Shown here in pieces: positions 1 to 64,000 of a stretch of DNA of 64,000 nt. Below the pieces are notes generated by a model. The model was not told where the DNA came from, ran no database searches, and saw only the letters and a list, made by a program, of their open reading frames with translations. The translations under genes and the position numbers were made by a program. The stretch is from Streptantibioticus parmotrematis (GTDB lineage: Bacteria > Actinomycetota > Actinomycetes > Streptomycetales > Streptomycetaceae). Position 1 is the stretch's first letter, and the number at the start of each line of letters is the position of its first letter. The stretch covers positions 1 through 64,000 of the forward strand of contig NZ_JAINVZ010000001.1 in NCBI RefSeq assembly GCF_019890615.1, in the 5' to 3' direction.

Positions 1-205
1 AAGATGAGCTCCCTCGGGAGGCTGTCGCCCATAGCTGCCCTTCCGTTGGCGAGTACCGAGCCATCTTCGCCCGACCTGAGGCAATCCTTCATCTCATTTC
101 GTTAGGAGTTCTAAGCGGGGAAGGGTACTCTCCGCCTTCCATGACCGAACAGGACGACAACGAGGCCTTGTTGATGGCCTGTGGTCCGAGGGTTCGGCGA
201 GATGC
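1..205. other. Unassigned stretch distal to the CRISPR array
   Basis: No convincing gene, repeat copy or RNA was seen. This is the leader-distal flank of the array, where trailing degenerate repeats are sometimes found. I looked one repeat-spacer length upstream of the last repeat and found no repeat-like sequence, so the array ends cleanly at 206. An open frame from about 141 onward runs through the repeats and is an artefact of them. If cas genes exist nearby, they would have to lie to the left of the window. Confidence 0.5.
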
Positions 206-356
206 GGGACCAACCCCGCGGGCGCGGGGAGCACCTAAGCGTTTGACCAGGGGAAGGCCCGACCTTGGGACCAACCCCGCGGGCGCGGGGAGCACCATCT
301 CTAAGCCCGACCCCGACGGCTTGGATGGGGACCAACCCCGCGGGCGCGGGGAGCAC
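206..356 (-). CRISPR. Type I-E CRISPR mini-array, 3 repeats and 2 spacers
   Basis: Three identical 29-bp repeats lie at 206-234, 267-295 and 328-356, separated by two different 32-bp spacers (235-266 and 296-327). Repeat length, spacer length and the internal CCCCGCG/CGCGGGG palindrome are those of type I-E systems of actinobacteria. Read on the minus strand the repeat begins GTGCTCCCCGCG, matching the usual transcribed orientation (compare GAGTTCCCCGCG in E. coli), so transcription runs from 356 toward 206 and the leader should be to the right. All three repeats are perfect, so the array is not visibly decayed, although it is very short. No cas gene lies in the window; either cas genes lie to the left or the array is an orphan. 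Confidence 0.95.
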
Positions 357-440
357 AGGGCCTGGCCAGCAAGTTTAGTCCGGTGGGTGCCTGTTTTTGC
401 TCGCCTCTAGAGAAACGGGCAATAGGCGCATTTTGCCCTC
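357..440 (-). promoter_or_regulatory. Probable CRISPR leader
   Basis: This stretch lies directly upstream of the first transcribed repeat and is less GC-rich than its surroundings, with short T runs, as leaders often are. It holds an inverted repeat with arms GGGCAA (417-422) and TTGCCC (433-438), which could bind a host factor or terminate inward transcription. No strong promoter is obvious. The assignment rests on repeat orientation and base composition. Confidence 0.5.
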
Positions 441-529
441 GCTCGGATGCCGTCTCCCATAACGTCGGTACTCTGCCAGCCTGCTTCCGTCTTTGCAGGT
501 CTGAGGTGCGGCGGTCTTGTCGGCTGGGC

Positions 530-890
530 GGGCCATGTGGTGGTCGCTGTCGTTGATCGGGTTCATGCGGCCGCTGGTCGGGCCGACGGCTGGGCGCTGG
601 ACGTACTTGATGATGTCGATCGGGTCTTCCAGGTCCCGGGGCTGCCGCATGAGGCGGTCCAGGTCGTAGAAGGTGACGCCGTCGATGGCTCCGGCCGCGA
701 GGTCGGCGAGGAGTTGGCGGAACTTGGGGTGGATGACGACCCAGTCGATCGTGCCGTCGGGTCGGATCACCTTGCGCTTCTTGAAGGCGGGGGTGTCGTT
801 CTCCCGGTAGATCTTGGCGAAAGGGCCCTGTGCTGGCGGTCCACGCCTGCTTCCAGTCCGTAGCGGTCGGACGAGATGCGCAGGTAGGTG
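530..890 (-). pseudogene. Large serine recombinase remnant (frameshifted)
   Basis: Two minus-strand frames together recall the N-terminal domain of a large serine recombinase. The first part (about 889-833) reads TYLRISSDRYGLEAGVDRQ, resembling the start with the catalytic serine. The second part, in another frame from about 830 to 530, reads AKIYRENDTPAFKKRK, then RPDGTIDWVVIHPKFRQLL, then TFYDLDRLMRQPRDLEDPID, and ends near NPINDSDHHMAR. The junction lacks the dozen or so residues normally present between them, so a small deletion plus frameshift is likely. The rest of the N-terminal domain and the whole DNA-binding C-terminus are missing. It is not functional and probably marks the scar of an integrated element next to the CRISPR array. 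Nothing coding is seen from 891 to 1113. Confidence 0.75.
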
Positions 891-1113
891 CCTGGGCGTT
901 TCGGCAGGAGGGCTGACAGCTGGTCGTGGAGGTTGAGGGTGATGCGGCGGCCCACGGCCTGGGCGGGGATGTCTGGTTCGTTCCACAAAGTGTGCGTGGG
1001 CACGGTGGATCTCAGCTCCGGTGTTCGTGGCTTCCGGTACCGGTCGCCTTCCAGCCGCCGCTGGTGCGATCTGTCGTTGGGGTGCGTGGCCACCTGCGTG
1101 GATACTGGGCCTC

Positions 1114-1731
1114 ATGCGCGTTGACTTTGATCCTGAGGTCCTGGACAGGAACTCCTTCTACAAGCTGCTGACCGCCGTCGTGGTGCCCCGGCCGATCGCC
1201 TGGGTGTCGACGGTGGACCCGGACACGGGAGCGGCGAACCTCGCCCCGCACTCCTTCTTCAACGTGGCGTGCGTCAGTCCGCCCATCGTGCAGTTCTCCT
1301 CCGTGGGCCGTAAGGACTCCCTGCGCAACATCGAGGAGACCGGGGAGTTCGTGGTCAGCCTCGCACCGGAGCACCTCTTCGAGCAGGTCAACGCCACCGG
1401 CACCGACTTCCCGCACGGGGTCAGCGAGTTCGACGAGGTCGGCATCGCCCGGGAGCCCAGCAGCCGGGTCAAGCCGCCCCGGGTGGCGGCCTCGCCCGTG
1501 GCGCTGGAGTGCGTCCTGCACAGCACCGTCCGGCTCGGCGACTCCACCGTCGTCTTCGGCCGCGTCGTGCACGCCGCCGTGTCCGAGGCGGTCATGACCG
1601 ACGGGCAGCCCGACATCCGCCTGATGCGACCGCTGACCAGGCTCGGCAAGGAGGAGTGGGGCACCCTCGGCGACGTGCTGGAGATCTCCCGCATCCGTTA
1701 CGCGGACTGGCCCGGCCACCGCGCCGAGTAA
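1114..1731 (+). CDS. Flavin reductase family protein (flavoredoxin-like)
   Basis: This 205-residue protein belongs to the flavin-reductase/DIM6-NTAB family, FMN-binding split-barrel proteins that pass electrons through bound flavin. The family pattern is clear: a VPRPIAWVSTVD segment near residue 25, then NLAPHSFFNVACVSPPIVQFS, and a C-terminal GTLGDVLEISRIRYADWPG. Members of this subgroup are usually about 200 residues, so it is full length. I chose ATG at 1114; a GATACT box 7 nt upstream suggests a leaderless transcript, and the longer frame upstream would run into non-coding DNA. The substrate is unknown. The neighbour on the right is convergent, so it is probably monocistronic. Confidence 0.88.
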   Translation: MRVDFDPEVLDRNSFYKLLTAVVVPRPIAWVSTVDPDTGAANLAPHSFFNVACVSPPIVQFSSVGRKDSLRNIEETGEFVVSLAPEHLFEQVNATGTDFPHGVSEFDEVGIAREPSSRVKPPRVAASPVALECVLHSTVRLGDSTVVFGRVVHAAVSEAVMTDGQPDIRLMRPLTRLGKEEWGTLGDVLEISRIRYADWPGHRAE

Positions 1732-1749
1732 CCCTCCGGCGACCGCCCC

Positions 1750-2433
1750 TCAGCGCCGCGCCCGCGCCAGCCACGCGCGGACGCGGGCGCTGCGGGCGAC
1801 CGGGAGCGCGAGCAGGGCGGGTACCGCGATGACCGCCAGCGCGATCAGGAAGGCGGGGGAGCCGGGGGAGGCGGCGCGGCTGCCCGCGACGACGTACGCC
1901 ATCGTGTTGGGCACGCTGCCCAGCGCCGTTCCCACGAGGAACGGCACACACCGCATGCGGGAGAACGCGGCGCAGTAGTTCGCCGCCGCGAACGGCACGC
2001 CCGGCAGCAGCCGCATCGCCAGCGTGCTGCGCAGCCCGTGCTCGCTCAACTGCCGGTCCGCGCCCAGCAGCAGGCGCCCCCGCAGCAACGGACGCAGCGC
2101 CTCGCGGCCCAGCAGCCGCCCCAGGCAGAACGCGGCCCCCGCGCCCAGCACCGTTCCGGCCACCGCGGCCACCGTGCCCGCCTCCGCTCCCAGCATCACC
2201 CCCGCCGCCAGGTTCAGCAGCGGGCGCGGTGCGAAGGCCACGGTGCACACCGCGTACACCACCGTGAAGCACACGAGTCGCACCGGGCCACCCGCGCCCA
2301 GCAGCCGCTGCGGATGCCAGACCAGGACCGCCACCGACGCCGCCACGAGCAGGGCCACCAGCAGCCCCAGCCGCACGAGGGCGTGGGCGCGGACACGGAC
2401 CCGGGAGGGCGGAAGGGCGACGGCGACAGGCAC
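1750..2433 (-). CDS. TVP38/TMEM64-family (VTT domain) membrane protein
   Basis: This 227-residue integral membrane protein has a short basic N-terminus, a first membrane helix at about residues 20-40, and a VTT/SNARE-associated core with the family signatures [16 protein letters not shown] and [21 protein letters not shown]. It ends in a C-terminal helix pair and a basic tail. The superfamily includes DedA proteins and is linked to lipid scrambling and membrane homeostasis; the role of bacterial TVP38 members is poorly defined. It converges with the flavin reductase gene (18-bp gap). A second VTT-superfamily gene (DedA) lies at 11545. Confidence 0.85.
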
Positions 2434-2479
2434 CCCGGCAGCTTAGCGGCGGACGCCCGGCGCCCCCGACGCCGAGTCC

Positions 2480-2542
2480 GCGGGCGCCCGCGCCGATCCA
2501 GCGGGCGCCTGCGCCGATCCAGCGGGCGCCCGCGCCGAAAAC
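2480..2542. repeat. Three tandem copies of a 21-bp unit
   Basis: Units at 2480-2500, 2501-2521 and 2522-2542 each begin GCGGGCGCC; copies one and two differ at one base and copy three diverges at its end. The array lies just upstream of the VTT gene, between it and the divergent tuf3 region. I see no promoter or binding-site match in it. Confidence 0.8.
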
Positions 2543-2581
2543 CGTTCGCCAACCGCCGCCCCGCGCACGATCATTGACGCC

Positions 2582-2761
2582 ATGTCCCGGTACGCCATCG
2601 CCGCCACGTCCGCAGTCGCGGACTCGCCGCGGGCTGCCGTCGTGTCCCTCCCGGACCCGGACCCCGCCGCCGCACCCGCGGCCGTGCACCCCGGTGCACC
2701 CGCCCTCGCGTACCCCGCCGCCCACGTGGCCGCGTACGCAGCCGACGGCGCCCGAAGCTGA
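2582..2761 (+). CDS. Possible small ORF upstream of tuf3 (59 aa)
   Basis: An ATG-to-TGA frame with strong G/C third-position bias reads [20 protein letters not shown], then a Pro/Ala-rich part ending [10 protein letters not shown]. It matches no family I know. There is no clear Shine-Dalgarno before the ATG and no TANNNT box at leaderless spacing, which argues against translation. It ends 91 bp before tuf3 on the same strand, so it could be a leader peptide, or simply chance open frame in GC-rich DNA. Confidence 0.28.
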
Positions 2762-2852
2762 CCCTTCCCGGACATTCCGCGGACCCCGCAGGGGGAGGGT
2801 CGGACGGGCTCCAGGGGTTCGCCGTCACACTTCGGAATTCCGGGAAGGAACC

Positions 2853-4022
2853 ATGCCCAAGCAGGCGTACGTGCGCACCAAGCCGCACCTCAACATCGGC
2901 ACCATGGGCCACGTCGACCACGGCAAGACCACGCTGACCGCCGCCATCACCAAGGTGCTCAGCGACCGCGGCACCGGCAGCTTCGTGCCGTTCGACCGCA
3001 TCGACAAGGCCCCGGAGGAGTCCGCGCGCGGCATCACCATCAACATCGCGCACGTCGAGTACGAGACCGAGACCCGGCACTACGCCCACGTCGACATGCC
3101 CGGACACGCCGACTTCGTCAAGAACATGATCACCGGCGCCGCCCAGCTCGACGGCGCGGTGCTGGTGGTCTCGGCGCTGGACGGGATCATGCCGCAGACC
3201 GCGGAGCACGTCCTGCTCGCCCGCCAGCTCGGCGTCGAGCACGTCGTCGTCGCGCTCAACAAGGCCGACGCGGGCGACCCTGAGCTGACCGACCTGGTCG
3301 AGCTGGAGGTGCGCGAACTGCTCACCGCCCAGGGGTATCCGGGTGAGACCACCCCGGTGGTGCGGGTCTCCGGGCTGCGCGCGCTGGAGGGCGACCCGCG
3401 GTGGACGGCGGCGATCGAGGCGCTGCTCGACGCGGTGGACACGTTCGTGCCGGTGCCGACGCGCTACACCGACGCGCCGTTCCTGATGCCGGTGGAGAAC
3501 GTGCTGACCATCACCGGTCGCGGCACGGTCGTCACCGGTGCCGTCGAGCGCGGCACCGTGCGGGTCGGCGACCGGGTCGAGGTGCTCGGCGCCGGGATCG
3601 AGAGCGTCGTCACGGGCCTGGAGACCTTCGGCAAGCCCATGGAGTCCGCCGAGGCGGGCGACAACGTGGCGTTGCTGCTGCGCGGGGTGCAACGCGAGAC
3701 GGTGCGGCGCGGGCACGTGGTCGCCGCGCCCGGCAGCGTCGAGCCGGGTGACCGCTTCACCGCCCGGGTGTACGTGCTGCCCGCGGCGCAGGGCGGGCGG
3801 CGCACCCCGATCGGCAGCGGCTACCGCCCGCAGTTCTACATCAGGACCGCGGACGTCGTCGGGGACGTGGACCTCGGCGTCGCGGGGGTCGCGCGGCCCG
3901 GCGAGACCGTCGAGATGACGGTGACGCTGGGGCGGCCGGTGCCGCTGGAGCCGGGCCTCGGCTTCGCCGTCCGCGAGGGCGGCCGTACCGTCGGTGCGGG
4001 CACCGTGACCGCCGTCGGCTGA
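2853..4022 (+). CDS. tuf3: Divergent elongation factor Tu (EF-Tu3 type)
   Basis: A complete 389-residue EF-Tu: the P-loop GHVDHGKT at residues 19-26, [12 protein letters not shown] (switch I end), [18 protein letters not shown] (G3, with DMPG where the housekeeping protein has DCPG), NKAD (G4), then beta-barrel domains 2 and 3 with [12 protein letters not shown] and [10 protein letters not shown]. It would carry aminoacyl-tRNA to the ribosome. Streptomycetes carry a second, divergent tuf gene (tuf3), with induction under stress and reduced elfamycin (kirromycin) sensitivity reported for the group. The gene is isolated from any rpsL-rpsG-fusA cluster and has many changes from typical EF-Tu1, which points to tuf3. 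The Shine-Dalgarno GGAAGGAA sits just before ATG 2853. A strong hairpin follows the stop. Confidence 0.9.
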
Positions 4023-4032
4023 CGGCACCCGC

Positions 4033-4070
4033 CCGCTCCCACCGTCCGTACGAACGGGCGGTGGGAGCGG
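4033..4070 (+). terminator. Hairpin terminator after tuf3
   Basis: A perfect 12-bp stem (4033-4044 with 4059-4070, arm CCGCTCCCACCG) with a 14-nt loop begins 10 bp after the tuf3 stop. There is no T run, as is common for actinobacterial terminators. It would separate tuf3 from the next gene on the same strand. Confidence 0.7.
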
Positions 4071-4101
4071 CGGCCGCGGGCACGTGCCGGAGAATGGTCC
4101 C

Positions 4102-5001
4102 GTGGACGCCACCGGCGCGGACGACCCCCGCACCCCCGAAGACCCTCGCACCCCCGAGGACACCCGCACCCCCGTCGTCCGGGAGGTGGACTTCGGCACG
4201 GCCAGGCTGCTGCCCGACGTCGACCGGCCGCGCGCCTGGCTGCTGACGGTCGACGGCGCCCCGCAGTCGTACGTCGACCTCGACGACCCCGGGCACCTGG
4301 AGTTCGAGTACGTCCGCAGGCTGGCGTTCGCGCTGGACGCCGCCGCCGAGCCCGGCCGCCCGCTGGACGTGGCACACCTGGGCGGCGGAGCGCTCTGCCT
4401 GCCCCGCTACGTGGCGGCCACCCGCCCCGGATCGCGCCAGCACGCCGTCGAGGCCGACGCGGGCCTGCTGCGGCTGGTGACGGAACACCTCCCGCTGGAC
4501 GCGGCGGCCGGCGTCACCACGCACCACGCCGACGCCCGCGACTGGATCGAGCGGGCACCCGACGCCTGCGCCGACGTCGTCGTCGCCGACGTCTTCGGCG
4601 GCTCCCGGGTGCCCGCCCGCCTGACGTCGCTGGAGTACGCGCGCCACGCGGCCCGGGTCGTGCGACCCGGCGGGCTGTACCTGGCGAACCTCGCCGACGC
4701 GGCACCCTTCGACTTCCTGCGCCCGCAGATCGCCACCGTCTCGGCGGTCTTCTCCCACGCCTGCCTGCTCGCGGAGCCCGCCGTGCTGCGCGGACGCCGC
4801 TTCGGCAACGCCGTCCTCGTCGCGGGCCACGGGGAGTTGCCGATCGCCGAGCTGGCCAGGAGCGCGGCCTCCGACGTCTTCCCGGCCCGCGTCGAGCACG
4901 GCGCGGCGCTCAGGCGGCTCGCGGCCGGGGCCCGGCCGGTCGCGGACGACACGGCGGTCGCGTCCCCCGAGCCGCCCAAGGGCGCGTTCCGCGTGGGATG
5001 A
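4102..5001 (+). CDS. Spermidine synthase-like SAM-dependent methyltransferase
   Basis: A protein of about 299 residues with the spermidine-synthase Rossmann fold: YVDLDDPGHLEFEYVRRL, then the nucleotide-binding DVAHLGGGALCLPRY, the acidic HAVEADAGLL, and VVADVFGGSRVPARLTSLEY where the synthase catalytic loop would be. Actinobacteria have several such proteins, mostly of unknown substrate; real polyamine synthesis is unproven here because the diamine-binding residues cannot be judged by eye. GTG 4102 is preferred because a GAGAAT box lies 6 nt upstream (leaderless); GTG 4084 is an alternative adding six residues. A TPEDPRTPED-type repeat sits in the N-terminus. It converges with the permease gene, 6 bp apart. 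Confidence 0.8.
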   Translation: MDATGADDPRTPEDPRTPEDTRTPVVREVDFGTARLLPDVDRPRAWLLTVDGAPQSYVDLDDPGHLEFEYVRRLAFALDAAAEPGRPLDVAHLGGGALCLPRYVAATRPGSRQHAVEADAGLLRLVTEHLPLDAAAGVTTHHADARDWIERAPDACADVVVADVFGGSRVPARLTSLEYARHAARVVRPGGLYLANLADAAPFDFLRPQIATVSAVFSHACLLAEPAVLRGRRFGNAVLVAGHGELPIAELARSAASDVFPARVEHGAALRRLAAGARPVADDTAVASPEPPKGAFRVG

Positions 5002-5007
5002 GGCCGG

Positions 5008-6444
5008 TCACGCCTGCTCCAGGTGGATTCCCGCTTCCCCTTCCTCACGCGCCATCCGGGTCTCGGTCTCCACGTCGATCGAGCGGGCCAGCCACCAGTA
5101 CAGGAGTCCGGAGACCGGAAGACCGATGAACAGCGAGATGTCCGCGCCGCCCAGCGCCTTCGCGGCCGGACCGGTGTAGAGGGTGCCGACGGCGAAGAAC
5201 GGCGTCATGGCCGCGAATCCCACCAAGTAGCTCACGATGCCGCGCCACCCCCAACGCCCGTAGATCCCACGGGGGTTGAAGATCTCGGCGATGACGTAGT
5301 GGCCGCGCCTGACCACGTAGTAGTCCATCAGGTTGACCGCGGTCCACGGGATGAACAGGTAGAGCACCAGAAGCAGGAAGTTGTTGAAGTCCGCCAGGAA
5401 GTGCGAGGTGGCGGCCAGCGCGCCGACCACCGACAGCGCCGCGGTGAGGCCGAGCGTCAGCACTCGCATCCGCAGCGTCGGCCGCACCTTGCGCAACGAG
5501 TCGAAGGCGCTGATCAACGTGAGCGAGCCGCCGTACATGTTGAGCGCGGTCACGGACACCAGCCCCAGGGCGGCGAAGACCAGCACGACCGCGCCGAAGC
5601 CGTCGAACACCTTGTCGCCCGCCGCGTTGATGGAGGCGATGGTGTCGAAGTCCTTGCCCGCCCAGGCGGCCAGCAGCGTGCCGAGGATCATCAGCCAGGC
5701 GCCGCCGAGCGCCGAGCCGAAGTACGTCCAGTAGAACGTCTTGCGCACCGTCACACCCGGCGGCAGGTAGCGCGAGTAGTCGGAGACGTAGATGGCCCAG
5801 CTGATCTGGTAACCGGCGACCACCCCGAACTGGGCGAGGAACGGCGTCCACTTGAAGCCGCCCAGGTCGAACGAGCCCGCCGGGTAGTGCAACGTGCACA
5901 GCACACCGACGGTGAACACACCGAAGATCAGCAGGAAGGCGTACGTGAGGAACTGCTCGGCGCGGTGGATGATGTCGTAGCCGACGAGGGCGATGACCAG
6001 GGCGATCAGGGTGATGACGACGACCCACGTCTTCACGTTGCCGTGCGCCGTCTTTCCCATCGCCTGACCGGCCAGGATGGTGTTGAAGACGTTGAACCCC
6101 GCGTACTGCACGTACGCGAAGAGCCACACCAGCAGGGCGCCGACGTAGCCGAACTGCGGGCGGGACTGGATCATTTGGGGCAGACCGAGCTGCGGCCCCT
6201 GGGCGGAGTGGAACGCCATGAAGAAGGTGCCCAGCAGGGTGCCGGCGACGATCGCGATGAGCGACCAGATGAGGTTGCCGCCGGTGGTGATGCTGGTCAG
6301 CCCCACCGCGAGGGTGGCGATCTGCGCGTTCGACATGAACCACAGCGGCCCCAGGTGCCACAGCTTGCCATGCCGCTCCGCCAGCGGAACGTAGTCGATC
6401 GAACGGGTCTCACAACCTGTGACCCGTGGCTCGGATGTCGCCAC
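5008..6444 (-). CDS. NCS1-family purine/cytosine (nucleobase) permease
   Basis: A 478-residue, roughly 12-helix transporter of the nucleobase:cation symporter-1 family, which brings cytosine, purines, allantoin or hydantoins into the cell with a cation. Family segments are visible: LGPLWFMSNAQIATLAVG at the start, GLPQMIQSRPQFGYVGALL, YVSDYSRYLPPGVTVRKTF and PWTAVNLMDYYVVRRGHY. The GTG at 6444 is chosen over an upstream ATG (6498) because AAGGAGG stands at 6450-6456, 5-6 nt ahead. The substrate cannot be told from sequence. It stands alone, with no catabolic genes beside it. Confidence 0.88.
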   Translation of the reverse strand: MATSEPRVTGCETRSIDYVPLAERHGKLWHLGPLWFMSNAQIATLAVGLTSITTGGNLIWSLIAIVAGTLLGTFFMAFHSAQGPQLGLPQMIQSRPQFGYVGALLVWLFAYVQYAGFNVFNTILAGQAMGKTAHGNVKTWVVVITLIALVIALVGYDIIHRAEQFLTYAFLLIFGVFTVGVLCTLHYPAGSFDLGGFKWTPFLAQFGVVAGYQISWAIYVSDYSRYLPPGVTVRKTFYWTYFGSALGGAWLMILGTLLAAWAGKDFDTIASINAAGDKVFDGFGAVVLVFAALGLVSVTALNMYGGSLTLISAFDSLRKVRPTLRMRVLTLGLTAALSVVGALAATSHFLADFNNFLLLVLYLFIPWTAVNLMDYYVVRRGHYVIAEIFNPRGIYGRWGWRGIVSYLVGFAAMTPFFAVGTLYTGPAAKALGGADISLFIGLPVSGLLYWWLARSIDVETETRMAREEGEAGIHLEQA

Positions 6445-6612
6445 CGCCGCCTCCTTGCGCGAGGACCCAGCACGGATGAAGCACGTATGGAGGCACATTC
6501 ATTCGTGTCGGAGCCCGCAGGTCAAGGGGTGTGGACGGCTTGGGCGAGGAAGATCGGGGCGGCGTACGGCAGTTGGCCGCCCCGATCGGTTCCGGCCACG
6601 TGGATCAGCGCG

Positions 6613-7800
6613 TCACGGGATGGTGCGCAGGCTCTGCTCGATGGTCTGCACGGTCTGCGGCGGGACGGCGCCGGACACGCCCGTCGAGGTCCACAGCACC
6701 CATTCGTCGAGCTGGTTGTCGCTGCCGAGCCAGGTGATGTCGTAGGCGGTGCCGTCCGTCGCGCACTTGTTGGACTTGGGCACCGACGTCTCCGTCGCCG
6801 TCGCCACGTAGCCCTTGATGCCGTGGGAGTTGCTGAACGGCTTCGCCGCGCTGTAGGCCAGCTTGCCCTTGTCCTTCGCCTTGAGGTCGGCGAAGGCGTA
6901 GTACACCCACTGCGCGGCCATGTCCTGGGCGGCGCCCGAGACGCTCTTGGCGCCGGAGATGCCGTTGGTGCCGGTGCCCGCCAGGCTGTTGTCCTGGTCG
7001 CCGCACCACCCGTTCTTGTACTGGGCGGGGCTGTCGGCCCTGACCGCCGGATTGCCCTTCTCGTCCTCGAAGCCGATGACGGTGTCCTCGCTCGGGATCT
7101 GCCAGCCCGGCGGCACGTCGAAGGCCACCTTGCGGTCGCCGTTCGCCACGACCTGCCAGCCGGGCACCACGGGCTTGACGTCCGTGCCGCTGCCGCGCGG
7201 GCCCGCGTCGTCCGGGTCGCTCGGCTGCGGGTCCGCCGGATTCGCGGCGGCGGGGGTGGACGCCGACGCGGAGGCCGGTGCCTTGGCCTCGGCCTTCTTG
7301 TGGCCTCCGCCGAGCAGGAACACGGCGCCCACGCCCGCCGCGATCACCGCGACGGCAGCCGTGACGGCGATGGCGGCGGTGCGGCCGCGGTTGCCACCGG
7401 GCGGCTTGAGCGGTGTCGTCGGCGGCCCGGACGGCGCACCCCACTGCGAGTGCTGCCCGTAGCCGCCGCCGTAGCCCGGCTGCGGCTGCTGCTGGGGGTA
7501 GCCGTACGTGGGCCCGAACCCCGGCTGCGCCTGCGGCGGTTGGCCCTGCGCAGGCGGGCCCTGCGGCGGCTGACCGTAGCCGGGCTGCGGCGGCGGCCCG
7601 AAGCCCTGCGGGGGCTGCCCGTACGGAGACGGTCCCTGGGGCGGCGGGCCCTGGGCGGGGGCGCCGTACGGGGGCTGGGCGCCGCCGGGCGGCGGGGGCG
7701 GGGGACCCTGCGGGTTCCACTGGGGATTGGACTGAGGGTCGGACTGGGGGTTCCCCTCCGGACGCTGCTGTCCCTCGGGCTGCTGTTCTCCGGGCCACAT
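6613..7800 (-). CDS. Pro/Gln-rich single-pass membrane protein, unknown function
   Basis: A protein of 395 residues. Residues 1 to about 145 are a disordered Pro/Gln/Gly/Tyr-rich region with PPQGP and GYGQPPQG repeats. A single membrane helix follows (AIAVTAAVAVIAAGVGAVFL), then an Ala/Pro/Asp linker and an extracellular domain containing GWQVVANGDRKVAFDVPPGW, DITWLGSDNQLDEWVLWTS and three cysteines. This architecture, a Pro-rich cytoplasmic tail plus one helix and an outer sensor-like domain, is common in actinobacterial membrane proteins of unknown role. The start is ATG 7800; an upstream extension to 7854 lacks support. No operon partner is seen. Confidence 0.75.
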   Translation of the reverse strand: MWPGEQQPEGQQRPEGNPQSDPQSNPQWNPQGPPPPPPGGAQPPYGAPAQGPPPQGPSPYGQPPQGFGPPPQPGYGQPPQGPPAQGQPPQAQPGFGPTYGYPQQQPQPGYGGGYGQHSQWGAPSGPPTTPLKPPGGNRGRTAAIAVTAAVAVIAAGVGAVFLLGGGHKKAEAKAPASASASTPAAANPADPQPSDPDDAGPRGSGTDVKPVVPGWQVVANGDRKVAFDVPPGWQIPSEDTVIGFEDEKGNPAVRADSPAQYKNGWCGDQDNSLAGTGTNGISGAKSVSGAAQDMAAQWVYYAFADLKAKDKGKLAYSAAKPFSNSHGIKGYVATATETSVPKSNKCATDGTAYDITWLGSDNQLDEWVLWTSTGVSGAVPPQTVQTIEQSLRTIP

Positions 7801-7882
7801 GGCGCCAGACCTTACGGGGCCCGGGCGGTTCCGGCCACGGGCGCCCCCTGACACCGTGGCTACTCATTGGTAACATGCGGCC

Positions 7883-8335
7883 ATGTCTGACACCCTGCCG
7901 TCGATCGGCGAGCTGCTGACGGCCACTGTGCCGATGGTCCGTACGCTCAACCTGGAGTACGTCGAGACCACCCCCGAGCGTGCCGTTCTGCGGCTGCCCG
8001 ACCAGCCCGACTACCACAACCACATCGGCGGCCCGCACGCCGGCGCGATGTTCACCCTCGCCGAGTCGGCGAGCGGCGCGATCGTGCTGGCCGCCTTCGG
8101 CGATCAGCTGAGCCGTGCCGTGCCGCTGGCCGTGCGGTCCGAGATCGCGTTCAAGAAGGTCGCCAAGGGCGTGGTCACCGCGACCGCCACCCTGGGCCGC
8201 CCGATCGGCGAGGTCGTCGCGCAGCTCGACGCGGGGGAGCGCCCCGAGTTCCCCGTCGAGGTGGCCATCACCCGCGAGGACGGCGCCGTCAGCGGCGAGA
8301 TGCACATCGTCTGGACGCTGCGCCCCAACTCCTGA
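7883..8335 (+). CDS. Hotdog-fold thioesterase-like protein (DUF4442/PaaI type)
   Basis: A 150-residue hotdog protein with the pattern LRLPDQPDYHNHIGGPHAGAMF followed by a helix TLAESASGAIVLAAF and a beta-rich C-terminus ending EMHIVWTLRPN. The HNHIGGPHAGAMF loop-helix is the acyl-thioester-binding part of PaaI/DUF4442 proteins. The substrate is unknown. A TAACAT box ends 6 nt before ATG 7883, so the mRNA is probably leaderless. It faces the small secreted-protein gene, with a shared terminator between them. Confidence 0.85.
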   Translation: MSDTLPSIGELLTATVPMVRTLNLEYVETTPERAVLRLPDQPDYHNHIGGPHAGAMFTLAESASGAIVLAAFGDQLSRAVPLAVRSEIAFKKVAKGVVTATATLGRPIGEVVAQLDAGERPEFPVEVAITREDGAVSGEMHIVWTLRPNS

Positions 8336-8394
8336 GCGCGCCGACTCCCGCGTGCGGCAGGGTCCTTCACGGGCCAGTACGACACGTTCCACGG

Positions 8395-8446
8395 GCGAGG
8401 CCCGTGCCCGCCGACCGGCGGACACGGGCCTCGCTCTGCACTTTTT
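8395..8446. terminator. Bidirectional terminator between convergent genes
   Basis: A perfect 12-bp stem (8395-8406 with 8423-8434, arm GCGAGGCCCGTG) encloses an inner CCGCC/GGCGG stem and is followed on the plus strand by TTTTT at 8442-8446. It sits between two genes that point at each other and can serve both. Confidence 0.85.
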
Positions 8447-8504
8447 GTTCCCCGATCACCCGGCGGGGAGCACCGGGTGGCCGCTGTGGACCGCTGGGGC
8501 TCGC

Positions 8505-8780
8505 TCAGTCCTGGTTGTCCCAGGCGCTGAAGCCCGAGCCGGCGCCGTACATGCTGTCGGCGACCAGGTGGTCACCCGGGTCGTTGATGGCGACGTGGTC
8601 GCCCGCGATGAAGCCGGCCCAACCCTTGGCACCACGCTGGTGGCAGTTGTGGTGAACGGGCTTCGGCTTGTGGCAGGGGTGGTGCCACAGGCTGTTCGCG
8701 CTGGCGACGCCTGCGCCGCCCAGCGTGATCGCGGCAGCGGCGGCGACGGCGGCGACGGCACGGGGCAGAGAACGGGACAC
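8505..8780 (-). CDS. Small secreted His/Cys-containing protein, unknown function
   Basis: The 91-residue precursor starts MSRSLPRAVAAVAAAAAITL and has a signal peptidase I site after GVASA, giving a mature protein of about 62 residues. The mature N-terminus is rich in His, Lys and Pro with two cysteines: HHPCHKPKPVHHNC. The rest is Gly/Asp-rich and ends GFSAWDNQD. The His/Cys stretch could bind metal, or the cysteines could form one disulfide after export. It is not a chaplin or rodlin by sequence. GTG 8780 is chosen for the GGAGG 5 nt upstream and because it sits directly at the signal peptide. Confidence 0.75.
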   Translation of the reverse strand: MSRSLPRAVAAVAAAAAITLGGAGVASANSLWHHPCHKPKPVHHNCHQRGAKGWAGFIAGDHVAINDPGDHLVADSMYGAGSGFSAWDNQD

Positions 8781-8968
8781 GTGGCCTCCAAGAGGTGTGT
8801 GCGACCCGTCGCCTGGCAGCGGCGGGTGCGGTACGCACGCCACTGACTGTCACCCCTGCGGGGTGGGCATATGCCTGTTTCCTGGGCTCTTCATCCCGAT
8901 GGCCGCCTTCCGTTGGACTGCCGGAGGGTTTTGCGCATATCTGCCGTCCGGCCGCCTCCCGGGTTTGG

Positions 8969-10432
8969 TCATCCGGGTTCCGGGCGGCCCGGGGCCGTGC
9001 CGGCGGCGGTCACGGCCGCGACGCAGAAGGCACCGGCCGCGAGCAGGGCCGCCAGGTGCAGCCCGGCCAGCGGGCGGCTCGCCGCGACACTGCCGAACAG
9101 GGCGACGCCGAGGGCGCTGCCGACCTGGCGGGCGGCGTTGAGACCGGCCGCGGCGGCACCGCTGCGTCCGTCCGGAGCGGACTCCATCACCGCGGTCGTC
9201 GCGGCGGGCATGGCGAAGGACGTGCCGAGCCCCGACAACGCCATCGGCGCCACCAGCACCGCGTACGGCGTGTGCGGCCCGGCGAGCAGCCATCCGGCCA
9301 GCCCCGCGGCGCCGGTCAGCAGTCCCGCCGTCATCGGCAGCCTGGGCCCGGTACGCGCCGCGAGCCTCCCCGAGACGAAGGACGACCCGGCCATCACCAC
9401 GAACATCGGCAGCAGCGCGAGCCCCGCGTCCAACGGCCCGTAGCCGCGCTGCCGTTGGAAGTAGAGCGTGGCGAGGAACAGCAGCCCGTAGAAGCCGAGG
9501 TTCAGCAGGAGGCCGACCGTGCAACCGCCCGACAGACCGAGCCGCCGGGCCCGCTCCCGCCGCGATTCCCGTTCCCCGCGCACCGGTTCCCGACGCCACC
9601 GCCTGGCCGCCCGCTCGCCACGCCGCCGTGCGCCGCCCCGCGCCGACGGCACCGCGCACCCCAGGCTCAGCACGCCGCCGGCCAGGCAGCCCAGCACCAG
9701 CGGGTCCGACCAGCCGCGCGCACCGGCCTCGTTGAGTCCACCGGTCACCGCGGCCAGCCCCGCCACGCACGCCAGTTGCGGGACCACGGCGACGCGCGCA
9801 CCGCGATCCGGGCCGGGAGACGGCACGTACCGCCGGGTCAGCACCAGCGCCAGCAGGGCGAACGGGAGGTTGACCAGGAACACCGCACGCCAGCTCAGTC
9901 CCCACACGGCCAGCCCGCCCACCAGCGGACCGGCGGCGGCACCCAGGCCGGACACCGCGCCCCAGACCCCGAACGCCCTTGCCCGGGCGGCCGGTTCGCG
10001 ATAGGCGGCGCGCAGCAGGGCGAGTGAGGCGGGCACCATCAGCGCCGCGCCCACCCCCTGCGCCAGCCGGGCCGCCACCAACGCGGTGGCCGTCGTGGAC
10101 ACCCCGCAGGCCGCCGAGGCGGCGCCGAACACCAGCAGTCCCGCGACGAACGCCCGGCGGTGCCCGAAGCGGTCGCCCAAGGCGCCGCACGGCAGCATCA
10201 GGCAGGCGAACACCAGCGTGTAGCCGTCCACGATCCACTGGAGCGACGAGGACCCGGCGCGCAGCGCGGTGCCGATCGACGGCACGGCCACGGTGACCAC
10301 GGTGACGTCGAGGATCACCATGAAGAACCCCAGCGAGACCGCCAGCAGCGGCAGCCAGGGCGCGGGCTCGCGGCCGTCCGGCCGGGGCGTCGTACGCGGG
10401 GGAGTGCGGTCGTGTTCTCGTGCGGTGGTCAT
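8969..10432 (-). CDS. MFS drug-efflux-type transporter (DHA2, 14 TMS)
   Basis: A 487-residue major facilitator with DHA2 (EmrB/QacA) features: WLPLLAVSLGFFMVILDVTVVTVA in helix 1 (motif D1-like), LPCGALGDRFGHRRAF (motif A), and RLAQGVGAALMVPASLALL with GAVSGLGAAAGPLVGGL (motif C). A long Arg-rich loop ([18 protein letters not shown]) lies mid-protein and is unusually basic. Such pumps export drugs, dyes or secondary metabolites using the proton gradient. It is divergent from an ArsR-type regulator, and the shared intergenic region holds two matching inverted repeats, which suggests repression by that regulator. Confidence 0.9.
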   Translation of the reverse strand: MTTAREHDRTPPRTTPRPDGREPAPWLPLLAVSLGFFMVILDVTVVTVAVPSIGTALRAGSSSLQWIVDGYTLVFACLMLPCGALGDRFGHRRAFVAGLLVFGAASAACGVSTTATALVAARLAQGVGAALMVPASLALLRAAYREPAARARAFGVWGAVSGLGAAAGPLVGGLAVWGLSWRAVFLVNLPFALLALVLTRRYVPSPGPDRGARVAVVPQLACVAGLAAVTGGLNEAGARGWSDPLVLGCLAGGVLSLGCAVPSARGGARRRGERAARRWRREPVRGERESRRERARRLGLSGGCTVGLLLNLGFYGLLFLATLYFQRQRGYGPLDAGLALLPMFVVMAGSSFVSGRLAARTGPRLPMTAGLLTGAAGLAGWLLAGPHTPYAVLVAPMALSGLGTSFAMPAATTAVMESAPDGRSGAAAAGLNAARQVGSALGVALFGSVAASRPLAGLHLAALLAAGAFCVAAVTAAGTAPGRPEPG

Positions 10433-10454
10433 GGGACCACGATGGCGCCGGGAC

Positions 10455-10540
10455 GCTTCGCCCCGGCCCGAAGCATGGGCGCCTCGACTCGGCGCACGCC
10501 ACGCCGCCCGGTCCCGGCACGCTTCGGTCCCCGTCGAAAC
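10455..10540. promoter_or_regulatory. Paired operators between MFS and ArsR genes
   Basis: Two inverted repeats share the same design: GCTTCG-N8-CGAAGC (10455-10474) and GCTTCG-N8-CGAAAC (10521-10540). Their starts are 66 bp apart, close to six helical turns. They lie in the divergent promoter region. The ArsR-type protein encoded next door is the obvious candidate ligand. A TACGCT box at 10551-10556 is the likely -10 of the regulator. Confidence 0.6.
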
Positions 10541-10562
10541 GTGTGCCGCCTACGCTGGAGGA

Positions 10563-11363
10563 ATGGACACGAACACCGCCGACCGGGTGGAGCGCGAGGC
10601 AGACGTCGCTGCCGTCGCCGCCGTGTTCGGGGACGCCTCGCGGGTGCGAGTGCTGCTCGCCCTCGGCGACGGGCGGCAACTGCCCGCGAGCGTCCTGGCC
10701 GCCGAGGCAGGAGTGTCCCCTTCCACGGTGAGCGCGCACCTGGCCAGGCTGCTTCAGGCCGGACTCGTCACCGTCGCCAGCCACGGGCGCCACCGCTACT
10801 ACCGGCTCAGCGGCCCCGACGTCTCCGACGTGCTGGAGGCGCTGGCCCGGGTGGCCCCGCCCAAGACGGTGCGGTCGCTGCGGGAGGGAACCCGCGCCGC
10901 CCAGCTGCGCCGCTGCCGCACCTGCTACGACCACCTCGCCGGGCGGCTCGGGGTGGCGCTGATGGACGCCCTGCTGGAACGCGGCGTGCTCACCGGCGGC
11001 GACGGCGTCTACCGTCCCGAACGCGCCGACCACGACCGGCCGTCCGCGCCCGGGCAGGACGCCCACTACCGCGTCACCCCCGAGGGCCACCGATTCCTCG
11101 CCGACTTCGGCGTCGATCCCGGCCGGCTCCCGCGCCGCGGGCCCGTGATCCGCTACTGCGTCGACTGGAGCGAGCAGCGCCACCACCTCTCCGGCGCACT
11201 GGGCGCGGCCCTGACCGGGCGGTTCTTCGCGCTGGAGTGGATCAGGCGGGGAGAGGCGCGGCGGGTGGTGCGCGTGACCGACGCCGGCCGCGAGGGGCTG
11301 GTGAGCGCCTTCGGCCTCGCCGAGGACTGGGACACGCCCGAACGGGTGTCGGGCCGCGCCTGA
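10563..11363 (+). CDS. ArsR-family winged-helix regulator
   Basis: A 266-residue protein whose first 90 residues form an ArsR/SmtB winged helix: VFGDASRVRVLLALGDG, LAAEAGVSPSTVSAHLARL (recognition helix) and SHGRHRYYRLSG (wing). The C-terminal 170 residues, with RRCRTCYDHLAGRLGVALMD, HYRVTPEGHRFLADFG and RGPVIRYCVDWSEQRHHLSG, are a conserved effector-type extension in this subfamily, including a C-x-x-C. It likely represses the divergent MFS pump. A TACGCT box lies 6 nt before ATG 10563 (leaderless-type), although GGAGG also overlaps that gap. The final 23 bp including the stop are duplicated in tandem. Confidence 0.88.
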   Translation: MDTNTADRVEREADVAAVAAVFGDASRVRVLLALGDGRQLPASVLAAEAGVSPSTVSAHLARLLQAGLVTVASHGRHRYYRLSGPDVSDVLEALARVAPPKTVRSLREGTRAAQLRRCRTCYDHLAGRLGVALMDALLERGVLTGGDGVYRPERADHDRPSAPGQDAHYRVTPEGHRFLADFGVDPGRLPRRGPVIRYCVDWSEQRHHLSGALGAALTGRFFALEWIRRGEARRVVRVTDAGREGLVSAFGLAEDWDTPERVSGRA

Positions 11364-11386
11364 AACGGGTGTCGGGCCGCGCTTGA
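11341..11386. repeat. Tandem 2 x 23 bp duplication across a stop codon
   Basis: 11341-11363 and 11364-11386 are the same 23 bp with one difference. Copy one ends in the stop codon of the ArsR gene; copy two also ends in TGA. A recombination event between copies would not change the protein's last codons. Confidence 0.9.
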
Positions 11387-11544
11387 GGGGCACTTGTGCG
11401 GCGTCCCGTGCGTTTCCGGTACGTACCGCGTTCGCTTAGGCTTCCGGACGACCGGCCGTACGCCGGGAGGGCGCCGCGGCACCGAGCCGCCGGGACGTCG
11501 GCGGTCCGGGCGCGCGAGGCCCGGTGACCAGGGAGGAAGCGGCC

Positions 11545-12219
11545 TTGCACGTACAGGAGTGGCTCCAGCACATTCCGCCGGTCGTGGTCTACGTGGTGGT
11601 GGCCGCGGTCATCGGGGTGGAGAGCCTCGGCATTCCACTGCCGGGCGAGATCGTGCTGGTCAGCGCCTCGCTGCTGGCGGTGGGCCATACCGTCGACCCG
11701 CTCGCGGTGGGCGCCTCCGCGGTCGTGGGCGCGGTGATCGGCGACTCCATCGGCTACGCGATCGGCCACCGGTACGGCAAGGCGATCTTCGAACGGCTGG
11801 GGCGGAGATTCCCCAAGCACTTCGGCCCCGACCACATTGCCAAGGCCGAACGGTCCTTCCAGCGCTGGGGGATGTGGGCGGTCTTCTTCGGCCGGTTCAT
11901 CGCCTTCCTGCGGATCTTCGCCGGACCACTGGCGGGCGTGCTGCGCATGCCGTACTGGAAGTTCCTCACGGCGAACCTGCTGGGCGGCATCGCCTGGGCC
12001 GGCGGCACCACGGCCGCCGTCTACTACGTGGGCGTGGTCGCGGAGAAGTGGCTCAAGGACATCTCCTACGTGGGCCTGGCCGCCGCCCTCGTGGCCATCG
12101 CGGCGGGCGTGGCGATCGCCTGGCGCCGGTCGAAGGCGAAGGCCGCCGGGCGGCACGGCGAGGACGACGGCGACGACAGCGACGAACACCGCACGCGGAG
12201 GGTGGGCGTGGGGGAGTGA
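11545..12219 (+). CDS. DedA family membrane protein
   Basis: A protein of about 224 residues of the DedA/VTT family, implicated in phospholipid (undecaprenyl phosphate or PE) flipping and envelope homeostasis. Signatures: GVESLGIPLPGEIVLVSASLLA, GAVIGDSIGYAIGHRYG, and FFGRFIAFLRIFAGPLAGVLRMP, which has the conserved R-x3-R around the re-entrant hairpin. The C-terminal tail is Asp/Arg-rich and cytoplasmic. TTG 11545 is favoured because GGGAGG stands 8 nt upstream; a GTG at 11524 would add seven residues but has no ribosome site. It converges with the carbonic-anhydrase gene. Confidence 0.88.
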   Translation: MHVQEWLQHIPPVVVYVVVAAVIGVESLGIPLPGEIVLVSASLLAVGHTVDPLAVGASAVVGAVIGDSIGYAIGHRYGKAIFERLGRRFPKHFGPDHIAKAERSFQRWGMWAVFFGRFIAFLRIFAGPLAGVLRMPYWKFLTANLLGGIAWAGGTTAAVYYVGVVAEKWLKDISYVGLAAALVAIAAGVAIAWRRSKAKAAGRHGEDDGDDSDEHRTRRVGVGE

Positions 12220-12264
12220 CGTAGGCGGTCGGCGTGACGGAGTGACGCGGGCGGGGTCGGCCTG
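12213..12264. repeat. Tandem 2 x 26 bp repeat across the dedA stop codon
   Basis: Units 12213-12238 and 12239-12264 both begin GGAGTGACG; the TGA of the dedA gene is inside unit one. The units have diverged at several positions, so the duplication is older than the one at 11341. Confidence 0.75.
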
Positions 12265-12290
12265 GGCAAAGCGCCCCGACCTCTGTCGTG

Positions 12291-12316
12291 GGCCCGGGCC
12301 TTTCGCGGTCCGGGCC
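12291..12316. terminator. Hairpin between convergent dedA and carbonic anhydrase genes
   Basis: Arms GGCCCGG... (12291-12297) and CCGGGCC (12310-12316) with a 12-nt loop lie between two convergent genes. The stem is only 7 bp and there is no T run, so the call is moderate. Confidence 0.5.
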
Positions 12317-12330
12317 TTCGCTTGCGCCGC

Positions 12331-12882
12331 TCAGGCCCGCGGCGTCTCCCGCGCGTCCTCCATCGCCTCGCGGTGCGCACGCGCCAGTCCCACGTAGTGC
12401 TCCGCGTTGATCCGCACCATCTCCCGCTCCTCGTCGGTCAGTTGCCGCCTGACCTTGGCGGGGACGCCCGCGACCAGCGAACCGGGCGGCACCTGCGTCC
12501 CCTGCGGGACGAGCGCCTGGGCCGCGACGAGCGAACCGGCGCCGATCCGGGCTCCGTTGAGGACGGTGGCACCCATGCCGATCAGCACGTCGTCCTCCAC
12601 CACGCACCCGTGCAGCACGGCGTTGTGGCCGACCGAGACCCGCTCGCCCACGACCGCGGGGAAGCCGGGATCGGCGTGCACGGTGCAGTTGTCCTGGATG
12701 TTGCTGCCGGCGCCGATGGTGACGCGCTCGCAGTCGCCGCGCAGCACCGCGTGGTACCAGGCGCTGGACCCGGCCGCCATCGCCACCTCGCCGACCACCA
12801 CCGACGTCGGCGCGGTGAACGCCTCGGGGTCCACCGCGGGCGCACGTCCCGCCACGGCCGCTACCAGTGCCTTGTCCGTCAT
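12331..12882 (-). CDS. Gamma-carbonic anhydrase family protein
   Basis: A 183-residue left-handed beta-helix protein with hexapeptide repeats. The gamma-class metal histidines are visible in CTVHADPGF and VGHNAVLHG, and the trimer-forming core follows with IGMGATVLNGARIGAGSLVAA. It ends in the usual C-terminal helix. Such proteins may hydrate CO2 or be inactive PaaY/CaiE-like relatives; activity cannot be decided here. ATG 12882 is chosen because TACGGT (12890-12895 on the minus strand) lies 7 nt upstream (leaderless); GTG 12891 would overlap that box. It is divergent from another hexapeptide protein. Confidence 0.88.
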   Translation of the reverse strand: MTDKALVAAVAGRAPAVDPEAFTAPTSVVVGEVAMAAGSSAWYHAVLRGDCERVTIGAGSNIQDNCTVHADPGFPAVVGERVSVGHNAVLHGCVVEDDVLIGMGATVLNGARIGAGSLVAAQALVPQGTQVPPGSLVAGVPAKVRRQLTDEEREMVRINAEHYVGLARAHREAMEDARETPRA

Positions 12883-12889
12883 GCGGGTC

Positions 12890-12918
12890 ACCGTAGCGCG
12901 GAGGCGCTGGCGTACGGT
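12890..12918. promoter_or_regulatory. Back-to-back leaderless promoters
   Basis: TACGGT on the minus strand (12890-12895) is 7 nt before the gamma-carbonic anhydrase ATG, and TACGGT on the plus strand (12913-12918) is 6 nt before the acyltransferase GTG. The identical -10 boxes face away from each other across 42 bp, so the two polymerase sites must overlap and may compete. Confidence 0.55.
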
Positions 12919-12924
12919 GTGCGG

Positions 12925-13734
12925 GTGCCGAAGAACAGAAACGTGTTCTCATCCCTGACCGCGTGGCGCCGCCGGGCCGCCACGCGGCTGGTGCACCGGG
13001 CCGACCGCTGGGTGCGGGAGACCGCGTCGATCAGCGCCGAACGCCCCGGCCCCTACGCGTTCGCGGGCATCGGCGCCGGGACCCGGCTGGCCTATCCGCA
13101 GGGCACGATCTTCGGCGAACGCTGGATCGAACTCGGGGCGTGCTGCATCATCGCCGAGCAGGTCACGCTGACCGTCGGGATGATGCCGGGCCAGGAGTTC
13201 GGCCCCGAGCCCCTGCTGCGGCTGGGCGACGGCGTGGTGCTCGGGCGCGGCAGTCACGTGGTCGCCTCGGAGTCCGTGGTCTTCGGCGACAACGTCTTCT
13301 GCGGCCCGTACGTCTACGTGACCAGCGACAACCACTCCTACGACGACCCCGAGCAGGCGATCGGCCACCAGTGGCCGCGCAGCGCGCCGGTGGAGATCGG
13401 CGCGGGCAGCTGGCTGGGCGTGGGCGCCGTCGTCCTGCCCGGCGCCCGCATCGGCCGCAACGTGGCCGTCGCCGCCGGCGCGGTCGTACGCGGCGAGATC
13501 CCGGACCACTCGGTGGTGGCCGGCGCACCGGCCCGGGTCGTGCGCCGGTGGGATCCGGCCGACGGCTGGCAGCCCCCGCTGCGCACCCCCGCCCCCGTGC
13601 CGCTGCCGGACGGCATCACGGCAGCGCAACTCGCGGCCCTCGCGGAGCTGGAGGAAGCCCAGCTCAAGGAGGCGGAACGGGACGCGGGAGCGGACGCCTC
13701 CGACGTGGACAGCGCAGCCCCCGCGGGCTCCTGA
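12925..13734 (+). CDS. Hexapeptide-repeat acyltransferase (LbH)
   Basis: A 269-residue left-handed beta-helix acyltransferase. After a basic N-terminus there are hexapeptide coils (RLGDGVVLGRGSHVVASESV, VFGDNVFCGPYVYVTSDNHS) and the typical loop and end VEIGAGSWLGVGAVVLPGAR with a conserved HSVVAGAPARVVR. The SDNHSYDDP segment holds the likely catalytic His. The family transfers acetyl or other acyl groups from CoA to sugars or antibiotics; the acceptor is unknown. The start is GTG 12925, 6 nt after a TACGGT box (leaderless). The C-terminal tail is Ala/Glu/Asp-rich. Confidence 0.82.
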   Translation: MPKNRNVFSSLTAWRRRAATRLVHRADRWVRETASISAERPGPYAFAGIGAGTRLAYPQGTIFGERWIELGACCIIAEQVTLTVGMMPGQEFGPEPLLRLGDGVVLGRGSHVVASESVVFGDNVFCGPYVYVTSDNHSYDDPEQAIGHQWPRSAPVEIGAGSWLGVGAVVLPGARIGRNVAVAAGAVVRGEIPDHSVVAGAPARVVRRWDPADGWQPPLRTPAPVPLPDGITAAQLAALAELEEAQLKEAERDAGADASDVDSAAPAGS

Positions 13735-13783
13735 AGCGAGGACCGGGCTTCCGCGAGCGAGGGCCGGACTTCCGCGCGGCGGG
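13723..13783. repeat. Three degenerate ~20-bp units across a stop codon
   Basis: Units 13723-13742, 13743-13763 and 13764-13783 share the frame (C/G)CGGGCT-C-N-GCGAGG. The acyltransferase TGA (13732-13734) lies in unit one. The array fills the gap to the convergent EamA gene. Confidence 0.65.
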
Positions 13784-13787
13784 CGTG

Positions 13788-14650
13788 TCAGCCCGCCGCC
13801 AGCAGCACCGACCCCGCCACCGCGAGCCCCGCCCGGCGGCCTGCAGTACGAGCAGTCGTTCCTTGAGCACCCCGCGCGCGGCCAGCGCCGTCACCACGGG
13901 ATACAACGAGGCCAGGACCGCGGCGACGGTCACCGGGCCGCTGCGCGCCGCGAGCGCGTAGCACCCGTTGGCGGCCACGTCGGCGAGGCCCACGAAGGCG
14001 AGCGCGGGCATTCTGCGGACCACCTCGGACAGCCCGCCGTCCGGCAGCGCGGGCGCGCCCCGCCGGACCGAGACCGCCAGCGCCGTGCCGCCGACCGCCA
14101 CGTTGCACAGGCGCTGCACGAACAGCGCGAGGAACAGCCCGGTCACGTTCACCGACGCCTCGGCGATCAGTGCCATCACCGCGCCGAACCCCACCGCCGC
14201 CGTCAGCGTCAGCGCGACGGTCCTGCGCTGCACCGGCGCGCCGCGCAACTGGGGGCCACCGGCCAGTACGACGCCAACCACGGCGACCAGGATGCCCGCG
14301 TACTGGACGAGCCCGGGCCGCTCCCCGAGCGCCAGACCCACCCCGACCGGCACCGCCACGCCGACCGTCGCCAGCGGCGAGACCACGCCCATCGGACCGA
14401 GGGCCAGCGCCCGGTAGAAGCACAGCATCGCCGCCGGGCCGACCACGCCCGCCGCGACCGCGAACCACAGCCGGGGTCCCGCCTCGCTCCAGCCGCCCGT
14501 GCCCAGCACCACCGCCCCCAGCACCACGACCGCGGCGGCCTGCGAGACCACGACGACGGTCAGCGCCGGAACGCGTCGGGTCAGCAGCCCGCCGCCGAAG
14601 TCGGCGAAACCCCAGAGCAGGCTGGTGGCCAGAGCGAAGACCGCGGTCAC
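13788..14650 (-). CDS. EamA (DMT) permease with a C-terminal frameshift
   Basis: A roughly 290-residue drug/metabolite-type exporter with ten helices in two EamA repeats: LATSLLWGFADFGGGLL, VVGPAAMLCFYRALALGPMG, GFGAVMALIAEASV and ASLYPVVTALAARGVLKERL. After VLQAAG the reading frame is lost: one frame continues as Arg-rich sequence to 13664 and overlaps the convergent acyltransferase gene, while the adjacent frame gives the expected last helix GLAVAGSVLLAAG and stops at 13788. A single missing base near 13840, in a GGGCGGGGC run, explains this. The coordinates given are for the repaired gene. GTG 14650 has GAGG upstream. It is divergent from an XRE-cupin regulator, its probable controller. 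Confidence 0.78.
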
Positions 14651-14683
14651 GGGACAACCTCGCAGTACAGTGTGATGAACGAT

Positions 14684-14725
14684 GGAGTGCACTCCACGGT
14701 AGTGCAATGGCGTGCATTACGCCAT
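14684..14725. promoter_or_regulatory. Palindromes between EamA and XRE-cupin genes
   Basis: Two dyads stand out in an AT-richer gap: GGAGTGCACTCC, a perfect 12-bp palindrome (14684-14695), and ATGGCGT-N5-ACGCCAT (14707-14725). The TGCA core recurs at least four times between 14680 and 14745. They are good candidate operators for the XRE-cupin protein controlling both its own gene and the permease. Confidence 0.6.
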
Positions 14726-14786
14726 ACAAAATATTGCACCAGCGTGGGCGTGTGCACGGTCCGATCTGCGATCTTGGGGATGATAG

Positions 14787-15359
14787 GTGCCGGATCTCGA
14801 TGTGGTCGCGCAGGCGCTCGCGCGCAACCTGAAGCGGCTGCGCCAGGAACGCGGATACTCGCTCGACGCCCTCGCAGGCCGGTCGGGGGTGAGCCGCGGC
14901 ATGATCATCCAGATCGAGCAGGCCCGCACCAACCCCAGCATCGGCACGGTCGTCCGCGTCGCCGACGCCCTCGGTCTGAGCATCGCCCGCCTGCTGGACT
15001 ACGCGGACAGCCCCACCGTGCGCCTGGTCCCGGCCGACCGGGCGCTGCGGCTCTGGGAGACCCCGGCCGGCAGCCACGGCACCCTCCAGGCGGGAGCCGA
15101 GGCACCGGGCCCGCTGGAGATGTGGTCCTGGCGGATCATGCCGGGGGAGGGCCACGACTCCGACCCGCACCCGGCCGGCACGACCGAACTGATCAGAGTG
15201 GACGCGGGCGTCCTCACCCTCGTGGTGGACGGCGAGGAGCACCTCGTCCCCGCGGGCACCACCGCGAGCTTCGAGGCGAGCGGCCCGCACGGCTACCACA
15301 ACGCAGGACCGGAACCTGCCGAGATGACCATGGCGATCTCCGTGCCCGCGCCGCGCTGA
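14787..15359 (+). CDS. XRE-cupin transcriptional regulator
   Basis: A 190-residue protein with an N-terminal XRE helix-turn-helix (ARNLKRLRQERGYSLDALAG, then SGVSRGMIIQIEQARTNPSI) and a C-terminal cupin barrel (MPGEGHDSDPHPAGTTELIR, then VDAGVLTLVVDGEEHLVPAG and PHGYHNAGPEP). Such proteins sense small molecules through the cupin and usually control a neighbouring catabolic or transport gene. The divergent EamA permease is the natural target, and palindromes lie between them. GTG 14787 is used; no strong ribosome site is visible. Confidence 0.88.
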   Translation: MPDLDVVAQALARNLKRLRQERGYSLDALAGRSGVSRGMIIQIEQARTNPSIGTVVRVADALGLSIARLLDYADSPTVRLVPADRALRLWETPAGSHGTLQAGAEAPGPLEMWSWRIMPGEGHDSDPHPAGTTELIRVDAGVLTLVVDGEEHLVPAGTTASFEASGPHGYHNAGPEPAEMTMAISVPAPR

Positions 15360-15394
15360 CTCCGGTGAGCACGGCGGCTGTTAGCGTGCGGGGC

Positions 15395-15946
15395 ATGCCC
15401 GCACCCATCGGCGACTTCGACGAAGCCCCGCCCGCCACCGAGTGCCTCGACCTCCTCGCGCCGCCGGTCGCCGCCGTCCTGCGCGCCTGGCCCGGTCCGG
15501 TCCCCGTCGAGCGGGTGCGGTACGTGGACACCGACCCGGCCAACGCCGACACCGCGGTCTTCGGCGAGGTCTACGGGGTGCCGCCCGAGCAGTCCGCCAA
15601 CTGCGTCGTCGTCGCGGGCAAGCGGGGCCAGGACGTCACGCTCGCCGGATGCGTCGTCCTCGCCCACACCCGCGCCGACGTCAACGGACTCGTCCGCCGC
15701 CATCTCGGCGCTCGCAAGGCCTCGTTCGCCGCGATGGACACCGCGGTGGGCGAGACGGGAATGGAGTACGGCGGCATCTCCCCGATCGGGCTCCCGGACG
15801 ACTGGCCGCTGCTGATCGACGCCGCGGTCACGTCCACCCCCTACGTGGTGGTCGGCAGTGGCAGGCGGCGCGGCAAGCTGCTCGTACCCGGCGAGGCGCT
15901 GGCCGCACTGCCCGGCGCCGTCGTGCTGGAAGGACTCGGCGGCTGA
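15395..15946 (+). CDS. YbaK/EbsC-type aminoacyl-tRNA deacylase
   Basis: A 183-residue member of the YbaK/ProX family, which hydrolyses mischarged tRNA (typically Cys- or Ala-tRNA-Pro). Features: SANCVVVAGKRG with the conserved Lys-containing strand, LAHTRADVNGLVRRHLGAR with the basic helix, and the GxxxGGISPIGLP loop near residue 130. TAGCGT lies 7 nt before ATG 15395, indicating a leaderless transcript. The 3' end overlaps the convergent GNAT gene by 106 bp, which is unusual for this genome. Confidence 0.9.
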   Translation: MPAPIGDFDEAPPATECLDLLAPPVAAVLRAWPGPVPVERVRYVDTDPANADTAVFGEVYGVPPEQSANCVVVAGKRGQDVTLAGCVVLAHTRADVNGLVRRHLGARKASFAAMDTAVGETGMEYGGISPIGLPDDWPLLIDAAVTSTPYVVVGSGRRRGKLLVPGEALAALPGAVVLEGLGG

Positions 15947-16437
15947 GCGGCCCACCCCGACACGTCCAGCGACAGCGCCGTCGAGTGCTCGGCGAAGCCC
16001 ATCACCCGGTACATGCCCTCCGCCTCCGCCGTCGCGTGCAGGTCGACCCGGGTGACGCCCTGCTCGGCGAACCAGCACAGCAACGCCTCGGTCGTCGCCC
16101 GTGCGTAGCCGCGGCCGCGGTGCGCCGGATCGGTGCAGACGTTGAAGACGAAGCCGAACCGGCCGGTCGGGTGCGAGGGCGCGGGCAGGCGCTGCTCGAC
16201 CGTCCCGACCGCGCAGGCGGCGAGCCCCGCGCCGGGCCCTGCGTCCACCACGAAGGCGCCGAGGCGAGGGGTGGACGGCTCGCCGGGGGCGGCGGCGAGC
16301 ATCGACCGGATCAGCTCGATGCCGGTCCGCTCCCAACGCCCGTGCTCGGCATGGCCGTTCATCGCCTCGAACATCAGCCGTCGCAACCGCATGAGTTCCG
16401 ACGCGTCCGCGGGCCCCGCGCTCCGTACCGTGTGCAT
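15841..16437 (-). CDS. GNAT acetyltransferase overlapping ybaK 3' end
   Basis: A 198-residue GNAT protein with the acetyl-CoA motif GFVFNVCTDPAHRGRGYARA and the terminal GMYRVMGFAEHS. The domain proper ends about residue 160 (LSLDVSGW). The remaining ~35 residues, Pro/Ser/Thr-rich, are read antisense through ybaK and look like a frame that simply lacks a stop, so the natural stop may have been lost. ACGGTA at 16444-16449 is a minus-strand TACCGT box 6 nt before the ATG (leaderless). The substrate is unknown. Confidence 0.78.
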   Translation of the reverse strand: MHTVRSAGPADASELMRLRRLMFEAMNGHAEHGRWERTGIELIRSMLAAAPGEPSTPRLGAFVVDAGPGAGLAACAVGTVEQRLPAPSHPTGRFGFVFNVCTDPAHRGRGYARATTEALLCWFAEQGVTRVDLHATAEAEGMYRVMGFAEHSTALSLDVSGWAAQPPSPSSTTAPGSAASASPGTSSLPRRLPLPTTT

Positions 16438-16469
16438 GCCCGGACGGTAACCTCCCGGAGGGTCGGTCG

Positions 16470-16958
16470 TCAGCCGGATTCCGGCAGGCCCAGCCGGGGT
16501 ATCTCGATGGCCGGGCAGCGGTCCATGACCATCTCCAGGCCCGCGGCACGGGTCCGTTCGTACGCCGCCTCGTCGATCACGCCCAGCTGGAACCAGACCG
16601 CCCTCGCGCCGATCGCGACCGCCTCGTCCGCGACGCCGCCGGCCAGGTCGGAGTTGACGAAGACGTCCACCACGTCGACCGGGAACGGTATCTCCGCCAG
16701 CGACGCGTAGCCGCGCTCGCCGTGCACCGTCTCCGCCTTCGGATGCACCGGAACGATGCGCTTGCCGTACCGCTGGAGCGTCCGGGCCACGCCGTACGCA
16801 GCGCGCCGCTCGTTGCCGGAGAGCCCCACCACCGCCCAGGTGTCGCCGGTCGCGGTGAGGATCCTGCGGACGGTCCCGTCCTCGTCGCCGCCGAAACCGT
16901 GACCCTGCCCGGGAACGCCGCCCCCGCGTCCCCCTTGGCGTCCGTCCGTCCCGTTCAT
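16470..16958 (-). CDS. CoA-binding (Rossmann) domain protein
   Basis: A 162-residue CoA_binding_2 (YccU-like) protein: DTWAVVGLSGNERRAAYGVA, then VPVHPKAETVHGERGYASLA, VDVVDVFVNSDLAGGV, and RAVWFQLGVIDEAAYERTRA ending in VMDRCPAIEIPRL. These small proteins bind CoA or related nucleotides; their role is unclear. The first ~28 residues are Gly-rich and may be dispensable, but GGAGG is well placed 6 nt before ATG 16958. Confidence 0.88.
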   Translation of the reverse strand: MNGTDGRQGGRGGGVPGQGHGFGGDEDGTVRRILTATGDTWAVVGLSGNERRAAYGVARTLQRYGKRIVPVHPKAETVHGERGYASLAEIPFPVDVVDVFVNSDLAGGVADEAVAIGARAVWFQLGVIDEAAYERTRAAGLEMVMDRCPAIEIPRLGLPESG

Positions 16959-17075
16959 GTCGCTTCCTCCAGCCCCACAGGTATGTCCCTCATCTCTCCA
17001 CGCCCGGAAAACGAACCGCGCGCCCTGGCCATTCCCGGCGCCGCGTCACCCGAAATGACGAATTACGCTGGGACG

Positions 17076-17702
17076 ATGCAGGAGCAGTACGAGACGGTCG
17101 CCCATGAGGGCGTGCACGAGACCGAGGTCAACCGGTCCCGCTTCCTCTGCGCGCTCGCGCCCGCGGCGACCGAGGACGAGGCCCAGGACTTCGTCCGCCG
17201 GGTCCGTGCCGAACACCCGGGCGCGAACCACAACTGCTTCGCGTACGTCATCGGCGCCGACGCCTCCGTGCAGAAGGCGAGCGACGACGGCGAGCCCGGC
17301 GGCACGGCCGGGGTGCCGATGCTCCAGATGCTGATGCGCCGCGACATCCGCTACGCGGTGGCCGTCGTCACCCGGTACTTCGGCGGCGTGAAACTCGGTG
17401 CGGGCGGGCTGATCCGCGCGTACGGCGGGGCGGTCGGCGAGGCGCTGGACACCCTCGGCACCGTCACCCGGCGCAGGTACCGGCTCGGCACCGTCAAGGT
17501 GGACCACGCCCTGGCGGGCCGCCTGGAGAACGACCTGCGCTCCACCGGCCGCGCGGTGCGCGCTGTCCGCTACGGCGAGGCGGTCGCCATCGAGGTCGGC
17601 CTCTCGGAGGCGGACCTCGACGCCTTCCGCTCCTGGCTCGCCGACGCGAGCGCCGGCACGGCGACGTTCGACCTCGGCGGGGAGGCGTACGGGACGGTCT
17701 GA
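17076..17702 (+). CDS. YigZ/IMPACT family protein
   Basis: A 208-residue UPF0029/IMPACT protein. The N-terminal RWD-unrelated fold carries RSRFLCALAPAATEDEAQDF, the HNCFAYVIG strand, the hallmark SDDGEPGGTAGVPMLQ and VTRYFGGVKLGAGGLIRAYG; a ferredoxin-like C-terminal domain follows. Bacterial members are nonessential and of unknown role. TACGCT lies 6 nt ahead of ATG 17076 (leaderless). Confidence 0.92.
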   Translation: MQEQYETVAHEGVHETEVNRSRFLCALAPAATEDEAQDFVRRVRAEHPGANHNCFAYVIGADASVQKASDDGEPGGTAGVPMLQMLMRRDIRYAVAVVTRYFGGVKLGAGGLIRAYGGAVGEALDTLGTVTRRRYRLGTVKVDHALAGRLENDLRSTGRAVRAVRYGEAVAIEVGLSEADLDAFRSWLADASAGTATFDLGGEAYGTV

Positions 17703-17944
17703 GCCGGCGCGCGGTGGGCGGTGCGCGGTGCGAGGAGACCGGCGCGTGCGCCCAGCGCGCGACTCCGGTGCTCTGTGTCCGCCCCCGCATGCCCCCGCAG
17801 GACACGCCCCGGCTGCCCCAGGAGGCGCCCCGGCCGCCCAAGGACACGCCACCTGGCCGCTTTTCATGCGCTATGTCCGAACTTGCGCCACTGTCCGTGG
17901 CGTTGCCGACCTCACTGTCGTACCCCGCCGATAGTGTGCGGATC

Positions 17945-19111
17945 ATGCGGCTGCTGCACACCTCCGACTGGCACCTGGGGCGCTCCTTCCACCGGGTGAA
18001 CCTCCTGTCCGCCCAGGAGGTGTTCCTCGACCACCTGGTGGCGACGGTCCGCGCCGAGCGGGTGGACGCCGTGCTGGTGGCGGGGGACGTGTACGACCGC
18101 GCGGTGCCGCCGCTGGCCGCCGTGGAGCTCTTCGACGACGCGCTGCACCGGCTCGCCGCGCTCGGGGTGCCCACGGTGATGATCTCCGGCAACCACGACT
18201 CGCCGCGCCGTCTCGGCGTCGGTGCCCGGGTGATGGAGCGGGCCGGGATCCACCTGCGGACCACGCCCGGCGGCAGCGCCACCCCCGTCGTGCTCACCGA
18301 CCGGCACGGGGACGTCGCGATCTACGGGCTCCCCTACCTCGAACCCGCGCTGGTACGCGACGAGTTGGGCGCCGACCAGGCCAATCACACCAGCGTGCTC
18401 AAGGCGGCGGCCGACCTGGTCCGCGCCGACCTGGCCGCCCGCCCCGCGGGCACCCGTTCCGTCGCGCTCGCGCACGCCTTCGTCACCGGCGGTGTGCCCT
18501 GCGACAGCGAGCGGGACATCACCGTGGGCGGCGTGGCCGCCGTGCCCGCCGAGGTCTTCGCGGGGATCGACTACGTGGCGCTGGGCCACCTGCACGGCTG
18601 CCAGACCATCACCGAGCGCGTCCGCTACTCCGGCTCGCCGCTCGCCTACTCCTTCTCGGAGGTCGCGCAGCGCAAGAGCATGTGGCTGGTGGACCTCGGC
18701 CCCGGCGGCGAGATCGCGGCGGAACGCGTCGACTGCCCCGTGCCGCGCCCGCTGGCCCGGATCCGCGGCACGCTGGAGGAACTCCTCGCCGACCCGTCGC
18801 TGGAGCGCCACGAGGACGCGTGGGTGGAGGCGACACTCACCGACCCGTACCGGCCCGAGGAGCCGATGGCCCGGCTGGCCACCAGGTTCCCCCACCTGCT
18901 CACCCTCTCCTTCGACCCGCAGGGCGCCGAGGACGATCCACTGACCAGCTACGCGCAACGGCTGCGCGACCGCTCCGACCAGCAGATCGCCGAGGACTTC
19001 GTCGCCCATGTGCGCGGCACCGCTCCCGACGAGCGTGAACGGGCCGTGCTGACCGAGGCGTTCGACGCGGTACGGACGCGGGCCGTCGCGGACGAGGCGG
19101 TGGCGCGATGA
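17945..19111 (+). CDS. sbcD: Exonuclease SbcD (Mre11-like nuclease subunit)
   Basis: A 388-residue metallophosphoesterase, the nuclease half of SbcCD, which cuts DNA hairpins and processes ends. All phosphodiesterase motifs are present: TSDWHLGRSF (I), VLVAGDVYDRAVPP (II), VMISGNHDSPRRL (III), ALAHAFVTG (IV) and ALGHLHGCQ (V). A capping domain forms the C-terminus. ATG 17945 is 7 nt after a TAGTGT box, so the operon mRNA is probably leaderless. The stop overlaps the start of sbcC by 4 bp (ATGA), giving coupled translation. Confidence 0.97.
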   Translation: MRLLHTSDWHLGRSFHRVNLLSAQEVFLDHLVATVRAERVDAVLVAGDVYDRAVPPLAAVELFDDALHRLAALGVPTVMISGNHDSPRRLGVGARVMERAGIHLRTTPGGSATPVVLTDRHGDVAIYGLPYLEPALVRDELGADQANHTSVLKAAADLVRADLAARPAGTRSVALAHAFVTGGVPCDSERDITVGGVAAVPAEVFAGIDYVALGHLHGCQTITERVRYSGSPLAYSFSEVAQRKSMWLVDLGPGGEIAAERVDCPVPRPLARIRGTLEELLADPSLERHEDAWVEATLTDPYRPEEPMARLATRFPHLLTLSFDPQGAEDDPLTSYAQRLRDRSDQQIAEDFVAHVRGTAPDERERAVLTEAFDAVRTRAVADEAVAR

Positions 19112-22100
19112 GGCTGCACCGGATGACGATGACCGCGTTCGGCCCCTACCCGGGCAGTTGCGCGATCGACTTCGACGAGTTGTCCGCCGCCGGGCTCTTC
19201 CTGCTGCACGGTGCCACCGGTGCGGGCAAGACCTCCGTACTGGACGCCGTCTGCTACGCGCTCTACGCGGGGGTGCCCGGCGCCCGGCAGGGACTGCGCC
19301 CGCGCAGCGACCACGCCGACCCGGACGTCCTCACCGAGGTCGTGCTCGAATTCAGCGCCGGTGGGCGGCGGTTGGAGCTGACCCGGCGGCCCGAACAGCA
19401 CCGCCCCAAGAAGCGCGGCGCGGGCACCACCCTGGAGAAGGCGTACAGCGCGCTGCGCGAGCACCTGCCCGGCACCGGTGAGTGGAAGGCGTTGAGCCGC
19501 TCGCACCAGGAGATCGGCGAGGAGATCGCCCAGCTGCTCGGCATGAGCCGTGAGCAGTTCTGCCAGGTGGTGCTGCTGCCGCAGGGGGACTTCTCCCGTT
19601 TCCTGCGGTCCGACGCGAGAGACCGCGCCGAACTGCTCGGCAAGCTCTTCGACACCCATCGCTTCGAGGCCGTCGAATCCTGGCTGAACGAACGTCGCAA
19701 GGAGGCCGAGGAACGCGTTCGCGCACACGACGAACTCCTGGTGGCGCTCGCCCACCGCATGCGCCAGGCGGCCGGCGACGTCTCGACCCAAGCCGCGTCG
19801 TCCCCCTCCCACACCACCGCGCCCGCCGCCGTCCCCGCCGCCCGGGGCGCGACCGCCGACCGCGCGCGGCGTGCCGGTGCCGAGACCCGCTCCGGAGAGC
19901 CGTGGCCCTTCCCGGGGATGGCGCCCGGCGATCCCGCCCTCGCCGACGACGTCCTGACCTGGGCCGCGATCACCCGGGCCACCGCACGCGAACGCCACGA
20001 CATCGCCGCGCTCGCCCTCGACGCCGCCGAAGGGGCGCACCGCGAGGCGGAACGCCTGCTGGAGCGGGACCGCGCGACCGCGGAACGGCAGCGGAGGCTG
20101 GCCGAGGCGGAGGCCCGTCTCGCGCGGCTGCACGACGAGCGCGACGCGTACGAGCGGGCGTGCCACCGCCTCGAACGCGCCGCCGCCGCCGACCAGGTGA
20201 CCCCGGCTCTCGCAGCGCGCGACCGCGCGGCGCGCGACCACCACCAGGCGTCACGGCGACTGCGCGACGCGCTCGCCACGTTGCCGCCGGACGCGCAGCC
20301 GTCCGACGTGGGGCATTCGCGGCCTGACGCGTCGCCGCCCGACGCGGGAGAGCCGTACCGCGACGAAGCGGGTCTCGCCGAACGTGAACGCCAAGTGCGG
20401 CGCGAGCTGGGGCGCTTGGAGGCCGCCCGCGCCGCTGAGGCCCGCGCCCACCGCCTCACCGCGGAACGCGCCGGGCTGGAGCACGAGACGACCCGGGCGG
20501 AGGCGCTGGACCAGGACACCGCCCAGTGGCTGGCGGACTGGGACGCGCTGCGGGCCGCGTTGCGCCGCAGGCTGGACGCGGCCCAGGAGGCGGCGACCCG
20601 GGCCGAGCAGTTGGCCGGCCGGCTGGAACCCGCCCGCCGCCGTCTGCGGGCCGCCGCCGCCCGCGACGAGTTGGCAGCCGCGGAAGACGCCGCGCGCGGC
20701 CCGCTGCTCGCCGCCCGGGAGACCGCGGCCGCCGTCCGCGAACGCTGGCTGGACCTCAGGGAGGCGCGACTGCGGGGCATCGCGGCCGAACTCGCCACCG
20801 CCCTGGTCGACGGCGAGCCCTGCCCGGTCTGCGGCGGCGCCGACCACCCCCGCCCGGCCGTCCCCGGCGCCCAGCACGTGGACCGGGCCGCGGAGGAGCG
20901 GGCGCAGGCGGCCCACGACCACGCGGAGGGCGAACGGGCGAGGCTGGAGGCGGAGTTGCTGGCGCTGCGGGAGCGCCGGGCCGCCGCCGAGGCCGAGGTG
21001 GGTGACGCTCCGGCCCACGAACTGGCCTCCCGCCTGGCCGGGTGGGAACGCGACCACGCCGAGGCCCGTCGCGCGGCGGCCGACGCGCACCCCGCCCGCG
21101 AGGAGCTGGACCGGGCCGAGCGCGAGCACGCCCGGCGACTGGAGGAGCAGCGCGAGACGCAGACCAGGGCCGCCGCACGCGTCTCGCGGCGCGAGGCGCT
21201 GGACGGCGAACTCGCCGCGCTCACCGCCCAGGTGAATGGGGCCCGGGGCAGCCACGGCAGCGTCGCCGAGCGCATCAGCCGACTGGAGTCGCTGGCCCTC
21301 GCGTTGTGCGAGGCCACCGACGCCGCACGCGACCACGCCGCGACGGCCGACCGGCTCGCCGACGCGGAACAGCGGCTGACGGAGACCGCGCGCGAAGCGG
21401 GCTTCGCCGACCCGCGTGAGGCCACCGAGGCGACGCTCGACGAGACACTCCGCCGCGAACTGGCCGCACGCGTACAGGAGCACGACAGGAGACTGGCCGC
21501 GGCCGAGGAGGTCGTCGCCGACCCGGCCGTACGCGACGCGGCGCAGCTGCCGCCCGCCGACCCGGCGGCCCGGCGGGGCGAACTGGACGCCGCCATCGAG
21601 CGGTTGCGCCGGGCGTCCGCCGCCGAGGCCGCCGCGGCCCAGCGACGGGTCGAGCTGGACCGGCTCTCCGCGCAGGCGGCGCGCCGGACGGCCGAGATGG
21701 CGCCGCTGCGCGAGGAGCACGCCGGGCTGCGGCGGCTGGCGCAGCTCGCGGCCGGCACCTCCCAGGAGAACGAGCTGAAGATGCGGCTGGAGTCGTACGT
21801 GCTCGCCGCCCGGCTGGAACAGGTCGCGGCCGCCGCGAGCGTGCGGCTGCGGCGCATGTCGTCGGGCCGCTACACGCTGGTGCACACCGACGCCAGGGGC
21901 CCGGGCCGGGTCAGGTCGGGGCTGGGCCTGCGGGTGGTCGACGCCTGGACCGGCACCGAACGCGACACCGCGACGCTCTCCGGCGGCGAGACGTTCTTCG
22001 CCTCCCTGGCCCTCGCCCTCGGCCTCGCGGACGTGGTGACCGACGAGGCGGGCGCGGTACGGCTCGACACCCTCTTCATCGACGAGGGCTTCGGCAGCCT

Positions 22101-22293
22101 CGACGACCAGACGCTGGACGAGGTGCTCGACGTGCTGGACGCGCTGCGCGAACGCGACCGCGCGGTCGGCATCGTCAGCCACGTCTCCGACCTGCGCCAC
22201 CGCATCCCGGCCCAACTGGAGGTGATCAAGCACCGCCACGGTTCCTCGGTACGTCACCGCACCGCCGCGGGCGAGCGGACGGCCCACGCCTGA
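19108..22293 (+). CDS. sbcC: SbcC (Rad50-like) ATPase
   Basis: A 1061-residue SMC-type ATPase. Walker A is HGATGAGKTSVLDA near residue 35, a long Glu/Arg/Ala-rich coiled coil fills the middle, the zinc hook CPVC is at about 572-575 (GEPCPVCGGADHPRPA), and the head is completed by the signature LSGGETFFASLALALGLADV and Walker B LDTLFIDEGFGSLD. It joins SbcD to open and cleave abnormal DNA ends. Two low-complexity insertions interrupt the first coil (residues about 230-260, and 390-420, with repeated DA-S/P motifs). Confidence 0.97.
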   Translation: MRLHRMTMTAFGPYPGSCAIDFDELSAAGLFLLHGATGAGKTSVLDAVCYALYAGVPGARQGLRPRSDHADPDVLTEVVLEFSAGGRRLELTRRPEQHRPKKRGAGTTLEKAYSALREHLPGTGEWKALSRSHQEIGEEIAQLLGMSREQFCQVVLLPQGDFSRFLRSDARDRAELLGKLFDTHRFEAVESWLNERRKEAEERVRAHDELLVALAHRMRQAAGDVSTQAASSPSHTTAPAAVPAARGATADRARRAGAETRSGEPWPFPGMAPGDPALADDVLTWAAITRATARERHDIAALALDAAEGAHREAERLLERDRATAERQRRLAEAEARLARLHDERDAYERACHRLERAAAADQVTPALAARDRAARDHHQASRRLRDALATLPPDAQPSDVGHSRPDASPPDAGEPYRDEAGLAERERQVRRELGRLEAARAAEARAHRLTAERAGLEHETTRAEALDQDTAQWLADWDALRAALRRRLDAAQEAATRAEQLAGRLEPARRRLRAAAARDELAAAEDAARGPLLAARETAAAVRERWLDLREARLRGIAAELATALVDGEPCPVCGGADHPRPAVPGAQHVDRAAEERAQAAHDHAEGERARLEAELLALRERRAAAEAEVGDAPAHELASRLAGWERDHAEARRAAADAHPAREELDRAEREHARRLEEQRETQTRAAARVSRREALDGELAALTAQVNGARGSHGSVAERISRLESLALALCEATDAARDHAATADRLADAEQRLTETAREAGFADPREATEATLDETLRRELAARVQEHDRRLAAAEEVVADPAVRDAAQLPPADPAARRGELDAAIERLRRASAAEAAAAQRRVELDRLSAQAARRTAEMAPLREEHAGLRRLAQLAAGTSQENELKMRLESYVLAARLEQVAAAASVRLRRMSSGRYTLVHTDARGPGRVRSGLGLRVVDAWTGTERDTATLSGGETFFASLALALGLADVVTDEAGAVRLDTLFIDEGFGSLDDQTLDEVLDVLDALRERDRAVGIVSHVSDLRHRIPAQLEVIKHRHGSSVRHRTAAGERTAHA

Positions 22294-22311
22294 GCCCCGT
22301 CCGCGGGAGCG

Positions 22312-22830
22312 TCATTCCGGCGCGGCGGCCAGTTCGTACGCCCACAGCCCGTCGCGGTCGGAGACACGGCTGTACCCGGCACGCGAAAGGACCCCCTGGG
22401 AAGGGGTGTTGGACGGCTCGGTGGTCGCCACGGCCCGCCCTACCCCGGGCCTGCCCAGCGCCCAGCCGGACAGCAGGCGCAGGGCGTCGGTCGCCCACCC
22501 CGCGCCACGGGCCGAGACCGACAGGTCGTAGCCGATCTCCACCTCGCCGTCCAGCGGCGGCCCGTGGAAGCCGATGCCGCCCACCGCCACCTCGTCCTCG
22601 GCCCGCAGCACGCAGTAGACGCCCCACCCGGGGACGTACGTGCCCGCGATCGCGGCCTTCAGCACGATTCCGGCGGCGTCCACCGTCCCGTCGCCGGGCA
22701 GGCCGTCGATCCAGCTCAGGCCGGCCGTCCCGCCGTCGGCGATCCGGGCCGCGTCCTGCGGCAGGACCTCCCACAGGACGACCCGCCCCTCGCGCAGCAC
22801 CGTGCGCTCCGCCTCGTACGAGACCACCAC
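22312..22830 (-). CDS. GNAT N-acetyltransferase
   Basis: A 172-residue GNAT protein of the RimJ/RimL-like kind: EVEIGYDLSVSARGAGWATD carries the acetyl-CoA loop (RGAGWA in place of RGxGxA) and ATTEPSNTPSQGVLSRAGYS the conserved helix 4 with Asn and Ser. The substrate is unknown. Two GTG codons are possible (22830 and 22827). It converges with sbcC, 18 bp apart. Confidence 0.85.
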   Translation of the reverse strand: MVVSYEAERTVLREGRVVLWEVLPQDAARIADGGTAGLSWIDGLPGDGTVDAAGIVLKAAIAGTYVPGWGVYCVLRAEDEVAVGGIGFHGPPLDGEVEIGYDLSVSARGAGWATDALRLLSGWALGRPGVGRAVATTEPSNTPSQGVLSRAGYSRVSDRDGLWAYELAAAPE

Positions 22831-22936
22831 GAAATCCCCGCTTCCCTACCGTCGTTCACTCCTGCGACCCGCGGACCGTACCGGGCCGGGCCCGGCGGCG
22901 GTCCACTGGATCGCACCGCCGGGCCCGGCCGTACGG

Positions 22937-24661
22937 TCACAGCCGCGACAACTCGTCGACCAGGTCGTCGAGCCCCAGCGAGCCCTGCGAGAGGGCGGCC
23001 ATGTGCCAGGCCTTCAGGTCGAAGTCCGCGCCGTGCGCCGCGCGGGCCGCCTCCCGGCCGGTGAGCCAGGCGCGTTCGCCCAGCTTGTAGCCGATCGCCT
23101 GGCCGGGCATGCCCAGGTAGCGGACCAGCTCGCTGTCCAGGAAGTCCGCCGGGCGGCCGCTGTGCAGGCCGAAGAACTCGCGGGCCAGCTCCGGCGTCCA
23201 CCGCTCACCGCCGGAACGGAACCCCGAGTCCTCGGGGATCGGCAGCTGAAGGTGCATGCCGATGTCGATGATGACCCGCACCGCGCGCATCATCTGCGCG
23301 TCCAGGTAACCCAGCCGCTGCCCGGGGTCGGTCAGGAAGCCCAGCTCGTCCATGAGGCGTTCCGCGTAGAGCGCCCAGCCTTCGAGGTTGGCGCTGACAG
23401 CGCCCAGCGACGCCTGGTAGCGCGAGAGCCGGTCGGCGACGAACACCCACTGCGCGAGCTGCAGATGGTGGCCCGGCACGCCCTCGTGGTACCAGGTGCT
23501 GACCAGGTCGTAGGTGGGGAAGCGGTCGCGGCCCAGGGTCGGCAGCCAGGTGCGGCCCGGGCGGGAGAAGTCCAGCGACGGGGCGGTGTAGTACGGCGCC
23601 GCCGCGCTGCCCGCCGGCGCGATCCGCGACTCCACCCGGCGTACCTGCTCGGCCAGGTCGAAGTGGGTGCCGTCCAGCTTGGTGATCGCCTCGTCCATCA
23701 GCCCCTGGAGCCAGTCGCGCACGGCGTCCACGCCGTCGACGGCCGCCCCCGACTTCTCCAAGTGGGCCATCGCCTCCAGCGGGGTGGACCCTGGCAGGAC
23801 CTTCTCCGCCTCGGCGCGCATCTCGGCGTCGATGCGGTGGAACTCCTGCCAGCCCCACGCGTACGCCTCGTCCAGGTCGAGGTCGGCGCCGGTCCACTCC
23901 CGCACCCAGCGCGCGTACCGCTCCCGGCCCACCACGTCCGGGGAACCCGCGACGGCGGGGGCGTAGCTGTCGCGCAGCCAGTCCCGCAGGGCGGCGACGG
24001 CCGCGTCGGCCCCTGCCGCGGCCTCGTCCAGCTCCGCGCGCAGCGCCTCGGGACCCTCCGCCACGAGGTCCGCGTACCAACCGCGGCCCTCCAGCCACTG
24101 CCCGAACTGCTCGACGACGGTGGAGACCTGGCGCGGTCCCGCGGGCAGGCCGCGCTCGAGACCCGCCTCCAGCGAGGCGCGGTAACCGGCCAACGCGCCG
24201 GGGACGTTGCGCAGTCGCCCGGCGATCACCGCCCAGTCGGCGTCCGTGGCGGTCGGCATCAAGGTGAACGACTCACGTACCGCGTGGGCGGGGGAGTGCA
24301 GGTTGCTGACCGCGCGCAGCCCTTCGCCCGCCTCGTGCACGGCGAGTGAGGCCGTCAGGCGCTCGCGCAGCAGCCTGGCGCAGCGCCGCTCGGCGTCGTC
24401 GCTCACGGCCGGTGAGCCGGGGCCCGCGGCCTCGGCGGCGTCCAGCTCGGCGAGGGTGCGCCGGGCGAGGTCGGCGACGGCCTCCAGGCCCTCGGGGGAG
24501 TAGTCGGGCAGGCGGTGGTCGTCGGTGCCCAGGCCCAGATAGAGACCGGTGACCGGGTCCAGCTCGGCCAGGGCGTCGACGTAGCGGTCGGCGATGGCCC
24601 TCGGGAGCGCCGCGCCAGGAGCGCTCTCGGCGCTGTCAGGAGCATCAGGTGTGTCGGACAT
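22937..24661 (-). CDS. DUF885 family zinc-peptidase-like protein
   Basis: A 574-residue DUF885 protein. The key segment TWYHEGVPGHHLQLAQWV matches the metal site of the family (HE-x3-GHH), and NLEGWALYAERLMDELGFL supplies the glutamate helix; YLGMPGQAIGYKLGERAWL is another hallmark. DUF885 proteins are thought to be carboxypeptidase-like metalloenzymes; the substrate is unknown. No signal peptide is present, so it should act in the cytoplasm. ATG 24661 is preferred; ATG 24670 adds three residues. Confidence 0.9.
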   Translation of the reverse strand: MSDTPDAPDSAESAPGAALPRAIADRYVDALAELDPVTGLYLGLGTDDHRLPDYSPEGLEAVADLARRTLAELDAAEAAGPGSPAVSDDAERRCARLLRERLTASLAVHEAGEGLRAVSNLHSPAHAVRESFTLMPTATDADWAVIAGRLRNVPGALAGYRASLEAGLERGLPAGPRQVSTVVEQFGQWLEGRGWYADLVAEGPEALRAELDEAAAGADAAVAALRDWLRDSYAPAVAGSPDVVGRERYARWVREWTGADLDLDEAYAWGWQEFHRIDAEMRAEAEKVLPGSTPLEAMAHLEKSGAAVDGVDAVRDWLQGLMDEAITKLDGTHFDLAEQVRRVESRIAPAGSAAAPYYTAPSLDFSRPGRTWLPTLGRDRFPTYDLVSTWYHEGVPGHHLQLAQWVFVADRLSRYQASLGAVSANLEGWALYAERLMDELGFLTDPGQRLGYLDAQMMRAVRVIIDIGMHLQLPIPEDSGFRSGGERWTPELAREFFGLHSGRPADFLDSELVRYLGMPGQAIGYKLGERAWLTGREAARAAHGADFDLKAWHMAALSQGSLGLDDLVDELSRL

Positions 24662-24826
24662 GAAAGCCATCCTGATACGCCGGTGGGCCTCCCGTCGATC
24701 ACTTTGGCGTCGATCACGCAGCGGCGAACGTCACGTCGGCGTGCGGTGACGGGACCGAGGCCCCAAGCGGAGTCCCGGAGTCCGGCTTCGTGGCCCGCCC
24801 TGGCCCGTCAGCCACAGGCCGCGCGG

Positions 24827-26311
24827 TCAGTGTTCGCGGGCCGCGTGCTCGCCCGGCAGCACCGGTACGGACGCGCCCTGGCCGCGCAGCGTCGCCGTGA
24901 TCACCAGCGTGCCGTCCTCGACCTGGAAGTCCAGCGCCAGACCGAGCCCCCGCATCGCCGCGACCATCGGGGTGTTGGCGGCCTTGGTCACCGCGTACAC
25001 CGCGCCGGCCCCGCCCTCGCGGGCCAGGGCGACCAGCCGCCGCAGCAGTTCGGCGCCGATGCCGCGCCCCTGCCACTCGTCCTCGACCAGCAGGGCCACC
25101 TCCGTCTCGTCGCCGTCCCACAGCAGGTGGCCGAGGGCGACCAGCCGTCCGGAGGCGGTCTCCACGGCGAGGGTGCGGCCGTGCCGGGGGCTGAGCAGAT
25201 GCGCGAGGTAGCGTTCCGCGTCGCCCACGGGGCCGTGGTAGCGGCGGTTCAACGTGGTGGAGGAGCAGCGGTCGTGCATGGCGCGGGCGGCCACGAGGTC
25301 GCCGGGTCCTGCCCGGCGCACCGTGATCTCGTTGCCCTCCGGCAGCGTCAGCACCTCGCGGCGGCGCGGCATCCTGGGTCCGAGCCGGGAGTCCAGCTCG
25401 ACCAGCGCCCTGGCTCGCGCGAACTCGGTCGGCGTGAAGGGCAGGTAGGGCCGCTCGACCACGACCGTGCCGCCGGACGGGTCCCGCAGCCGCAGCGAGA
25501 ACGGCGTCAGCTCGCCCTCCGTGGGCGGCACCTTCCCGGCCTCCGCGGGCAGCGACCGTATCGTGCAGCGCCCCAGCAACTGTCGCAGCGCGAGCGGGAG
25601 TTCCGCCGCGTCGAGAGCGGTGCGGGTGGCGAGGGTGAGGACCCGGGTGGGGGTGTCCACCAGGTCGTGGGCGTCGGCGCGCTCCAGCCAGGTCTCCCGG
25701 CCGCCCGCGGCGCCGACCGCACGGGTGATCTCCTGCGCCGGGACCGCGGCGGGCACGCGGATCAGGAACTCGTCGACGGTGCCGTCCGAGAGCGGATGGG
25801 TCTGGAGGGTGAGGATGTCCACGTGCCGGTGGGCCAGCGCGCCGCAGAGCCTGGCGAGGCTGCCGGGCGTGTCGCGCACGGTGGTGCGCAGCCGCCACAG
25901 CGTGGTGCCGCCGAGCACCTCGCGTACGGCGTCCGGTTCGTCGTGCGCGGCGGCAGCTTCGTCGTGCGCGGCGGCAGCGGGCAGGCCCGTGTCGGTGGCG
26001 GCGGGCATGCCCGGCTCGGCGGCACCGGGCAGGGCGGTACCGGTGTCGCCCGGCGGATCGGCGGGCGGCGGCGAGTGACCGTGGCGGCGTGCCCACCATG
26101 TGTGGAATCCGGCGACGGACAGCAGCAGGACCGCGGAGACGGTCAGCAGCGCGGGACCGCCCGGCCCGTGCGCCATGAGGTTGGCCGCGAGGTCGGCGGC
26201 GGCCACGGCGGTGAACACCGCCGCCAGTTCGACCGCCTCGCGCCGCCAGTGGTGCGCGGCGTGCCGGATGCGGCGGCGGCCGGTGGTCGTCGAGTGCGGG
26301 AATCGTGTCAT
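24827..26311 (-). CDS. Membrane-anchored ACT-GNAT fusion protein
   Basis: A 494-residue protein with three parts. Residues about 25-75 form two membrane helices (AVFTAVAAADLAANLMAHG and LLTVSAVLLLSVAGFHTWW). A disordered Ala/Asp/Pro linker follows, then an ACT domain (LWRLRTTVRDTPGSLARLCG, HVDILTLQTHPL). A second half contains a GNAT domain (EITVRRAGPGDLVAARAMHD, EDEWQGRGIGAELLRRLVAL). ACT-GNAT fusions of actinobacteria have been described as amino-acid-regulated lysine acetyltransferases, so this may couple amino-acid level to protein acetylation, here held at the membrane. The acetyl-CoA loop QGRGIG is intact. An inverted repeat lies upstream. Confidence 0.85.
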   Translation of the reverse strand: MTRFPHSTTTGRRRIRHAAHHWRREAVELAAVFTAVAAADLAANLMAHGPGGPALLTVSAVLLLSVAGFHTWWARRHGHSPPPADPPGDTGTALPGAAEPGMPAATDTGLPAAAAHDEAAAAHDEPDAVREVLGGTTLWRLRTTVRDTPGSLARLCGALAHRHVDILTLQTHPLSDGTVDEFLIRVPAAVPAQEITRAVGAAGGRETWLERADAHDLVDTPTRVLTLATRTALDAAELPLALRQLLGRCTIRSLPAEAGKVPPTEGELTPFSLRLRDPSGGTVVVERPYLPFTPTEFARARALVELDSRLGPRMPRRREVLTLPEGNEITVRRAGPGDLVAARAMHDRCSSTTLNRRYHGPVGDAERYLAHLLSPRHGRTLAVETASGRLVALGHLLWDGDETEVALLVEDEWQGRGIGAELLRRLVALAREGGAGAVYAVTKAANTPMVAAMRGLGLALDFQVEDGTLVITATLRGQGASVPVLPGEHAAREH

Positions 26312-26343
26312 GGGGCCCACCTTGCCCAAAACGTGTTGCGTGA

Positions 26344-26360
26344 TCACGAAGGTTTCGTGA
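26344..26360. promoter_or_regulatory. Inverted repeat upstream of the ACT-GNAT gene
   Basis: TCACGAA-N3-TTCGTGA is a perfect 7-bp dyad 33-49 bp before the ATG of the ACT-GNAT gene, at the position of its promoter. It is a candidate operator for an unidentified regulator; no regulator gene adjoins it. Confidence 0.5.
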
Positions 26361-26592
26361 CCGATGGGTTAAGCGGGGCGCTTGTGAGGTGGTTGCCCTT
26401 TTCCGTACCGTTCCCCCGGTTCTGCCGGGCGCATGCCGAACCCGCCGGTGCGGGGCGGGAGTCGGCTCACCGGAGCGGACGGCGACGCGGCGGACCTCCC
26501 CGTGTCGACCGCCCGCGCGGTGGTCGTCCCGTACCGCCTTGCCTACGTCTCGCGTGGTGGCAGCTGAGGCCGCGGAAGCCGATGCCCACCGG

Positions 26593-27465
26593 TCAGCGGG
26601 CGGCGTCCAGGACGACCCGGGCCACCAGTTGCGGGTCGTCGTTCATCGGCACGTGGCCGCAGCCCGGCAGCCGCACCAGCCGGGCGTGCGGGATCATCCG
26701 CTTCAGGCGCACGCCCTGCCGCCGCAGGAGCAGACGGTCCCGGGTGCCCCAGGCCACCGTCACCGGCACCCCCGCGGGCACGGTTCCGGTGAACGGCCGC
26801 TGCCTCCGCGCCGCGGCGAGCGTCGCCTCGAACCCGGTGGCCTCGCGCAGCGCCCGCGTCTCGGCCACCACCGCCTCCGGGGCCCTGCGGCCCGGGCGGG
26901 CGTAGACGCTGCCGACCAGGGCCGCGCGCCCGGCGGCGCTGCGGGCGAGCCGTTCCACGGCGGCGGGTGGCACCAGCAGCGCGCCGCGCCGCATCGCGGA
27001 CAGCACGGCGGACGCGTACCGCCACTCGGCCTCGTTCCAGAAGCCGCCGGGCGAGAGCGCCGCGACGGCCCTGGCCCGTCCGGCGCGGGCGAGGTGCAAC
27101 GCGATCAGCCCGCCGAGCGAGTTGCCCACCACGAAGGGCCGCTCGACGCCCAGCGCGTCGAACATCGCGCCGAAGACCGCGACCGCGCCGTCCATGGTGT
27201 ACGGCACCGCCTCGGGCTGCGCGGGCGAGGCACCGAAGCCGGGCAGGTCGACCGCGAACACCTCGTGCCGTGCGGCCAGTTCGGCCACCACTGGGTGCCA
27301 GGCCTGGCGGTGGTGGCCGATGCCGTGCAAGAGGATCAGCGGACTGCCGGCGCCGTGACGTTCGTACGCGACGGTGAGGGTGGGAAGTCCCGCCGGGGTG
27401 ACCTCCACGTAGGAGGCGGGGGTGTCGCCGAGGGAGGCTGTTGCCGTACTCGTCATGTGCTGCAT
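26593..27465 (-). CDS. Alpha/beta hydrolase
   Basis: A 290-residue alpha/beta hydrolase: oxyanion-hole LLHGIGHHRQAW, nucleophile elbow VVGNSLGGLIALHLA (Ser), acid WGTRDRLL (Asp) and LPGCGHVPMNDDP (His) are all present, so the triad is complete. It is probably an esterase or haloalkane/epoxide-type hydrolase; the substrate cannot be told. ATG 27465 is chosen because GGAG lies 7 nt upstream; a further ATG at 27456 is possible. Confidence 0.87.
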   Translation of the reverse strand: MQHMTSTATASLGDTPASYVEVTPAGLPTLTVAYERHGAGSPLILLHGIGHHRQAWHPVVAELAARHEVFAVDLPGFGASPAQPEAVPYTMDGAVAVFGAMFDALGVERPFVVGNSLGGLIALHLARAGRARAVAALSPGGFWNEAEWRYASAVLSAMRRGALLVPPAAVERLARSAAGRAALVGSVYARPGRRAPEAVVAETRALREATGFEATLAAARRQRPFTGTVPAGVPVTVAWGTRDRLLLRRQGVRLKRMIPHARLVRLPGCGHVPMNDDPQLVARVVLDAAR

Positions 27466-27670
27466 GCACTGCTCCAGGCGTGGTGTGTCGGGTGCCGCGG
27501 GCTCGGTGGCGCGTCGTGCGGTCAGTTTCCGGCAGATCATCCGCGGCCGGAACAGCGCGTCCGGTGGCCGGGTGCGGTTCGACACCTACGTGGCCGATAC
27601 CTCCCCTTTCGCGAACATCGTATGAACGCTGTACGTGGTCACTCGCCTGCGGGCCGTAGGGAATCGATGA

Positions 27671-27741
27671 TTGGTCTTGACCAAGCAGTGGGGCCGTCCT
27701 ATGGTCCCCTAGTAGTGAAACAACCCTTAATAAATAAGGGT
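27671..27741 (+). promoter_or_regulatory. Promoter with DasR-like operator and second dyad, ahead of GntR gene
   Basis: TTGACC (27677-27682) and TATGGT (27700-27705), 17 bp apart, form a good housekeeping promoter. The -35 is embedded in TTGGTC-TT-GACCAA (27671-27684), very close to the DasR-type consensus TGGTCTAGACCA. A second perfect dyad ACCCTTA-N5-TAAGGGT (27723-27741) lies in the presumed 5' untranslated region in an AT-rich patch. The arrangement fits repression by a GntR/HutC protein, either the one encoded downstream or DasR itself. Confidence 0.72.
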
Positions 27742-27779
27742 GGATAAAGGCCCGGTACACGCCGACCGTGGAGGACAGG

Positions 27780-28556
27780 GTGGGGACCACGCAGCTTGAG
27801 GCGGCGCAGGAGCCGAAGTACTGGCACCTGAGGACAGTGCTGGCCGAGGCGCTGGACTCGGAGTTCGCGGTGGGCGAAGTGCTGCCCAACGAACGGGACT
27901 TGGCGGCCCGCTTCGGCGTCGCCCGTGCCACGCTCCGCCAGGCGCTGGAGCAACTGGAGCTGGAAGGCCGCCTGCAGCGCCGTCGCGGCGTCGGCACCAC
28001 GGTCGCGCCGCCGCGCATCGGCGTGCCGGTCGGCCCCGCGGAGGGCGACTGGCCCGGTGCGGGCAACGACACTTGGCGCACGATCGGATGTGTCGAGGCC
28101 CCGGCTCCGGCCGCGGTGGCGAGCCTGCTGAACGAGGGGCGGCCCGGCTACCGCGCCACGGACATGGTGCACACCATCCGCCGGGTGCGGATGTCGCACG
28201 GCCAGCCGGTCGCCACCGAACTGCTCTACGTCCCGCGCGACAGCGTGCCCGGCCTGCCCGAGCTGCTGCCGCCGACCGCCCACCCGCGCGCCGTGCTGCG
28301 CGAGTTGCACCGGCTGGAGCTGGAGAGCGAGGACCGCACCGTCGAGCTGGGCTCGGCGCGTGCCGAGGACGCCAAGCAGCTGGAACGGCTGCCCGGCGCC
28401 CCGGTCCTCGTCGTCACCACGCGGTACGTCACCGGGGGCCGGGTCGGCGCGGTCGCAGTAGCCACCTACCGCGCGGACACCTGCCGCCTCACCTTCGGCG
28501 ACACCGGTGCGGTGGAGATCACGCACCACGACGACGAGCGGCGTCAGGCTTCCTGA
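27780..28556 (+). CDS. GntR-family regulator (HutC/UTRA type)
   Basis: A 258-residue regulator with an N-terminal GntR winged helix (PKYWHLRTVLAEALDSEFAV, then LPNERDLAARFGVARATLRQ, and QRRRGVGTTVAPPR) and a C-terminal UTRA effector domain (YRATDMVHTIRRVRMSHGQP, VATELLYVPRDSVPGLPELL, VLVVTTRYVTGGRVGAVAVA). UTRA proteins bind sugars or amino sugars. GTG 27780 is preferred because GGAGG lies 5 nt upstream; GTG 27768 has no ribosome site. The gene is isolated, so the regulon is not evident, but the operator in its own promoter suggests autoregulation. Confidence 0.9.
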   Translation: MGTTQLEAAQEPKYWHLRTVLAEALDSEFAVGEVLPNERDLAARFGVARATLRQALEQLELEGRLQRRRGVGTTVAPPRIGVPVGPAEGDWPGAGNDTWRTIGCVEAPAPAAVASLLNEGRPGYRATDMVHTIRRVRMSHGQPVATELLYVPRDSVPGLPELLPPTAHPRAVLRELHRLELESEDRTVELGSARAEDAKQLERLPGAPVLVVTTRYVTGGRVGAVAVATYRADTCRLTFGDTGAVEITHHDDERRQAS

Positions 28557-28633
28557 CGCAGGCTGCCTGAGTAGACGCGCCCTGTCTGAGCAGATGCAGG
28601 CTGCCTGAGTAGACGCAGACTGTCTGAGTAGGG
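28541..28633. repeat. Hairpin and four 19-bp tandem units over a stop codon
   Basis: GCGTCAGG (28541-28548) pairs with CCTGACGC (28552-28559) over the GntR gene's stop codon. Directly after, four 19-bp units (28558-28576, 28577-28595, 28596-28614, 28615-28633) each carry a CTGCCTGAGTAG/CTGTCTGAG core; units one and three are identical. The TTCCTGAC around the stop looks like a diverged further unit. Confidence 0.85.
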
Positions 28634-28683
28634 GCGACGGCCCTCGGTCAAGTGCCGGGCTCCGCAGGAATGTTGACGGCGCG

Positions 28684-29838
28684 TCAGGACCGGGCTGCGG
28701 TGGTCGGCTCGACCGCGAAGAGCTGTTCCTCCACGTGGTCGAGCGCCAGCCGCAGCGCCCCGGTCGCCACGACCTCCTCGCCCAGCGCGGACAGCACCAC
28801 CTGCGGCGGCCGCAGGCAGTAGCGCGCCAACTCCTCGCGCAGCGGCTCCACCACGCCGTCCATCCCGGTCGCCCAGCCGCCCAGTACGACCAGTTCGGGA
28901 TCGAGGGCGAGCGCGAGCGCGGCCACGTCGTGCACCAGGCGCCGCATGAAGCGTCGCACGGCCTCCCGCGCCCGCTCGTCGCCGTCCTCGGCCAGCGCGA
29001 ACACCCGGGTCACCGCGGGCTCGTCCAGCGGGTCGAGGGGGGTGTCCGTGGTGGACAGCAGGCGTTCCGGCGTCGCCTCGCGGCCCAGCAGGTGCAGCGC
29101 GCCGATCTCGCCCGCCGCGCCCCCGAACCCCCGGTGCAGCCGACCGCCGATCAGCGAACCGGCACCGGGGCTCAGCCCCGCCATCACGAACACCACGTCG
29201 CCGCTGCCCCGCGCCGCGCCCGACCAGTGTTCGGCGACGGCGGCCGCGTTGGCGTCGTTCTCCACCAGCACCGGGCAGCGGAACGACCGTCGCAGCCGTT
29301 CGCCGAGCCGCAACCCCGTCCACCCGGGCATGGCGGTGCCCAGCGCCACGGTGCCGTCCGCCTCCACGATGCCGGGGCTTCCCACCCCCACCGCCCACAA
29401 CGTGCTGCGGGCCACCCCCGCCTTGCGCAGCAGCTCGGCGACGGCGGAACGCGCCCGCTCCAGGCGCTCGTCGGCGTCCAGGGCCTCGTCCACCGGGTGG
29501 CCGTGCGAGCCCAGCACCCGCCCGCCGAGGTCGGCGAGGATCACCCGCACCCGGTGCACGCCGATCTCGATGCCCAGCAGATGGCCCGCCTCCGCGTGGA
29601 AGCGGAAGCGGCGCGCGGGGCGGCCCTGGCGGCGCGTGTCGGCCGGTGAGCCGGGTGCCTCCACCACGAGCCCGGACTCGGCCAGGCCCTCGATGACCCC
29701 CTCGACCGTGGGCCGCGACAGGCCGGTGTCGTGCACCAGTTCGGTCAGGGTCCGCGGTTGCGCGTCACGCAGCACGTGCAGGACGACCGCCGAGTTGATC
29801 CTGCGGAGCAACGAGGGTTCCCCGCCGGTGAGCCGCAC
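28684..29838 (-). CDS. ROK family transcriptional regulator / sugar kinase homologue
   Basis: A 384-residue protein with an N-terminal winged helix (LVHDTGLSRPTVEGVIEGLA) and a ROK kinase-like body: LLGIEIGVHRVRVILADLGG, GVGSPGIVEADG, ENDANAAAVAEHW, and GLSPGAGSLIGGRLHRGFGG. The classical ROK zinc-site CxCGxxGC is not seen where it should follow GAAGEIGALHLLG, so it is probably a repressor rather than an active sugar kinase. Starts possible are GTG 29847, TTG 29841 and GTG 29838; AGGAGG sits right next to the first, so the later ones are better spaced. A long inverted repeat lies upstream. Confidence 0.85.
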   Translation of the reverse strand: MRLTGGEPSLLRRINSAVVLHVLRDAQPRTLTELVHDTGLSRPTVEGVIEGLAESGLVVEAPGSPADTRRQGRPARRFRFHAEAGHLLGIEIGVHRVRVILADLGGRVLGSHGHPVDEALDADERLERARSAVAELLRKAGVARSTLWAVGVGSPGIVEADGTVALGTAMPGWTGLRLGERLRRSFRCPVLVENDANAAAVAEHWSGAARGSGDVVFVMAGLSPGAGSLIGGRLHRGFGGAAGEIGALHLLGREATPERLLSTTDTPLDPLDEPAVTRVFALAEDGDERAREAVRRFMRRLVHDVAALALALDPELVVLGGWATGMDGVVEPLREELARYCLRPPQVVLSALGEEVVATGALRLALDHVEEQLFAVEPTTAARS

Positions 29839-29879
29839 CAACGTCACGCCTCCTGACTGACCGCGTACTTTCCGGACGC

Positions 29880-29921
29880 GTACGATCCGGGCCGACCGGT
29901 GCGCGTGTGGCCGGATCGTAC
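29880..29921. promoter_or_regulatory. Widely spaced 11-bp inverted half-sites upstream of ROK gene
   Basis: GTACGATCCGG (29880-29890) and CCGGATCGTAC (29911-29921) are perfect inverted copies whose starts are 31 bp apart, about three helical turns. The position is 33-80 bp upstream of the ROK start. Dimeric or tetrameric ROK regulators bind split palindromes, so this is a strong operator candidate for autoregulation. Confidence 0.62.
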
Positions 29922-30026
29922 CCGCACGCTCGCACGGCGGCGAGGGCGGCCGGTCCGGTCCCGACCGGCGTCGACGCGCTTCGCCACGCGCGCCGCCGAA
30001 GTCCGGGGCCGCAGGTCGCGTCGGTG

Positions 30027-30566
30027 TCAGTCGTCCTCGGCCGCCACGCGCAGCCGCCCGAACTCCTCCGCGAGCGTGGCGGGCGTCCAGTGCGCGTTGA
30101 GGCCGCTGGGGTTGGGGAGCGCCCAGATCCGGGTGTCGCCCAGCCGCCGCTCCTGAGGACCGATGCGCGCGCCGCGCTCACCGAAGGCCGTGCGGTACGC
30201 GGTGATGCCCGCGATCGCCAGCCAGCGCGGCCGGTGCAGCAGCACCCGGTCGGTCAGCAGCCGGCCGCCCTCCCGCAGCTCCTCGTCGGACAGCTCGTCG
30301 GCCCGCGCGGTGGCCCGGGCGGCGACGTTGGTGATCCCCAGCCCGAACTCCAGCAGCCGCCCCTGCTCCGCCGGCGCCAGCCGCGTGGGCGTGAAACCGG
30401 AGGCGTGCAACGCGGGCCAGAACCGGTTGCCCGGCCGCGCGAAGTGATGCCCGGTCGCCGCCGACAGCAGCCCCGGGTTGATTCCGCAGAACAGCACACG
30501 CAGCCCGCCCGCGATCACATCCGGAACGGTGCGGTCGCGGGCGGCCTGAAGCTCCTCGGGCGTCAG
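30027..30566 (-). CDS. mug: G/U mismatch-specific DNA glycosylase
   Basis: A roughly 179-residue Mug/TDG glycosylase that removes uracil or thymine opposite guanine. Motifs: FCGINPGLLSAATGHHFARP (catalytic Asn in GINPG), RFWPALHASGFTP, GITNVAARATARADELS and LPNPSGLNAHWT (intercalating loop). Homology starts at LTPEELQAARDRTVPDV, but the codon there is CTG (30566-30564), which overlaps the purB stop as CTGA where family members have ATGA or GTGA. The next ordinary start is GTG at 30518, sixteen codons inside. Either a CTG start with translational coupling, or a truncated start, must apply. Confidence 0.85.
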   Translation of the reverse strand: MTPEELQAARDRTVPDVIAGGLRVLFCGINPGLLSAATGHHFARPGNRFWPALHASGFTPTRLAPAEQGRLLEFGLGITNVAARATARADELSDEELREGGRLLTDRVLLHRPRWLAIAGITAYRTAFGERGARIGPQERRLGDTRIWALPNPSGLNAHWTPATLAEEFGRLRVAAEDD

Positions 30567-31996
30567 AGGATCGCCCCCGGCGCGTAGGCGGCGGCCCGCG
30601 GGTACCGCTCGGCGACCTCCTCGACCCGGCGCACGACGGCCGCGACCTGCTCGGAGGCGGCACCGGTGAACGACAGCCGGTCGGCCATCAGCCCGTCCAG
30701 CGCGGCGCGGTCCAGCGGGATCCGCTCGTCCTCGGCCAGCCGGTCCAGCAGCTCGTTGCGCTCCGCGCCCTTCTCCCGCATCGCCAGCGCCGACGCCACC
30801 GCGTGCTCCTTGATCGCCTCGTGCGCCACCTCGCGGCCCACCCCGGCGCGCACCGCGCCCATCAGCACCTTGGTGGTCGCCAGGAACGGCAGGTAGCGGT
30901 CCAGCTCCCGCGCGATCACCGCGGGGAACGCGCCGAACTCGTCCAGCACCGTCAGGAACGTCTCCAGCAGCCCGTCGAACGCGAAGAACGCGTCCGGCAG
31001 CGCCACCCGGCGCACCACCGAGCACGACACGTCGCCCTCGTTCCACTGGTCGCCCGCCAGCTCCCCGGTCATCGACGCGTACCCGCGCAGGATGACCGCG
31101 AGGCCGTTGACCCGCTCGCAGGACCGGGTGTTCATCTTGTGCGGCATCGCGGACGAACCGACCTGGCCCGGCTTGAAGCCCTCGGTGACCAGCTCGTGGC
31201 CCGCCATCAGCCGCACCGTCTTCGCCACCGACGACGGCGCCGCGGCGAGCTGTACCAGCGTGCTCACCACGTCGTAGTCGAGCGAGCGCGGGTAGACCTG
31301 GCCGACCGAGGTGAACGCCCGGGCGAAGCCGAGGTGCTCCGCGATCCGGTGCTCCAGCTCGCCCAGCTTCGCCGCGTCCCCGCCGAGCAGGTCCAGCATG
31401 TCCTGAGCCGTGCCGACCGGGCCCTTGATGCCGCGCAGCGGGTAGCGGGCGAGCAGGTTCTCGACCCGCTCGAACGCCACCAGCATCTCGTCCGCGGCGG
31501 TCGCGAAGCGCTTGCCGAGCGTGGTGGCCTGCGCCGCCACGTTGTGCGAACGGCCCGCCATCACCAGCTCGGCGTTGTCCGCCGCCAGCTTCGCCAGCCG
31601 CGCCAGCACCGCCACCGTGCGGTCCCTGGCCAGCTCCAGCGAGAGCCGGATCTGGAGCTGCTCGACGTTCTCGGTCAGGTCGCGCGAGGTCATCCCCTTG
31701 TGGACCTGCTCGTGGCCGGCCAGAGCGTTGAACTCCTCGATGCGAGCCTTCACATCGTGACGGGTGACCTTCTCGCGCTCGGCGATCGAAGCGAGGTCTA
31801 CCTGCTCCACCACGCGCTCGTAGTCCGCCAGCGCCTGGTCCGGCACCTCGATGCCCAGGTCCTTCTGGGCCCGCAGCACGGCGAGCCACAGACGGCGTTC
31901 CAGGATCACCTTCTGCTCGGGGGACCAGATGGTGGCGAGTTCGGCCGAGGCGTAGCGGCCGGCCAGGACGTTCGGGATGCGCGGCTTGGAGGTCAC
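30563..31996 (-). CDS. purB: Adenylosuccinate lyase
   Basis: A 477-residue adenylosuccinate lyase of the fumarase superfamily, acting twice in purine synthesis (SAICAR to AICAR, and adenylosuccinate to AMP). The signature GSSAMPHKMNTR is intact, with SRDLTENVEQLQIR and the catalytic His in AGRSHNVAAQATT. The start is GTG 31996, 8 nt after a TAGACT box, so the transcript is probably leaderless. It overlaps mug by 4 bp and forms an operon with it. Confidence 0.96.
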   Translation of the reverse strand: MTSKPRIPNVLAGRYASAELATIWSPEQKVILERRLWLAVLRAQKDLGIEVPDQALADYERVVEQVDLASIAEREKVTRHDVKARIEEFNALAGHEQVHKGMTSRDLTENVEQLQIRLSLELARDRTVAVLARLAKLAADNAELVMAGRSHNVAAQATTLGKRFATAADEMLVAFERVENLLARYPLRGIKGPVGTAQDMLDLLGGDAAKLGELEHRIAEHLGFARAFTSVGQVYPRSLDYDVVSTLVQLAAAPSSVAKTVRLMAGHELVTEGFKPGQVGSSAMPHKMNTRSCERVNGLAVILRGYASMTGELAGDQWNEGDVSCSVVRRVALPDAFFAFDGLLETFLTVLDEFGAFPAVIARELDRYLPFLATTKVLMGAVRAGVGREVAHEAIKEHAVASALAMREKGAERNELLDRLAEDERIPLDRAALDGLMADRLSFTGAASEQVAAVVRRVEEVAERYPRAAAYAPGAIL

Positions 31997-32004
31997 GTCT
32001 GCGA

Positions 32005-32010
32005 AGTCTA
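32005..32010 (-). promoter_or_regulatory. -10 box of purB (leaderless)
   Basis: AGTCTA on the plus strand reads TAGACT on the minus strand, ending 8 nt before the purB GTG with no ribosome site between them. Confidence 0.55.
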
Positions 32011-32068
32011 CTGGGCCCGCGCCGGGCGTCCGCCCAGGCCAGCGCCCCGCTCCCGGCGGCCGGACGGG

Positions 32069-32848
32069 TTACGGCTCGAGCGGCACCAGCTCGGGTCGCT
32101 TGGCCGGCCTGCCGTCGCCTGAGGAACGGCCGGTCAGCCGCCTGCCGATCCACGGAAGCAGATGCTCCCGCGTGAAGCGCAGGTCGGAGCCGCGCCGGGC
32201 CACCCAGCCCGGTGGCACGAACGGCGGCAACGGCTCCCGCCACTCCGTCCGCTCCGGCAGCCCTATGGCCTGCCCGACCGCCTCGGCGACCCGCAGGTGG
32301 CCCTCGGCGTTCAGGTGCAGCCGGTCCGCCGCCCACATCCGGGGGTCGCCCAGCACCGGGGCGCCGAACAGGTCGACCACCACCGCGCCGTGCCGCTCGG
32401 CCAGGGCGTCGATGTGCTCGTACAGCCGCGTCATCCGGGGCAGGAACCGCGTGGCCACCGGGCCCCGTCGCGCCGGGCTGCGCATCAGCACCAGCTGCCG
32501 GCAGCTGGGCGCCAGCCGCGTCACCGCCTCCTCGAGCCGCGCGCACACCTCCTCGACGTCGCACTTCGGTCGCAGCACGTCGTTGAGCCCGCCGACCAGC
32601 GTGACGAGGTCCGCGCCCATCGCCGCCGCGGCCTCGGTCTGCTCGTCGAGGATCTGCCGGATGAGCTTGCCCCGGACCGCGAGGTTCGCGTACCGGAAGC
32701 CGGGCGTGGCGGCGGCCAGGCGGGCGGCGAGCAGGTCGGCCCACCCGCGGTAGCCCCCTTCCGGCAGCTCGTCGGACATGCCCTCGGTGAACGAGTCGCC
32801 CACCGCGGCGAAGCTGGTGAAGGCAGTGAATGAGGTGTTTATCGGCAT
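32069..32848 (-). CDS. SGNH/GDSL hydrolase
   Basis: A 259-residue SGNH hydrolase: block I FAAVGDSFTEGMSD (Ser), block II ANLAVRGKLI (Gly), block III VTLVGGLNDVLRPK (Asn) and block V WAADRLHLNAEGH (Asp and His). No signal peptide is visible, so it is likely cytoplasmic. Family members are esterases or lipases with broad substrates. The C-terminal ~50 residues are Arg/Pro-rich. Confidence 0.9.
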   Translation of the reverse strand: MPINTSFTAFTSFAAVGDSFTEGMSDELPEGGYRGWADLLAARLAAATPGFRYANLAVRGKLIRQILDEQTEAAAAMGADLVTLVGGLNDVLRPKCDVEEVCARLEEAVTRLAPSCRQLVLMRSPARRGPVATRFLPRMTRLYEHIDALAERHGAVVVDLFGAPVLGDPRMWAADRLHLNAEGHLRVAEAVGQAIGLPERTEWREPLPPFVPPGWVARRGSDLRFTREHLLPWIGRRLTGRSSGDGRPAKRPELVPLEP

Positions 32849-32911
32849 GGCAGGCCGATCCTAGCCGCACCACGCCCACGGCTTCGGGGCCTGCCGCGGC
32901 GAGGACGAGCG

Positions 32912-32993
32912 GAGGCCGGGGTGACCGGCGGAGGGTGGCATGACCGGACGGAGGGTCGGGATGACCGGGCGGCGCGGGCGGGGTGACCGGGCA
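32912..32993. repeat. Four imperfect ~20-bp tandem units
   Basis: Units of 19-22 bp, each with a G-A/G-TGACCGG core, run from 32912 to 32993. They lie 44 bp beyond the 3' end of the ICMT-like gene (minus strand) and upstream of the SGNH gene. Confidence 0.65.
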
Positions 32994-33036
32994 GCCGTCC
33001 CTCCCGGGCCGCACGCCGCGCGTCGGTGGCCGTCGG

Positions 33037-33615
33037 TCACCAGATCCGGGGTATCAGGCGCGCGGTGGTCGCCGCGTACGACGTGTAGGCCTCGCCCAGC
33101 GACTCGGTGAGCATGCGTTCCTCCACTCGTATCCGGTATCCCAGCGCCACCAGCGCGCAGGCCACCAGCAGCAGCCAGGCGGCGACGTTGCCGGACATCA
33201 GGGCAAGGGTGAGGCCGCCCAGCAGCATGCCGCTGTACGCGGGGTGCCGGACCCAGCGGTAGGGGCCGGAGCGGACCACCTGGTGGTCGTCCTGGATGTG
33301 CACCGTGCCCCGGAAGAAGCGGCCGAGGGCCACAATGGCCCACAACCGCAGGACTATGCCCGCCCAGGCCACCAGCAGGACGGCCAGCCGGACCGCGACC
33401 GATCCGGTGGGGTACGACAACCCGGGCACCGCGCGGGCGACCGGCCCGGCCAGCGAGTTGCCGCCGCCTATCAGCACCACGAAGAGCAGCAGACTCGGCC
33501 ACTCCATCCGTTCCGTGCGACGGCTGCGGGCCAACTGGCGTGCCTGCAGGACGATTTCGGCCGCCACCCAGGCCCACAGCGTCCACGTGATCATCACACC
33601 CAGCACGTGCGCCAT
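33037..33615 (-). CDS. Isoprenylcysteine methyltransferase-family membrane protein
   Basis: A 192-residue membrane protein with about five helices. The C-terminal half has the ICMT/NnrU-type SAM-binding pattern: GPYRWVRHPAYSGMLLGGLT and RIRVEERMLTESLGEAYTSY. Bacterial homologues are of mostly unknown substrate. ATG 33615 is chosen for GGGAGGTG just upstream. It ends in RLIPRIW. Confidence 0.85.
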   Translation of the reverse strand: MAHVLGVMITWTLWAWVAAEIVLQARQLARSRRTERMEWPSLLLFVVLIGGGNSLAGPVARAVPGLSYPTGSVAVRLAVLLVAWAGIVLRLWAIVALGRFFRGTVHIQDDHQVVRSGPYRWVRHPAYSGMLLGGLTLALMSGNVAAWLLLVACALVALGYRIRVEERMLTESLGEAYTSYAATTARLIPRIW

Positions 33616-33945
33616 GACTTCACCTCCCACCCCGTGGGCGCCGACCGCCCGGTCGGCGCCGTCCGATTCGTTCCCGTGGCACGACGATGGCACCTGGTCA
33701 GGGGGAGTGGTTCCACCCACGGGTGGAGATGCGGGTGGAGATCACCGGGGACGGAAATCGGGGGCCTCTCCACCCGGAGGCGGAGCGTGAGGTGGCCAAC
33801 CCGAGGTCGGAGCGTGAGGTGGCCACCCAGGGCCGGGGTGCGACTTGTCCATCCGGGGTCGGAGTACGACTGGTCAGTCCCGGGTGGGTAGGGTGCTTCT
33901 CCGCCCGCAGTGGCTGCGGAACGCGGAACGGGCCCCCGACCGGCC
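33616..33945. other. Gene-free stretch with a 4-copy ~26-bp repeat
   Basis: No gene is supported here. Four imperfect tandem units lie at 33772-33798, 33799-33825, 33826-33851 and 33852-33876; the first two are nearly identical (GAGCGTGAGGTGGCCA), the others diverged. They begin about 70 bp beyond the 3' end of the F420-dependent oxidoreductase gene. Confidence 0.6.
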
Positions 33946-34842
33946 CTACCCTTCCTCCTCGCGCAGCCGTGCGATCACCGGGGCCATCGCCTCCATCGAG
34001 GGCTCCAACACTGTGTAGTAGGAGAACCCGAACCGCTCTCGATGGGACCGCAGTTGGTCCGCGATGGCCCCCACGCTGCCGTGGAGGAGCATGGGGACCC
34101 GGAGCAACTGGTCCTCCGTCAGGTGCGGTGCGTACGGGCGCAGGCCCTCGATCGCCTCGGCGCGGTCGTCGGTCACCACGACCCGTTGGACGAGGACGTT
34201 GAGTTCGGGCTGTGGTGCGCGGTCGCCGGCGAAGTCGAGGCAGGCGGCGACCCGTTCGTCGAGGCGGTCCGCGTCCAGCATGCGCAGGCCGCCGTCCGGC
34301 GCGCCTTCGACGTGTTCAGCGCCGGCGAACGCGGCGATGTCCGCGTGCCGCGCGGCCATCCGCAGAACTCGGTCACCGTTGCCGCCGAGCAGCAGCGGAG
34401 GGTGCGGGTTCTGCTCCGGACGCGGGGTGTGCGCGGGGTCGCCGAGCAGCCGCCGTACCTCCGTCACCGTGCGCTCGAGGTGGTCGACCCGGCTGCCGCG
34501 CGTACCGAACGGCAGCCCCGCGTCGTCGAATTCGGAGCGCACGTAACCCGTTCCGAGTCCCAGCTCCAGCCGGCCCGCGGTGAGCCGGTCCGTGGTCGCC
34601 ACCTCGCGGGCCAGCAGCGCCGGGTTCCAGAAGCCGACGTTGAGGACAAAGGTGCCCACCCTCGGGTGCGTGGTGGCCTGTGCGGCGGCCACGAGTGACG
34701 GGAAGGGCGCGGGCCAGCCCAGATGGTCCGGGACCAGCAGCACGTCGTATCCGAGGGACTCGGCGTACTGGCACTTCGCCGCCCACTCCTGCCCGGATGC
34801 CGCCTCCAGGAAGTTGACCCCGAACCTGAACCGCCGCGCCAT
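33946..34842 (-). CDS. F420-dependent LLM-class oxidoreductase
   Basis: A 298-residue luciferase-like monooxygenase-fold protein of the coenzyme F420-dependent type found in actinobacteria: FRFGVNFLEAASGQEWAAKC, VLLVPDHLGWPAPFPSLVAA, RLELGLGTGYVRSEFDDAGL and LLLGGNGDRVLRMAARHADI. It would transfer hydride from F420H2, or oxidise alcohols and steroids; the substrate is unknown. The gene is divergent from the APH(6)-type kinase. Confidence 0.88.
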   Translation of the reverse strand: MARRFRFGVNFLEAASGQEWAAKCQYAESLGYDVLLVPDHLGWPAPFPSLVAAAQATTHPRVGTFVLNVGFWNPALLAREVATTDRLTAGRLELGLGTGYVRSEFDDAGLPFGTRGSRVDHLERTVTEVRRLLGDPAHTPRPEQNPHPPLLLGGNGDRVLRMAARHADIAAFAGAEHVEGAPDGGLRMLDADRLDERVAACLDFAGDRAPQPELNVLVQRVVVTDDRAEAIEGLRPYAPHLTEDQLLRVPMLLHGSVGAIADQLRSHRERFGFSYYTVLEPSMEAMAPVIARLREEEG

Positions 34843-35107
34843 GTGTGTCCCTCCCGGTGCCCATTCGTTGCCCGCCCGACTTCCCGTCCGTCCACCGGTG
34901 TCCCCGTGCCGTCCGGCGGAGGAGATCGCACGCCAGGGGCAATTGTCAGTGGCGTGCGATAGACAGGTACCCAGTTGGGGCGTGGACGATCACGCGAGAG
35001 CGGGCGAAGTGGCGCGCGTTCGCGTGACCGCGCCCTGGCCGCGGGGACGTGTGACGAGTGGACGCGGGGACGCGCGAACGAGGAGGAAGGCGAGAGGGGG
35101 AAGCGCG

Positions 35108-36196
35108 ATGGACATGACGGTGCCTCAGGATGCCCGGGCCCGGCTGGTGGCGAGGTTCGGGCCGTACGCGGAGGAGTGGTGCGACACTTTGCCGGAGCGC
35201 CTCGCCCTGCTGGCCGGACGCTGGTCGCTGGTCCTGGGCGAGCAGTCGGGCGGTGGCACGTCCCGTGTCGTGCGCTGCCGCCTCGCGGACGGTGCGGACG
35301 CCTACCTCAAGCTGACCCCCGATCCCGACGTCGCCCGGCAGGAGGCGGAGGCGCTGCGGCTGTGGGACGGCGAGGGCCGCACGCCACGCCTGCTCGACGC
35401 CGCACCGGCCGAGGGCGCGTTGCTGATAGCGGCGGTTGACGGTGCGGACGGACGCGCCGCACGGACGTTGGCGGAGAGCCTGAGGGAGGGGACGGACGGT
35501 GAGTTCGGGCCCGGAGGCCGGGCGGGCGAGCGGCTGGGGGAGGTGGCCGTGCTGCTCGCGTCGTTGCGCGGGCGGGTTCCGGGGCCGGGGACGGCGCTGC
35601 CGTCGCTCGCCGAGCGGATCGACTTCCTCTTCGAGTTGACCCGCCGCCGGATCGACGCGGCGACGGCGGTGACGGTGTCGGCGAGGGAGCCAGCGGCGGC
35701 GGTGACAGCGACCGAGGCGGCGGCGGTGACGGTGCCCACGGCGGTCGAAAAGGAGGCGCCGACGGAGGCGGATCGCGAGCCGGGCCCGGGCGACCTGGCG
35801 GTGACGCCGGAACTGGTCGAGGGATGCCGCCGCGCCGCGCTCGCGCTGGCCCGGTCGGGGCCCGCGTTCCTGGTCCACGGGGACCTGCACCCGGGCAACG
35901 TACTCGACCCTGGCGGTGGCGCAGGGCTGGTCGCCATCGACCCGCGGCCGTGCGTCGGTGATCCCGACTTCGACGCCGTGGACTGGGTTCTCACCGGGGT
36001 GCGGAGCGAGGCCGCCGTGCACGGCCGAATACGGTGGCTCGCGGAGCTGGTACCGGGGCTCGACGAGGCGCGGGTACGCGGCTGGTGCCGCGCGACCGCG
36101 GTGATCATCGCCGGTCCCCGGGCAGCCCGTGGTGCCCGGGATCCGCACACCCGGCTGTTGCTGGGCCTCACCGCCCTTGCCGATGCTAGCGAATGA
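35108..36196 (+). CDS. APH(6)/hydroxyurea-type phosphotransferase
   Basis: A 362-residue kinase of the aminoglycoside/hydroxyurea phosphotransferase family. Catalytic features are intact: VHGDLHPGNVLDP (Brenner loop with Asp and Asn) and VAIDPRPCVGDPDFDAVDWV (metal-binding Asp, the streptomycin-6-kinase form of the DFG). Between about residues 180 and 225 is an Ala/Val/Thr-rich low-complexity insertion with repeated AV-T elements, absent from typical members. Actual drug substrates are unproven. ATG 35108 has a GAGAGGGGGAAG stretch ahead. Confidence 0.82.
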   Translation: MDMTVPQDARARLVARFGPYAEEWCDTLPERLALLAGRWSLVLGEQSGGGTSRVVRCRLADGADAYLKLTPDPDVARQEAEALRLWDGEGRTPRLLDAAPAEGALLIAAVDGADGRAARTLAESLREGTDGEFGPGGRAGERLGEVAVLLASLRGRVPGPGTALPSLAERIDFLFELTRRRIDAATAVTVSAREPAAAVTATEAAAVTVPTAVEKEAPTEADREPGPGDLAVTPELVEGCRRAALALARSGPAFLVHGDLHPGNVLDPGGGAGLVAIDPRPCVGDPDFDAVDWVLTGVRSEAAVHGRIRWLAELVPGLDEARVRGWCRATAVIIAGPRAARGARDPHTRLLLGLTALADASE

Positions 36197-36206
36197 GCGC
36201 TAGCTT
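36185..36206 (+). promoter_or_regulatory. Operator/promoter of the RHH-Fic pair
   Basis: GCTAGCG (36185-36191) and CGCTAGC (36198-36204) form a perfect dyad; the TAGCTT (36201-36206) -10 box lies within it, 7 nt before ATG 36214, so the transcript is leaderless. This is the classical design of ribbon-helix-helix antitoxin autorepression. It also spans the stop codon of the preceding kinase gene. Confidence 0.75.
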
Positions 36207-36213
36207 GGTGGGC

Positions 36214-36555
36214 ATGGCCAAGACTCAGTTGAACGTGCGGGTCGACGAGACGACCGCGCAGGCGGCCCGGGCCCGTGCCGGCGAGCGCGGGATCAGCGTC
36301 AACCGCTACATCGAGGAACTGGTCCGTGAGGACCAGGCGGAGAGCGGCCGGACGTTCGTCGAGGCTGCCGCCGACTTCATGAAGCAGTACGAGTCGGTGT
36401 TCGTCGAGGAGTTCGGCACAGAGCGCACCGGGCGCGCCGAGCGCCATCCGAACGCGTTCCCCGAGATGGCGGACCCGGACGCACCGGGTGGTCAGGACAC
36501 GGCGAGGCGGTCGCGCGGCACCGGCGGGCCGACCGCGGGCGGTACCTCCGCGTGA
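36214..36555 (+). CDS. Ribbon-helix-helix antitoxin
   Basis: A 113-residue protein. The first 45 residues are a ribbon-helix-helix DNA-binding domain (MAKTQLNVRVDETTAQAARA, then AGERGISVNRYIEELVRE); the remaining residues form a flexible toxin-neutralising tail. The leaderless ATG 36214 is preferred over ATG 36193 because of the TAGCTT box. The stop overlaps the toxin start by 4 bp (GTGA), the usual antitoxin-first order. Confidence 0.82.
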   Translation: MAKTQLNVRVDETTAQAARARAGERGISVNRYIEELVREDQAESGRTFVEAAADFMKQYESVFVEEFGTERTGRAERHPNAFPEMADPDAPGGQDTARRSRGTGGPTAGGTSA

Positions 36556-36950
36556 CGTTGCGCATCGACCTCGCCTGGTTGTTGATGATCGCGGAGCACA
36601 ACATTCCGGGGGATCCCCAGGTCACCGACTGGGGTGCGCTGGTCGCCGCGGTGGCACGCCACGACGCCGAGATCTTCGACACGCCGATCTACCCCGACCC
36701 GCGCCTGCGGGCCGCATCGCTGCTCCAACTGCTGGTCCACGTACCGGCGTTGGAACGGTCCAACGCGATGTTCGCCTGCGCGGTCGCCTACGGCTACCTG
36801 GTCGCCAGCGGCATGAAGGTCGTCACCTCGCCGGAGCAGGTGCGCGACCTGGCGCGTCTGGTGAAGGGCGGTACGGCGAACCTCGACCGCATCGCGGACG
36901 AACTGCGCGCCTGGACCGGCGGTGGCCAGGGGCAGGACCAGGAGGCTTGA
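36552..36950 (+). CDS. Fic/Doc-family toxin with degenerate Fic motif
   Basis: A 132-residue all-helical protein of the streptomycete 'Fic family TA toxin' type: TLRIDLAWLLMIAEHNIPGD, then DPRLRAASLLQLLVHVPALE and SNAMFACAVAYGYLVASGMK. The canonical HxFx(D/E)GN(G/K)R is not conserved: only the His of HVPALERSN remains, with Pro for Phe and no GN. The family is identified by overall pattern and partner gene, not the catalytic motif; whether it AMPylates or phosphorylates anything is unknown. It overlaps its antitoxin by 4 bp. Confidence 0.72.
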   Translation: MTLRIDLAWLLMIAEHNIPGDPQVTDWGALVAAVARHDAEIFDTPIYPDPRLRAASLLQLLVHVPALERSNAMFACAVAYGYLVASGMKVVTSPEQVRDLARLVKGGTANLDRIADELRAWTGGGQGQDQEA

Positions 36951-37009
36951 GGCCTCCCGTTCCCGTCCCGGCCCCCGCCCGCCGAGGCCGCCGCCAACTG
37001 CGCCCGCGC

Positions 37010-37732
37010 CTACCCCGCCGTTCCGGCCGCCAGGGCGAACGCCTCCGCGTCCCAGCGGCCGCCCAGCGACGGTGCCAGCCAGTCGCCCGCCGCGTGGCGG
37101 AAGGCGTCCGGGGGCAGCGTCCCCGCCCCCTGCGGCACCGCGCCCAGCAGTGGCAGGCCGGTGACCGCGGGCAGGTCCGCGACGTTGCAGCGCTCGGCGA
37201 GGCCCGGGCGGTCGGGCCAGCTGCCGATCACCATGCCGAGGCAGTCGAGCTCCCGGCGGCGCAGTTCCCGCGCGGTCAGTTCACTGACGTTGAGCGTGCC
37301 GAGGCCCGCCGTCGTCACGACGAGCACCGGCGCGCCCATCAGCGCGGCGGCGTCGGCGAGCGTGGCGCCCTCGTCGTCGAGCCGTACCAGCAGCCCGCCG
37401 GCGCCCTCGACCAGCACGAGGTCGTGTTCGGCGGCGAGCTTGCCCGCGGCTTCCGCGATCCGTTCCGGCCGGACCGGGGCGAGCCCGGCCCGGCGCGCGG
37501 CAGTGCCGGGTGCCAACGGCTCGGGAAAACGGGCGAGTTCGGCCGGGGTCACCGCGCCGGCGAGCCGGGCCACCTCGGCGACGTCGCCCGGCTCCCCGGC
37601 GCCGACCCCGGTCTGCGCGGGCTTGAGCACGGCGACGTCACGGCCCGCGCCCAGCGCGGCGGCCGCGACCGCGGCGGTCACCACGGTCTTGCCGATCTCG
37701 GTCCCGGTCCCCGTGACGACGATCACCGGCAT
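37010..37732 (-). CDS. bioD: Dethiobiotin synthetase
   Basis: A 240-residue BioD that uses ATP and CO2 to close the ureido ring of dethiobiotin from DAPA. P-loop VTGTGTEIGKTVV, KPAQTG after it, and VEGAGGLLVRLDDEG are all present. AGGAGG lies 7 nt before ATG 37732. It is the last gene of the bioB-bioA-bioD series; a 39-residue frame bridges the 113-bp gap to bioA. Confidence 0.96.
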   Translation of the reverse strand: MPVIVVTGTGTEIGKTVVTAAVAAAALGAGRDVAVLKPAQTGVGAGEPGDVAEVARLAGAVTPAELARFPEPLAPGTAARRAGLAPVRPERIAEAAGKLAAEHDLVLVEGAGGLLVRLDDEGATLADAAALMGAPVLVVTTAGLGTLNVSELTARELRRRELDCLGMVIGSWPDRPGLAERCNVADLPAVTGLPLLGAVPQGAGTLPPDAFRHAAGDWLAPSLGGRWDAEAFALAAGTAG

Positions 37733-37842
37733 GTGGTGGCCTCCTGTTCCGTGTTTCCCGTGTTCTCAGCGTTCCCGATTCCGGGGTGCGCGGGCGTGGA
37801 CCCCGGTCCCTGTGCCGCCGGGGCGGCGACTGTCCCGTCCAT
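37723..37842 (-). CDS. Possible small ORF bridging bioA and bioD (39 aa)
   Basis: The frame starts ATG 37842, 3 bp after the bioA stop, and ends TGA 37723-37725 just inside bioD, so that translation of bioA could pass through it to bioD. It reads MDGTVAAPAAQGPGSTPAHP and ends in EATTCR. G/C third-position bias is fair. No known family; its main role, if real, would be translational coupling. It could also be chance. Confidence 0.28.
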   Translation of the reverse strand: MDGTVAAPAAQGPGSTPAHPGIGNAENTGNTEQEATTCR

Positions 37843-37845
37843 CGC

Positions 37846-39150
37846 TCACGCCCCCTGTGCCGCCGCCAGCACGCCCGCGCAGATCCGCGCCACGTCGTCG
37901 TCTCCGGTGACGTAGGGCGGCATCGTGTAGATCAGGTCGCGGAACGGCCGCAGCCACACGCCCGCGTCCACCGCCGCCCTGGTCGCCGCCGCCATGTCCA
38001 CCTCGTGGTCGAGCTGGACGACGCCGATCGCGCCCAGGACACGGACGTCCCGCACTCCCGCGATCCCCGTGGCCGGGGCCAGGCCCGCGCGCAGTCCGGC
38101 CTCGATGCGCCGCACCTCGGCCGCCCAGTCCTGGCCCAGCAGCACGTCGAGCGAGGCGACGGCCACCGAGGCGGCCAGTGGGTTCGCCATGAACGTCGGG
38201 CCGTGCGCGAGCACCGGCACCTCGCCCTCGCTGATCCCCTCGGCGACCCGGGAGGTGCACAGCGTCGCCGCCATCGTCAGATAGCCACCGGTCAGCGCCT
38301 TGCCCACGCACATCACGTCCGGCGCGACCCCGGCGTGCCCGGCCGCGAACAACTCGCCGGTGCGCCCGAAACCGGTCGCGATCTCGTCGAACACCAGCAG
38401 GACGCCGTGCTCGTCGCATGCCTCGCGCAGCACCCGCAGGTAGCCGGGGGAGTGGAAGCGCATCCCGCCCGCGCCCTGCACCACCGGCTCCACGATCACG
38501 GCAGCCAACTCGTCGGCGTGCCGTGCGATCAGCTCCCGCAGGTGCGCCTCGTACGCCGGGTCGGGCGCGTCGTCGTACCCGCCGGGCGGGGCGTCGGCGA
38601 AGACCTGCTCGGGCAGGGCCCCGGACCACAGGTGGTGCATGCCGCCGTCCGGATCGCACACCGACATCGGCTGCCAGGTGTCACCGTGGTAGCCGCCGCG
38701 CCAGGTCAGCAGGCGCCGCTTGGCGGGGCGGCCGGTGGAACGCCAGTACTGCAGGCACATCTTCACCGCGACCTCGACCGAGACCGACCCGGAGTCGGCG
38801 AGGAAGACGTGCCGCAGCGGTTCCGGGGTGATCTCGACCAGACGGGTGGCGAGCCGGACGGCGGGCTCGTGGGTGAGCCCGCCGAACATCACATGGCTCA
38901 TCCGTTCCAGCTGGCCGTGGGCCGCCTCGTTGAGCACCGGGTGGTTGTAGCCGTGGATAGCCGACCACCACGAGGACATGCCGTCGACCAGCTCCGTGCG
39001 GTTCCCGTCCGGACCCACGACGCGCAGCCGCACGCCGCTCGCCGACTCCACCAGCAGCGGTTCCGACCGGCCGGGCATGGGCCCGTACGGATGCCACACG
39101 TGCTCCTGGTCGAGCTTGAGCAGATCGGCCGGGTCGTACGACTCAGGCAT
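37846..39150 (-). CDS. bioA: Adenosylmethionine-8-amino-7-oxononanoate aminotransferase
   Basis: A 434-residue class III PLP aminotransferase (KAPA + SAM to DAPA). Hallmarks: HVWHPYGPM at the start, [58 protein letters not shown] (Asp to the pyridine ring), and the Schiff-base lysine in [16 protein letters not shown] 39150 overlaps the end of bioB by 8 bp, so the genes are translated together. Confidence 0.97.
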
Positions 39151-40435
39151 TGGGCGCGAGGTCCGTCCCGGCGCCGCGGCGGCGCACGGCCACGAGGTCG
39201 GGCCGCCCGGTGGGAGCCCCCTCGGCGGCGACGGCTGCGGGCGCGGCACCCTCACCGGCGGAAGCCGCGACCTGTTCCTGGTCACCGCACGTCCCGCAAC
39301 CGCCGCCGTGCGAGCCGCCGTTCTCCGCATGCGAGCCGCAGACGTCGCCGTGCGAACCGCCGTCCTCGGCGTGCGAGCCGCAACCGCCGCTCGCGTGCGC
39401 ACCGCAACCACCGCCGTCCTGCGCCCCGTTCACCCGGTGCTCGGGCAGGGTCGTGGTGCCCGCGCCCTCCACCTCGAAGCCGGCGTCCGCGATCATCTCC
39501 AGGTCGGCCTTGCCCGCCTGGCCCTCACTGGTCAGGTAGTCGCCCAGGAAGATCGAGTTGACCAGGTGGAGCGCCAGCGGCTGAAGGGTGCGCAGGTGGA
39601 TCTCCCGGCCGCCCGCGAGCCGCACCTCCACGTCCGGACAGACGAACCGGACCATCGCCAGGATCCGCAGGCAGCGCTGCGGGGTGAGGGACCACTTCTC
39701 GGCCAGCGGCGTGCCCTCGAACGGGATGAGGAAGTTGACCGGCACCGAGTCCGGGTCCATCTCCCGCAGCGCGAACACCACGTCGACCAGGTCGGCGTCC
39801 GACTCGCCCATGCCCGCGATCAGCCCCGAACAGGCCGAGAGCCCGGCCGCCTGTGCCTGCTTGACCGTCTCCACGCGGTCGGAGAAGTCGTGCGTGGAGC
39901 AGATGTCGCCGTAGGTCGCCTCGGAGGTGTTGAGGTTGTGGTTGTACGCGTCGGCGCCCGCGGAGCGCAGGCGGTCGGCCTGGCCGTCGGAGAGCAGGCC
40001 GAGGCAGGCGCACACCTCGACGCCCTCGTTCTGGTCCTTGATCGCCTCGATGGTCTTCGAGACCCGGTCCACGTCCCGGTCCGTCGGGCCGCGGCCGCTC
40101 GCCACCAGGCAGACGCGCTTGGCGCCGCCCGCGACGCCCGCGCCCGCCGCGGCCGCCGCCTCGTCCGGCTTCAGCCAGGTGTACTTGAGGATGTCGGCCT
40201 TGGAGCCGAGCCGCTGCGAGCAGTACGAGCAGTCCTCGGGGCACAGCCCGGACTTCAGGTTGACCAGATAGTTGAGCTTCACCCGCCGCCCGAACCACTG
40301 GCGGCGCACCGTGCCGGCCGCGGCCACCACGTCGAGCAGTTCGTCGTCGGAGGTGGCCAGTACGGCCAGCGCCTCGTCGCGGGTCGGCAGTTCGCGCCGC
40401 AGCCCCTTGTCCACCAGCGTCTTCAGCAGGTCCAT
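39143..40435 (-). CDS. bioB: Biotin synthase with Cys/His-rich C-terminal tail
   Basis: A 430-residue radical-SAM biotin synthase. The core has the CPEDCSYC cluster (Cys65, 69, 72), the second-cluster cysteines in [14 protein letters not shown] and [13 protein letters not shown], and Arg near [10 protein letters not shown]. The core ends near residue 335; E. coli BioB is about 346 long. The extra ~95 residues carry five Cys and five His in the first 50 ([20 protein letters not shown] and more), then an Ala-rich part and the ending [13 protein letters not shown]. The Cys/His block could hold metal or iron-sulfur material. Confidence 0.95.
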
Positions 40436-40543
40436 GGCGCCGATCTTCGCGCAGTGCACCGGTCCCGGCCAATGGCGGACCGCACAACACCCGGCCGCGA
40501 AGGTGTGTGCATCACCACATGACGGGCCGGTGTCACGGGCGGT

Positions 40544-40549
40544 TAGGTT
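40544..40549 (+). promoter_or_regulatory. -10 box of bioF (leaderless)
   Basis: TAGGTT ends 7 nt before bioF ATG 40557 with no ribosome site between. The 121-bp bioB-bioF gap must hold divergent promoters; I did not recognise a BirA or BioQ operator with confidence. Confidence 0.5.
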
Positions 40550-40556
40550 GCCGGAC

Positions 40557-41822
40557 ATGACCCTCGACCCGCGCCCCGGCGACCGATCGACGCCCCGTGC
40601 GCCGCGCCCACCCGCCACCGCTCCGCCCGCCACTGCTCCGTCCGCGACCGCTGCGCCCGTCACCGCCCCGGCCGCCCGTGACCCGTTCGGCTGGATCGAC
40701 GAACGCGCGCGGGCCCGCCGCCGGGCCGGTCTGGTGCGGACCCTGCGCCCGCGCGCGGCCGACGCCGCGCCGCTGGACCTGGCGGGCAACGACTACCTCG
40801 GTCTGACCCGGCACCCCGAGGTCACCCGGGCCGCCGCCGACGCCGCCCTGCGCTGGGGCGCGGGCTCGACCGGATCGCGCCTGGTGACCGGCACCACCGC
40901 GCTGCATGCCGAACTGGAGGCCGAACTCGCCGCGTTCTGCGGCTTCGAGTCCGCCCTGGTCTTCGCCAGTGGCTACGCGGCCAACCTCGCCGCGGTCACC
41001 GCGCTGAGCGCGCCCGGCGGCCTCATCGTCTCCGACGCGGGCAACCACGCGTCGCTGATCGACGGCTGCCGCCTGGCCCGAGCCACCACCGAGGTCGTCG
41101 CGCACCGCGATCCCGACACCGTCCGCAAGGCACTCGCCGGCCACGAGGGTCCCGCGCTCGTCGTCACCGACTCGGTGTTCTCTGTGGACGGCGACGCGGC
41201 GCCGCTCGCCCGTCTCGCCCCGGTCTGCCGCGCGGCGGGCGCCGCTCTGCTGATCGACGACGCGCACGGGCTCGGGGTGCTCGGCGAGGGAGGCCGGGGA
41301 GCGGCCGACGCGGCAGGTCTGGCGGGGGCGCCGGACGTGGTCTGCACGGTGACCCTGTCGAAGGCGCTCGGCAGCCAGGGCGGCGCGGTGCTCGGACCGG
41401 CGCGGGTCGTGGAGCACCTGGTCAACGCCGCCCGCACGTTCATCTTCGACACCGGCCTCGCGCCCGCCGCCGCGGCCGGGGCGCTCGCCGCGCTGCGGGT
41501 GTTGCGGCGTGAGCCGGAACGTCCGGGCCGGGCACACGGCGTGGCGCGGGAGTTGTACGACAGGCTGACCGGCGCCGGTCTGGACGCGGTCGCCCCGGAC
41601 GCCTGCGTCCTGTCCGTGCTCGCGCCCGCGCCCGAGGCGGCGCTGCGGTGGGCGGCGGACTGCCGTGACGAGGGGCTCGCGGTGGGCTGCTTCCGGCCGC
41701 CGTCGGTGCCGGACGGCATCTCCCGGCTGCGTCTGACCGCCCGCGCCGACCTGACGGGTGAACAGATCGACCGGGCGGTGGAGGTGATCGTCCGTACCGC
41801 ACCGCGGGGCGCCCGCCGCTGA
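40557..41822 (+). CDS. bioF: 8-amino-7-oxononanoate synthase
   Basis: A 421-residue class II PLP enzyme making KAPA from pimeloyl thioester and alanine. Features: [68 protein letters not shown] (Asp to PLP ring), and Lys in [13 protein letters not shown]. The first ~45 residues are a Thr/Pro/Ala-rich extension. It is divergent from bioB. Confidence 0.95.
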
Positions 41823-41853
41823 GCACCGGCAAGCCGTCGAAGGGGCCTGCCGC

Positions 41854-41953
41854 TGAGCGTGGGCACGCGGTCGGGCAATGAGTGTCGGCACGCGGTCGAC
41901 CACTGGGCGTCGGGACGCTGTCGAGCACTGGGCGTCGGGCCGCTGTCGAGGGG
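41854..41953. repeat. Four tandem 25-bp units after bioF
   Basis: Units 41854-41878, 41879-41903, 41904-41928 and 41929-41953 each begin TGAG or TGGG and share a CGGCACGCGGTCG-like core. The bioF stop (41820-41822) starts a diverged, longer unit just before. The rest of the 396-bp gap to the next gene (41954-42218) holds an AT-richer promoter-like part and a short open frame from ATG 42053 that I could not support as a gene. Confidence 0.75.
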
Positions 41954-42218
41954 CGCGAGCCGCTCACCTTCCGTGGGGGGCGCGCGCCGGTCGGGCACTG
42001 TGCCCTGTAATGCGCTCTTTCGTCGCAGAGTTCACTGCTTCGAGGGACAGATATGACCATGGCTTGGCGTACCTCACCGTTCGGCGGCAGCATGGATGCC
42101 ACTCCGGCGGGAACAGCCGACGACGGCTGTGCCGCTGACATATCCGCCGCGGCCGCGCCGCGCGAGGAGATGCCGACCGCCGGAGGACCGGAGCCGGCGG
42201 AAAAGGAACAGCCTCGCC

Positions 42219-42746
42219 ATGGCAGACCATCAGGAAGCAGCCGTCACCTTGCCGAGCGATCCCGCCTCGGTGCGCGTCGCCCGCGACTACGTGGCGGGAG
42301 TCCTCGGCCAGTGGGGCCTTCCCGAGCGGGCCCCCGTCGCGGACAGCGTGCGGCTGATCGTCTCCGAGCTCGTCACCAACGCCGTGCAGCACACCTTCGG
42401 CCGCTCGCCGACGTTCACCGTCGACCTGAGGCTGGAGCGCGGCGAGCGACTGCGCATCGGCGTGACGGACAGCCATCCGCGCTGGCCGCAGCGGCTCCCG
42501 GCGGCCGTGCAGCAGGACAACGGGCGCGGCATGGTCATCGTCAGGTCACTGACCGCGGAGTGCGGCGGCCGGATGTCGGTGACGCCCACGGCGGACGGCG
42601 GCAAGACGGTGTGGGTCGTGCTGCCGTGGGCCGTCGAGACGGCGGTCGTGGACCGCCCGTGCCGCGAGGCGGCCGCCCGCGCGACGTCGCCCGTGCCGTC
42701 ACCGGCCACGGCGCGGGGCGTCGGCGTGCTCGGCAGATCCCGCTGA
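42219..42746 (+). CDS. ATP-binding protein (anti-sigma-factor-type HATPase)
   Basis: A 175-residue single-domain GHKL ATPase like the many RsbW/SpoIIAB-like kinases of streptomycetes. N box SVRLIVSELVTNAVQHTFG, G1 box GVTDSHPRWPQ, and G2 NGRGMVIVRSLTAECGGR are all present. These are typically anti-sigma factors or regulatory kinases. A Ser/Arg tail follows the domain. AAGGAA stands about 11 nt before ATG 42219. Confidence 0.88.
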   Translation: MADHQEAAVTLPSDPASVRVARDYVAGVLGQWGLPERAPVADSVRLIVSELVTNAVQHTFGRSPTFTVDLRLERGERLRIGVTDSHPRWPQRLPAAVQQDNGRGMVIVRSLTAECGGRMSVTPTADGGKTVWVVLPWAVETAVVDRPCREAAARATSPVPSPATARGVGVLGRSR

Positions 42747-42779
42747 CCCCGGCCGCTTCCAGCGTGCACCGGAACGTTT

Positions 42780-42829
42780 CTTCCGGGTGGGTCCGGAGGC
42801 CGGATCTTCCGGGTGGGTCCGGAGTCCGG
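42780..42829. repeat. Tandem ~25-bp duplication between convergent genes
   Basis: CTTCCGGGTGGGTCCGGAG begins both copies (42780-42805 and 42806-42829). It lies between the 3' ends of the ATPase and NlpC/P60 genes. The NlpC/P60 stop at 42847 sits in a small GGTCAGCTGACC palindrome beside it. Confidence 0.75.
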
Positions 42830-42846
42830 CCCCAGGACCCGCCCGG

Positions 42847-43332
42847 TCAGCTGACCCGCCCGTACCAGACGCTGCGGGTCCAGATGTGTTCCAGCCGGAC
42901 CCGTGCCCCGGTGTGCGGCGCGTGCCAGATCTCGTCGTCGCCCGCGTAGACGCCGACGTGGTAGACGTCGTCGCCGTAGTGGAAGAAGACCAGGTCGCCG
43001 GGGGCCCGTGACGAGGCGGGGATGTGCCGGGTCCCGTCGTACTGCTCGGCGGCGGTCCGCGGCAGCCTCCGCCCGGCCTGCCGGAAGGCGTAGAGCGTCA
43101 GCCCCGAGCAGTCGAAGCGGTACGGCCCGGTCGCGCCGTACTGGTAGGGGGAGCCCCGCTTGGCCGCCGCGACGTGCAGGGCCTCCATGGCCACGGCCGC
43201 CGCGTTCGCGGGCGGCGCCATCCCGGGCGCCAGCAGGCTTCCGGCCAGGGCGGCCGCGGTCAGCACCGCCGTCGTCCCGGTCCGGGAGAGCGCCTTGGCC
43301 AGGCATGCGGTGGGTGATATCGGCGCACTCAT
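42847..43332 (-). CDS. Secreted NlpC/P60 cell-wall hydrolase
   Basis: A 161-residue precursor with a signal peptide (cut near PPANA) and an NlpC/P60 domain of about 110 residues. The catalytic Cys is in YRFDCSGLTLYAF (Cys75), the His in DVYHVGVYAG, and the third residue His in WHAPHTG. It would cut the stem peptide of peptidoglycan. ATG 43332 has AAGGAG 7-8 nt upstream. A ydaO-type c-di-AMP riboswitch lies in its leader. Confidence 0.92.
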   Translation of the reverse strand: MSAPISPTACLAKALSRTGTTAVLTAAALAGSLLAPGMAPPANAAAVAMEALHVAAAKRGSPYQYGATGPYRFDCSGLTLYAFRQAGRRLPRTAAEQYDGTRHIPASSRAPGDLVFFHYGDDVYHVGVYAGDDEIWHAPHTGARVRLEHIWTRSVWYGRVS

Positions 43333-43344
43333 CGCGCACTCCTT

Positions 43345-43480
43345 CGTCGACCGCCTGCGAAGGAGTGCCTGTCGGGTTCGGGCAGGCGAAGAATGCCCGG
43401 CCGCCGTGGCGGCTTCACCCCAAGGGGTCCTTACGTCCTTCGACGGACCCCGTACCGCTCGGGTCCTCCGCTCCTGCCGG
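43345..43480 (-). promoter_or_regulatory. c-di-AMP (ydaO/yuaA) riboswitch
   Basis: Read on the minus strand the leader carries the conserved ydaO blocks in order: CTTGGGGTGAAGCCG (43424-43410), a GC stem, then CCCGAACCCGACAGG (43382-43368) and finally CTTCGCAGGCGG before the ribosome site. GGGUGAA and CCGAACCCG-CAG are the most conserved ydaO strings. The upstream limit is approximate. In streptomycetes ydaO elements control cell-wall hydrolases such as RpfA and NlpC/P60 proteins, which matches the gene downstream: high c-di-AMP should reduce expression. Confidence 0.88.
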
Positions 43481-43599
43481 CTGTGGCGTCGACCTGACCT
43501 CCGGGCGCCGGCAGGACTCGGCGTTCGCTCGGAGCGCCCCACCCCTTCGGCGGGGGCTTGTCGTCCCAGGGATGATTACGCACAAACCGGAAAAATCTC

Positions 43600-44054
43600 T
43601 AACGCAAAACGCTGTGTTCGTGTCTCTTTGTGATCGGATACGGGGCATCGGCTGTGGTTGGACGCCTGATCACGGCTCGGAGCGCCGCTGCGCCGACCGG
43701 GTGACGGCGGCGTGTCGCGCCTGGTCGGCGCGGTCGGATCGCGAGGGCCGCGTGCTCGCGTGAGGCGGGGGAGTTCCGGCGCGACCGGCGCGGACGGAGC
43801 GATCACGAACGCGATCACGAACGCGATCACGGCGCAACGCATCGGCGGTGCGTGACGGCGCGCTGGTCGGCGGCCCGGACCGGCGGCCTCGGGCGGCGCG
43901 TCGTCACGGATCGTAGGCACCCCCGTCGGACGCTCCGCCCCTCCGCCCCGCCCCTCCGTCACGGACGGTAGGTTCCGGCCTGCTCACGGGACCGAGCGCC
44001 ACGCGGGCCCGGCTTCCGGCGCCCACTCCCCAAGCCCGACCCCGCCGCCAGCCT
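43600..44054. other. Gene-free stretch with a 12-bp triplet repeat
   Basis: No gene is supported between the riboswitch promoter area and the next repeat array. GCGATCACGAAC is repeated in tandem at 43799-43810 and 43811-43822, with a partial third copy to 43834. A minus-strand frame across it encodes a VIAF-repeat hydrophobic stretch (MRCAVIAFVIAFVIA), but its downstream part is poor in coding character and overlaps the NlpC/P60 leader, so I do not call it. Confidence 0.5.
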
Positions 44055-44170
44055 CAGCCGTCCTGTGCCCTCAGCCGCCTTGCCCCCGACCGTCTCGCCT
44101 CCTCAGCCGCCTTGCCCCCAGCCGTCCCGTCGCCAACCGTTCTGCCCCAACCCGTCCTGCCGTCAGCCGT
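44055..44170. repeat. About eight 14-17-bp tandem units spanning a stop codon
   Basis: Units of CAGCCG(T/C)C(C/T)TG-type sequence repeat from 44055 to 44170: 44055-44071, 44072-44088, 44089-44103, 44104-44119, 44120-44134, 44135-44149, 44150-44163, and a final one into the gene. The stop codon of the minus-strand gene (44163-44165) lies inside the array, so its last residues (GDG) are encoded by a repeat unit. Confidence 0.8.
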
Positions 44171-44483
44171 CCCCCTCGCGCTCCGGCTCCTTCCGGGGGA
44201 TCGCGGGCAGCGACGTCCTGCGTTCGCCGTCCAGGACGCGCAGCGCCCGCACCAGCGTGTCCCGGTGCACCTCGGCCTCGCCGCGTTCGTGCATCAGGGC
44301 CAGCGCGTCTCTGAGCGAGGCGGCCTGGCCCACCAGCGCCTGGGCGGCGCGCAGTGCGGCGTAGGTGTTCGTGGCGCGGGCCGGGTTGGCGCGGCCCAGC
44401 AGGTCGGCGATGGCCAGGTAGCTGTCGATGAACTGGCCCTCGGCGCGGGTCAGCGCGGGCATCGGCGGCAGGTCGGGGATCAC
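44163..44483 (-). CDS. Hypothetical helical protein downstream of ClpP-like gene
   Basis: A 106-residue, mostly helical protein: MIPDLPPMPALTRAEGQFID, then SYLAIADLLGRANPARATNT, YAALRAAQALVGQAASLRDA and HERGEAEVHRDTLVRALRVL. I recognise no family. GTG 44483 is 8 nt beyond the ClpP-like stop (44491), so the two form an operon. A longer frame into the ClpP gene is unlikely. Possible adaptor or partner of the ClpP-like protein, by context only. Confidence 0.6.
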   Translation of the reverse strand: MIPDLPPMPALTRAEGQFIDSYLAIADLLGRANPARATNTYAALRAAQALVGQAASLRDALALMHERGEAEVHRDTLVRALRVLDGERRTSLPAIPRKEPEREGDG

Positions 44484-44490
44484 GTTGCGA

Positions 44491-45171
44491 TCACCGGTCC
44501 TCGGATGCTGCCGGGAAGGCCTCGCCGTTCTCGGCGACCCGGTCCACCAGCCCGTAAGCAACGGCCTGTTGGGCGTCGAGTACGGTCGTGTGCTCCAGGT
44601 CGGCGTGCACGCGGGAGCGGGGGCGTCCGGTGTACCGGGCGAGCAGTTCCTCGAACCGGTCACGCCTGCGCAGCAGTTCGGCGACGTGCACCTTCAGGTC
44701 GGACGCCCGCCCGTGCAACGGCTCGTCGTTCGTGGGCTGTTGGAGGGTGATGCGGGCGCCGGGCAGGACGAGGCGCTTGCCCGGCGTCCCGGCGGCCAGG
44801 AGCACGGCCGCCGCGGGGCCCGCCTGACCCAGGCAGACCGTGCGGACGTCGCAGGACAGATGGCGCATCGTGTCGTGGAGCGCGGTCAGGGCGGTGAACG
44901 AGCCGCCCGGCGAGTTGACGCACAGCTGGATCTCGCGGTCCGGCGCGTCGCGGTCGAGCCGCAGCAGCTGCGCGATCAGGACGTTCGCCGAGGCGTCGTC
45001 GAGGGACCCGCCGAGCATGACCACCCGACGCGCGAGCAGGTGGGCGTAGAGGCCGTCGTCCTGCGGCGGCAGCAGGCCAAGTCCGCTGCGCAGTCCGGGT
45101 GGTTCAGCCTGCTCCGGGCCTGCGGGGCCTCCTTGCTCCGGCCCCGCGGGGTCTCCGGTTCGTCCTGGCAT
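44491..45171 (-). CDS. ClpP homologue lacking the catalytic triad
   Basis: A 226-residue ClpP-fold protein with a Pro/Glu-rich N-terminus. The fold is clear (RRVVMLGGSLDDASANVLIA, QLCVNSPGGSFTALTALHDT, VCLGQAGPAAAVLLAAGTPG, AVAYGLVDRVAEN). Aligned without gaps to E. coli ClpP, the Ser of GQAASM is Pro119, the His of MIHQP is Gln144, and the Asp of ERDRF is Thr195. All three catalytic residues are thus absent, so it should be a non-proteolytic ClpR-like subunit that could enter mixed rings. ATG 45171 has GGAGGTG 6 nt upstream. It is divergent from a Phd-type antitoxin gene. Confidence 0.85.
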   Translation of the reverse strand: MPGRTGDPAGPEQGGPAGPEQAEPPGLRSGLGLLPPQDDGLYAHLLARRVVMLGGSLDDASANVLIAQLLRLDRDAPDREIQLCVNSPGGSFTALTALHDTMRHLSCDVRTVCLGQAGPAAAVLLAAGTPGKRLVLPGARITLQQPTNDEPLHGRASDLKVHVAELLRRRDRFEELLARYTGRPRSRVHADLEHTTVLDAQQAVAYGLVDRVAENGEAFPAASEDR

Positions 45172-45270
45172 GGGCGACACCTCCATGGCCTCGGGCGGGA
45201 CGCGGTCTCGCACCGGCGAGCGCGCGGCCCTGCGACAGCGGCTCTGTGTAAAAGGCAGCTCTGTAAAAAA

Positions 45271-45297
45271 TGTACAGGACGTACGGTCCGTTATGAT
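45271..45297 (+). promoter_or_regulatory. Promoter and dyad before the Phd-type gene
   Basis: A perfect -10 TATGAT (45292-45297) lies 7 nt before ATG 45305, so translation is probably leaderless. Just upstream is GGAC-N5-GTCC (45277-45289) within TGTACAGGACGTACGG, a likely site for antitoxin autoregulation. The AT-rich gap also serves the divergent ClpP-like gene. Confidence 0.6.
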
Positions 45298-45304
45298 GGT
45301 GAGC

Positions 45305-45586
45305 ATGGCCCACGAAGTCCCCGTGACACAAGCCCGCGCCGAGCTGGCCGAGCTGATCAACCGCGTCGTCTACGGCGGCGAGCGGGTCGTCGTCACCCGG
45401 CACGGCAAGCCGCTCGTCGCCCTGGTCTCCGCCGCCGACCTGCGGCGACTCGAAGAGGACGAACGGGCCGAGGGCGGCCGGATGATCAGTTCCGTCTCCG
45501 CCGTGGGACTCGGAGCGTCCGCTCCCGGCGAACGCCCCCGTTTCGGCATCGCCGCCCACCACGCCCCGCACTCCCCGGAGGCCTGA
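45305..45586 (+). CDS. Phd/YefM-family antitoxin without adjacent toxin
   Basis: A 93-residue protein with the Phd/YefM domain: [20 protein letters not shown], then [20 protein letters not shown] and [20 protein letters not shown]. The C-terminal 30 residues are Gly/Pro/His-rich. Antitoxins of this family normally precede a RelE or Doc toxin, but the next gene is ureA 299 bp away on the same strand, so it stands alone. It may act as a free-standing DNA-binding regulator or buffer a toxin elsewhere. It is divergent from the ClpP-like gene. Confidence 0.82.
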
Positions 45587-45639
45587 ATCCCGCGGTCCGT
45601 CACCGGGAAGAGCCTTTCGCACGCCGCGCCGACGGAGGC

Positions 45640-45677
45640 TTAACGCCCGCGAAACCGACCGGACGCGAGTGCGTAAT
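45640..45677 (+). promoter_or_regulatory. GlnR box upstream of the urease cluster
   Basis: Four 5-mers are spaced by 6 bp, as in GlnR boxes (gTnAC-N6-GaAAc repeated): TTAAC (45640-45644), GAAAC (45651-45655), GACGC (45662-45666) and GTAAT (45673-45677). The first pair is a near-consensus site; the second is weaker. GlnR activates or represses nitrogen genes including urease in streptomycetes, so the position 208 bp before ureA is meaningful. The remainder of the gap 45678-45884 holds no recognisable gene. Confidence 0.72.
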
Positions 45678-45884
45678 CACCCTGCAAAAACCTGGGAACC
45701 AGCAGGTCAAGCGGGGCTCGGCCGGGCGTACCGTGCATGGTGCAGTCATCCGGACACCCGGTGTGCGCACCCCTCACGCGCCGGCTCCCGACGCCCGACC
45801 GTGGCGGGCGGGCCGTGGCCGATGACCCATGGCCCGCGAGCGGCACCGGGCAGGACCGAGCAGGGACGACGTGAGGTGGTACGC

Positions 45885-46187
45885 GTGCGACTGACCCCGC
45901 ATGAACAGGAGCGTCTGCTGATCCACGTGGCGGCGGACGTGGCGCGCAGACGTCTCGACCGCGGTGTACGGCTCAACCACCCCGAGGCGGTCGCGCTCAT
46001 CACCACGCACGTCCTCGAAGGCGCCCGGGACGGCCGTACCGTCGCGGAGTTGATGTCCTCCGGCCGCAAGGTGCTCACCCGTGACGAGGTCATGGAGGGC
46101 ATCCCGGAGATGCTGTCCGACGTCCAGGTGGAGGCGACCTTCCCGGACGGCACCAAGCTGGTCACCGTCCACGACCCGATCGGCTGA
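45885..46187 (+). CDS. ureA: Urease gamma subunit
   Basis: A 100-residue Ure[61 protein letters not shown] and [18 protein letters not shown], full length and colinear with the family. GTG 45885 is used; GAGGTGGT sits just upstream. It starts the ureABCFGD series. Confidence 0.96.
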
Positions 46188-46194
46188 ACCGGCG

Positions 46195-46506
46195 ATGATT
46201 CCGGGAGAGATCCTCCACGCCGACGAGCCGGTGGTCCTCAACGAAGGACGTCCCGTCGTCAGGCTCACGGTGCTCAACGCCGCGGACCGGCCGGTGCAGG
46301 TCGGCTCGCACTACCACTTCGCCGAGGCCAACCCGGGGCTGGAGTTCGACCGGGAGGCCGCCCGGGGCCTGCGGCTGTCGGTCGCCGCCGGCACCGCCGT
46401 GCGGTTCGAACCGGGGCTGCCGGTCGAGGTCGAGCTCGTGCCGATAGCGGGCGAGCGCGTGGTCGCCGGACTGCGTGGCGAGACCTGCGGGCCCCTCGAC
46501 ACCTGA
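46195..46506 (+). CDS. ureB: Urease beta subunit
   Basis: A 103-residue Ure[21 protein letters not shown], then [20 protein letters not shown] (family hallmark), [20 protein letters not shown] and [16 protein letters not shown]. It begins 7 bp after ureA. The stop lies in a perfect tandem duplication. Confidence 0.96.
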
Positions 46507-46543
46507 ACCAGGCCACCGCCTCGACACCTGAACCAGGGCACCG
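46494..46543. repeat. Tandem 2 x 25 bp duplication across the ureB stop
   Basis: 46494-46518 and 46519-46543 match at 24 of 25 bases. The ureB TGA is in copy one and its copy in unit two is also TGA. Confidence 0.9.
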
Positions 46544-46601
46544 CCGCACCGCCCTCGCACCCACCATCCCCCAACACGGCCGCCGTACAAGGGAACTGAC
46601 G

Positions 46602-48323
46602 ATGGCTCAACTCACCCGTGCCGCCTACGCGGACCTCTACGGGCCGACCACCGGCGACCGCGTCCGGCTGGCCGACACCGACCTGCTGATCGAGATCGAA
46701 CGCGACCTGTCCGGCGGTCCCGGACGGGCGGGCGACGAGGCGGTGTTCGGCGGCGGCAAGGTGATCCGCGAGTCGATGGGCCAGTCCCGGGTGACCCGGG
46801 CCCAGGGCGCCCCGGACACCGTGATCACCGGCGCGGTCGTCCTGGACCACTGGGGTGTGGTCAAGGCGGACGTCGGCATCAGGGACGGACGGATCGCCGC
46901 CATCGGCAAGGCGGGCAACCCCGAGACGATGGACGGCGTGCACCCCTGGCTGGTGATCGGCCCGGAGACCGAGATCATCGCGGGAGGCGGCCTCATCCTC
47001 ACCGCGGGCGCGGTCGACGCCCATGTCCACTTCATCTGCCCGCAGTTGGTGGACGAGGCACTGGCGTCCGGGGTCACCACACTCGTCGGCGGCGGCACCG
47101 GACCGGCCGAGGGAAGCAAGGCGACCACCGTCACCCCGGGCGCATGGCACCTCGCCCGCACCTTCGAGGCGCTGGAGTCCTCACCGGTCAACGTCGGGCT
47201 GCTCGGCAAGGGCAACACCGTCAGCGTCGACTCGATGTACGACCAACTCCTCGCCGGAGTCGTGGGGTTCAAGATCCACGAGGACTGGGGAGCCACCCCT
47301 GCGGCCATCGACGCCTGCCTCACGGTGTGCGCCGCGACCGGCGCGCAGGTGGCGATCCACACCGACACGCTCAACGAGGCGGGCTTCGTCGAGGACACCC
47401 TCGCGGCCATCGCCGGACGCGGCATCCACGCGTACCACACCGAGGGCGCCGGCGGCGGGCACGCGCCCGACATCATCACCGTGGTGTCCGAGCCCAACGT
47501 GCTGCCCTCGTCGACCAATCCCACCCGCCCGCACACCGCCAACACCATCGACGAACACCTCGACATGCTGATGGTCTGCCACCACCTCAACCCCGCCGTG
47601 CCGGAGGACCTCGCGTTCGCCGAGTCCAGGATCCGCCCCTCGACCATCGCGGCCGAGGACGTGCTGCACGACCTCGGCGCCATCTCGATCATCTCCTCCG
47701 ACTCCCAGGCCATGGGCCGGATCGGAGAGGTGGTGCTGCGCACCTGGCAGACCGCGCATGTGATGAAGCGACGCCGCGGCGCGCTGCCGGGCGACGGCCG
47801 CGCCGACAACCACCGGGCCCGGCGCTACGTCGCCAAGTACACCATCAACCCCGCGATCGCCCAGGGCATGGACGCGGAGGTGGGATCGGTGGAGGACGGC
47901 AAGCTCGCCGACCTCGTGCTGTGGGAACCGGCGTTCTTCGGCGTCAAACCCCACCTCGTCATCAAGGGTGGACAGGTGGCGTACGCGCAGGTCGGCGACG
48001 CCAACGCCTCCATCCCGACGCCCCAACCCGTCCTTCCCCGGCCGATGTTCGGCGCCACGGGACGCGCGCCCGCCGCCAACTCGCTCAACTTCGTCACCCC
48101 GACCGCGCTGGACGACGGGCTCGCCGAACGGCTGGGCCTGGGAAAGCGGTTCGCGGCCATCCGCGACACCCGACCGGTCACCAAGGCCGACCTGCGGGAG
48201 AACGACGCCATGCCCAGGGTGGAGGTCGACCCCGACACCTTCACGGTACGGATCGACGGCGAGGCGGTGGAACCCGATCCCGCCACCGAACTGCCCATGG
48301 CACAGCGCTACTTCCTCTTCTGA
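46602..48323 (+). CDS. ureC: Urease alpha subunit
   Basis: A 573-residue catalytic subunit. Nickel ligands and active-site residues are in place: [10 protein letters not shown] (two His), the carbamylated Lys in [32 protein letters not shown], the active His in [11 protein letters not shown], and the Asp in [11 protein letters not shown]. It ends [14 protein letters not shown] is upstream of ATG 46602. Confidence 0.98.
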
Positions 48324-48333
48324 CGGCGCTCTC

Positions 48334-48379
48334 GTGATGACGACCACAGTGAGCTGGTGATGACGACCACAGCGGGCGC
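48334..48379 (+). repeat. Tandem duplication of the ureF start region
   Basis: GTGATGACGACCACAG occurs at 48334-48349 and again at 48357-48372, 23 bp apart. The first copy makes a 7-codon frame MTTTVSW whose TGA overlaps the ureF ATG as TGATG; the second copy is the real start. Confidence 0.8.
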
Positions 48380-49049
48380 TTCCGCCGCACTCCTGGTCCT
48401 CGCCGACGGCCGTTTCCCGGCCGGGGGCCACGCCCACTCCGGCGGCGTGGAGGCCGCGGTGCGCGCCGGACGGCTCGACGACGCCGCCGCCCTGGAGCGG
48501 TTCTGCCGGGGCCGCCTGCACACCTGCGGGCTGGTCGCCGCCGGACTGGCCGCCGCCGCTGCCACCGGTCACGACCCGCTGGCGCTCGACGAGGCGGCCG
48601 ACGCCCGTACGCCGTCACCGGCCCTGCGCGCCACCGCCCGGAAGCTGGGGCGGCAGATGATGCGCGCGGCCCGGGCCGCCTGGCCCTCGGCGGCCCTGGA
48701 CGACCTGGCCGCCGCCCGGCCGCGCGGCGCCCACCAGCCCGTCGTGCTCGGCGTGGCAGCCGCCTCTGCGGGGCTCGGCCCACCGGACGCCGCACGGGCC
48801 GCCGCCCACGAGTCGGTGAGCGGACCCGCGACGGCGGCGGTGCGGCTGCTCGGCCTGGACCCGTTCGAGGCGACGGCGGTGCTGGCGCGGCTGGCCCCCG
48901 AGGTCGACGCGGTGACCGCGCACGCCCTCCGTCGCGCCGAACGGGTCGCGGCGGAGGGGACCGACGCGCTCCCGGCGGCCTCGGCACCGTTGCTCGACAT
49001 CCTCGCCGAACACCACGCCGCCTGGCCCGTACGGCTCTTCGCGTCGTGA
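48360..49049 (+). CDS. ureF: Urease accessory protein UreF
   Basis: A 229-residue UreF that joins UreG and UreD in delivering nickel: LLVLADGRFPAGGHAHSGGV at the N-terminus is the hallmark, followed by an Ala-rich helical body with HQPVVLGVAAA and RLLGLDPFEATAVLARLAPE. ATG 48360 is the copy supported by homology. It lies 36 bp from ureC. Confidence 0.93.
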   Translation: MTTTAGASAALLVLADGRFPAGGHAHSGGVEAAVRAGRLDDAAALERFCRGRLHTCGLVAAGLAAAAATGHDPLALDEAADARTPSPALRATARKLGRQMMRAARAAWPSAALDDLAAARPRGAHQPVVLGVAAASAGLGPPDAARAAAHESVSGPATAAVRLLGLDPFEATAVLARLAPEVDAVTAHALRRAERVAAEGTDALPAASAPLLDILAEHHAAWPVRLFAS

Positions 49050-49148
49050 TCCCGGGACGGCCGCACCGTCGCGACCGTCCCGCCAGGGGCCGCACCGTGC
49101 CGGATGCCCCCCCGAGCCCCCATCCGCAAGCCACCGATCGGAGTCACC

Positions 49149-49844
49149 GTGCACCTCGACCACCCCGAGACCTACCCCCAGCGCCACGCCCCCGCCCTGA
49201 GTGCGCCGGACCCGCGCCCCGACGGGCGCCGCCGCGCCCTGCGCGTCGGGTTCGGCGGGCCGGTCGGATCGGGCAAGACGGCGACCGTCGCCGCGCTGTG
49301 CAGGCTGCTGCGCGACGAGTTGTCCATCGGCGTCGTCACCAACGACATCTACACCCGTGAGGACGCCGAGTTCCTGCTGCGTCACGCCGTCCTGCCGCCC
49401 GAGCGGATCAGTGCCGTGGAGACCGGAGCCTGCCCGCACACCGCCATCCGCGACGACATCTCCGCCAACCTGGAGGCGATCGAGGACCTGGAGGAGGCGG
49501 TCGGGCCGCTCGACCTGGTGCTCGTGGAGTCCGGCGGCGACAACCTCACCGCGACCTTCTCCAGGGGGCTGGTGGACGCGCAGGCGTTCGTGATCGACGT
49601 GGCGGGCGGCGACAAGATCCCGCGCAAGGGCGGTCCCGGCGTCTCCACCGCCGACCTGCTGGTGGTCAACAAGACCGACCTCGCGCCGCTGGTCGGCGCC
49701 GACCTGGAGGTGATGGCCCGCGACGCCAAGGCGCAACGCGGCGACCTCCCGGTCGTCTTCACCTCGCTGGCCCAGGCCGACGGGATCGCGCCGGTGGCCA
49801 CCTGGGTCAGGACCCGGCTCGCCGCCTGGACCGCGGCGGCGTGA
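49149..49844 (+). CDS. ureG: Urease accessory GTPase UreG
   Basis: A 231-residue GTPase. Walker [18 protein letters not shown], the metal-binding [20 protein letters not shown] (CPH), [20 protein letters not shown] and [10 protein letters not shown] (G4) are present. GTG 49149 begins [15 protein letters not shown]; the longer frame from 49104 lacks the family start. It couples GTP hydrolysis to nickel insertion. It overlaps ureD by 4 bp. Confidence 0.95.
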
Positions 49845-50776
49845 CGCCTCCCGTGCCCACGACCACCCCGGAGGCCGCCTCCGCCCCGGACGCCGCACGC
49901 ACCGCGCTCGGCGCCTGCGCCCCGGACGCCTCCCCGGCCGTGCGCCGCGCCGCCGTCCCGTCCAGCGGCGTCCACGCCGGTGCCCGCGTCGTCGCCGCCC
50001 CCGACGGCCGGGGCGGCACCGCGCTGCCCGTGCTGGACGGAGCCGGCCCCTTCGCCCTGCGCCGCACGCGATCGCATGGGCCCTGGGCGCACGTCACCGT
50101 GGTCGGGGCGATGGCCGCGCCCCTCGGCGGGGACCGGCTGACGCTGTCCGCCGAGGTCCTCGCGGGCGCGAGGCTCCGCGTCGGAGCGGCCGCCGCCACC
50201 GTCTCGCTGCCCGGCCGCGACGGTGCCCCCGCGACGTACGACATCGACCTGAGCTTGGGCGAGGGCGCCGAACTGCACTGGCTGCCCGAGCCGTTGATCG
50301 TCGTGGCCGGAAGCGATCTGACCGTGACCACGCGCGTCACCCTCGCCGCCGGGGCACGGCTGGTGTTCCGGGAGGAACAGGTGCTCGGCCGGGCGGGGGA
50401 GCGGACCGGGCGGCTGGTGAACAGGCTGACGGTACGGCGGGCCGGACGACCGCTGCTCGACCAGGAACTCGCGTTCGGCCCGGGGGAACCGGGATGGTCG
50501 GGCCCCGCGGTCCTCGGCGGGTACCGCGCGACCGGCCAACTACTCACGGTGAGCCCCGAGTTCGGTGAACAGGCGCCCGACGTACGCCTCCTGACGGAGG
50601 ATCCGGCGCGGGGCGAGGCGGTGCTGACCCCGCTCGCGGGCCCCGCCACGCTGGTGACGGCCCTGGCGCACGACGGCCTGACGGTACGTCGGCTGCTGGA
50701 CCGGGGCGGCGCGGCGGCCGCCGTGACCGGCCCGGCGCAACCGGTCAGCCGATCGGACGCTGCCGGATCGTCGTAG
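49841..50776 (+). CDS. ureD: Urease accessory protein UreD (UreH)
   Basis: A 311-residue UreD, the scaffold that binds apo-urease. The N-terminal 50 residues are Pro/Ala-rich and poorly conserved; the body has [40 protein letters not shown], and [19 protein letters not shown]. The start overlaps ureG by GTGA. There is no ureE in the cluster, which is normal for actinobacteria. Confidence 0.9.
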
Positions 50777-50919
50777 GGCGAACGCCTGGCCAAGCTTACG
50801 AAATGATGAAGAAACCTCTGTACGGGCTGTGCGAATCCTGTGCGATGGAGAAAGGATCGCCCCGACACCGCGTGACCGCCCACGACCACGGCGGCACGCC
50901 GGCAAGGAGGGGAAAGTCC

Positions 50920-52539
50920 TTGAAACGCATCACCGTGCTGGGCGCCGTCGCCGCCCTGCTCGCGGGAGCCGTCGCCACCGCCCCGGCCGGGTACGCGGCC
51001 GACCGCGACGCGCCGGGCACCACCGAGGCACGCGGGGCGGCCGTCGCCGCGGCCCGCGCCGCCGAAGCCGGAATCCACTGGACCGCCTGCCCGTCGGACT
51101 GGCAGCTCGCCGCGCCCATCCAGTGCGGATGGGTGACCGTGCCGATCGACTACGCGAGGCCGAACGGGCCCACCATCAAGCTCGCCGTCGACCGTGCGCG
51201 CAGCACCGGCACCAAGGCGCAGCGCCAGGGCTCGCTGATCTACAACCCGGGCGGTCCCGGCGGCTCCGGCCTGTCCTTCCCCCGCCGGACCACGACGAAG
51301 AACGCGATCTGGGCCGCCACCGCCAAGGCCTACGACTTCGTGGGATTCGACCCCCGCGGCGTCGGGCACTCCGCGCCGGTCTCCTGCGAGGACCCCGGCG
51401 CCTTCGCCAAGGCGCCCAAGCCCGACCCGGTCCCGCGCGACGCCGCCGACAAGCTGGCGCTGCGCAAGACCGCCGCGCGGTACGCCGACGGCTGCCACGA
51501 GCGCGGCGGCAGGCTGCTGCCGTACCTGACCACGCCCAACACCGCCCGCGACATGGACGTCATCCGTGCCGCGCTCGGAGACAAGAAGATCAACTACCTG
51601 GGTGTCTCCTACGGGACCTATCTCGGCGCGGTCTACGCCACGCTCTTCCCGACCCACGTACGGCGCCTGCTGGTGGACAGCGTGGTGGACCCCAGCCCCG
51701 ACCACATCTGGTACCGGAACAACCTCGACCAGGACGTGGCGTTCCAGGGCCGGTGGAACGACTGGGAGGACTGGGTCGCCCGGCACGACGCGAACTACCA
51801 CCTCGGCACGACGCGTGCCGCCGTCGAGCGGCAGTGGCTGAGGCTGCGCGCCACCGCCGCGGCGCACCCGCTGGGCGGTGTCGTCGGCCCGGCCGAGCTG
51901 ATCGCGTTCTTCCAGAACGCGCCCTACTACGACCAGTACTGGACGATCGTGGCCGGCGCGTGGAGCCAGTACGTCGCGGGCGACACCAAGCCGCTGATCT
52001 CCGCCGCCACCCCCGCCGCGGCCGGATCCGCCGACGCGGTCGCCGCGGAGAACGAGAACGCCGTCTACACCGCGGTGGAGTGCAACGACGCCGCGTGGCC
52101 GAGGAGTTGGGCCACCTGGGACCGCGACAACACCCGGCTGAACGCCACGTACCCGCTCATGACCTGGCCCAACGCGGCGATGAACCTGCCGTGCGCCACC
52201 TGGCACGAGCCGCAGCTCACGCCGCTCGACGTCCGCTCGCACGCGGGTCTGCCCGCTGTGCTGATCGTGCAGAGCACTCGTGACGCGGCGACCCCGTACC
52301 CCGGCGCGGTCGAACTGCACCGCAGGCTCAAAGGCTCGGAGATGATCACCGAACGCGGTGCCGGTTCGCACGGCGTCACCGGCCTGGTCAACCCCTGCAT
52401 CAACGACCGGGTCACCGCCTACTTCGTCAACGGCAGGCTGGACGCCCACGACGTGACCTGCGCCCCGCACGCCACCCCGCAGCCCCCCGCCCGCACCACG
52501 GTGAAGGCCAAGGCCGCCGACCTTCCGACCACCGGCTGA
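50920..52539 (+). CDS. Secreted tripeptidyl aminopeptidase-type hydrolase
   Basis: A 539-residue secreted alpha/beta hydrolase. Signal peptide MKRITVLGAVAALLAGAVAT with cut after GYA; then HWTACPSDWQLAAPIQCGWV, VPIDYARPNGPTIKLAV, the oxyanion NPGGPGGSGL, nucleophile GVSYGTYLGAV (Ser), acid STRDAATPY and His GAGSHGVTG. Such enzymes (SlpD/SlpE, Tap) cut tripeptides from protein N-termini outside the cell. TTG 50920 is chosen because AAGGAGGGG precedes it at good spacing; the upstream frame has no other signal. Confidence 0.9.
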   Translation: MKRITVLGAVAALLAGAVATAPAGYAADRDAPGTTEARGAAVAAARAAEAGIHWTACPSDWQLAAPIQCGWVTVPIDYARPNGPTIKLAVDRARSTGTKAQRQGSLIYNPGGPGGSGLSFPRRTTTKNAIWAATAKAYDFVGFDPRGVGHSAPVSCEDPGAFAKAPKPDPVPRDAADKLALRKTAARYADGCHERGGRLLPYLTTPNTARDMDVIRAALGDKKINYLGVSYGTYLGAVYATLFPTHVRRLLVDSVVDPSPDHIWYRNNLDQDVAFQGRWNDWEDWVARHDANYHLGTTRAAVERQWLRLRATAAAHPLGGVVGPAELIAFFQNAPYYDQYWTIVAGAWSQYVAGDTKPLISAATPAAAGSADAVAAENENAVYTAVECNDAAWPRSWATWDRDNTRLNATYPLMTWPNAAMNLPCATWHEPQLTPLDVRSHAGLPAVLIVQSTRDAATPYPGAVELHRRLKGSEMITERGAGSHGVTGLVNPCINDRVTAYFVNGRLDAHDVTCAPHATPQPPARTTVKAKAADLPTTG

Positions 52540-52554
52540 ACCCCCACACCACCG

Positions 52555-52589
52555 CCCCGGCGCGCGCCCTTCGAGGGAGCGCGCCGGGG
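52555..52589 (+). terminator. Hairpin terminator after the aminopeptidase gene
   Basis: A perfect 11-bp stem (52555-52565 with 52579-52589, arm CCCCGGCGCGC) with an inner CCCTT/GAGGG region sits 16 bp after the stop. No T run. Confidence 0.75.
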
Positions 52590-52611
52590 CGGGCTTGTTG
52601 CGGGGGAGGGG

Positions 52612-52621
52612 TATCGCGATA
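52612..52621. promoter_or_regulatory. TATCGCGATA palindrome before the DUF1707 gene
   Basis: A perfect 10-bp palindrome in an AT-rich patch (52612-52630) 67 bp before the DUF1707 gene, overlapping its likely promoter. Palindromes of this kind are common operator cores in actinobacteria; the binding factor is not evident. Confidence 0.45.
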
Positions 52622-52687
52622 TAGCTTAATCGCGCCGACTCGGACGGGTCGGCGTGCATCGCTCAGCCCTCGACGAGGAGGCGCCGT

Positions 52688-53347
52688 ATGTCCTCGACCG
52701 CCGCTCCGGAACCCGGTCCCGGATCCGATTCCGGTGCGCAGCGTGCGCGGCTGACCAAGCTGCCCGGCGCCGCGCCCGATCTGCGTGCCTCCGACGAGGA
52801 GCGCGACCACGTCGCGGGAATCCTCGCCGACGCGCTCGCCACCGGACGGCTCGCGCCCGACGAGCACGCCGAGCGGCTCGAAGCCGTCTACGCGGCCCGC
52901 ACCCGCGGCGACCTCGCGCCCCTCACCCAGGACCTGCCCGAGCCCGCCGAAGGCCGCACCACGGCGCTCGCCCCGCACCTCGACGCGGCCCCGGTGCACG
53001 CGGTGTTCAGCAAGATCCGGCGCGGCGGTCAGTGGCCGGTGCCGCCGGAGACCGTGGTGCGCTCGACCTTCGGTGCCGCCGTCATCGACCTGCGCCACGC
53101 CGTCTTCACGCGCCACGAGGTCGTCATCCACGCCCACTCGTTCGGCGGCAAGATCGAGATCCTGGTGCCCGACAACGCCCGGGTCTACGACACCGGCACC
53201 GCGCTGTTCGGCAAGCGCTCGCTGCCCGGCGGCAAGGAAGCCAAGGGCGACGACGGCCCGGTCGTACGCATCACCGGCCGCTCCGTCTTCGGCCACGTGC
53301 GGGTGATGCGCGGCGGCTTCAAGTGGCCCTGGCGGGACTGGCGTTGA
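52688..53347 (+). CDS. DUF1707 and LiaF-like C-terminal domain protein
   Basis: A 219-residue protein with an N-terminal DUF1707/SHOCT-like helical domain (LRASDEERDHVAGILADALA, TGRLAPDEHAERLEAVYAAR) and a C-terminal beta domain of the 'cell wall-active antibiotics response' type (VFSKIRRGGQWPVPPETVVR, FGAAVIDLRHAVF, VVIHAHSFGGKIEILVPDNA). Paralogues are numerous in streptomycetes and probably report envelope stress. No membrane helix is seen. Confidence 0.88.
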   Translation: MSSTAAPEPGPGSDSGAQRARLTKLPGAAPDLRASDEERDHVAGILADALATGRLAPDEHAERLEAVYAARTRGDLAPLTQDLPEPAEGRTTALAPHLDAAPVHAVFSKIRRGGQWPVPPETVVRSTFGAAVIDLRHAVFTRHEVVIHAHSFGGKIEILVPDNARVYDTGTALFGKRSLPGGKEAKGDDGPVVRITGRSVFGHVRVMRGGFKWPWRDWR

Positions 53348-53352
53348 GCGGG

Positions 53353-53379
53353 CGGGGGGCTGCCTTCCGCCGCCCCCCG
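53353..53379. terminator. Hairpin between convergent genes
   Basis: Arms CGGGGGGC (53353-53360) and GCCCCCCG (53372-53379) with an 11-nt loop between the DUF1707 and epimerase genes. Confidence 0.6.
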
Positions 53380-53399
53380 GCCCTCTGACTGACGTACCC

Positions 53400-54488
53400 T
53401 CAACTCCGTTGCTCGGCCAGCCACGCGTCCTCCGCCGCGTAGTCGAAGAGCGCGTCGCCGTATGAGGCCGCCATCTTCGGGAACGCCTCCCGCCAGTCAC
53501 GCCCGGCCAGTTCGCGGGTCATCCACTCCACCGTGGCGGGCATCGACTCCGCGTAGCCCGTGGCCGCACGGTAGCCCAGCTCGCGTTCCGCCGCGGTCAT
53601 GTCGAGGACCATGGGGTGCGGCAGCGCCCACGGGGTGTCACCCACGTTCTCCCGCGGCGGCTTCCCGTCCACCAGCACCGTCTCGCAGGAGTACCCCAGC
53701 GCCGCGTCCACCGCCGCGCCGATCTCCGCCACGGTGGGCGCCTGCGGGTCGACCGCGTTGAGCACCCGTGCGCCGGGCCTGCGCGCGGCCAGCCGGATCA
53801 GCTCCGCCAGGTTGGCGGCGTTCACGGTGTGGAAGCGGCTCTCACCGTTGTAGGCCAGCACCCGCACCGGACGCCGGTCCAGCACGCGCTGGACGAAGTA
53901 CAGCTCGCGCGGGGAGCGGCTGTGCGGCCCGTGCACCGCGCCCGCCCGCAGCAGCGTCACCGGCAACGCGTCGGCGGCCGCCAGCAGATCCCGCTCCAGC
54001 GCCACCTTGCGCGTCGCGTAGGTCGCCTCGCCCGGTTCCACCGTCGGCTGCGCCTCGGACATGGGCACCGGGTAGCGGGGCAGGCCGTCCGGCTCGTCCT
54101 GCGTGTCGAATCCGCGGCCCCGCTCGTCCACGTAGACCGCCGCGCTGGAGATCACCACCGCCGAGCCGACCGTCCCGGCCAGCGCCGCCAACTGCCGTGC
54201 GTGCGCCGCGCCGTACGCCACGCAGTCCACCAGCACGTCGCAGCCGTCCCCCAGCGCCTCTGCCAGCGCGCCCGGCTCGTCCCGGTCGAGCGCGACGGCC
54301 TCCACGCCGTCCGGCCAGGCGTCGTCCCGCCGCCCGCGCTGCGACGCCGCGCGCACCCGCCAGCCGTCGCGGGCCAGCGCGGCCACCGCGGGCCGCCCGA
54401 TCTGTCCCGTCGCCCCGAGCACGAAAGCCGTGCCCGGCGTCCCCGTCGTCCTCGCTGTGCCGGCCGTCCCCGGCGTCCCCGTCGTCAT
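53400..54488 (-). CDS. NAD(P)-dependent epimerase/dehydratase family protein
   Basis: A 362-residue extended SDR. After a Thr/Gly/Pro-rich start (MTTGTPGTAGTARTTGTPGT) comes the Rossmann motif FVLGATGQIGRPAVAALARD (GxxGxxG), then VVISSAAVYVDERG, the YATRK catalytic pair, and LLRAGAVHGPHSRSPRELYF. The C-terminus ends WLAEQRS. The repeated PGTA/TGT elements in the N-terminus come from short DNA repeats. The substrate is unknown. Confidence 0.87.
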   Translation of the reverse strand: MTTGTPGTAGTARTTGTPGTAFVLGATGQIGRPAVAALARDGWRVRAASQRGRRDDAWPDGVEAVALDRDEPGALAEALGDGCDVLVDCVAYGAAHARQLAALAGTVGSAVVISSAAVYVDERGRGFDTQDEPDGLPRYPVPMSEAQPTVEPGEATYATRKVALERDLLAAADALPVTLLRAGAVHGPHSRSPRELYFVQRVLDRRPVRVLAYNGESRFHTVNAANLAELIRLAARRPGARVLNAVDPQAPTVAEIGAAVDAALGYSCETVLVDGKPPRENVGDTPWALPHPMVLDMTAAERELGYRAATGYAESMPATVEWMTRELAGRDWREAFPKMAASYGDALFDYAAEDAWLAEQRS

Positions 54489-54580
54489 GCGGCCGACGCT
54501 ACGCGCGGCCGGGGGAGCGGGCCAGGGATGTTCGCCGTACGCTGATCGGCCGCCGGTCCCTCGCCACCGGGGCCACGCCG

Positions 54581-55297
54581 TCAGGCCGGGCGGCGCAGCT
54601 TGGGGTGGTTGGCGCGCGCGGCGGCGAGTTCGGCCTTGACCTCGGTCGCGTACCGGTCGACGTACTCCTGCCCGGACAGCTCCATGATGGCGTACACGAT
54701 CTCGTCCACGACCGACCGCAGCACGAAGCGCTCGTTCTCCATCCCGGCGAAGCGGGAGAAGTCCATCGGCTCGCCGAACCGGATCGTCACCCGCCGGATC
54801 CTCGGCAGCACCCGGCCGGGCGGCTGGATCTCGAACGTCCCGACCATCGCGCAGGGCACCACCGGCGCACCGGACTTCAAGGCCATCACCGCCACCCCGG
54901 TGCGCCCCTTGTACAGCCGACCGTCGTGCGAGCGGGTGCCCTCCGGATAGACGCCCATCAACTCCCCGCGCCGCAGCACCTTCAGCGCCTCCTCCACGGC
55001 CGACTGCGACGCCTTGCCGCCGGTGCGGTCGACCGGGATCTGGCCCGCGCTGCGGAAGAACGCCGCGATCAGCGCGCCCTTGAGCCCCGGGCCCGTGAAG
55101 TACTCCTGCTTGGCCAGGAAGGTGATGCGGCGCGGCAGGATCGCGGGCATCAGGAAGTGGTCGGAGAACGACAGGTGGTTGCCCGCGACGATCGCCGCAC
55201 CCTCCTCGGGAACGTGCTCCAGGCCCTCGATCCGGGGCCGGAAGAGCAGCCTCAGCAGCGGACCGAGGACCAGGTACTTGAGCACGTAGTAGAACAA
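54581..55297 (-). CDS. Lysophospholipid acyltransferase (PlsC-like)
   Basis: A 238-residue 1-acyl-glycerol-3-phosphate acyltransferase-type protein: IVAGNHLSFSDHFLMPAILP (block I, H-x4-D), FLAKQEYFTGPGLKGALIAA, and LMGVYPEGTRSHDGRLYKGR (block III EGTRS), with VVPCAMVGTFEIQPPGR. It would acylate the second position of phosphatidic acid precursors. TTG 55297 begins MFYYVLKYLVLGPLLRLLFR and follows GGAAGG at 7 nt; a frame to 55363 lacks the usual start. Confidence 0.88.
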   Translation of the reverse strand: MFYYVLKYLVLGPLLRLLFRPRIEGLEHVPEEGAAIVAGNHLSFSDHFLMPAILPRRITFLAKQEYFTGPGLKGALIAAFFRSAGQIPVDRTGGKASQSAVEEALKVLRRGELMGVYPEGTRSHDGRLYKGRTGVAVMALKSGAPVVPCAMVGTFEIQPPGRVLPRIRRVTIRFGEPMDFSRFAGMENERFVLRSVVDEIVYAIMELSGQEYVDRYATEVKAELAAARANHPKLRRPA

Positions 55298-55421
55298 GGT
55301 CGGGCCTTCCCCTGTACGGCACACGGACGGGCGGGCGGTGACGGGCCGGGAGCACGTCGCCACGACGTGACCACGGACAGTATTCCCCGCGTCGCCCCGG
55401 CGTAAGGGCGACAGATCCCGG

Positions 55422-55580
55422 TCAGCGGCTGCCGACCAGCGCCGTGCCCCCGGCCAGTACGGCCAGCGTCGCCCAGCCCAGCCAGAGCCAGCCGCTGTCG
55501 CCCACCACGACCGTGTACGCGGTCACCAGCACCAGCGTCGCCAGCGCCGCGGCCGTCATCACCCGCGTCGCACCCGTCAT
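55422..55580 (-). CDS. Small two-helix membrane protein (52 aa)
   Basis: A 52-residue protein with two membrane helices: VMTAAALATLVLVTAYTVVV and GWLWLGWATLAVLAGGTALV, separated by GDS. Such short membrane proteins are frequent in streptomycetes and of unknown function. ATG 55580 follows an AAGGGGG site. The frame has good G/C third-position bias for its size. Confidence 0.6.
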   Translation of the reverse strand: MTGATRVMTAAALATLVLVTAYTVVVGDSGWLWLGWATLAVLAGGTALVGSR

Positions 55581-55648
55581 CCGCCGTCCCCCTTCCGCGC
55601 ACACGAGGAAGACCCGCCCGGACCCCCGTACCCGGGGCCGCGAAAACC

Positions 55649-55690
55649 ATCGTCGCCCCGCAGCGGTTCCCTCCGCTACGGGGCGACGAT
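55649..55690 (-). terminator. Terminator after the CtaG-like gene
   Basis: A perfect 12-bp stem (55649-55660 with 55679-55690, arm ATCGTCGCCCCG on the plus strand) has an inner AGCGG/CCGCT extension. On the minus strand it is followed by TTTT, and it lies directly 3' of the CtaG-like gene. Confidence 0.8.
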
Positions 55691-55733
55691 CGACGGGGCG
55701 AGCCGGGACGACCCGGCGGCACGGGGTGCGGGG

Positions 55734-56708
55734 TCAGCGCCCCCGGGCCTGGAGCGAGGCCAGATAGGCGTTGTACGCGACCAGCTCCTGGTCGCCGTCC
55801 CGGTCCGCCGCCCGGTCCTCGCGCTTGGCCTTGCGCTGTTCGGAGACGTACCACTGGAAGACCAGCGCGATCAGCACCAGCACCGACGGGATCTCGCTGA
55901 ACGCCCAGGCGATGCCACCCGCCATGTGCTGGTCGGACAGCGCGTCGATGCCCAGCGACGCGGGCGGGTGCTCGAAGGTCTTCACCATCGGCTGCGAGGC
56001 CATCATCAGCGCGATGCCGAAGAACGCGTGGAAGGGCATCCCCATGAACAGCTCCAGGATGCGCATCACGTGACCCGGCCGGTGCGGACCCGGGTCCACG
56101 CCCATGATCGGCCAGAAGAAGACCAGGCCCACGGCGAGGAAGTGCACCATCATCGCGATGTGCCCGATCCGGCTCTCCATCAGGAAGTCGAACAGCGGGG
56201 TGAAGTACAGCCCGTACAGGCTCGCGATGAACAGCGGGATGGTGAACGCCGGATGCGTGATCACCTGCAGGTAGCGGCTGTGCAGCAGCATCACCAGCAG
56301 TTCCCGCGGTCCCTTGCGCCCGCGCCCGGCGGTCGGCAGCGCCCGCAGCGTCAGGGTGACCGGCGCGCCCATCAGCAGCAGGATCGGGGAGAGCATGCTG
56401 ATGATCATGTGCTGCACCATGTGGACGCTGAACATCACCATGCCGTAGTCGTTCAGCTTGGTGCACATGGTGAGTGCGACGGTGAGCACGCCGATGGTCC
56501 AGGCGATCGTGCGGCCCACCGGCCAGGAGTCGCCGCGCCGCACCAGGCGGGCCACCGCCCAGCCGTACAGCGCGAGCGCCAGCAGGCAGCCGACCAGGAA
56601 GAACGGATCGTCGCTGTACTCCAGCCCGCGGCCGAAGCTGAACGGCGGCAGGTTCATGGGCATGTGCATGCCCCCCATGCCGGACATTCCGTGCCCGCCG
56701 TGATCCAT
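55734..56708 (-). CDS. Cytochrome c oxidase assembly protein (CtaG-like)
   Basis: A 324-residue, roughly seven-helix membrane protein of the CtaG_2/caa3-assembly family with a Met/His-rich N-terminus (MDHGGHGMSGMGGMHMPM), which looks copper-binding. Conserved segments are VMFSVHMVQHMIISMLSPIL (paired His) and HPAFTIPLFIASLYGLYFTP. It may deliver copper to cytochrome oxidase; there are no oxidase genes nearby. ATG 56708 has GGGAGA 6 nt ahead; GTG 56714 adds two residues. Confidence 0.88.
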   Translation of the reverse strand: MDHGGHGMSGMGGMHMPMNLPPFSFGRGLEYSDDPFFLVGCLLALALYGWAVARLVRRGDSWPVGRTIAWTIGVLTVALTMCTKLNDYGMVMFSVHMVQHMIISMLSPILLLMGAPVTLTLRALPTAGRGRKGPRELLVMLLHSRYLQVITHPAFTIPLFIASLYGLYFTPLFDFLMESRIGHIAMMVHFLAVGLVFFWPIMGVDPGPHRPGHVMRILELFMGMPFHAFFGIALMMASQPMVKTFEHPPASLGIDALSDQHMAGGIAWAFSEIPSVLVLIALVFQWYVSEQRKAKREDRAADRDGDQELVAYNAYLASLQARGR

Positions 56709-56787
56709 CCGCACTCTCCCGTCGCGCCAGCAGCCGACGCACCCTGGATTGTGCCGATTCCGACCGGTGCGCCCGCACCAGAGTAGA

Positions 56788-56821
56788 ACCGCCCCCGCCC
56801 GGGACTTCGGGCGGGGGCGGT
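56788..56821 (-). terminator. Terminator after pfkA
   Basis: A perfect 14-bp stem (56788-56801 with 56808-56821, arm ACCGCCCCCGCCCG) with a 6-nt loop lies 20 bp beyond the pfkA stop on the minus strand, followed by TCTACTCT. Confidence 0.8.
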
Positions 56822-56841
56822 CCTTCAGCCTCGGCGCGGCG

Positions 56842-57867
56842 TCACAGCACGCACTCGGCCTCGACGTACCGCTCGGCGGGCACCGTCTTGAGGTGGTCGA
56901 CCGCCTCGGCCAGCGGCACCAGCACGATGTCGGTGCCGCGCAGCGCGGTCATCATGCCGAAGTCGCCGTTGTGCGCGGCCTCCACCGCGTGCCAGCCGAA
57001 GCGAGTGGCCAGCACCCGGTCGTACGCGGTCGGGGTACCGCCGCGCTGGACGTGGCCCAGGATGACCGGCCGGGCCTCCTTCTCCAGACGGTGCTCCAGC
57101 TCCACCGACAGCTGCCGGGCCACACCGGCGAACCGCTCGTGGCCGTAGATGTCCGTGCCGCCGGTGTCGAACTCCATCGAGCCCTCACGCGGCTTGGCGC
57201 CCTCGGAGACCACGACGATGGCGAACTTCTTGCCCGCCTCGAACCGCTTGCCGACCAGCTCGGTCAGCTCGTCGATGTCGAACGGCCGCTCCGGCACCAC
57301 GATCGCGTGCGCACCGGCCGCCATGCCCGCGTGCAGCGCGATCCAGCCGGTGTGACGGCCCATCACCTCGACGATCAGCACCCGCTGGTGGGACTCGGCG
57401 GTGGTCTTGAGCCGGTCGAGCGCCTCGGTGGCCACCATCACGGCGGTGTCGAAGCCGAAGGTGACGTCGGTCGAGGCGATGTCGTTGTCGATGGTCTTCG
57501 GCACGCCCACGATGGGCAGCCCGGCGTCCGACAGCAGCCGGGCCGCCTTCAGCGTGCCCTCGCCGCCGATCGGGATGATGGCATCGAGCCCGAGGTCCGC
57601 CATGTGGCCGCGGGCCCGCTCCACACCGCCGCGCAGGTGCTCGGGACGGACCCGGGAGGACCCCAGGATGGTGCCGCCGCGGGCCAGGATGCCGCCCACC
57701 GCGTCGAGGTCGAGCTTCCGGTAGTCGCACTCCAGCAGACCCTTCCACCCGTCGTGGAAGCCGATCACCTCGTCGCCGTGGTCGGCCACGGCGCGGTGCA
57801 CCACGGACCGGATGACGGCGTTGAGTCCGGGGCAGTCCCCACCGCTGGTCAGCACACCAATACGCAT
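56842..57867 (-). CDS. pfkA: 6-phosphofructokinase
   Basis: A 341-residue phosphofructokinase. The substrate loops are GVLTSGGDCPGLNAVIRSVV, GGEGTLKAARLLSDAG near residue 103, PKTIDNDIASTDVTFGFD and VEVMGRHTGWIALHAG. Gly at the position that distinguishes ATP from PPi use (GEGT, not GDD) suggests ATP dependence, while the Lys in PKTIDND is of the PPi-like group, a mixture known in actinobacterial enzymes. Streptomycetes carry several copies of this gene. It is not in a glycolytic operon. Confidence 0.95.
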   Translation of the reverse strand: MRIGVLTSGGDCPGLNAVIRSVVHRAVADHGDEVIGFHDGWKGLLECDYRKLDLDAVGGILARGGTILGSSRVRPEHLRGGVERARGHMADLGLDAIIPIGGEGTLKAARLLSDAGLPIVGVPKTIDNDIASTDVTFGFDTAVMVATEALDRLKTTAESHQRVLIVEVMGRHTGWIALHAGMAAGAHAIVVPERPFDIDELTELVGKRFEAGKKFAIVVVSEGAKPREGSMEFDTGGTDIYGHERFAGVARQLSVELEHRLEKEARPVILGHVQRGGTPTAYDRVLATRFGWHAVEAAHNGDFGMMTALRGTDIVLVPLAEAVDHLKTVPAERYVEAECVL

Positions 57868-57977
57868 TGCTCTCGATACTCCCGCAACTGCAACGTAACC
57901 AGCCGACCGGACGCCGTCGTCCGGATGGACCCCGCCAGCCTAACGGCAGGCGGATACCGCCGTCCCCAACCGCGTGC

Positions 57978-58709
57978 TCAGGCGGGCTGCTGCGTGGCCG
58001 CCGCGATCCGCTCCGCGCGCAGCGCCTCGTACCACTGCTCGTCGACCGGCGGCAGGGCGTGCACGTCCAGCGCCAGCTTCAGCAGCATGTCCGCGAACAG
58101 CGGGTTGCGGGCCATCACCGGGCCGTGCGCGTACGTGCCGAACACCGTGTCGGACCACGCGCCCTCGGTGCCGTCGCCCGTGCCGTTGCCGTTGCCGTAC
58201 CGCAACCGGGCCAGCGGACGGGCGCTCGGGCCGATGACCGTGTTGCCCTGGTGGTTCTCGAACCCGGTCAGCGGCGGCAGGCCCAGCCGCTCGTCGACGT
58301 CGGCCAGGATGTCGCCGACGTGCCGCGGTCCGTCGTTGCGGATGCTGCGCACGTCCAGGATGCCCAGGCCCGGTTCGGGGCGGCCCAGGTCGTTGACGAA
58401 CTCGGTGCCCAGGATCTGGTAGCCCGCGCAGACCGAGAAGACGATCGCGCCGTTGGCCACCGCCCGGTTCAGCCCGCCGTCGCGGCGCAGCCGTTCGGCC
58501 GCCAGCCGCTGCGGGCGGTCCTCGCCGCCGCCGATCAGGTAGATGTCGCCGGAGGTGGGCACCGCCTGGTCGGACCGGACGTCGATCCGGGAGACGGGGA
58601 TGTGCCGCTGCTGCGCGCGGCGCTCCACCACGAGGGCGTTGCCCTGGTCGCCGTAGGTGCTCAGCAGGTCCGGGTAGACCCACACCAGGCGCAGGCTGGT
58701 CTCGCTCAT
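57978..58709 (-). CDS. gatD: Lipid II isoglutaminyl synthase, glutaminase subunit GatD
   Basis: A 243-residue class-I glutamine amidotransferase of the CobB/CobQ type: LVWVYPDLLSTYGDQGNALV, DIYLIGGGEDRPQRLAAERL, the nucleophile VFSVCAGYQILGTE (Cys), and the His in VFGTYAHGPVMARNP. It supplies ammonia to MurT for amidating the D-Glu of lipid II. It follows murT with a 40-bp gap. Confidence 0.93.
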   Translation of the reverse strand: MSETSLRLVWVYPDLLSTYGDQGNALVVERRAQQRHIPVSRIDVRSDQAVPTSGDIYLIGGGEDRPQRLAAERLRRDGGLNRAVANGAIVFSVCAGYQILGTEFVNDLGRPEPGLGILDVRSIRNDGPRHVGDILADVDERLGLPPLTGFENHQGNTVIGPSARPLARLRYGNGNGTGDGTEGAWSDTVFGTYAHGPVMARNPLFADMLLKLALDVHALPPVDEQWYEALRAERIAAATQQPA

Positions 58710-58749
58710 GCTCGCAATCCTTGCTGTCGGTGCGCTCGGGGTGCCGGGA

Positions 58750-59988
58750 TCAGTTGCCCACGGCGCGGCGCAGGTCCTGGAAGGCGGTGTAGTTGGCGAT
58801 CACTTCGATCCGTCCCGGCGGCGCCGAGCGCACCGCCTCGTCCACGTCCGCGCAGACCCTGAAGTCGAGCCCCGCGACCTCCAGCCGCACCGCGAGGTCG
58901 AGCTTGCGGTCGCCGATGACGAAGATCGGGTGCCCGGCCAGCCGGGTGTAGTCGACGTCCCACAGCCAGGAGGTGTCGGTGCCGTCCGCGCCGCGGGCGT
59001 TGACCGACAGCAGCACCGGAGCGGGCGGGCCGTCGATCAGCGAGAACGTCTCCAGCCAGCCCGCCGGGTTCTTCGCCAGCAGCAGCCGCAGGTCACGGCC
59101 CTGGTACGGGACGACGTCGTAGCGTCCGGCGACCGCCTGGACCGCGTACATCCGCTCCAGCGCGACCTTGGGGGCGACGCCGAAGACCGCGGCGACCGCC
59201 GCGGAGGTGGCCGCGTTCGCCTTGTTGGCGCGGCCCGGCAGCTGCAACTGGATCGGCCAGGCCACCCCGTCCGGGGCGACCACGTAGTCGCCGGACAGCG
59301 CCCAGGTCGGCGGCGGGCGGCGGAAGCCGCAGTCACCGCAGTACCAGTCGTCGCCCGGCCGCTGGAGCACGCCGCCGCAGGACGGGCAGGACCACGCGTC
59401 GTCCTTCCACTCCTGGCCCGCGGCGACCCACACGACGGTGGGGCAGGACGAGGCGGCCCAGGCGACCAGCGGGTCGTCGGCGTTGGCCACCACGACCGCG
59501 TCGGTGCCGGACAGGCCCTCGCGCCAGCGCTCGGCCAGCATCCGGGTCTCGGCGGCGCGGTCGAGCTGGTCGCGCGAGAGGTTGAGCAGCGCGATCGCCT
59601 TCGGCGTGACGTCGCGGGCGACGCCGGCCAGGTACTTCTCGTCGACCTCGATCACGCCGTAGCGCGCCTCGGAGCCACCGGCCAGCGCGGAGGTGATGCC
59701 CGCGGGCATGTTGGCGCCCAGCGCGTTGGAGACCACCTGGCCCGAGGCCCGCAGCGCCTCGGCGATCAGCCGGGTGGTCGTGGTCTTGCCGTTGGTCGCC
59801 GACACCAGCACCACGTCCAGGTGGGTGGCGAGCCGGGCCAGCAGATCGGGGTCGAGCTTGAGGGCCACCTTGCCGCCGATCACCGATCCGCTGCCGCGGC
59901 CCGCCGCACGTGACACCGCCGCCGCCGCCTTGCCCGCCGTCACGGCCAGCTTCGCCCGCGGCGACAGCGGCCCCGAGTTGCCTGCCAT
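58750..59988 (-). CDS. murT: Lipid II isoglutaminyl synthase, synthase subunit MurT
   Basis: A 412-residue Mur-ligase-like protein: VLVSATNGKTTTTRLIAEAL (P-loop), YGVIEVDEKYLAGVARD, LLNLSRDQLDRAAETRMLAE, and the distinctive Cys4 zinc ribbon CPSCGGVLQ...CGDCGF typical of MurT. A DUF1727 C-terminal domain (KNPAGWLETFSLI, DVDYTRLAGHPIFVIGDRKL) completes it. With GatD it converts the D-Glu of lipid II to D-isoglutamine. ATG 59988 is preceded by GGAGGATCGGAAGACG. Confidence 0.94.
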   Translation of the reverse strand: MAGNSGPLSPRAKLAVTAGKAAAAVSRAAGRGSGSVIGGKVALKLDPDLLARLATHLDVVLVSATNGKTTTTRLIAEALRASGQVVSNALGANMPAGITSALAGGSEARYGVIEVDEKYLAGVARDVTPKAIALLNLSRDQLDRAAETRMLAERWREGLSGTDAVVVANADDPLVAWAASSCPTVVWVAAGQEWKDDAWSCPSCGGVLQRPGDDWYCGDCGFRRPPPTWALSGDYVVAPDGVAWPIQLQLPGRANKANAATSAAVAAVFGVAPKVALERMYAVQAVAGRYDVVPYQGRDLRLLLAKNPAGWLETFSLIDGPPAPVLLSVNARGADGTDTSWLWDVDYTRLAGHPIFVIGDRKLDLAVRLEVAGLDFRVCADVDEAVRSAPPGRIEVIANYTAFQDLRRAVGN

Positions 59989-60254
59989 CGTCTTCCGATC
60001 CTCCTCGCGTCCGGCACCGCGCCTCCGTACGTGCGGGCGCCACCGCCTGGCAGGGGTGGCGCCCACGTGTCCGCCGTGTCACCGCGCCGCGGTGCGGGGA
60101 GGGTCCCCGCGCGTCGTGCCCGGCAGCGCCGGCGGGAGGCTTCGGTCACGGATCAGCCTATCGACTCCGCGGACCGGCCCCGCACCCGCGCCACGGCCGA
60201 CTGCCGCCACCCGGCGCCCGGAAGGCCCCGCGCGGGCCCTCTACCCTTGCCGTC

Positions 60255-60800
60255 ATGCGACTCGGCAGCATTCCCGGCAGTTCCGGCAGCGTACGCACGA
60301 TGAGCCACTTCGGCGCCCCGGTCCTGCACCGTGCGGCCGGTCGGGTGACGGCCTTCGACGACGCGCTGGCCGCGCTGGTCGAGGACATGTTCGCGACCAT
60401 GTACGCGGCGGACGGAGTGGGTCTGGCCGCGCCCCAAGTCGGCGTCGCGCAACGGGTGTTCGTCTACGACTGCCCCGACGACGAGGACCGCAGGCACCTG
60501 GGCCACGTGGTCAACCCCCGCCTGGTCGCGGCGGACGGCGAGCCGGTCACCGGCCCCGAGGGCTGTCTGTCGCTGCCCGGCGTCGAGGCGCCCACCACGC
60601 GCTTCGACCGCGCCGTGGTCGAGGGGGTGGACCTGCGCGGCAACCCGGTACGCGTCGAGGGCACCGGGTTCTTCGCCCGCTGTCTCCAGCACGAGTGCGA
60701 CCACCTGGAGGGCACCGTCTTCACCGACCGGCTGCGGGGCCTGCGCAGACGGCGGGCCCTGTGGGCGGGGCGGCGGGCGCTGCGGCAGGGGACACCCTGA
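60255..60800 (+). CDS. def: Peptide deformylase
   Basis: A 181-residue metallo-deformylase: motif 1 GVGLAAPQVG, motif 2 EGCLSLPGVEAP and motif 3 CLQHECDHLEG (HExxH). It removes the N-formyl group from nascent proteins. TACCCT lies 7 nt before ATG 60255, so it is probably leaderless. The C-terminal 20 residues are Arg-rich (RRRRALWAGRRALRQ). Confidence 0.95.
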   Translation: MRLGSIPGSSGSVRTMSHFGAPVLHRAAGRVTAFDDALAALVEDMFATMYAADGVGLAAPQVGVAQRVFVYDCPDDEDRRHLGHVVNPRLVAADGEPVTGPEGCLSLPGVEAPTTRFDRAVVEGVDLRGNPVRVEGTGFFARCLQHECDHLEGTVFTDRLRGLRRRRALWAGRRALRQGTP

Positions 60801-60824
60801 GGGGCGCGCACCCTGCGGGACGCG
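60793..60824. repeat. Tandem 2 x 16 bp repeat across the def stop
   Basis: CACCCTGAGGGGCGCG (60793-60808) and CACCCTGCGGGACGCG (60809-60824) are adjacent and differ at two positions. The def TGA is in copy one. Confidence 0.75.
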
Positions 60825-60860
60825 CGTAGAGCGGTGCAGGACGGGCGGGAGACCCGTCGG

Positions 60861-61508
60861 TCAGAGGCCGGGGCCGCCGGGCATGTCGGCCGCCGCGGCC
60901 AGCCTGCCCCACAGCAGGTCGGCGAGGTGGCGGACCAACTGCTCGCGGGAGCAGGGGCGTTCGCCGAGCCACCAGTCACCGGCGGCGTGCATCATGCCGA
61001 CGATGCCGTGCCCCCACACCCGGGCCAGCTCGTCGCCGCCCGGGCCGAGGTCGAGGCGTTCGGCGATGATCCGCGCCAGCTCCTCGCCGAGTCTGCGCAG
61101 CAGCGGTGCCGACTGGCGCCCGGCGTCGAAGCCCTTCTCGGTGTCCGACGACTCCTGCTCGGTGGGGTGCATCAGGAAGCGGTAGACCTGGGGGCGGGCC
61201 TCGATCGCCGTCAGATAGGCGTCCAGGGTCGCCTCCACCCGGTCGCGGCGGGCGTCGGCCGAGTCCAGCGCGGTGCGCAGGGAGGCCAGCAGGGCGTCGG
61301 TGTGCCGCTTGGCGAGGGCGCGGTAGAGCCCGTTCTTGTCGCCGAAGTGCCGGTAGAGGATCGGCTTGGTGATGCCCGCCTCGGCCGCGATGGCGTTCAT
61401 CGACGCCTCCGGGCCGTCGCGCAGCACGACGCGGTCCGCGGCCTCCAGCAGCTCCTTGCGGCGGCGCTCCGTCGCCCGCTGCTGGTCCGTGCGCTGGCTG
61501 GTCTGCAC
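60861..61508 (-). CDS. TetR/AcrR family regulator
   Basis: A 215-residue TetR protein with a clear N-terminal HTH: RRRKELLEAADRVVLRDGPE, ASMNAIAAEAGITKPILYRH and FGDKNGLYRALAKRHTDALL. The C-terminal ligand domain ends LWGRLAAAADMPGGPGL. GTG 61508 follows GGGAGGGGACG at about 6-12 nt. It is divergent from an acyl-CoA dehydrogenase gene across a gap with repeated GTAACA sites, so it likely controls lipid or branched-acid catabolism. Confidence 0.9.
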   Translation of the reverse strand: MQTSQRTDQQRATERRRKELLEAADRVVLRDGPEASMNAIAAEAGITKPILYRHFGDKNGLYRALAKRHTDALLASLRTALDSADARRDRVEATLDAYLTAIEARPQVYRFLMHPTEQESSDTEKGFDAGRQSAPLLRRLGEELARIIAERLDLGPGGDELARVWGHGIVGMMHAAGDWWLGERPCSREQLVRHLADLLWGRLAAAADMPGGPGL

Positions 61509-61602
61509 CCGAGCGTCCCCTCCCACGGGTCGGTTCCTCTTGCGCGCCGGTCCGGCGCGTCGCGCGCCGACCGGCGAGCCGATTTCGGCGGCTGAGCGAA
61601 AC

Positions 61603-61705
61603 GTAACACTCCGCCGGACGGGTGCCGGTTGCCCGTGCGTCGAGTTGACAGGCCGTACCGGCCGGTAACACACTCGGGACACGGTAGGTGTTACCGTTAG
61701 TAACA
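61603..61705. promoter_or_regulatory. Operator sites between TetR and acyl-CoA dehydrogenase genes
   Basis: A perfect dyad TGTTAC-N5-GTAACA (61689-61705) lies in the dehydrogenase promoter region, with half-site copies GTAACACT (61603-61610) and GTAACACAC (61665-61673) nearer the tetR gene. A TTGACA -35-like hexamer is at 61645-61650. The arrangement suggests TetR control of both genes. Confidence 0.62.
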
Positions 61706-61751
61706 ATGGCACGAGGTACCGCTCACCGCGCGTGGGCGGGTGGAGGGGACC

Positions 61752-62981
61752 ATGGGCGACTTCGCGCTGGAACTCAATGACGACCAGAAGGCCGTACGCG
61801 ACTGGATCCACGGGTTCGCCGCCGACGTGATCCGGCCGGCCGCCGCCGAGTGGGACGAGCGCGAGGAGACCCCCTGGCCGGTGATCCAGGAGGCCGCCAA
61901 GATCGGCCTGTACTCGCTCGACTTCTACGCCCAGCAGTACTTCGACCCGACGGGCCTGGGCATCCCGCTCACCATGGAGGAGCTGTTCTGGGGCGACGCG
62001 GGCATCGCGCTGTCCATCGTCGGCACCGGGCTCGCCGCCGTCGGCGTCCTCGCCAACGGCACCGAGGAACAGATCGGCACCTGGATCCCGCAGATGTACG
62101 GGGACGCCGACGACGTCAAGGTCGCCGCCTTCTGCTCCTCCGAGCCGGACGCGGGCTCCGACGTCGCCTCGATGCGCACCCGCGCGGTCTACGACGAGGC
62201 CAAGGACGAATGGGTGCTGAACGGCACCAAGACCTGGGCGACCAACGGCGGCATCGCCAACGTCCACGTGGTGGTCGCGGTCGTCGACCCGGACCTGGGC
62301 TCCAAGGGCCACGCCTCGTTCATCGTGCCGCCGGGCACCCCCGGCCTGTCCCAGGGGCAGAAGTTCAAGAAGCACGGCATCCGCGCCTCGCACACCGCCG
62401 AGGTCGTGCTGGAGGACGCGCGGGTGCCGGGCAGCTGCCTGCTCGGCGGCAAGGAGAAGCTCGACGAGCGGCTGGCCAGGGCCCGCGAGCGCGCGAAGGC
62501 CGGGAACGGCGAGCGGGTGAAGAACGCCGCGATGGCCACCTTCGAGGCGTCCCGCCCCGCGGTCGGCGCCATGGCGGTCGGCACCGCGCGGGCCGCGTAC
62601 GAGGTGGCGCTCGACTACGCCAGGACGCGCGAGCAGTTCGGCCGCCCCATCATCGACAACCAGGCGGTCGCCTTCCAGCTGGCCGACATGCGCACCCAGA
62701 TCGACGCCGCGCGGCTGCTGGTGTGGCGGGCGAGCTGGATGGCCACCGCCGGGCGGCCGTTCACCGCCGCCGAGGGCTCGATGTCCAAGCTGTACGCGAG
62801 CGAGGTGGCCAAGAAGGTCACCGCCCAGGCCATCCAGATCCTCGGCGGCAACGGCTACACCCGCGAGTACCCGGTGGAGCGCATGCACCGCGACAGCGCC
62901 ATCTACACCATCTTCGAGGGCACCAGCGAGATCCAGCGGCTGGTGATCTCCCGCACCCTGTCGGGCCTGCCGATCCGCTGA
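61752..62981 (+). CDS. Acyl-CoA dehydrogenase
   Basis: A 409-residue FAD-dependent acyl-CoA dehydrogenase: ELNDDQKAVRDWIHGFAADV at the start, AAFCSSEPDAGSDVASMRTR (substrate-binding stretch), VLNGTKTWATNGGIANVHVV, TREQFGRPIIDNQAVAFQLA, QILGGNGYTREYPVERMHRD, and YTIFEGTSEIQRLVISRTL with the catalytic Glu in the usual C-terminal part. It catalyses alpha,beta-dehydrogenation of an acyl-CoA. GGAGGGGACC precedes ATG 61752. The divergent TetR is probably its regulator. Confidence 0.94.
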   Translation: MGDFALELNDDQKAVRDWIHGFAADVIRPAAAEWDEREETPWPVIQEAAKIGLYSLDFYAQQYFDPTGLGIPLTMEELFWGDAGIALSIVGTGLAAVGVLANGTEEQIGTWIPQMYGDADDVKVAAFCSSEPDAGSDVASMRTRAVYDEAKDEWVLNGTKTWATNGGIANVHVVVAVVDPDLGSKGHASFIVPPGTPGLSQGQKFKKHGIRASHTAEVVLEDARVPGSCLLGGKEKLDERLARARERAKAGNGERVKNAAMATFEASRPAVGAMAVGTARAAYEVALDYARTREQFGRPIIDNQAVAFQLADMRTQIDAARLLVWRASWMATAGRPFTAAEGSMSKLYASEVAKKVTAQAIQILGGNGYTREYPVERMHRDSAIYTIFEGTSEIQRLVISRTLSGLPIR

Positions 62982-62995
62982 CCCGGCGCAGGGGT

Positions 62996-63054
62996 GGCGG
63001 AATCCCGCCAGTAGGCCGCCCGGGCAGGCGGAAATCCCTCAACAGGCCGCTCGG
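62996..63054. repeat. Tandem ~30-bp duplication after the dehydrogenase gene
   Basis: Copies 62996-63026 and 63027-63054 share GGCGGAA(A)TCCC and AGGCCGC(C/T)CGG. The array begins 15 bp after the stop. Confidence 0.65.
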
Positions 63055-63099
63055 TACGATTAGTTGTATCGCGCAGCCGTCCGTTATGCTCGACCTGTC

Positions 63100-63139
63100 G
63101 GGCGCCGCTTCCCCCGTGCGGCGCCCGGCTTCTCTTTTT
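63100..63139 (+). terminator. Intrinsic terminator or attenuator
   Basis: A perfect 9-bp stem (63100-63108 with 63118-63126, arm GGGCGCCGC) is followed by CTTCTCTTTTT ending 63139, a proper intrinsic terminator. It comes just after a TATGCT -10-like box (63085-63090), so an RNA starting near 63097 would be mostly hairpin. It may end the dehydrogenase transcript, or act as an attenuator of the downstream small ORF. Confidence 0.75.
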
Positions 63140-63188
63140 CGGCACGCGGGCTTGGCCGCGACCGCCCACCGTCTGATTGAATGGGGAC

Positions 63189-63317
63189 ATGGCCAGCTTG
63201 ATCGAGAACGCGACGGGTCGCACCGACCTCGAACCGTTCTGGCCGTCCCGGCAGGCCCACCACTTCGACCGGGAGTGTTGCCGCGCGATCCCCGCGCGGC
63301 CCCGCGCCCAGCGCTGA
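63189..63317 (+). CDS. Small ORF upstream of the winged-helix gene (42 aa)
   Basis: ATG 63189 to TGA 63317 encodes MASLIENATGRTDLEPFWPS, then RQAHHFDRECCRAIPARPRA and QR. It is Arg-rich with two adjacent cysteines and a Trp, and its codon choice fits the genome. No family is known to me. It precedes the winged-helix gene by 87 bp on the same strand and could be a leader peptide or a small functional protein. Confidence 0.42.
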   Translation: MASLIENATGRTDLEPFWPSRQAHHFDRECCRAIPARPRAQR

Positions 63318-63404
63318 CCGGTTCCGCACCGGCCGGCCCCATCGGCGCACCGGCACCGCGCGGACGTCCATCCGACGCCCCTTCGCGCGAAAGAGCCGAG
63401 ACCC

Positions 63405-63962
63405 ATGTCGAACCTGTCCCATCCCCAGTCCCTGCGCACCCCGATCGCCCCCCGCCAGCGGCTGCGCGCCGTGCGGCCCGACGACGTCGTGCCGGTGCCC
63501 GACTTCCTGCCGCCCGGCGCCACCTGGATGCCCGCGCCCGGGCACGCGCTGCCCGCCCGGGCCGGCCAGCCGCCGATGGTCGGCTACCTGGTCCTCGTCC
63601 CCGCGGACCAGGCGCCGCCCGCCGTCGCCGCCGCGGAGCGGATCGTCGAGGCGGTCGACCCGATCCGCGACGATCCGATCCGCATCGACCCCGAGCGCCG
63701 TACCGCGGGCATCGACGGCCGACCGCTGGACCTGACGTACCTGGAGTTCGAGCTGCTGGCCCACCTGGTGGCGCATCCGCACCGGGTGCACACCCGCGAC
63801 CAGTTGGTGACCACGGTGTGGGGCTACGGGCACGTGGGCGACGGCCGCACGGTCGACGTCCACATCGCCCGGCTGCGCCGCAAGCTCGGTCCCGTTCACC
63901 GTTCCGGCATCGTGACCGTACGGCGTGTCGGCTACAAGTACGCTCCGGTCAGCACCAGTTGA
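63405..63962 (+). CDS. Orphan OmpR-type winged-helix DNA-binding protein
   Basis: A 185-residue protein with no receiver domain: residues 1 to about 95 are Pro-rich (VPDFLPPGATWMPAPGHALP), then an OmpR/PhoB-type winged helix (IDPERRTAGIDGRPLDLTYL, EFELLAHLVAHPHRVHTRDQ, LVTTVWGYGHVGDGRTVDVH, IARLRRKLGPVHRSGIVTVR, RVGYKY). It should bind DNA without phosphorylation control. The reading frame ends inside the window. Confidence 0.87.
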   Translation: MSNLSHPQSLRTPIAPRQRLRAVRPDDVVPVPDFLPPGATWMPAPGHALPARAGQPPMVGYLVLVPADQAPPAVAAAERIVEAVDPIRDDPIRIDPERRTAGIDGRPLDLTYLEFELLAHLVAHPHRVHTRDQLVTTVWGYGHVGDGRTVDVHIARLRRKLGPVHRSGIVTVRRVGYKYAPVSTS

Positions 63963-64000
63963 CGCTCCGCGTCCCGCCCGCCCCGGGCGGAACGCGACCG

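Follow-up and report, generated by a model that had tools for sequence, protein, structure and literature searches.

A solitary antitoxin of the Phd/YefM type is probably the dedicated regulator of an accessory operon that encodes a ClpP-like protein and a small helical protein, and no longer half of a toxin pair; this reading draws on gene order and on the distribution of an operator in related genomes. As judged by comparison, the three genes form a conserved trio, an inverted-repeat box between them is coupled both to Phd and to the ClpP operon, and the catalytic triad of the ClpP-like protein has been lost repeatedly under constraint. Taken whole, the proposal that Phd regulates an accessory ClpP-helical operon whose ClpP is non-cutting and which is subject to feedback from Clp is, in our judgment, evenly poised between right and wrong. 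If true, it would add a case of an antitoxin that has become a stand-alone regulator in protein quality control.

Organization of the Locus

The window, i.e., the whole stretch of DNA that was analyzed, comprises 64,000 nucleotides of Streptantibioticus parmotrematis (contig NZ_JAINVZ010000001.1, positions 1 to 64,000 of the forward strand), and positions are counted from its first letter. The features of the locus are:

44163-44483, minus strand: helical-protein gene, second in the ClpP operon; 106 aa, GTG start at 44483
44491-45171, minus strand: ClpP-like gene; 226 aa, ATG start at 45171; Pfam CLP_protease, E 8e-52
45178-45184, minus strand: ribosome-binding site GGAGGTG of the ClpP-like gene, read directly from the sequence
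45262-45269, no strand: conserved flank TGTAAAAA on the ClpP side of the operator, from the locus comparison
45270-45286, no strand: operator ATGTAC-AGGAC-GTACGG (consensus ATGTAC-AGGAC-GTACAT)
45292-45297, plus strand: probable -10 element TATGAT, read from the sequence, of a putative phd promoter
45305-45586, plus strand: Phd/YefM-type gene; 93 aa; Pfam PhdYefM, E 1.9e-14; NCBIfam TIGR01552, E 1.1e-16

The original prediction, a ClpP-like gene and a helical partner divergent from a solitary Phd, describes the window well: all three genes are there, the ClpP stop and the GTG of the helical gene are 7 bp apart, and both genes of this operon diverge from phd, which is followed by urease gamma and then urease beta. 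A ClpP start at the end of the long reading frame (45360) was rejected: this frame crosses the intergenic region, and 45171 is the likelier start. The ClpP-like protein scores 176 bits against PF00574 and belongs to the ClpP fold family; Phd scores 53.6 bits against PF02604, with a cut-off of 29.8. Rfam finds no RNA element over 43600-46300.

ClpP is matched three times in the genome, by a tandem pair on another contig and by the window copy. Two PhdYefM genes were found in it, the window copy and one followed by a YoeB toxin gene; this YefM-YoeB-like pair lies on contig 83 (L196:1267-2012) and makes a useful control for the solitary one. The helical protein has no Pfam or NCBIfam family over cut-off, and a sequence-profile search of the PDB gave no relative, the best hit being a designed protein at E 0.1. 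A structure model from three sequences has three helices at low confidence (pLDDT 67.9), with a best PDB match at E 0.52.

Conservation of the Trio

Of 394 Streptomycetaceae genomes sampled, 249 have the helical gene and 235 have Phd (threshold E 1e-12); some first-look candidates were scored per genome, and not every absence of either gene is certain, although five Phd-negative genomes rescored in full were still negative. The two genes occur together in 230 genomes, bearing out the co-occurrence that the original prediction presupposed. Some ClpP match is present in all 394 genomes, so the presence of the trio-type ClpP was decided by position. Where the positions of both genes were listed, every helical gene (101 of 101) sits next to ClpP and on its strand, and 90 of 98 phd genes diverge from ClpP at a distance of at most 1.2 kb; the other eight listed phd genes also lie on the strand opposite to ClpP, 1.2 to 132 kb off. 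Because the same gene order recurs across the family, the arrangement in the window is beyond chance.

Farther afield, a class-wide sample of 394 genomes has the helical gene in 37, five of them outside Streptomycetaceae. All three trio genes are present in L115, from outside the family; L112-L114, from another family, and L116, a weak match also from outside Streptomycetaceae, have no ClpP and no Phd within the 10 kb read. Plasmid unnamed2 of Streptomyces sp. KN37 carries genes annotated as Phd/YefM family antitoxin, Clp protease proteolytic subunit and hypothetical protein; three genes separate ClpP from Phd there, and the box stands just before ClpP.

The trio also comes apart. Of 97 loci with both Phd and the helical gene, in a sample enriched for exceptions, 15 have a broken ClpP or none, and ClpP remnants are seen in L105, L107, L109, L157 and L187; at L106, the helical gene is 0.5 kb from the contig end, and the missing ClpP proves nothing. 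The helical gene is found with neither ClpP nor Phd nearby in L079, and an exact box precedes Phd in L158, which has neither ClpP nor the helical gene. Since the helical gene occurs away from ClpP and Phd (L079, L112-L114), its product probably has a use of its own.

An Operator Tied to the ClpP Operon

The ClpP-Phd intergenic region contains a 6-5-6 inverted repeat, ATGTAC-AGGAC-GTACAT. Its window version, ATGTACAGGACGTACGG, lies 18 bp before phd, has two changes from the consensus in the second half-site, and is the only consensus match at up to two mismatches in the 7.4 Mb genome. A wider regulon was considered and rejected: the 12 other matches in this genome all have three mismatches, vs. 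eight for a reversed-pattern control.

The exact core of the box, AYGTACAGGAYGTAC, is present in 227 of the 394 Streptomycetaceae genomes and follows Phd closely: it is found in 219 of 235 Phd-positive vs. 8 of 159 Phd-negative genomes (Fisher 1e-78, ignoring relatedness), and in none of the 19 that have the helical gene without Phd. The shared operator of the divergent module, part of the original prediction, is thereby supported. The 16 Phd-positive genomes that lack the exact core divide into 12 with a weaker box near Phd or ClpP and four with no box. The weaker boxes differ from the 15-bp core at 1-2 positions or from the 17-bp consensus at 2-4, and the weakest, in G358, may be chance; no box is present in G004, G012 and G033, the three genomes with the most different Phd, or in G059, where the operon has decayed. 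Of the extra exact boxes that were read elsewhere, one stands before a truncated ClpP (L157), one before the lone Phd of L158, and two serve second trios (L117 and L159); those of L160, L161, L163, L165 and L166 have no trio gene nearby and look like chance. The truncated ClpP, at L157:2676-2948 with the operator in front, is an extra copy, a full trio being present elsewhere in that genome.

Which gene the box accompanies was counted in 93 distinct loci with ClpP, taking boxes at up to one mismatch anywhere in the stretch read. With Phd at most 400 bp from ClpP (73 loci), the box is near both genes in 56, near ClpP only in 7, and absent in 10, some of which have a weaker box. With Phd more than 400 bp away (15 distinct loci), the box is near ClpP only in 13 and near Phd only in 2, both polyketide-cluster copies (L117 and L159); five more loci, in which the stretch read does not reach Phd, all have it near ClpP. 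The listed boxes that lie more than 100 bp from Phd, partly from the same loci, are 103-151 bp from the ClpP match in 8 of 8 cases; at L191 (G298), the distance between box and Phd is about 530 bp. The phd genes that have been carried off in L168, L170 and L173 have no box at up to four mismatches. In ClpP-less L162, L164 and L181, the box is found between the helical gene and Phd. It is the retention of the box by ClpP in 13 of 15 separated loci, along with the coupling of the core to Phd, that makes Phd a likely dedicated regulator of the operon.

The flank TGTAAAAA is conserved where Phd is adjacent and partly where it is separated: separated loci keep the core and part of this A-rich flank, and the former phd side has drifted. 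TATGAT is partly conserved where phd is adjacent, and is located 7 bp before the ATG; from this spacing, the phd transcript is probably leaderless or nearly so.

In L078, L169, L171, L172 and L174, CTAGTGATCA or a close variant is found just after the operator and appears to mark inserted sequence ahead of phd at these five loci. Genes for an IS4/5-type and a DDE transposase lie close by in L171, and the spot between operator and phd may be a preferred insertion site.

The core of the box resembles TGTACA, the reported YefM operator core, with R10 and R31 of E. coli YefM contacting DNA (PMC3303803). Arginines 11 and 32 of Phd are near these two residues by number, the sequences being unaligned.

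A Solitary Antitoxin and Its Tail

Phd orthologues share a near-invariant DNA-binding half and a conserved tail end of the FGIAA type. As side material, L192-L195, from other genera, are trio relatives in which the DNA-binding half of Phd is altered and the operator is altered or missing (L192 and L194 have no helical-gene match); they are natural material for tracing recognition rules.

A toxin gene next to Phd was found neither by eye in the gene lists of relatives' loci nor in the KN37 plasmid annotation, and a search of the own genome found none for the window Phd, the YoeB gene being the neighbor of the other PhdYefM gene; the claim of an antitoxin without a toxin holds throughout this material. 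Of the hallmarks of a type II toxin-antitoxin system, the window has the antitoxin domain and a palindrome at the antitoxin's own probable promoter, and it lacks a co-directional toxin. Could the ClpP-like or the helical protein itself be the toxin that Phd neutralizes? Such a classical pair would account for the family membership of Phd and the style of its operator, but we consider it very improbable: the genes are divergent rather than co-directional, the helical gene (L079) and Phd (L158) each exist alone, and loci that lost ClpP and kept Phd, or lost Phd and kept the helical gene, would be unlikely if a potent toxin were involved.

The C-terminal arm of an antitoxin binds its toxin, and the Phd tail may touch ClpP. 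An FG[IL] tail is found in 81 of the 82 loci whose ClpP is full-length and in 6 of the 15 others (Fisher 3e-8, uncorrected for relatedness); the sole exception with a full ClpP, L142, belongs to a five-member group in which the remaining four lack ClpP. For the stabilizing or sensing role suggested in the original prediction, this pattern is the one hint. This pattern is what one would expect if the tail bound the ClpP-like protein as an antitoxin tail binds a toxin, with ClpP acting as a co-repressor and the ratio being sensed (conditional cooperativity). We find this rather doubtful: on well-supported branches, there are only four independent pairs of tail change and ClpP loss, and the sign test is not significant, which makes the association a hint rather than a result; moreover, some ClpP-less loci decay as a whole, and the tail change may follow from general relaxation. 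The tail motif was accordingly set aside as proof of ClpP binding, as it is not significant once relatedness is taken into account.

Repeated Loss of the Catalytic Triad Under Constraint

The window ClpP has Pro, Gln and Thr in place of the catalytic Ser, His and Asp. Among 83 distinct ClpP sequences, 36 have the intact triad, 46 have lost it and 1 is unreadable at these positions; each of the triad residues has been swapped for several others; this set consists of the best-matching part of the listed sequences plus chosen exceptions and is no species survey (it includes two polyketide-cluster copies and one sequence from another family, and leaves out some further loci). The description of the ClpP as dead therefore holds for the window and for the majority of these relatives and fails for the 36 that keep the triad, so that a dead triad is something the module has arrived at repeatedly and does not define it. 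In a ClpP tree built with the triad columns omitted, there are eight changes between intact and lost, six of them forced by well-supported branches. Since housekeeping ClpPs have an intact triad, these changes are mostly read as losses.

Substitution rates suggest that the dead proteins are kept. By a simple counting method, and over pairs that are not independent, median dN/dS at dS 0.1-0.4 comes to 0.318 in 30 dead pairs, 0.308 in 37 live pairs and 0.361 in 18 mixed pairs, as compared to medians of 1.09-1.16 in neutral simulations. With every pair up to dS 1 included, dead ClpPs are somewhat looser than live ones (0.438 vs. 0.354); the window ClpP and its nearest relative give 0.33. From the like values of dead and live ClpPs, cutting looks dispensable while the body does not. 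The N-terminal loop motif LP.F.ER is present in 70 of 82 readable rows and wholly lost in the window ClpP and L004, the other ten exceptions being off by one or two residues; its loss in the window protein may hinder docking to an ATPase. Given that 36 of 83 keep the triad, not every member can be fitted to a purely non-cutting role. With a protease that turned non-cutting repeatedly within one group, natural variants allow catalysis to be set against the function of the body.

These data bear on a simpler explanation, in which the orphan Phd merely autoregulates and ClpP with its partner is a decaying accessory pair that shares the intergenic region by chance. Decay is certainly visible, in the broken or absent ClpP of 15 of 97 loci, the 46 of 83 lost triads, the five loci with ClpP remnants (L105, L107, L109, L157, L187) and the box that sits at Phd in L117 and L159. 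We nonetheless judge this explanation to be improbable: at like divergence, dead ClpPs are as constrained as live ones, the box is at ClpP in 13 of 15 separated loci, and the exact core is missing from all 19 genomes that have the helical gene without Phd.

Second Copies in Polyketide Clusters

Two loci, L117 (3000-10301) and L159 (1-3909), carry a Phd-box-thioesterase-ClpP-helical cassette beside polyketide synthase genes, with a phosphopantetheinyl transferase gene also in the L117 cluster. In both, the box is at Phd, and the thioesterase gene separates it from ClpP. The ClpP of these second trios is intact in the triad and falls, in the tree, beside the second of the tandem ClpPs of its own genome, which, by gene order, we take for ClpP2. 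Phd, the box and the helical gene have thus been kept with another kind of ClpP, which suggests that they functionally belong together, even though the box is at Phd.

The cluster copies raise the question of self-protection. The module could guard against, or monitor, natural products directed at ClpP, with the accessory ClpP soaking up the compound or replacing its target and Phd switching this ClpP on when Clp fails; intact-triad second trios in the polyketide clusters of two genomes would fit, and so would clpP self-resistance genes, which are known in or near biosynthetic clusters (PMC13386464; PMC12607617). Only two such copies were seen, however, and the common copy is located beside urease genes; a repressor degraded by Clp would, moreover, accumulate under ClpP inhibition, not vanish. 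We regard self-protection as a distinctly unlikely function of the module.

A Possible Mechanism

The reading that we prefer, Phd as a dedicated regulator, can be extended into a mechanism, the parts of which differ in strength. Phd would no longer serve a toxin and would act as a transcriptional regulator, most likely a repressor, of the ClpP-helical operon by binding the ATGTAC-N5-GTACAT box, a site that overlaps what are probably the core promoters in both directions. The ClpP-like protein would be retained for its body rather than for proteolysis: most likely, it would take a place in mixed ClpP rings without cutting, and the helical protein would serve it as a partner or adaptor. That the ClpP-like protein is such a ClpR-like ring subunit, partnered by the helical protein, we hold to be plausible, a little short of even.

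Phd-type proteins are normally protease substrates, and a feedback loop would be the likely logic of the module on that ground. At high Clp capacity, Phd would be removed and the brake subunit turned on; at low Clp capacity, Phd would build up and the brake subunit would be turned off. Feedback of this kind, whether via Phd turnover or via tail binding, is a tentative part of the scheme and rather unlikely in our estimate. We infer binding of Phd to the box, repression, turnover of Phd by Clp, ring assembly and braking alike. As a precedent, RelB2, an antitoxin of S. cattleya, is reported to be shorter-lived in E. coli with several ClpP-ClpX pairs (PMC4989188).

The boldest form of the argument is that the antitoxin swapped its toxin for a protease-shaped partner. 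Phd would repress the operon and dock its tail on the ClpP-like protein; the dead ClpP and the helical protein would form a Clp brake or sensor, so that Clp capacity would be read by an antitoxin-type switch; and polyketide clusters would have acquired the same cassette with a live ClpP of the housekeeping type. We offer this version as speculation, with the chances clearly against it.

Comparison With Known Systems

Streptomycetes mostly encode three or five ClpPs, according to a study of S. lividans (PMC9765437); three or five ClpP matches per genome were common in the family survey (uncounted). From such gene numbers per genome, the window-type gene is probably the counterpart of S. lividans ClpP5, which, like the window ClpP, is a lone extra ClpP beside ClpP1P2 (and ClpP3P4). 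ClpP5 is described there as monocistronic (PMC9765437), whereas the window ClpP shares an operon with the helical gene. In the open-licence Streptomyces literature, the accessible passages on ClpP5 mention no helical partner, Phd neighbor, operator or dead triad, and no described role for the fifth ClpP was found. Among the papers listed from the same literature, titles and opening lines of abstracts gave nothing on this locus, although other work may exist, and no paper was found on SCO1237-SCO1240, which we presume to be the locus names for this region. The fifth Streptomyces ClpP, or its like, here gains a partner, a candidate regulator and a quickly testable operator.

ClpR of cyanobacteria and plastids has the ClpP fold without the catalytic residues and is kept by selection. 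Window-type ClpPs resemble it in that they, too, lack the triad under purifying selection (dN/dS 0.318 vs. about 1.1 under neutrality). They differ from ClpR in that loss has been repeated inside one group with many intact members; their assembly into rings is putative.

With YefM-YoeB and Phd-Doc, the module shares the Phd/YefM DNA-binding domain, an operator of the TGTACA type and a conserved C-terminal arm; unlike in these systems, no toxin gene was found for the window Phd, and the operator is tied to a divergent ClpP operon. PopR and ClgR, which regulate S. lividans clpP genes and are reported to be degraded in dependence on ClpP1 and ClpP2 (PMC9765437), offer a precedent: Phd, similarly, is a candidate clpP regulator that may itself be a Clp substrate. 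By contrast, PopR and ClgR are described in the same text as activators (PMC9765437), whereas Phd is derived from an antitoxin and is probably a repressor.

Follow-up and report, generated by a model that had tools for sequence, protein, structure and literature searches.

The ClpP homolog encoded by the window (the whole stretch of 64,000 nucleotides of Streptantibioticus parmotrematis DNA analyzed here) lacks the entire catalytic triad of the protease. On balance, we favor the view that it represents the third, solitary ClpP of Streptomycetaceae, turned into a pseudoprotease subunit that is still maintained. Its orthologs at the same chromosomal position in related soil bacteria have lost triad residues many times in parallel, often with the protein remaining under selection, which points to a function for which cutting is not needed any more.

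The clpP5 Gene and Its Neighborhood

44491..45171 (-): clpP5-type gene, coding for a triad-less ClpP of 226 aa (ORF, Pfam, alignments, AlphaFold model)
45178..45184 (-): Shine-Dalgarno sequence GGAGGTG of clpP5, 6 nt 5′ of the ATG

The open reading frame starts at an ATG at 45171 and stops at 44491, and GGAGGTG also precedes the start in several relatives. A longer version starting at TTG 45360 was dismissed, because it would overlap phd and because a good ribosome site precedes the ATG at 45171. The product matches PF00574 (CLP_protease) with 176 bits over residues 41–215 (profile positions 9–181 of 182; curated cut-off 20.2 bits), and scores 157.4 bits, under the 308.6 cut-off, against TIGR00493, the NCBIfam equivalog of active ClpP. 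The 7.4-Mb genome of S. parmotrematis contains exactly three ClpPs: the tandem ClpP1–ClpP2 pair, both with intact triads, and the clpP5 product, which is nearer to ClpP2 (about 49%) than to ClpP1 (41%). Its closest relative, at about 80% identity, is found in Streptomyces sp. ICBB 8177.

Among 249 Streptomycetaceae genomes searched, 102 loci were extracted for neighborhood comparison. They show a conserved order: a divergent Phd/YefM-type gene, clpP, a small gene, NlpC/P60, urease genes, and biotin genes.

44163..44483 (-): three-helix protein, small and conserved (106 aa; start codon GTG), encoded 7 bp 3′ of clpP5 on the same strand
45305..45586 (+): Phd/YefM-family antitoxin-like regulator (PF02604/TIGR01552), divergent from clpP5 (99/102 loci)
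42847..43542 (-): NlpC/P60 protein, syntenic neighbor (96/102 loci)
45669..46187 (+): urease gamma subunit, syntenic neighbor (89/102 loci)

The three-helix gene lies directly downstream of clpP5 in every one of the 102 loci. Its product matches no Pfam family, no credible NCBIfam family, and no PDB sequence, and a fold search returned nothing significant (best Foldseek E 1.5). This highly conserved protein of about 100 aa also occurs in another actinobacterial family (L187–L189), with no clpP nearby. The phd gene may alternatively start at an in-frame upstream ATG at 45296, and no toxin gene was recognized beside it. The order phd, clpP5, small gene is also found, with an intact triad, in a genome of another actinobacterial family (L190). 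One genome has an extra copy of this three-gene module on another contig, besides the syntenic copy. Elsewhere in the window, a BioB-like protein (39143–40675, minus strand) carries a C-terminal tail of Cys/His/Gly-rich repeats that is possibly metal-binding.

Streptomycetes have mostly three or five ClpPs, clpP5 being the single, monocistronic one in the numbering of S. lividans (PMC9765437). In trees, the product of the S. parmotrematis gene groups with the Streptomycetaceae orthologs and not with ClpP1 or ClpP2. By elimination, synteny, and tree position, the gene thus matches the solitary ClpP5 of Streptomycetaceae. SCO1230, considered as the S. coelicolor ortholog, is a tripeptidyl aminopeptidase and was rejected.

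Loss of the Catalytic Triad

Pro119, 44815–44817 (-): codon at the Ser position of the triad
Gln144, 44740–44742 (-): codon at the His position
Thr195, 44587–44589 (-): codon at the Asp position

The original prediction held that all three catalytic residues are replaced, and gap-free alignments with ClpP2 and ClpP1 of the same genome and with ClpP of E. coli confirm that Pro119, Gln144, and Thr195 stand at the Ser, His, and Asp positions. The corresponding segments read GQAGPAAAV instead of the GQAASAAAV of intact ClpP, RITLQQP instead of RVLIHQP, and DLEHTTVLD instead of DIERDNILT. The ortholog of ICBB 8177 has the identical P/Q/T, which rules out a sequencing error. A triad at shifted positions was looked for in a multiple alignment of about 100 orthologs, and none was found. 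Some relatives have a Ser at +1 of the nucleophile position (GQAGASAAV); this Ser is absent from S. parmotrematis ClpP5, whose nucleophile stretch contains no Ser at all. The predicted status of non-proteolytic ClpP homolog is therefore backed by the sequence, by the close relative, and by the fold (see following).

Recurrent Loss among Orthologs

The Ser-His-Asp triad is kept in 47 of the 101 alignable orthologs (S. parmotrematis included), and the remaining 54 show about 30 other residue combinations. All three residues are lost in nine sequences, with eight distinct replacement triplets: PQT in S. parmotrematis and ICBB 8177, and ARE, AEA, PDE, GQT, DST, AEE, and PRG in the others. To count changes, a tree was built on 174 columns, with the triad columns excluded and ClpP2 as the outgroup. 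On its well-supported branches there are at least 11 independent changes of Ser, 8 of Asp, and 5 of His, and the most parsimonious numbers on the best tree are 15, 11, and 8, respectively; these counts are approximate, because the tree is short and its bootstrap has not settled. As the ClpP2 outgroup is intact, the changes are losses. Comparison of the orthologs hence shows a triad that was intact in the ancestor and was then lost many times in parallel. We found no report of triad loss in ClpP5 in the open literature; subscription papers, outside that search, may note it.

On the same tree, S. parmotrematis ClpP5 falls within a well-supported set of seven orthologs, whose other members on a quick tree are ICBB 8177 (PQT) and sequences with AEA, SDA, GQD, SEA, and SEV. 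His is lost in all seven and Asp in six, and in the S. parmotrematis lineage the loss of His probably came before that of Ser. Triad loss does not correlate with the presence of an extra ClpP3P4 pair, as judged from counts of ClpP matches (Fisher p = 0.40).

Outside this group, in Microbacterium and Cellulomonas denverensis (three loci), a ClpP2-like subunit lacks the nucleophile Ser (GQAVGAGAV, GQAVAVGAV) and the nearby ClpP1-like gene is intact, so that one member of the ClpP pair is apparently dead.

Fold, Axial Segment, and Docking Residues

The original prediction claimed a conserved fold and called for a structural model and a comparison of its axial loops with those of ClpP. The AlphaFold model bears out the fold: residues 42–215 form a canonical ClpP core, with pLDDT mostly >90, and the best PDB matches are the ClpP2 proteins of M. 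tuberculosis (Foldseek E 6e-25) and S. hawaiiensis, with an rmsd of about 1 Å. The axial hairpin, in contrast, is gone. The sampled degenerate orthologs retain the N-terminal axial segment LPEFTERTSxGTRTxDP, whereas in S. parmotrematis and ICBB 8177 it is replaced by a Pro/Gly/Glu-rich stretch, modeled as disordered in S. parmotrematis (residues 1–39, pLDDT about 50).

The same two proteins have the substitutions D64V, Y84C, R194H, and R216G (the last three being Y62→C, R170→H, and R192→G in E. coli numbering) at positions retained by essentially all other degenerate members. Arg170, the Arg sensor, which adjoins Asp171, is conserved in 52 of the 52 degenerate sequences other than these two. 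The sensor and docking-pocket roles are those of the corresponding residues of E. coli ClpP. The GG oxyanion loop and the pocket residues Gln145-Pro146 are still present in S. parmotrematis ClpP5. Loss of the hairpin, of the sensor, and of residues in the pocket makes ATPase docking doubtful for this protein. The predicted likeness to ClpR, with mixed rings, suits most of the degenerate relatives, in which axial loop, Arg sensor, and docking residues are preserved. In the S. parmotrematis lineage, the loss of the hairpin, R170, Y62, and R192 makes mixed rings less certain than predicted.

Constraint and Gene Loss

In the 52 other degenerate sequences, an average of 95% of the 56 columns outside the triad that show no variation among the 47 intact sequences is retained; at the triad columns, retention is 54% for Ser, 19% for His, and 67% for Asp. 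Between S. parmotrematis and ICBB 8177, both triad-less, dN/dS is 0.32 (bootstrap 0.21–0.50), and their shared P/Q/T means that their divergence most simply postdates triad loss. These values show S. parmotrematis ClpP5 to be still under purifying selection after losing its triad. Median dN/dS is 0.25 in 14 degenerate pairs (range 0.11–0.49) and 0.17 in 19 intact pairs, a difference that is not significant (p = 0.08); the degenerate clpP5 pairs also exceed the neighboring ureA. Judged by these substitution patterns, degenerate ClpP5 is constrained, somewhat less so than its active cousins.

At about a dozen syntenic loci clpP5 is absent, truncated, or frameshifted while the three-helix gene is kept, so that it is dispensable there, unlike the small gene's retention might suggest. 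Three loci (L149, L155, L160) have phd and the small gene with clpP5 gone, and one genome (L052/L023) has an in-frame TAG within clpP5.

A Conserved Element between phd and clpP5

45261..45285 (-): conserved intergenic element CGTACGTCCTGTACATTTTTTACAG with two GTAC cores spaced by 9 bp; candidate operator of the Phd-like protein

The element TGTACGTCCTGTACATTTTTTACAG, or a close variant, lies between phd and clpP5 in 96 of the 111 phd-bearing loci, among them S. parmotrematis and some loci without clpP5. Repressors of the YefM type bind palindromes with TGTACA cores, spaced 12 bp in yefM-yoeB (PMC7730913), which makes autoregulation of phd and control of clpP5 plausible. By this analogy, the Phd-like protein probably represses itself, clpP5, and the small gene through the TGTAC element. 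The resemblance to Phd/YefM antitoxins with TGTACA operators lies in the PF02604/TIGR01552 domain and in the TGTAC-containing intergenic element; the differences lie in the toxin gene, not recognized alongside here, and in the shorter core spacing.

Interpretation

In the reading we favor, ClpP5 would fold as a ClpP subunit and act without catalysis, joining rings with ClpP1 and ClpP2 or competing for them, and thereby tuning the amount of active protease assembled. Such subunit exchange has a precedent in ClpP_ADEP, an accessory ClpP of Streptomyces with this mode of action. Most degenerate relatives may have a ClpR-like mode of action. In the genus of S. parmotrematis, where the axial hairpin and the Arg sensor are lost, ClpP5 is more likely a non-docking assembly modulator, since the loss of ring and docking residues speaks against simple mixed rings that dock onto the ATPase.

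The main rival is decay, in which many lineages ceased to need the activity, relaxed selection let the triad go, and clpP5 is now drifting toward deletion without having gained a new role. The broken or missing copies of clpP5 between preserved flanking genes, the in-frame TAG, the raised dN/dS of degenerate pairs, and the extra losses in the genus of S. parmotrematis are what one would expect from it. However, dN/dS remains well below 1 in pairs sharing the same loss and in degenerate pairs overall, the other invariant positions are nearly all retained, and the start, ribosome site, and promoter element of clpP5 are intact; we thus consider decay rather unlikely, if a serious contender. That ClpP5 has left the Clp protease for a role outside the ring, as a scaffold or as a partner of the three-helix protein, would agree with the invariable position of the small gene just behind clpP5 and with the loss of hairpin, sensor, and pocket residues in the S. 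parmotrematis clade. Yet many genomes have the small protein and no clpP5, and it occurs in another family with no clpP nearby, which indicates that it does not depend on ClpP5 and leaves this role improbable. Still less credible is an enzyme working through a different set of residues: the oxyanion loop and Gln145-Pro146 are kept, but the nucleophile position holds no Ser, Cys, or Thr, its Pro is found also in ICBB 8177, and His and Asp are gone as well.

A wider reading of the maintained pseudoprotease, which we regard as possible rather than probable, is that Streptomycetaceae repeatedly make an orthologous ClpP a pseudoprotease whose non-catalytic function is the one selected, is under the control of a repurposed repressor of antitoxin type, and is shared with the small conserved protein as a partner. 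If true, these genomes would hold a natural replicate series, from active to partly degenerate, to triad-less and axial-loop-less, and to deleted. To our knowledge, inactive ClpP paralogs are mainly isolated cases of ancient origin, ClpR among them; here a single syntenic gene offers active and inactive versions by the dozen, all closely related, and many independent losses. Tractable Streptomyces can thus reveal what a ClpP subunit does once it has ceased to cut, and the order in which its parts can be dispensed with. The series is also relevant to the unexplained role of ClpP5 within the complex Streptomyces Clp system, which ADEP antibiotics target.

Comparison with Known Clp Systems

ClpR of cyanobacteria and plastids is a paralog with the ClpP fold and without a working triad, present beside active ClpPs. 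S. parmotrematis ClpP5 resembles it in that the triad is lost and the subunit kept in a genome with active ClpPs. It differs in the many independent losses within its group, in having no clpR-clpP operon, and, in its own clade, in the absence of the axial hairpin and of the Arg sensor. Because many members of the clade have intact triads, it is not simply a ClpR. It nests among Streptomycetaceae orthologs, many with intact triads, which strongly implies that its inactivation had a separate origin, within Streptomycetaceae, in trees built without ClpR sequences. ClpP5 of S. lividans is likewise solitary, outside the clpP1P2 and clpP3P4 pairs, although, unlike there, clpP5 is possibly not monocistronic here, given the gene 7 bp behind it. 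ClpP_ADEP of S. hawaiiensis binds ClpP1, blocks ClpP1 tetradecamers, and pairs with ClpP2; it is thus also an accessory Streptomyces ClpP, and one by which the composition of the ring is altered (PMC12607617). It resembles ClpP1 and makes up an active core together with ClpP2, whereas S. parmotrematis ClpP5 is closer to ClpP2 and triad-less.
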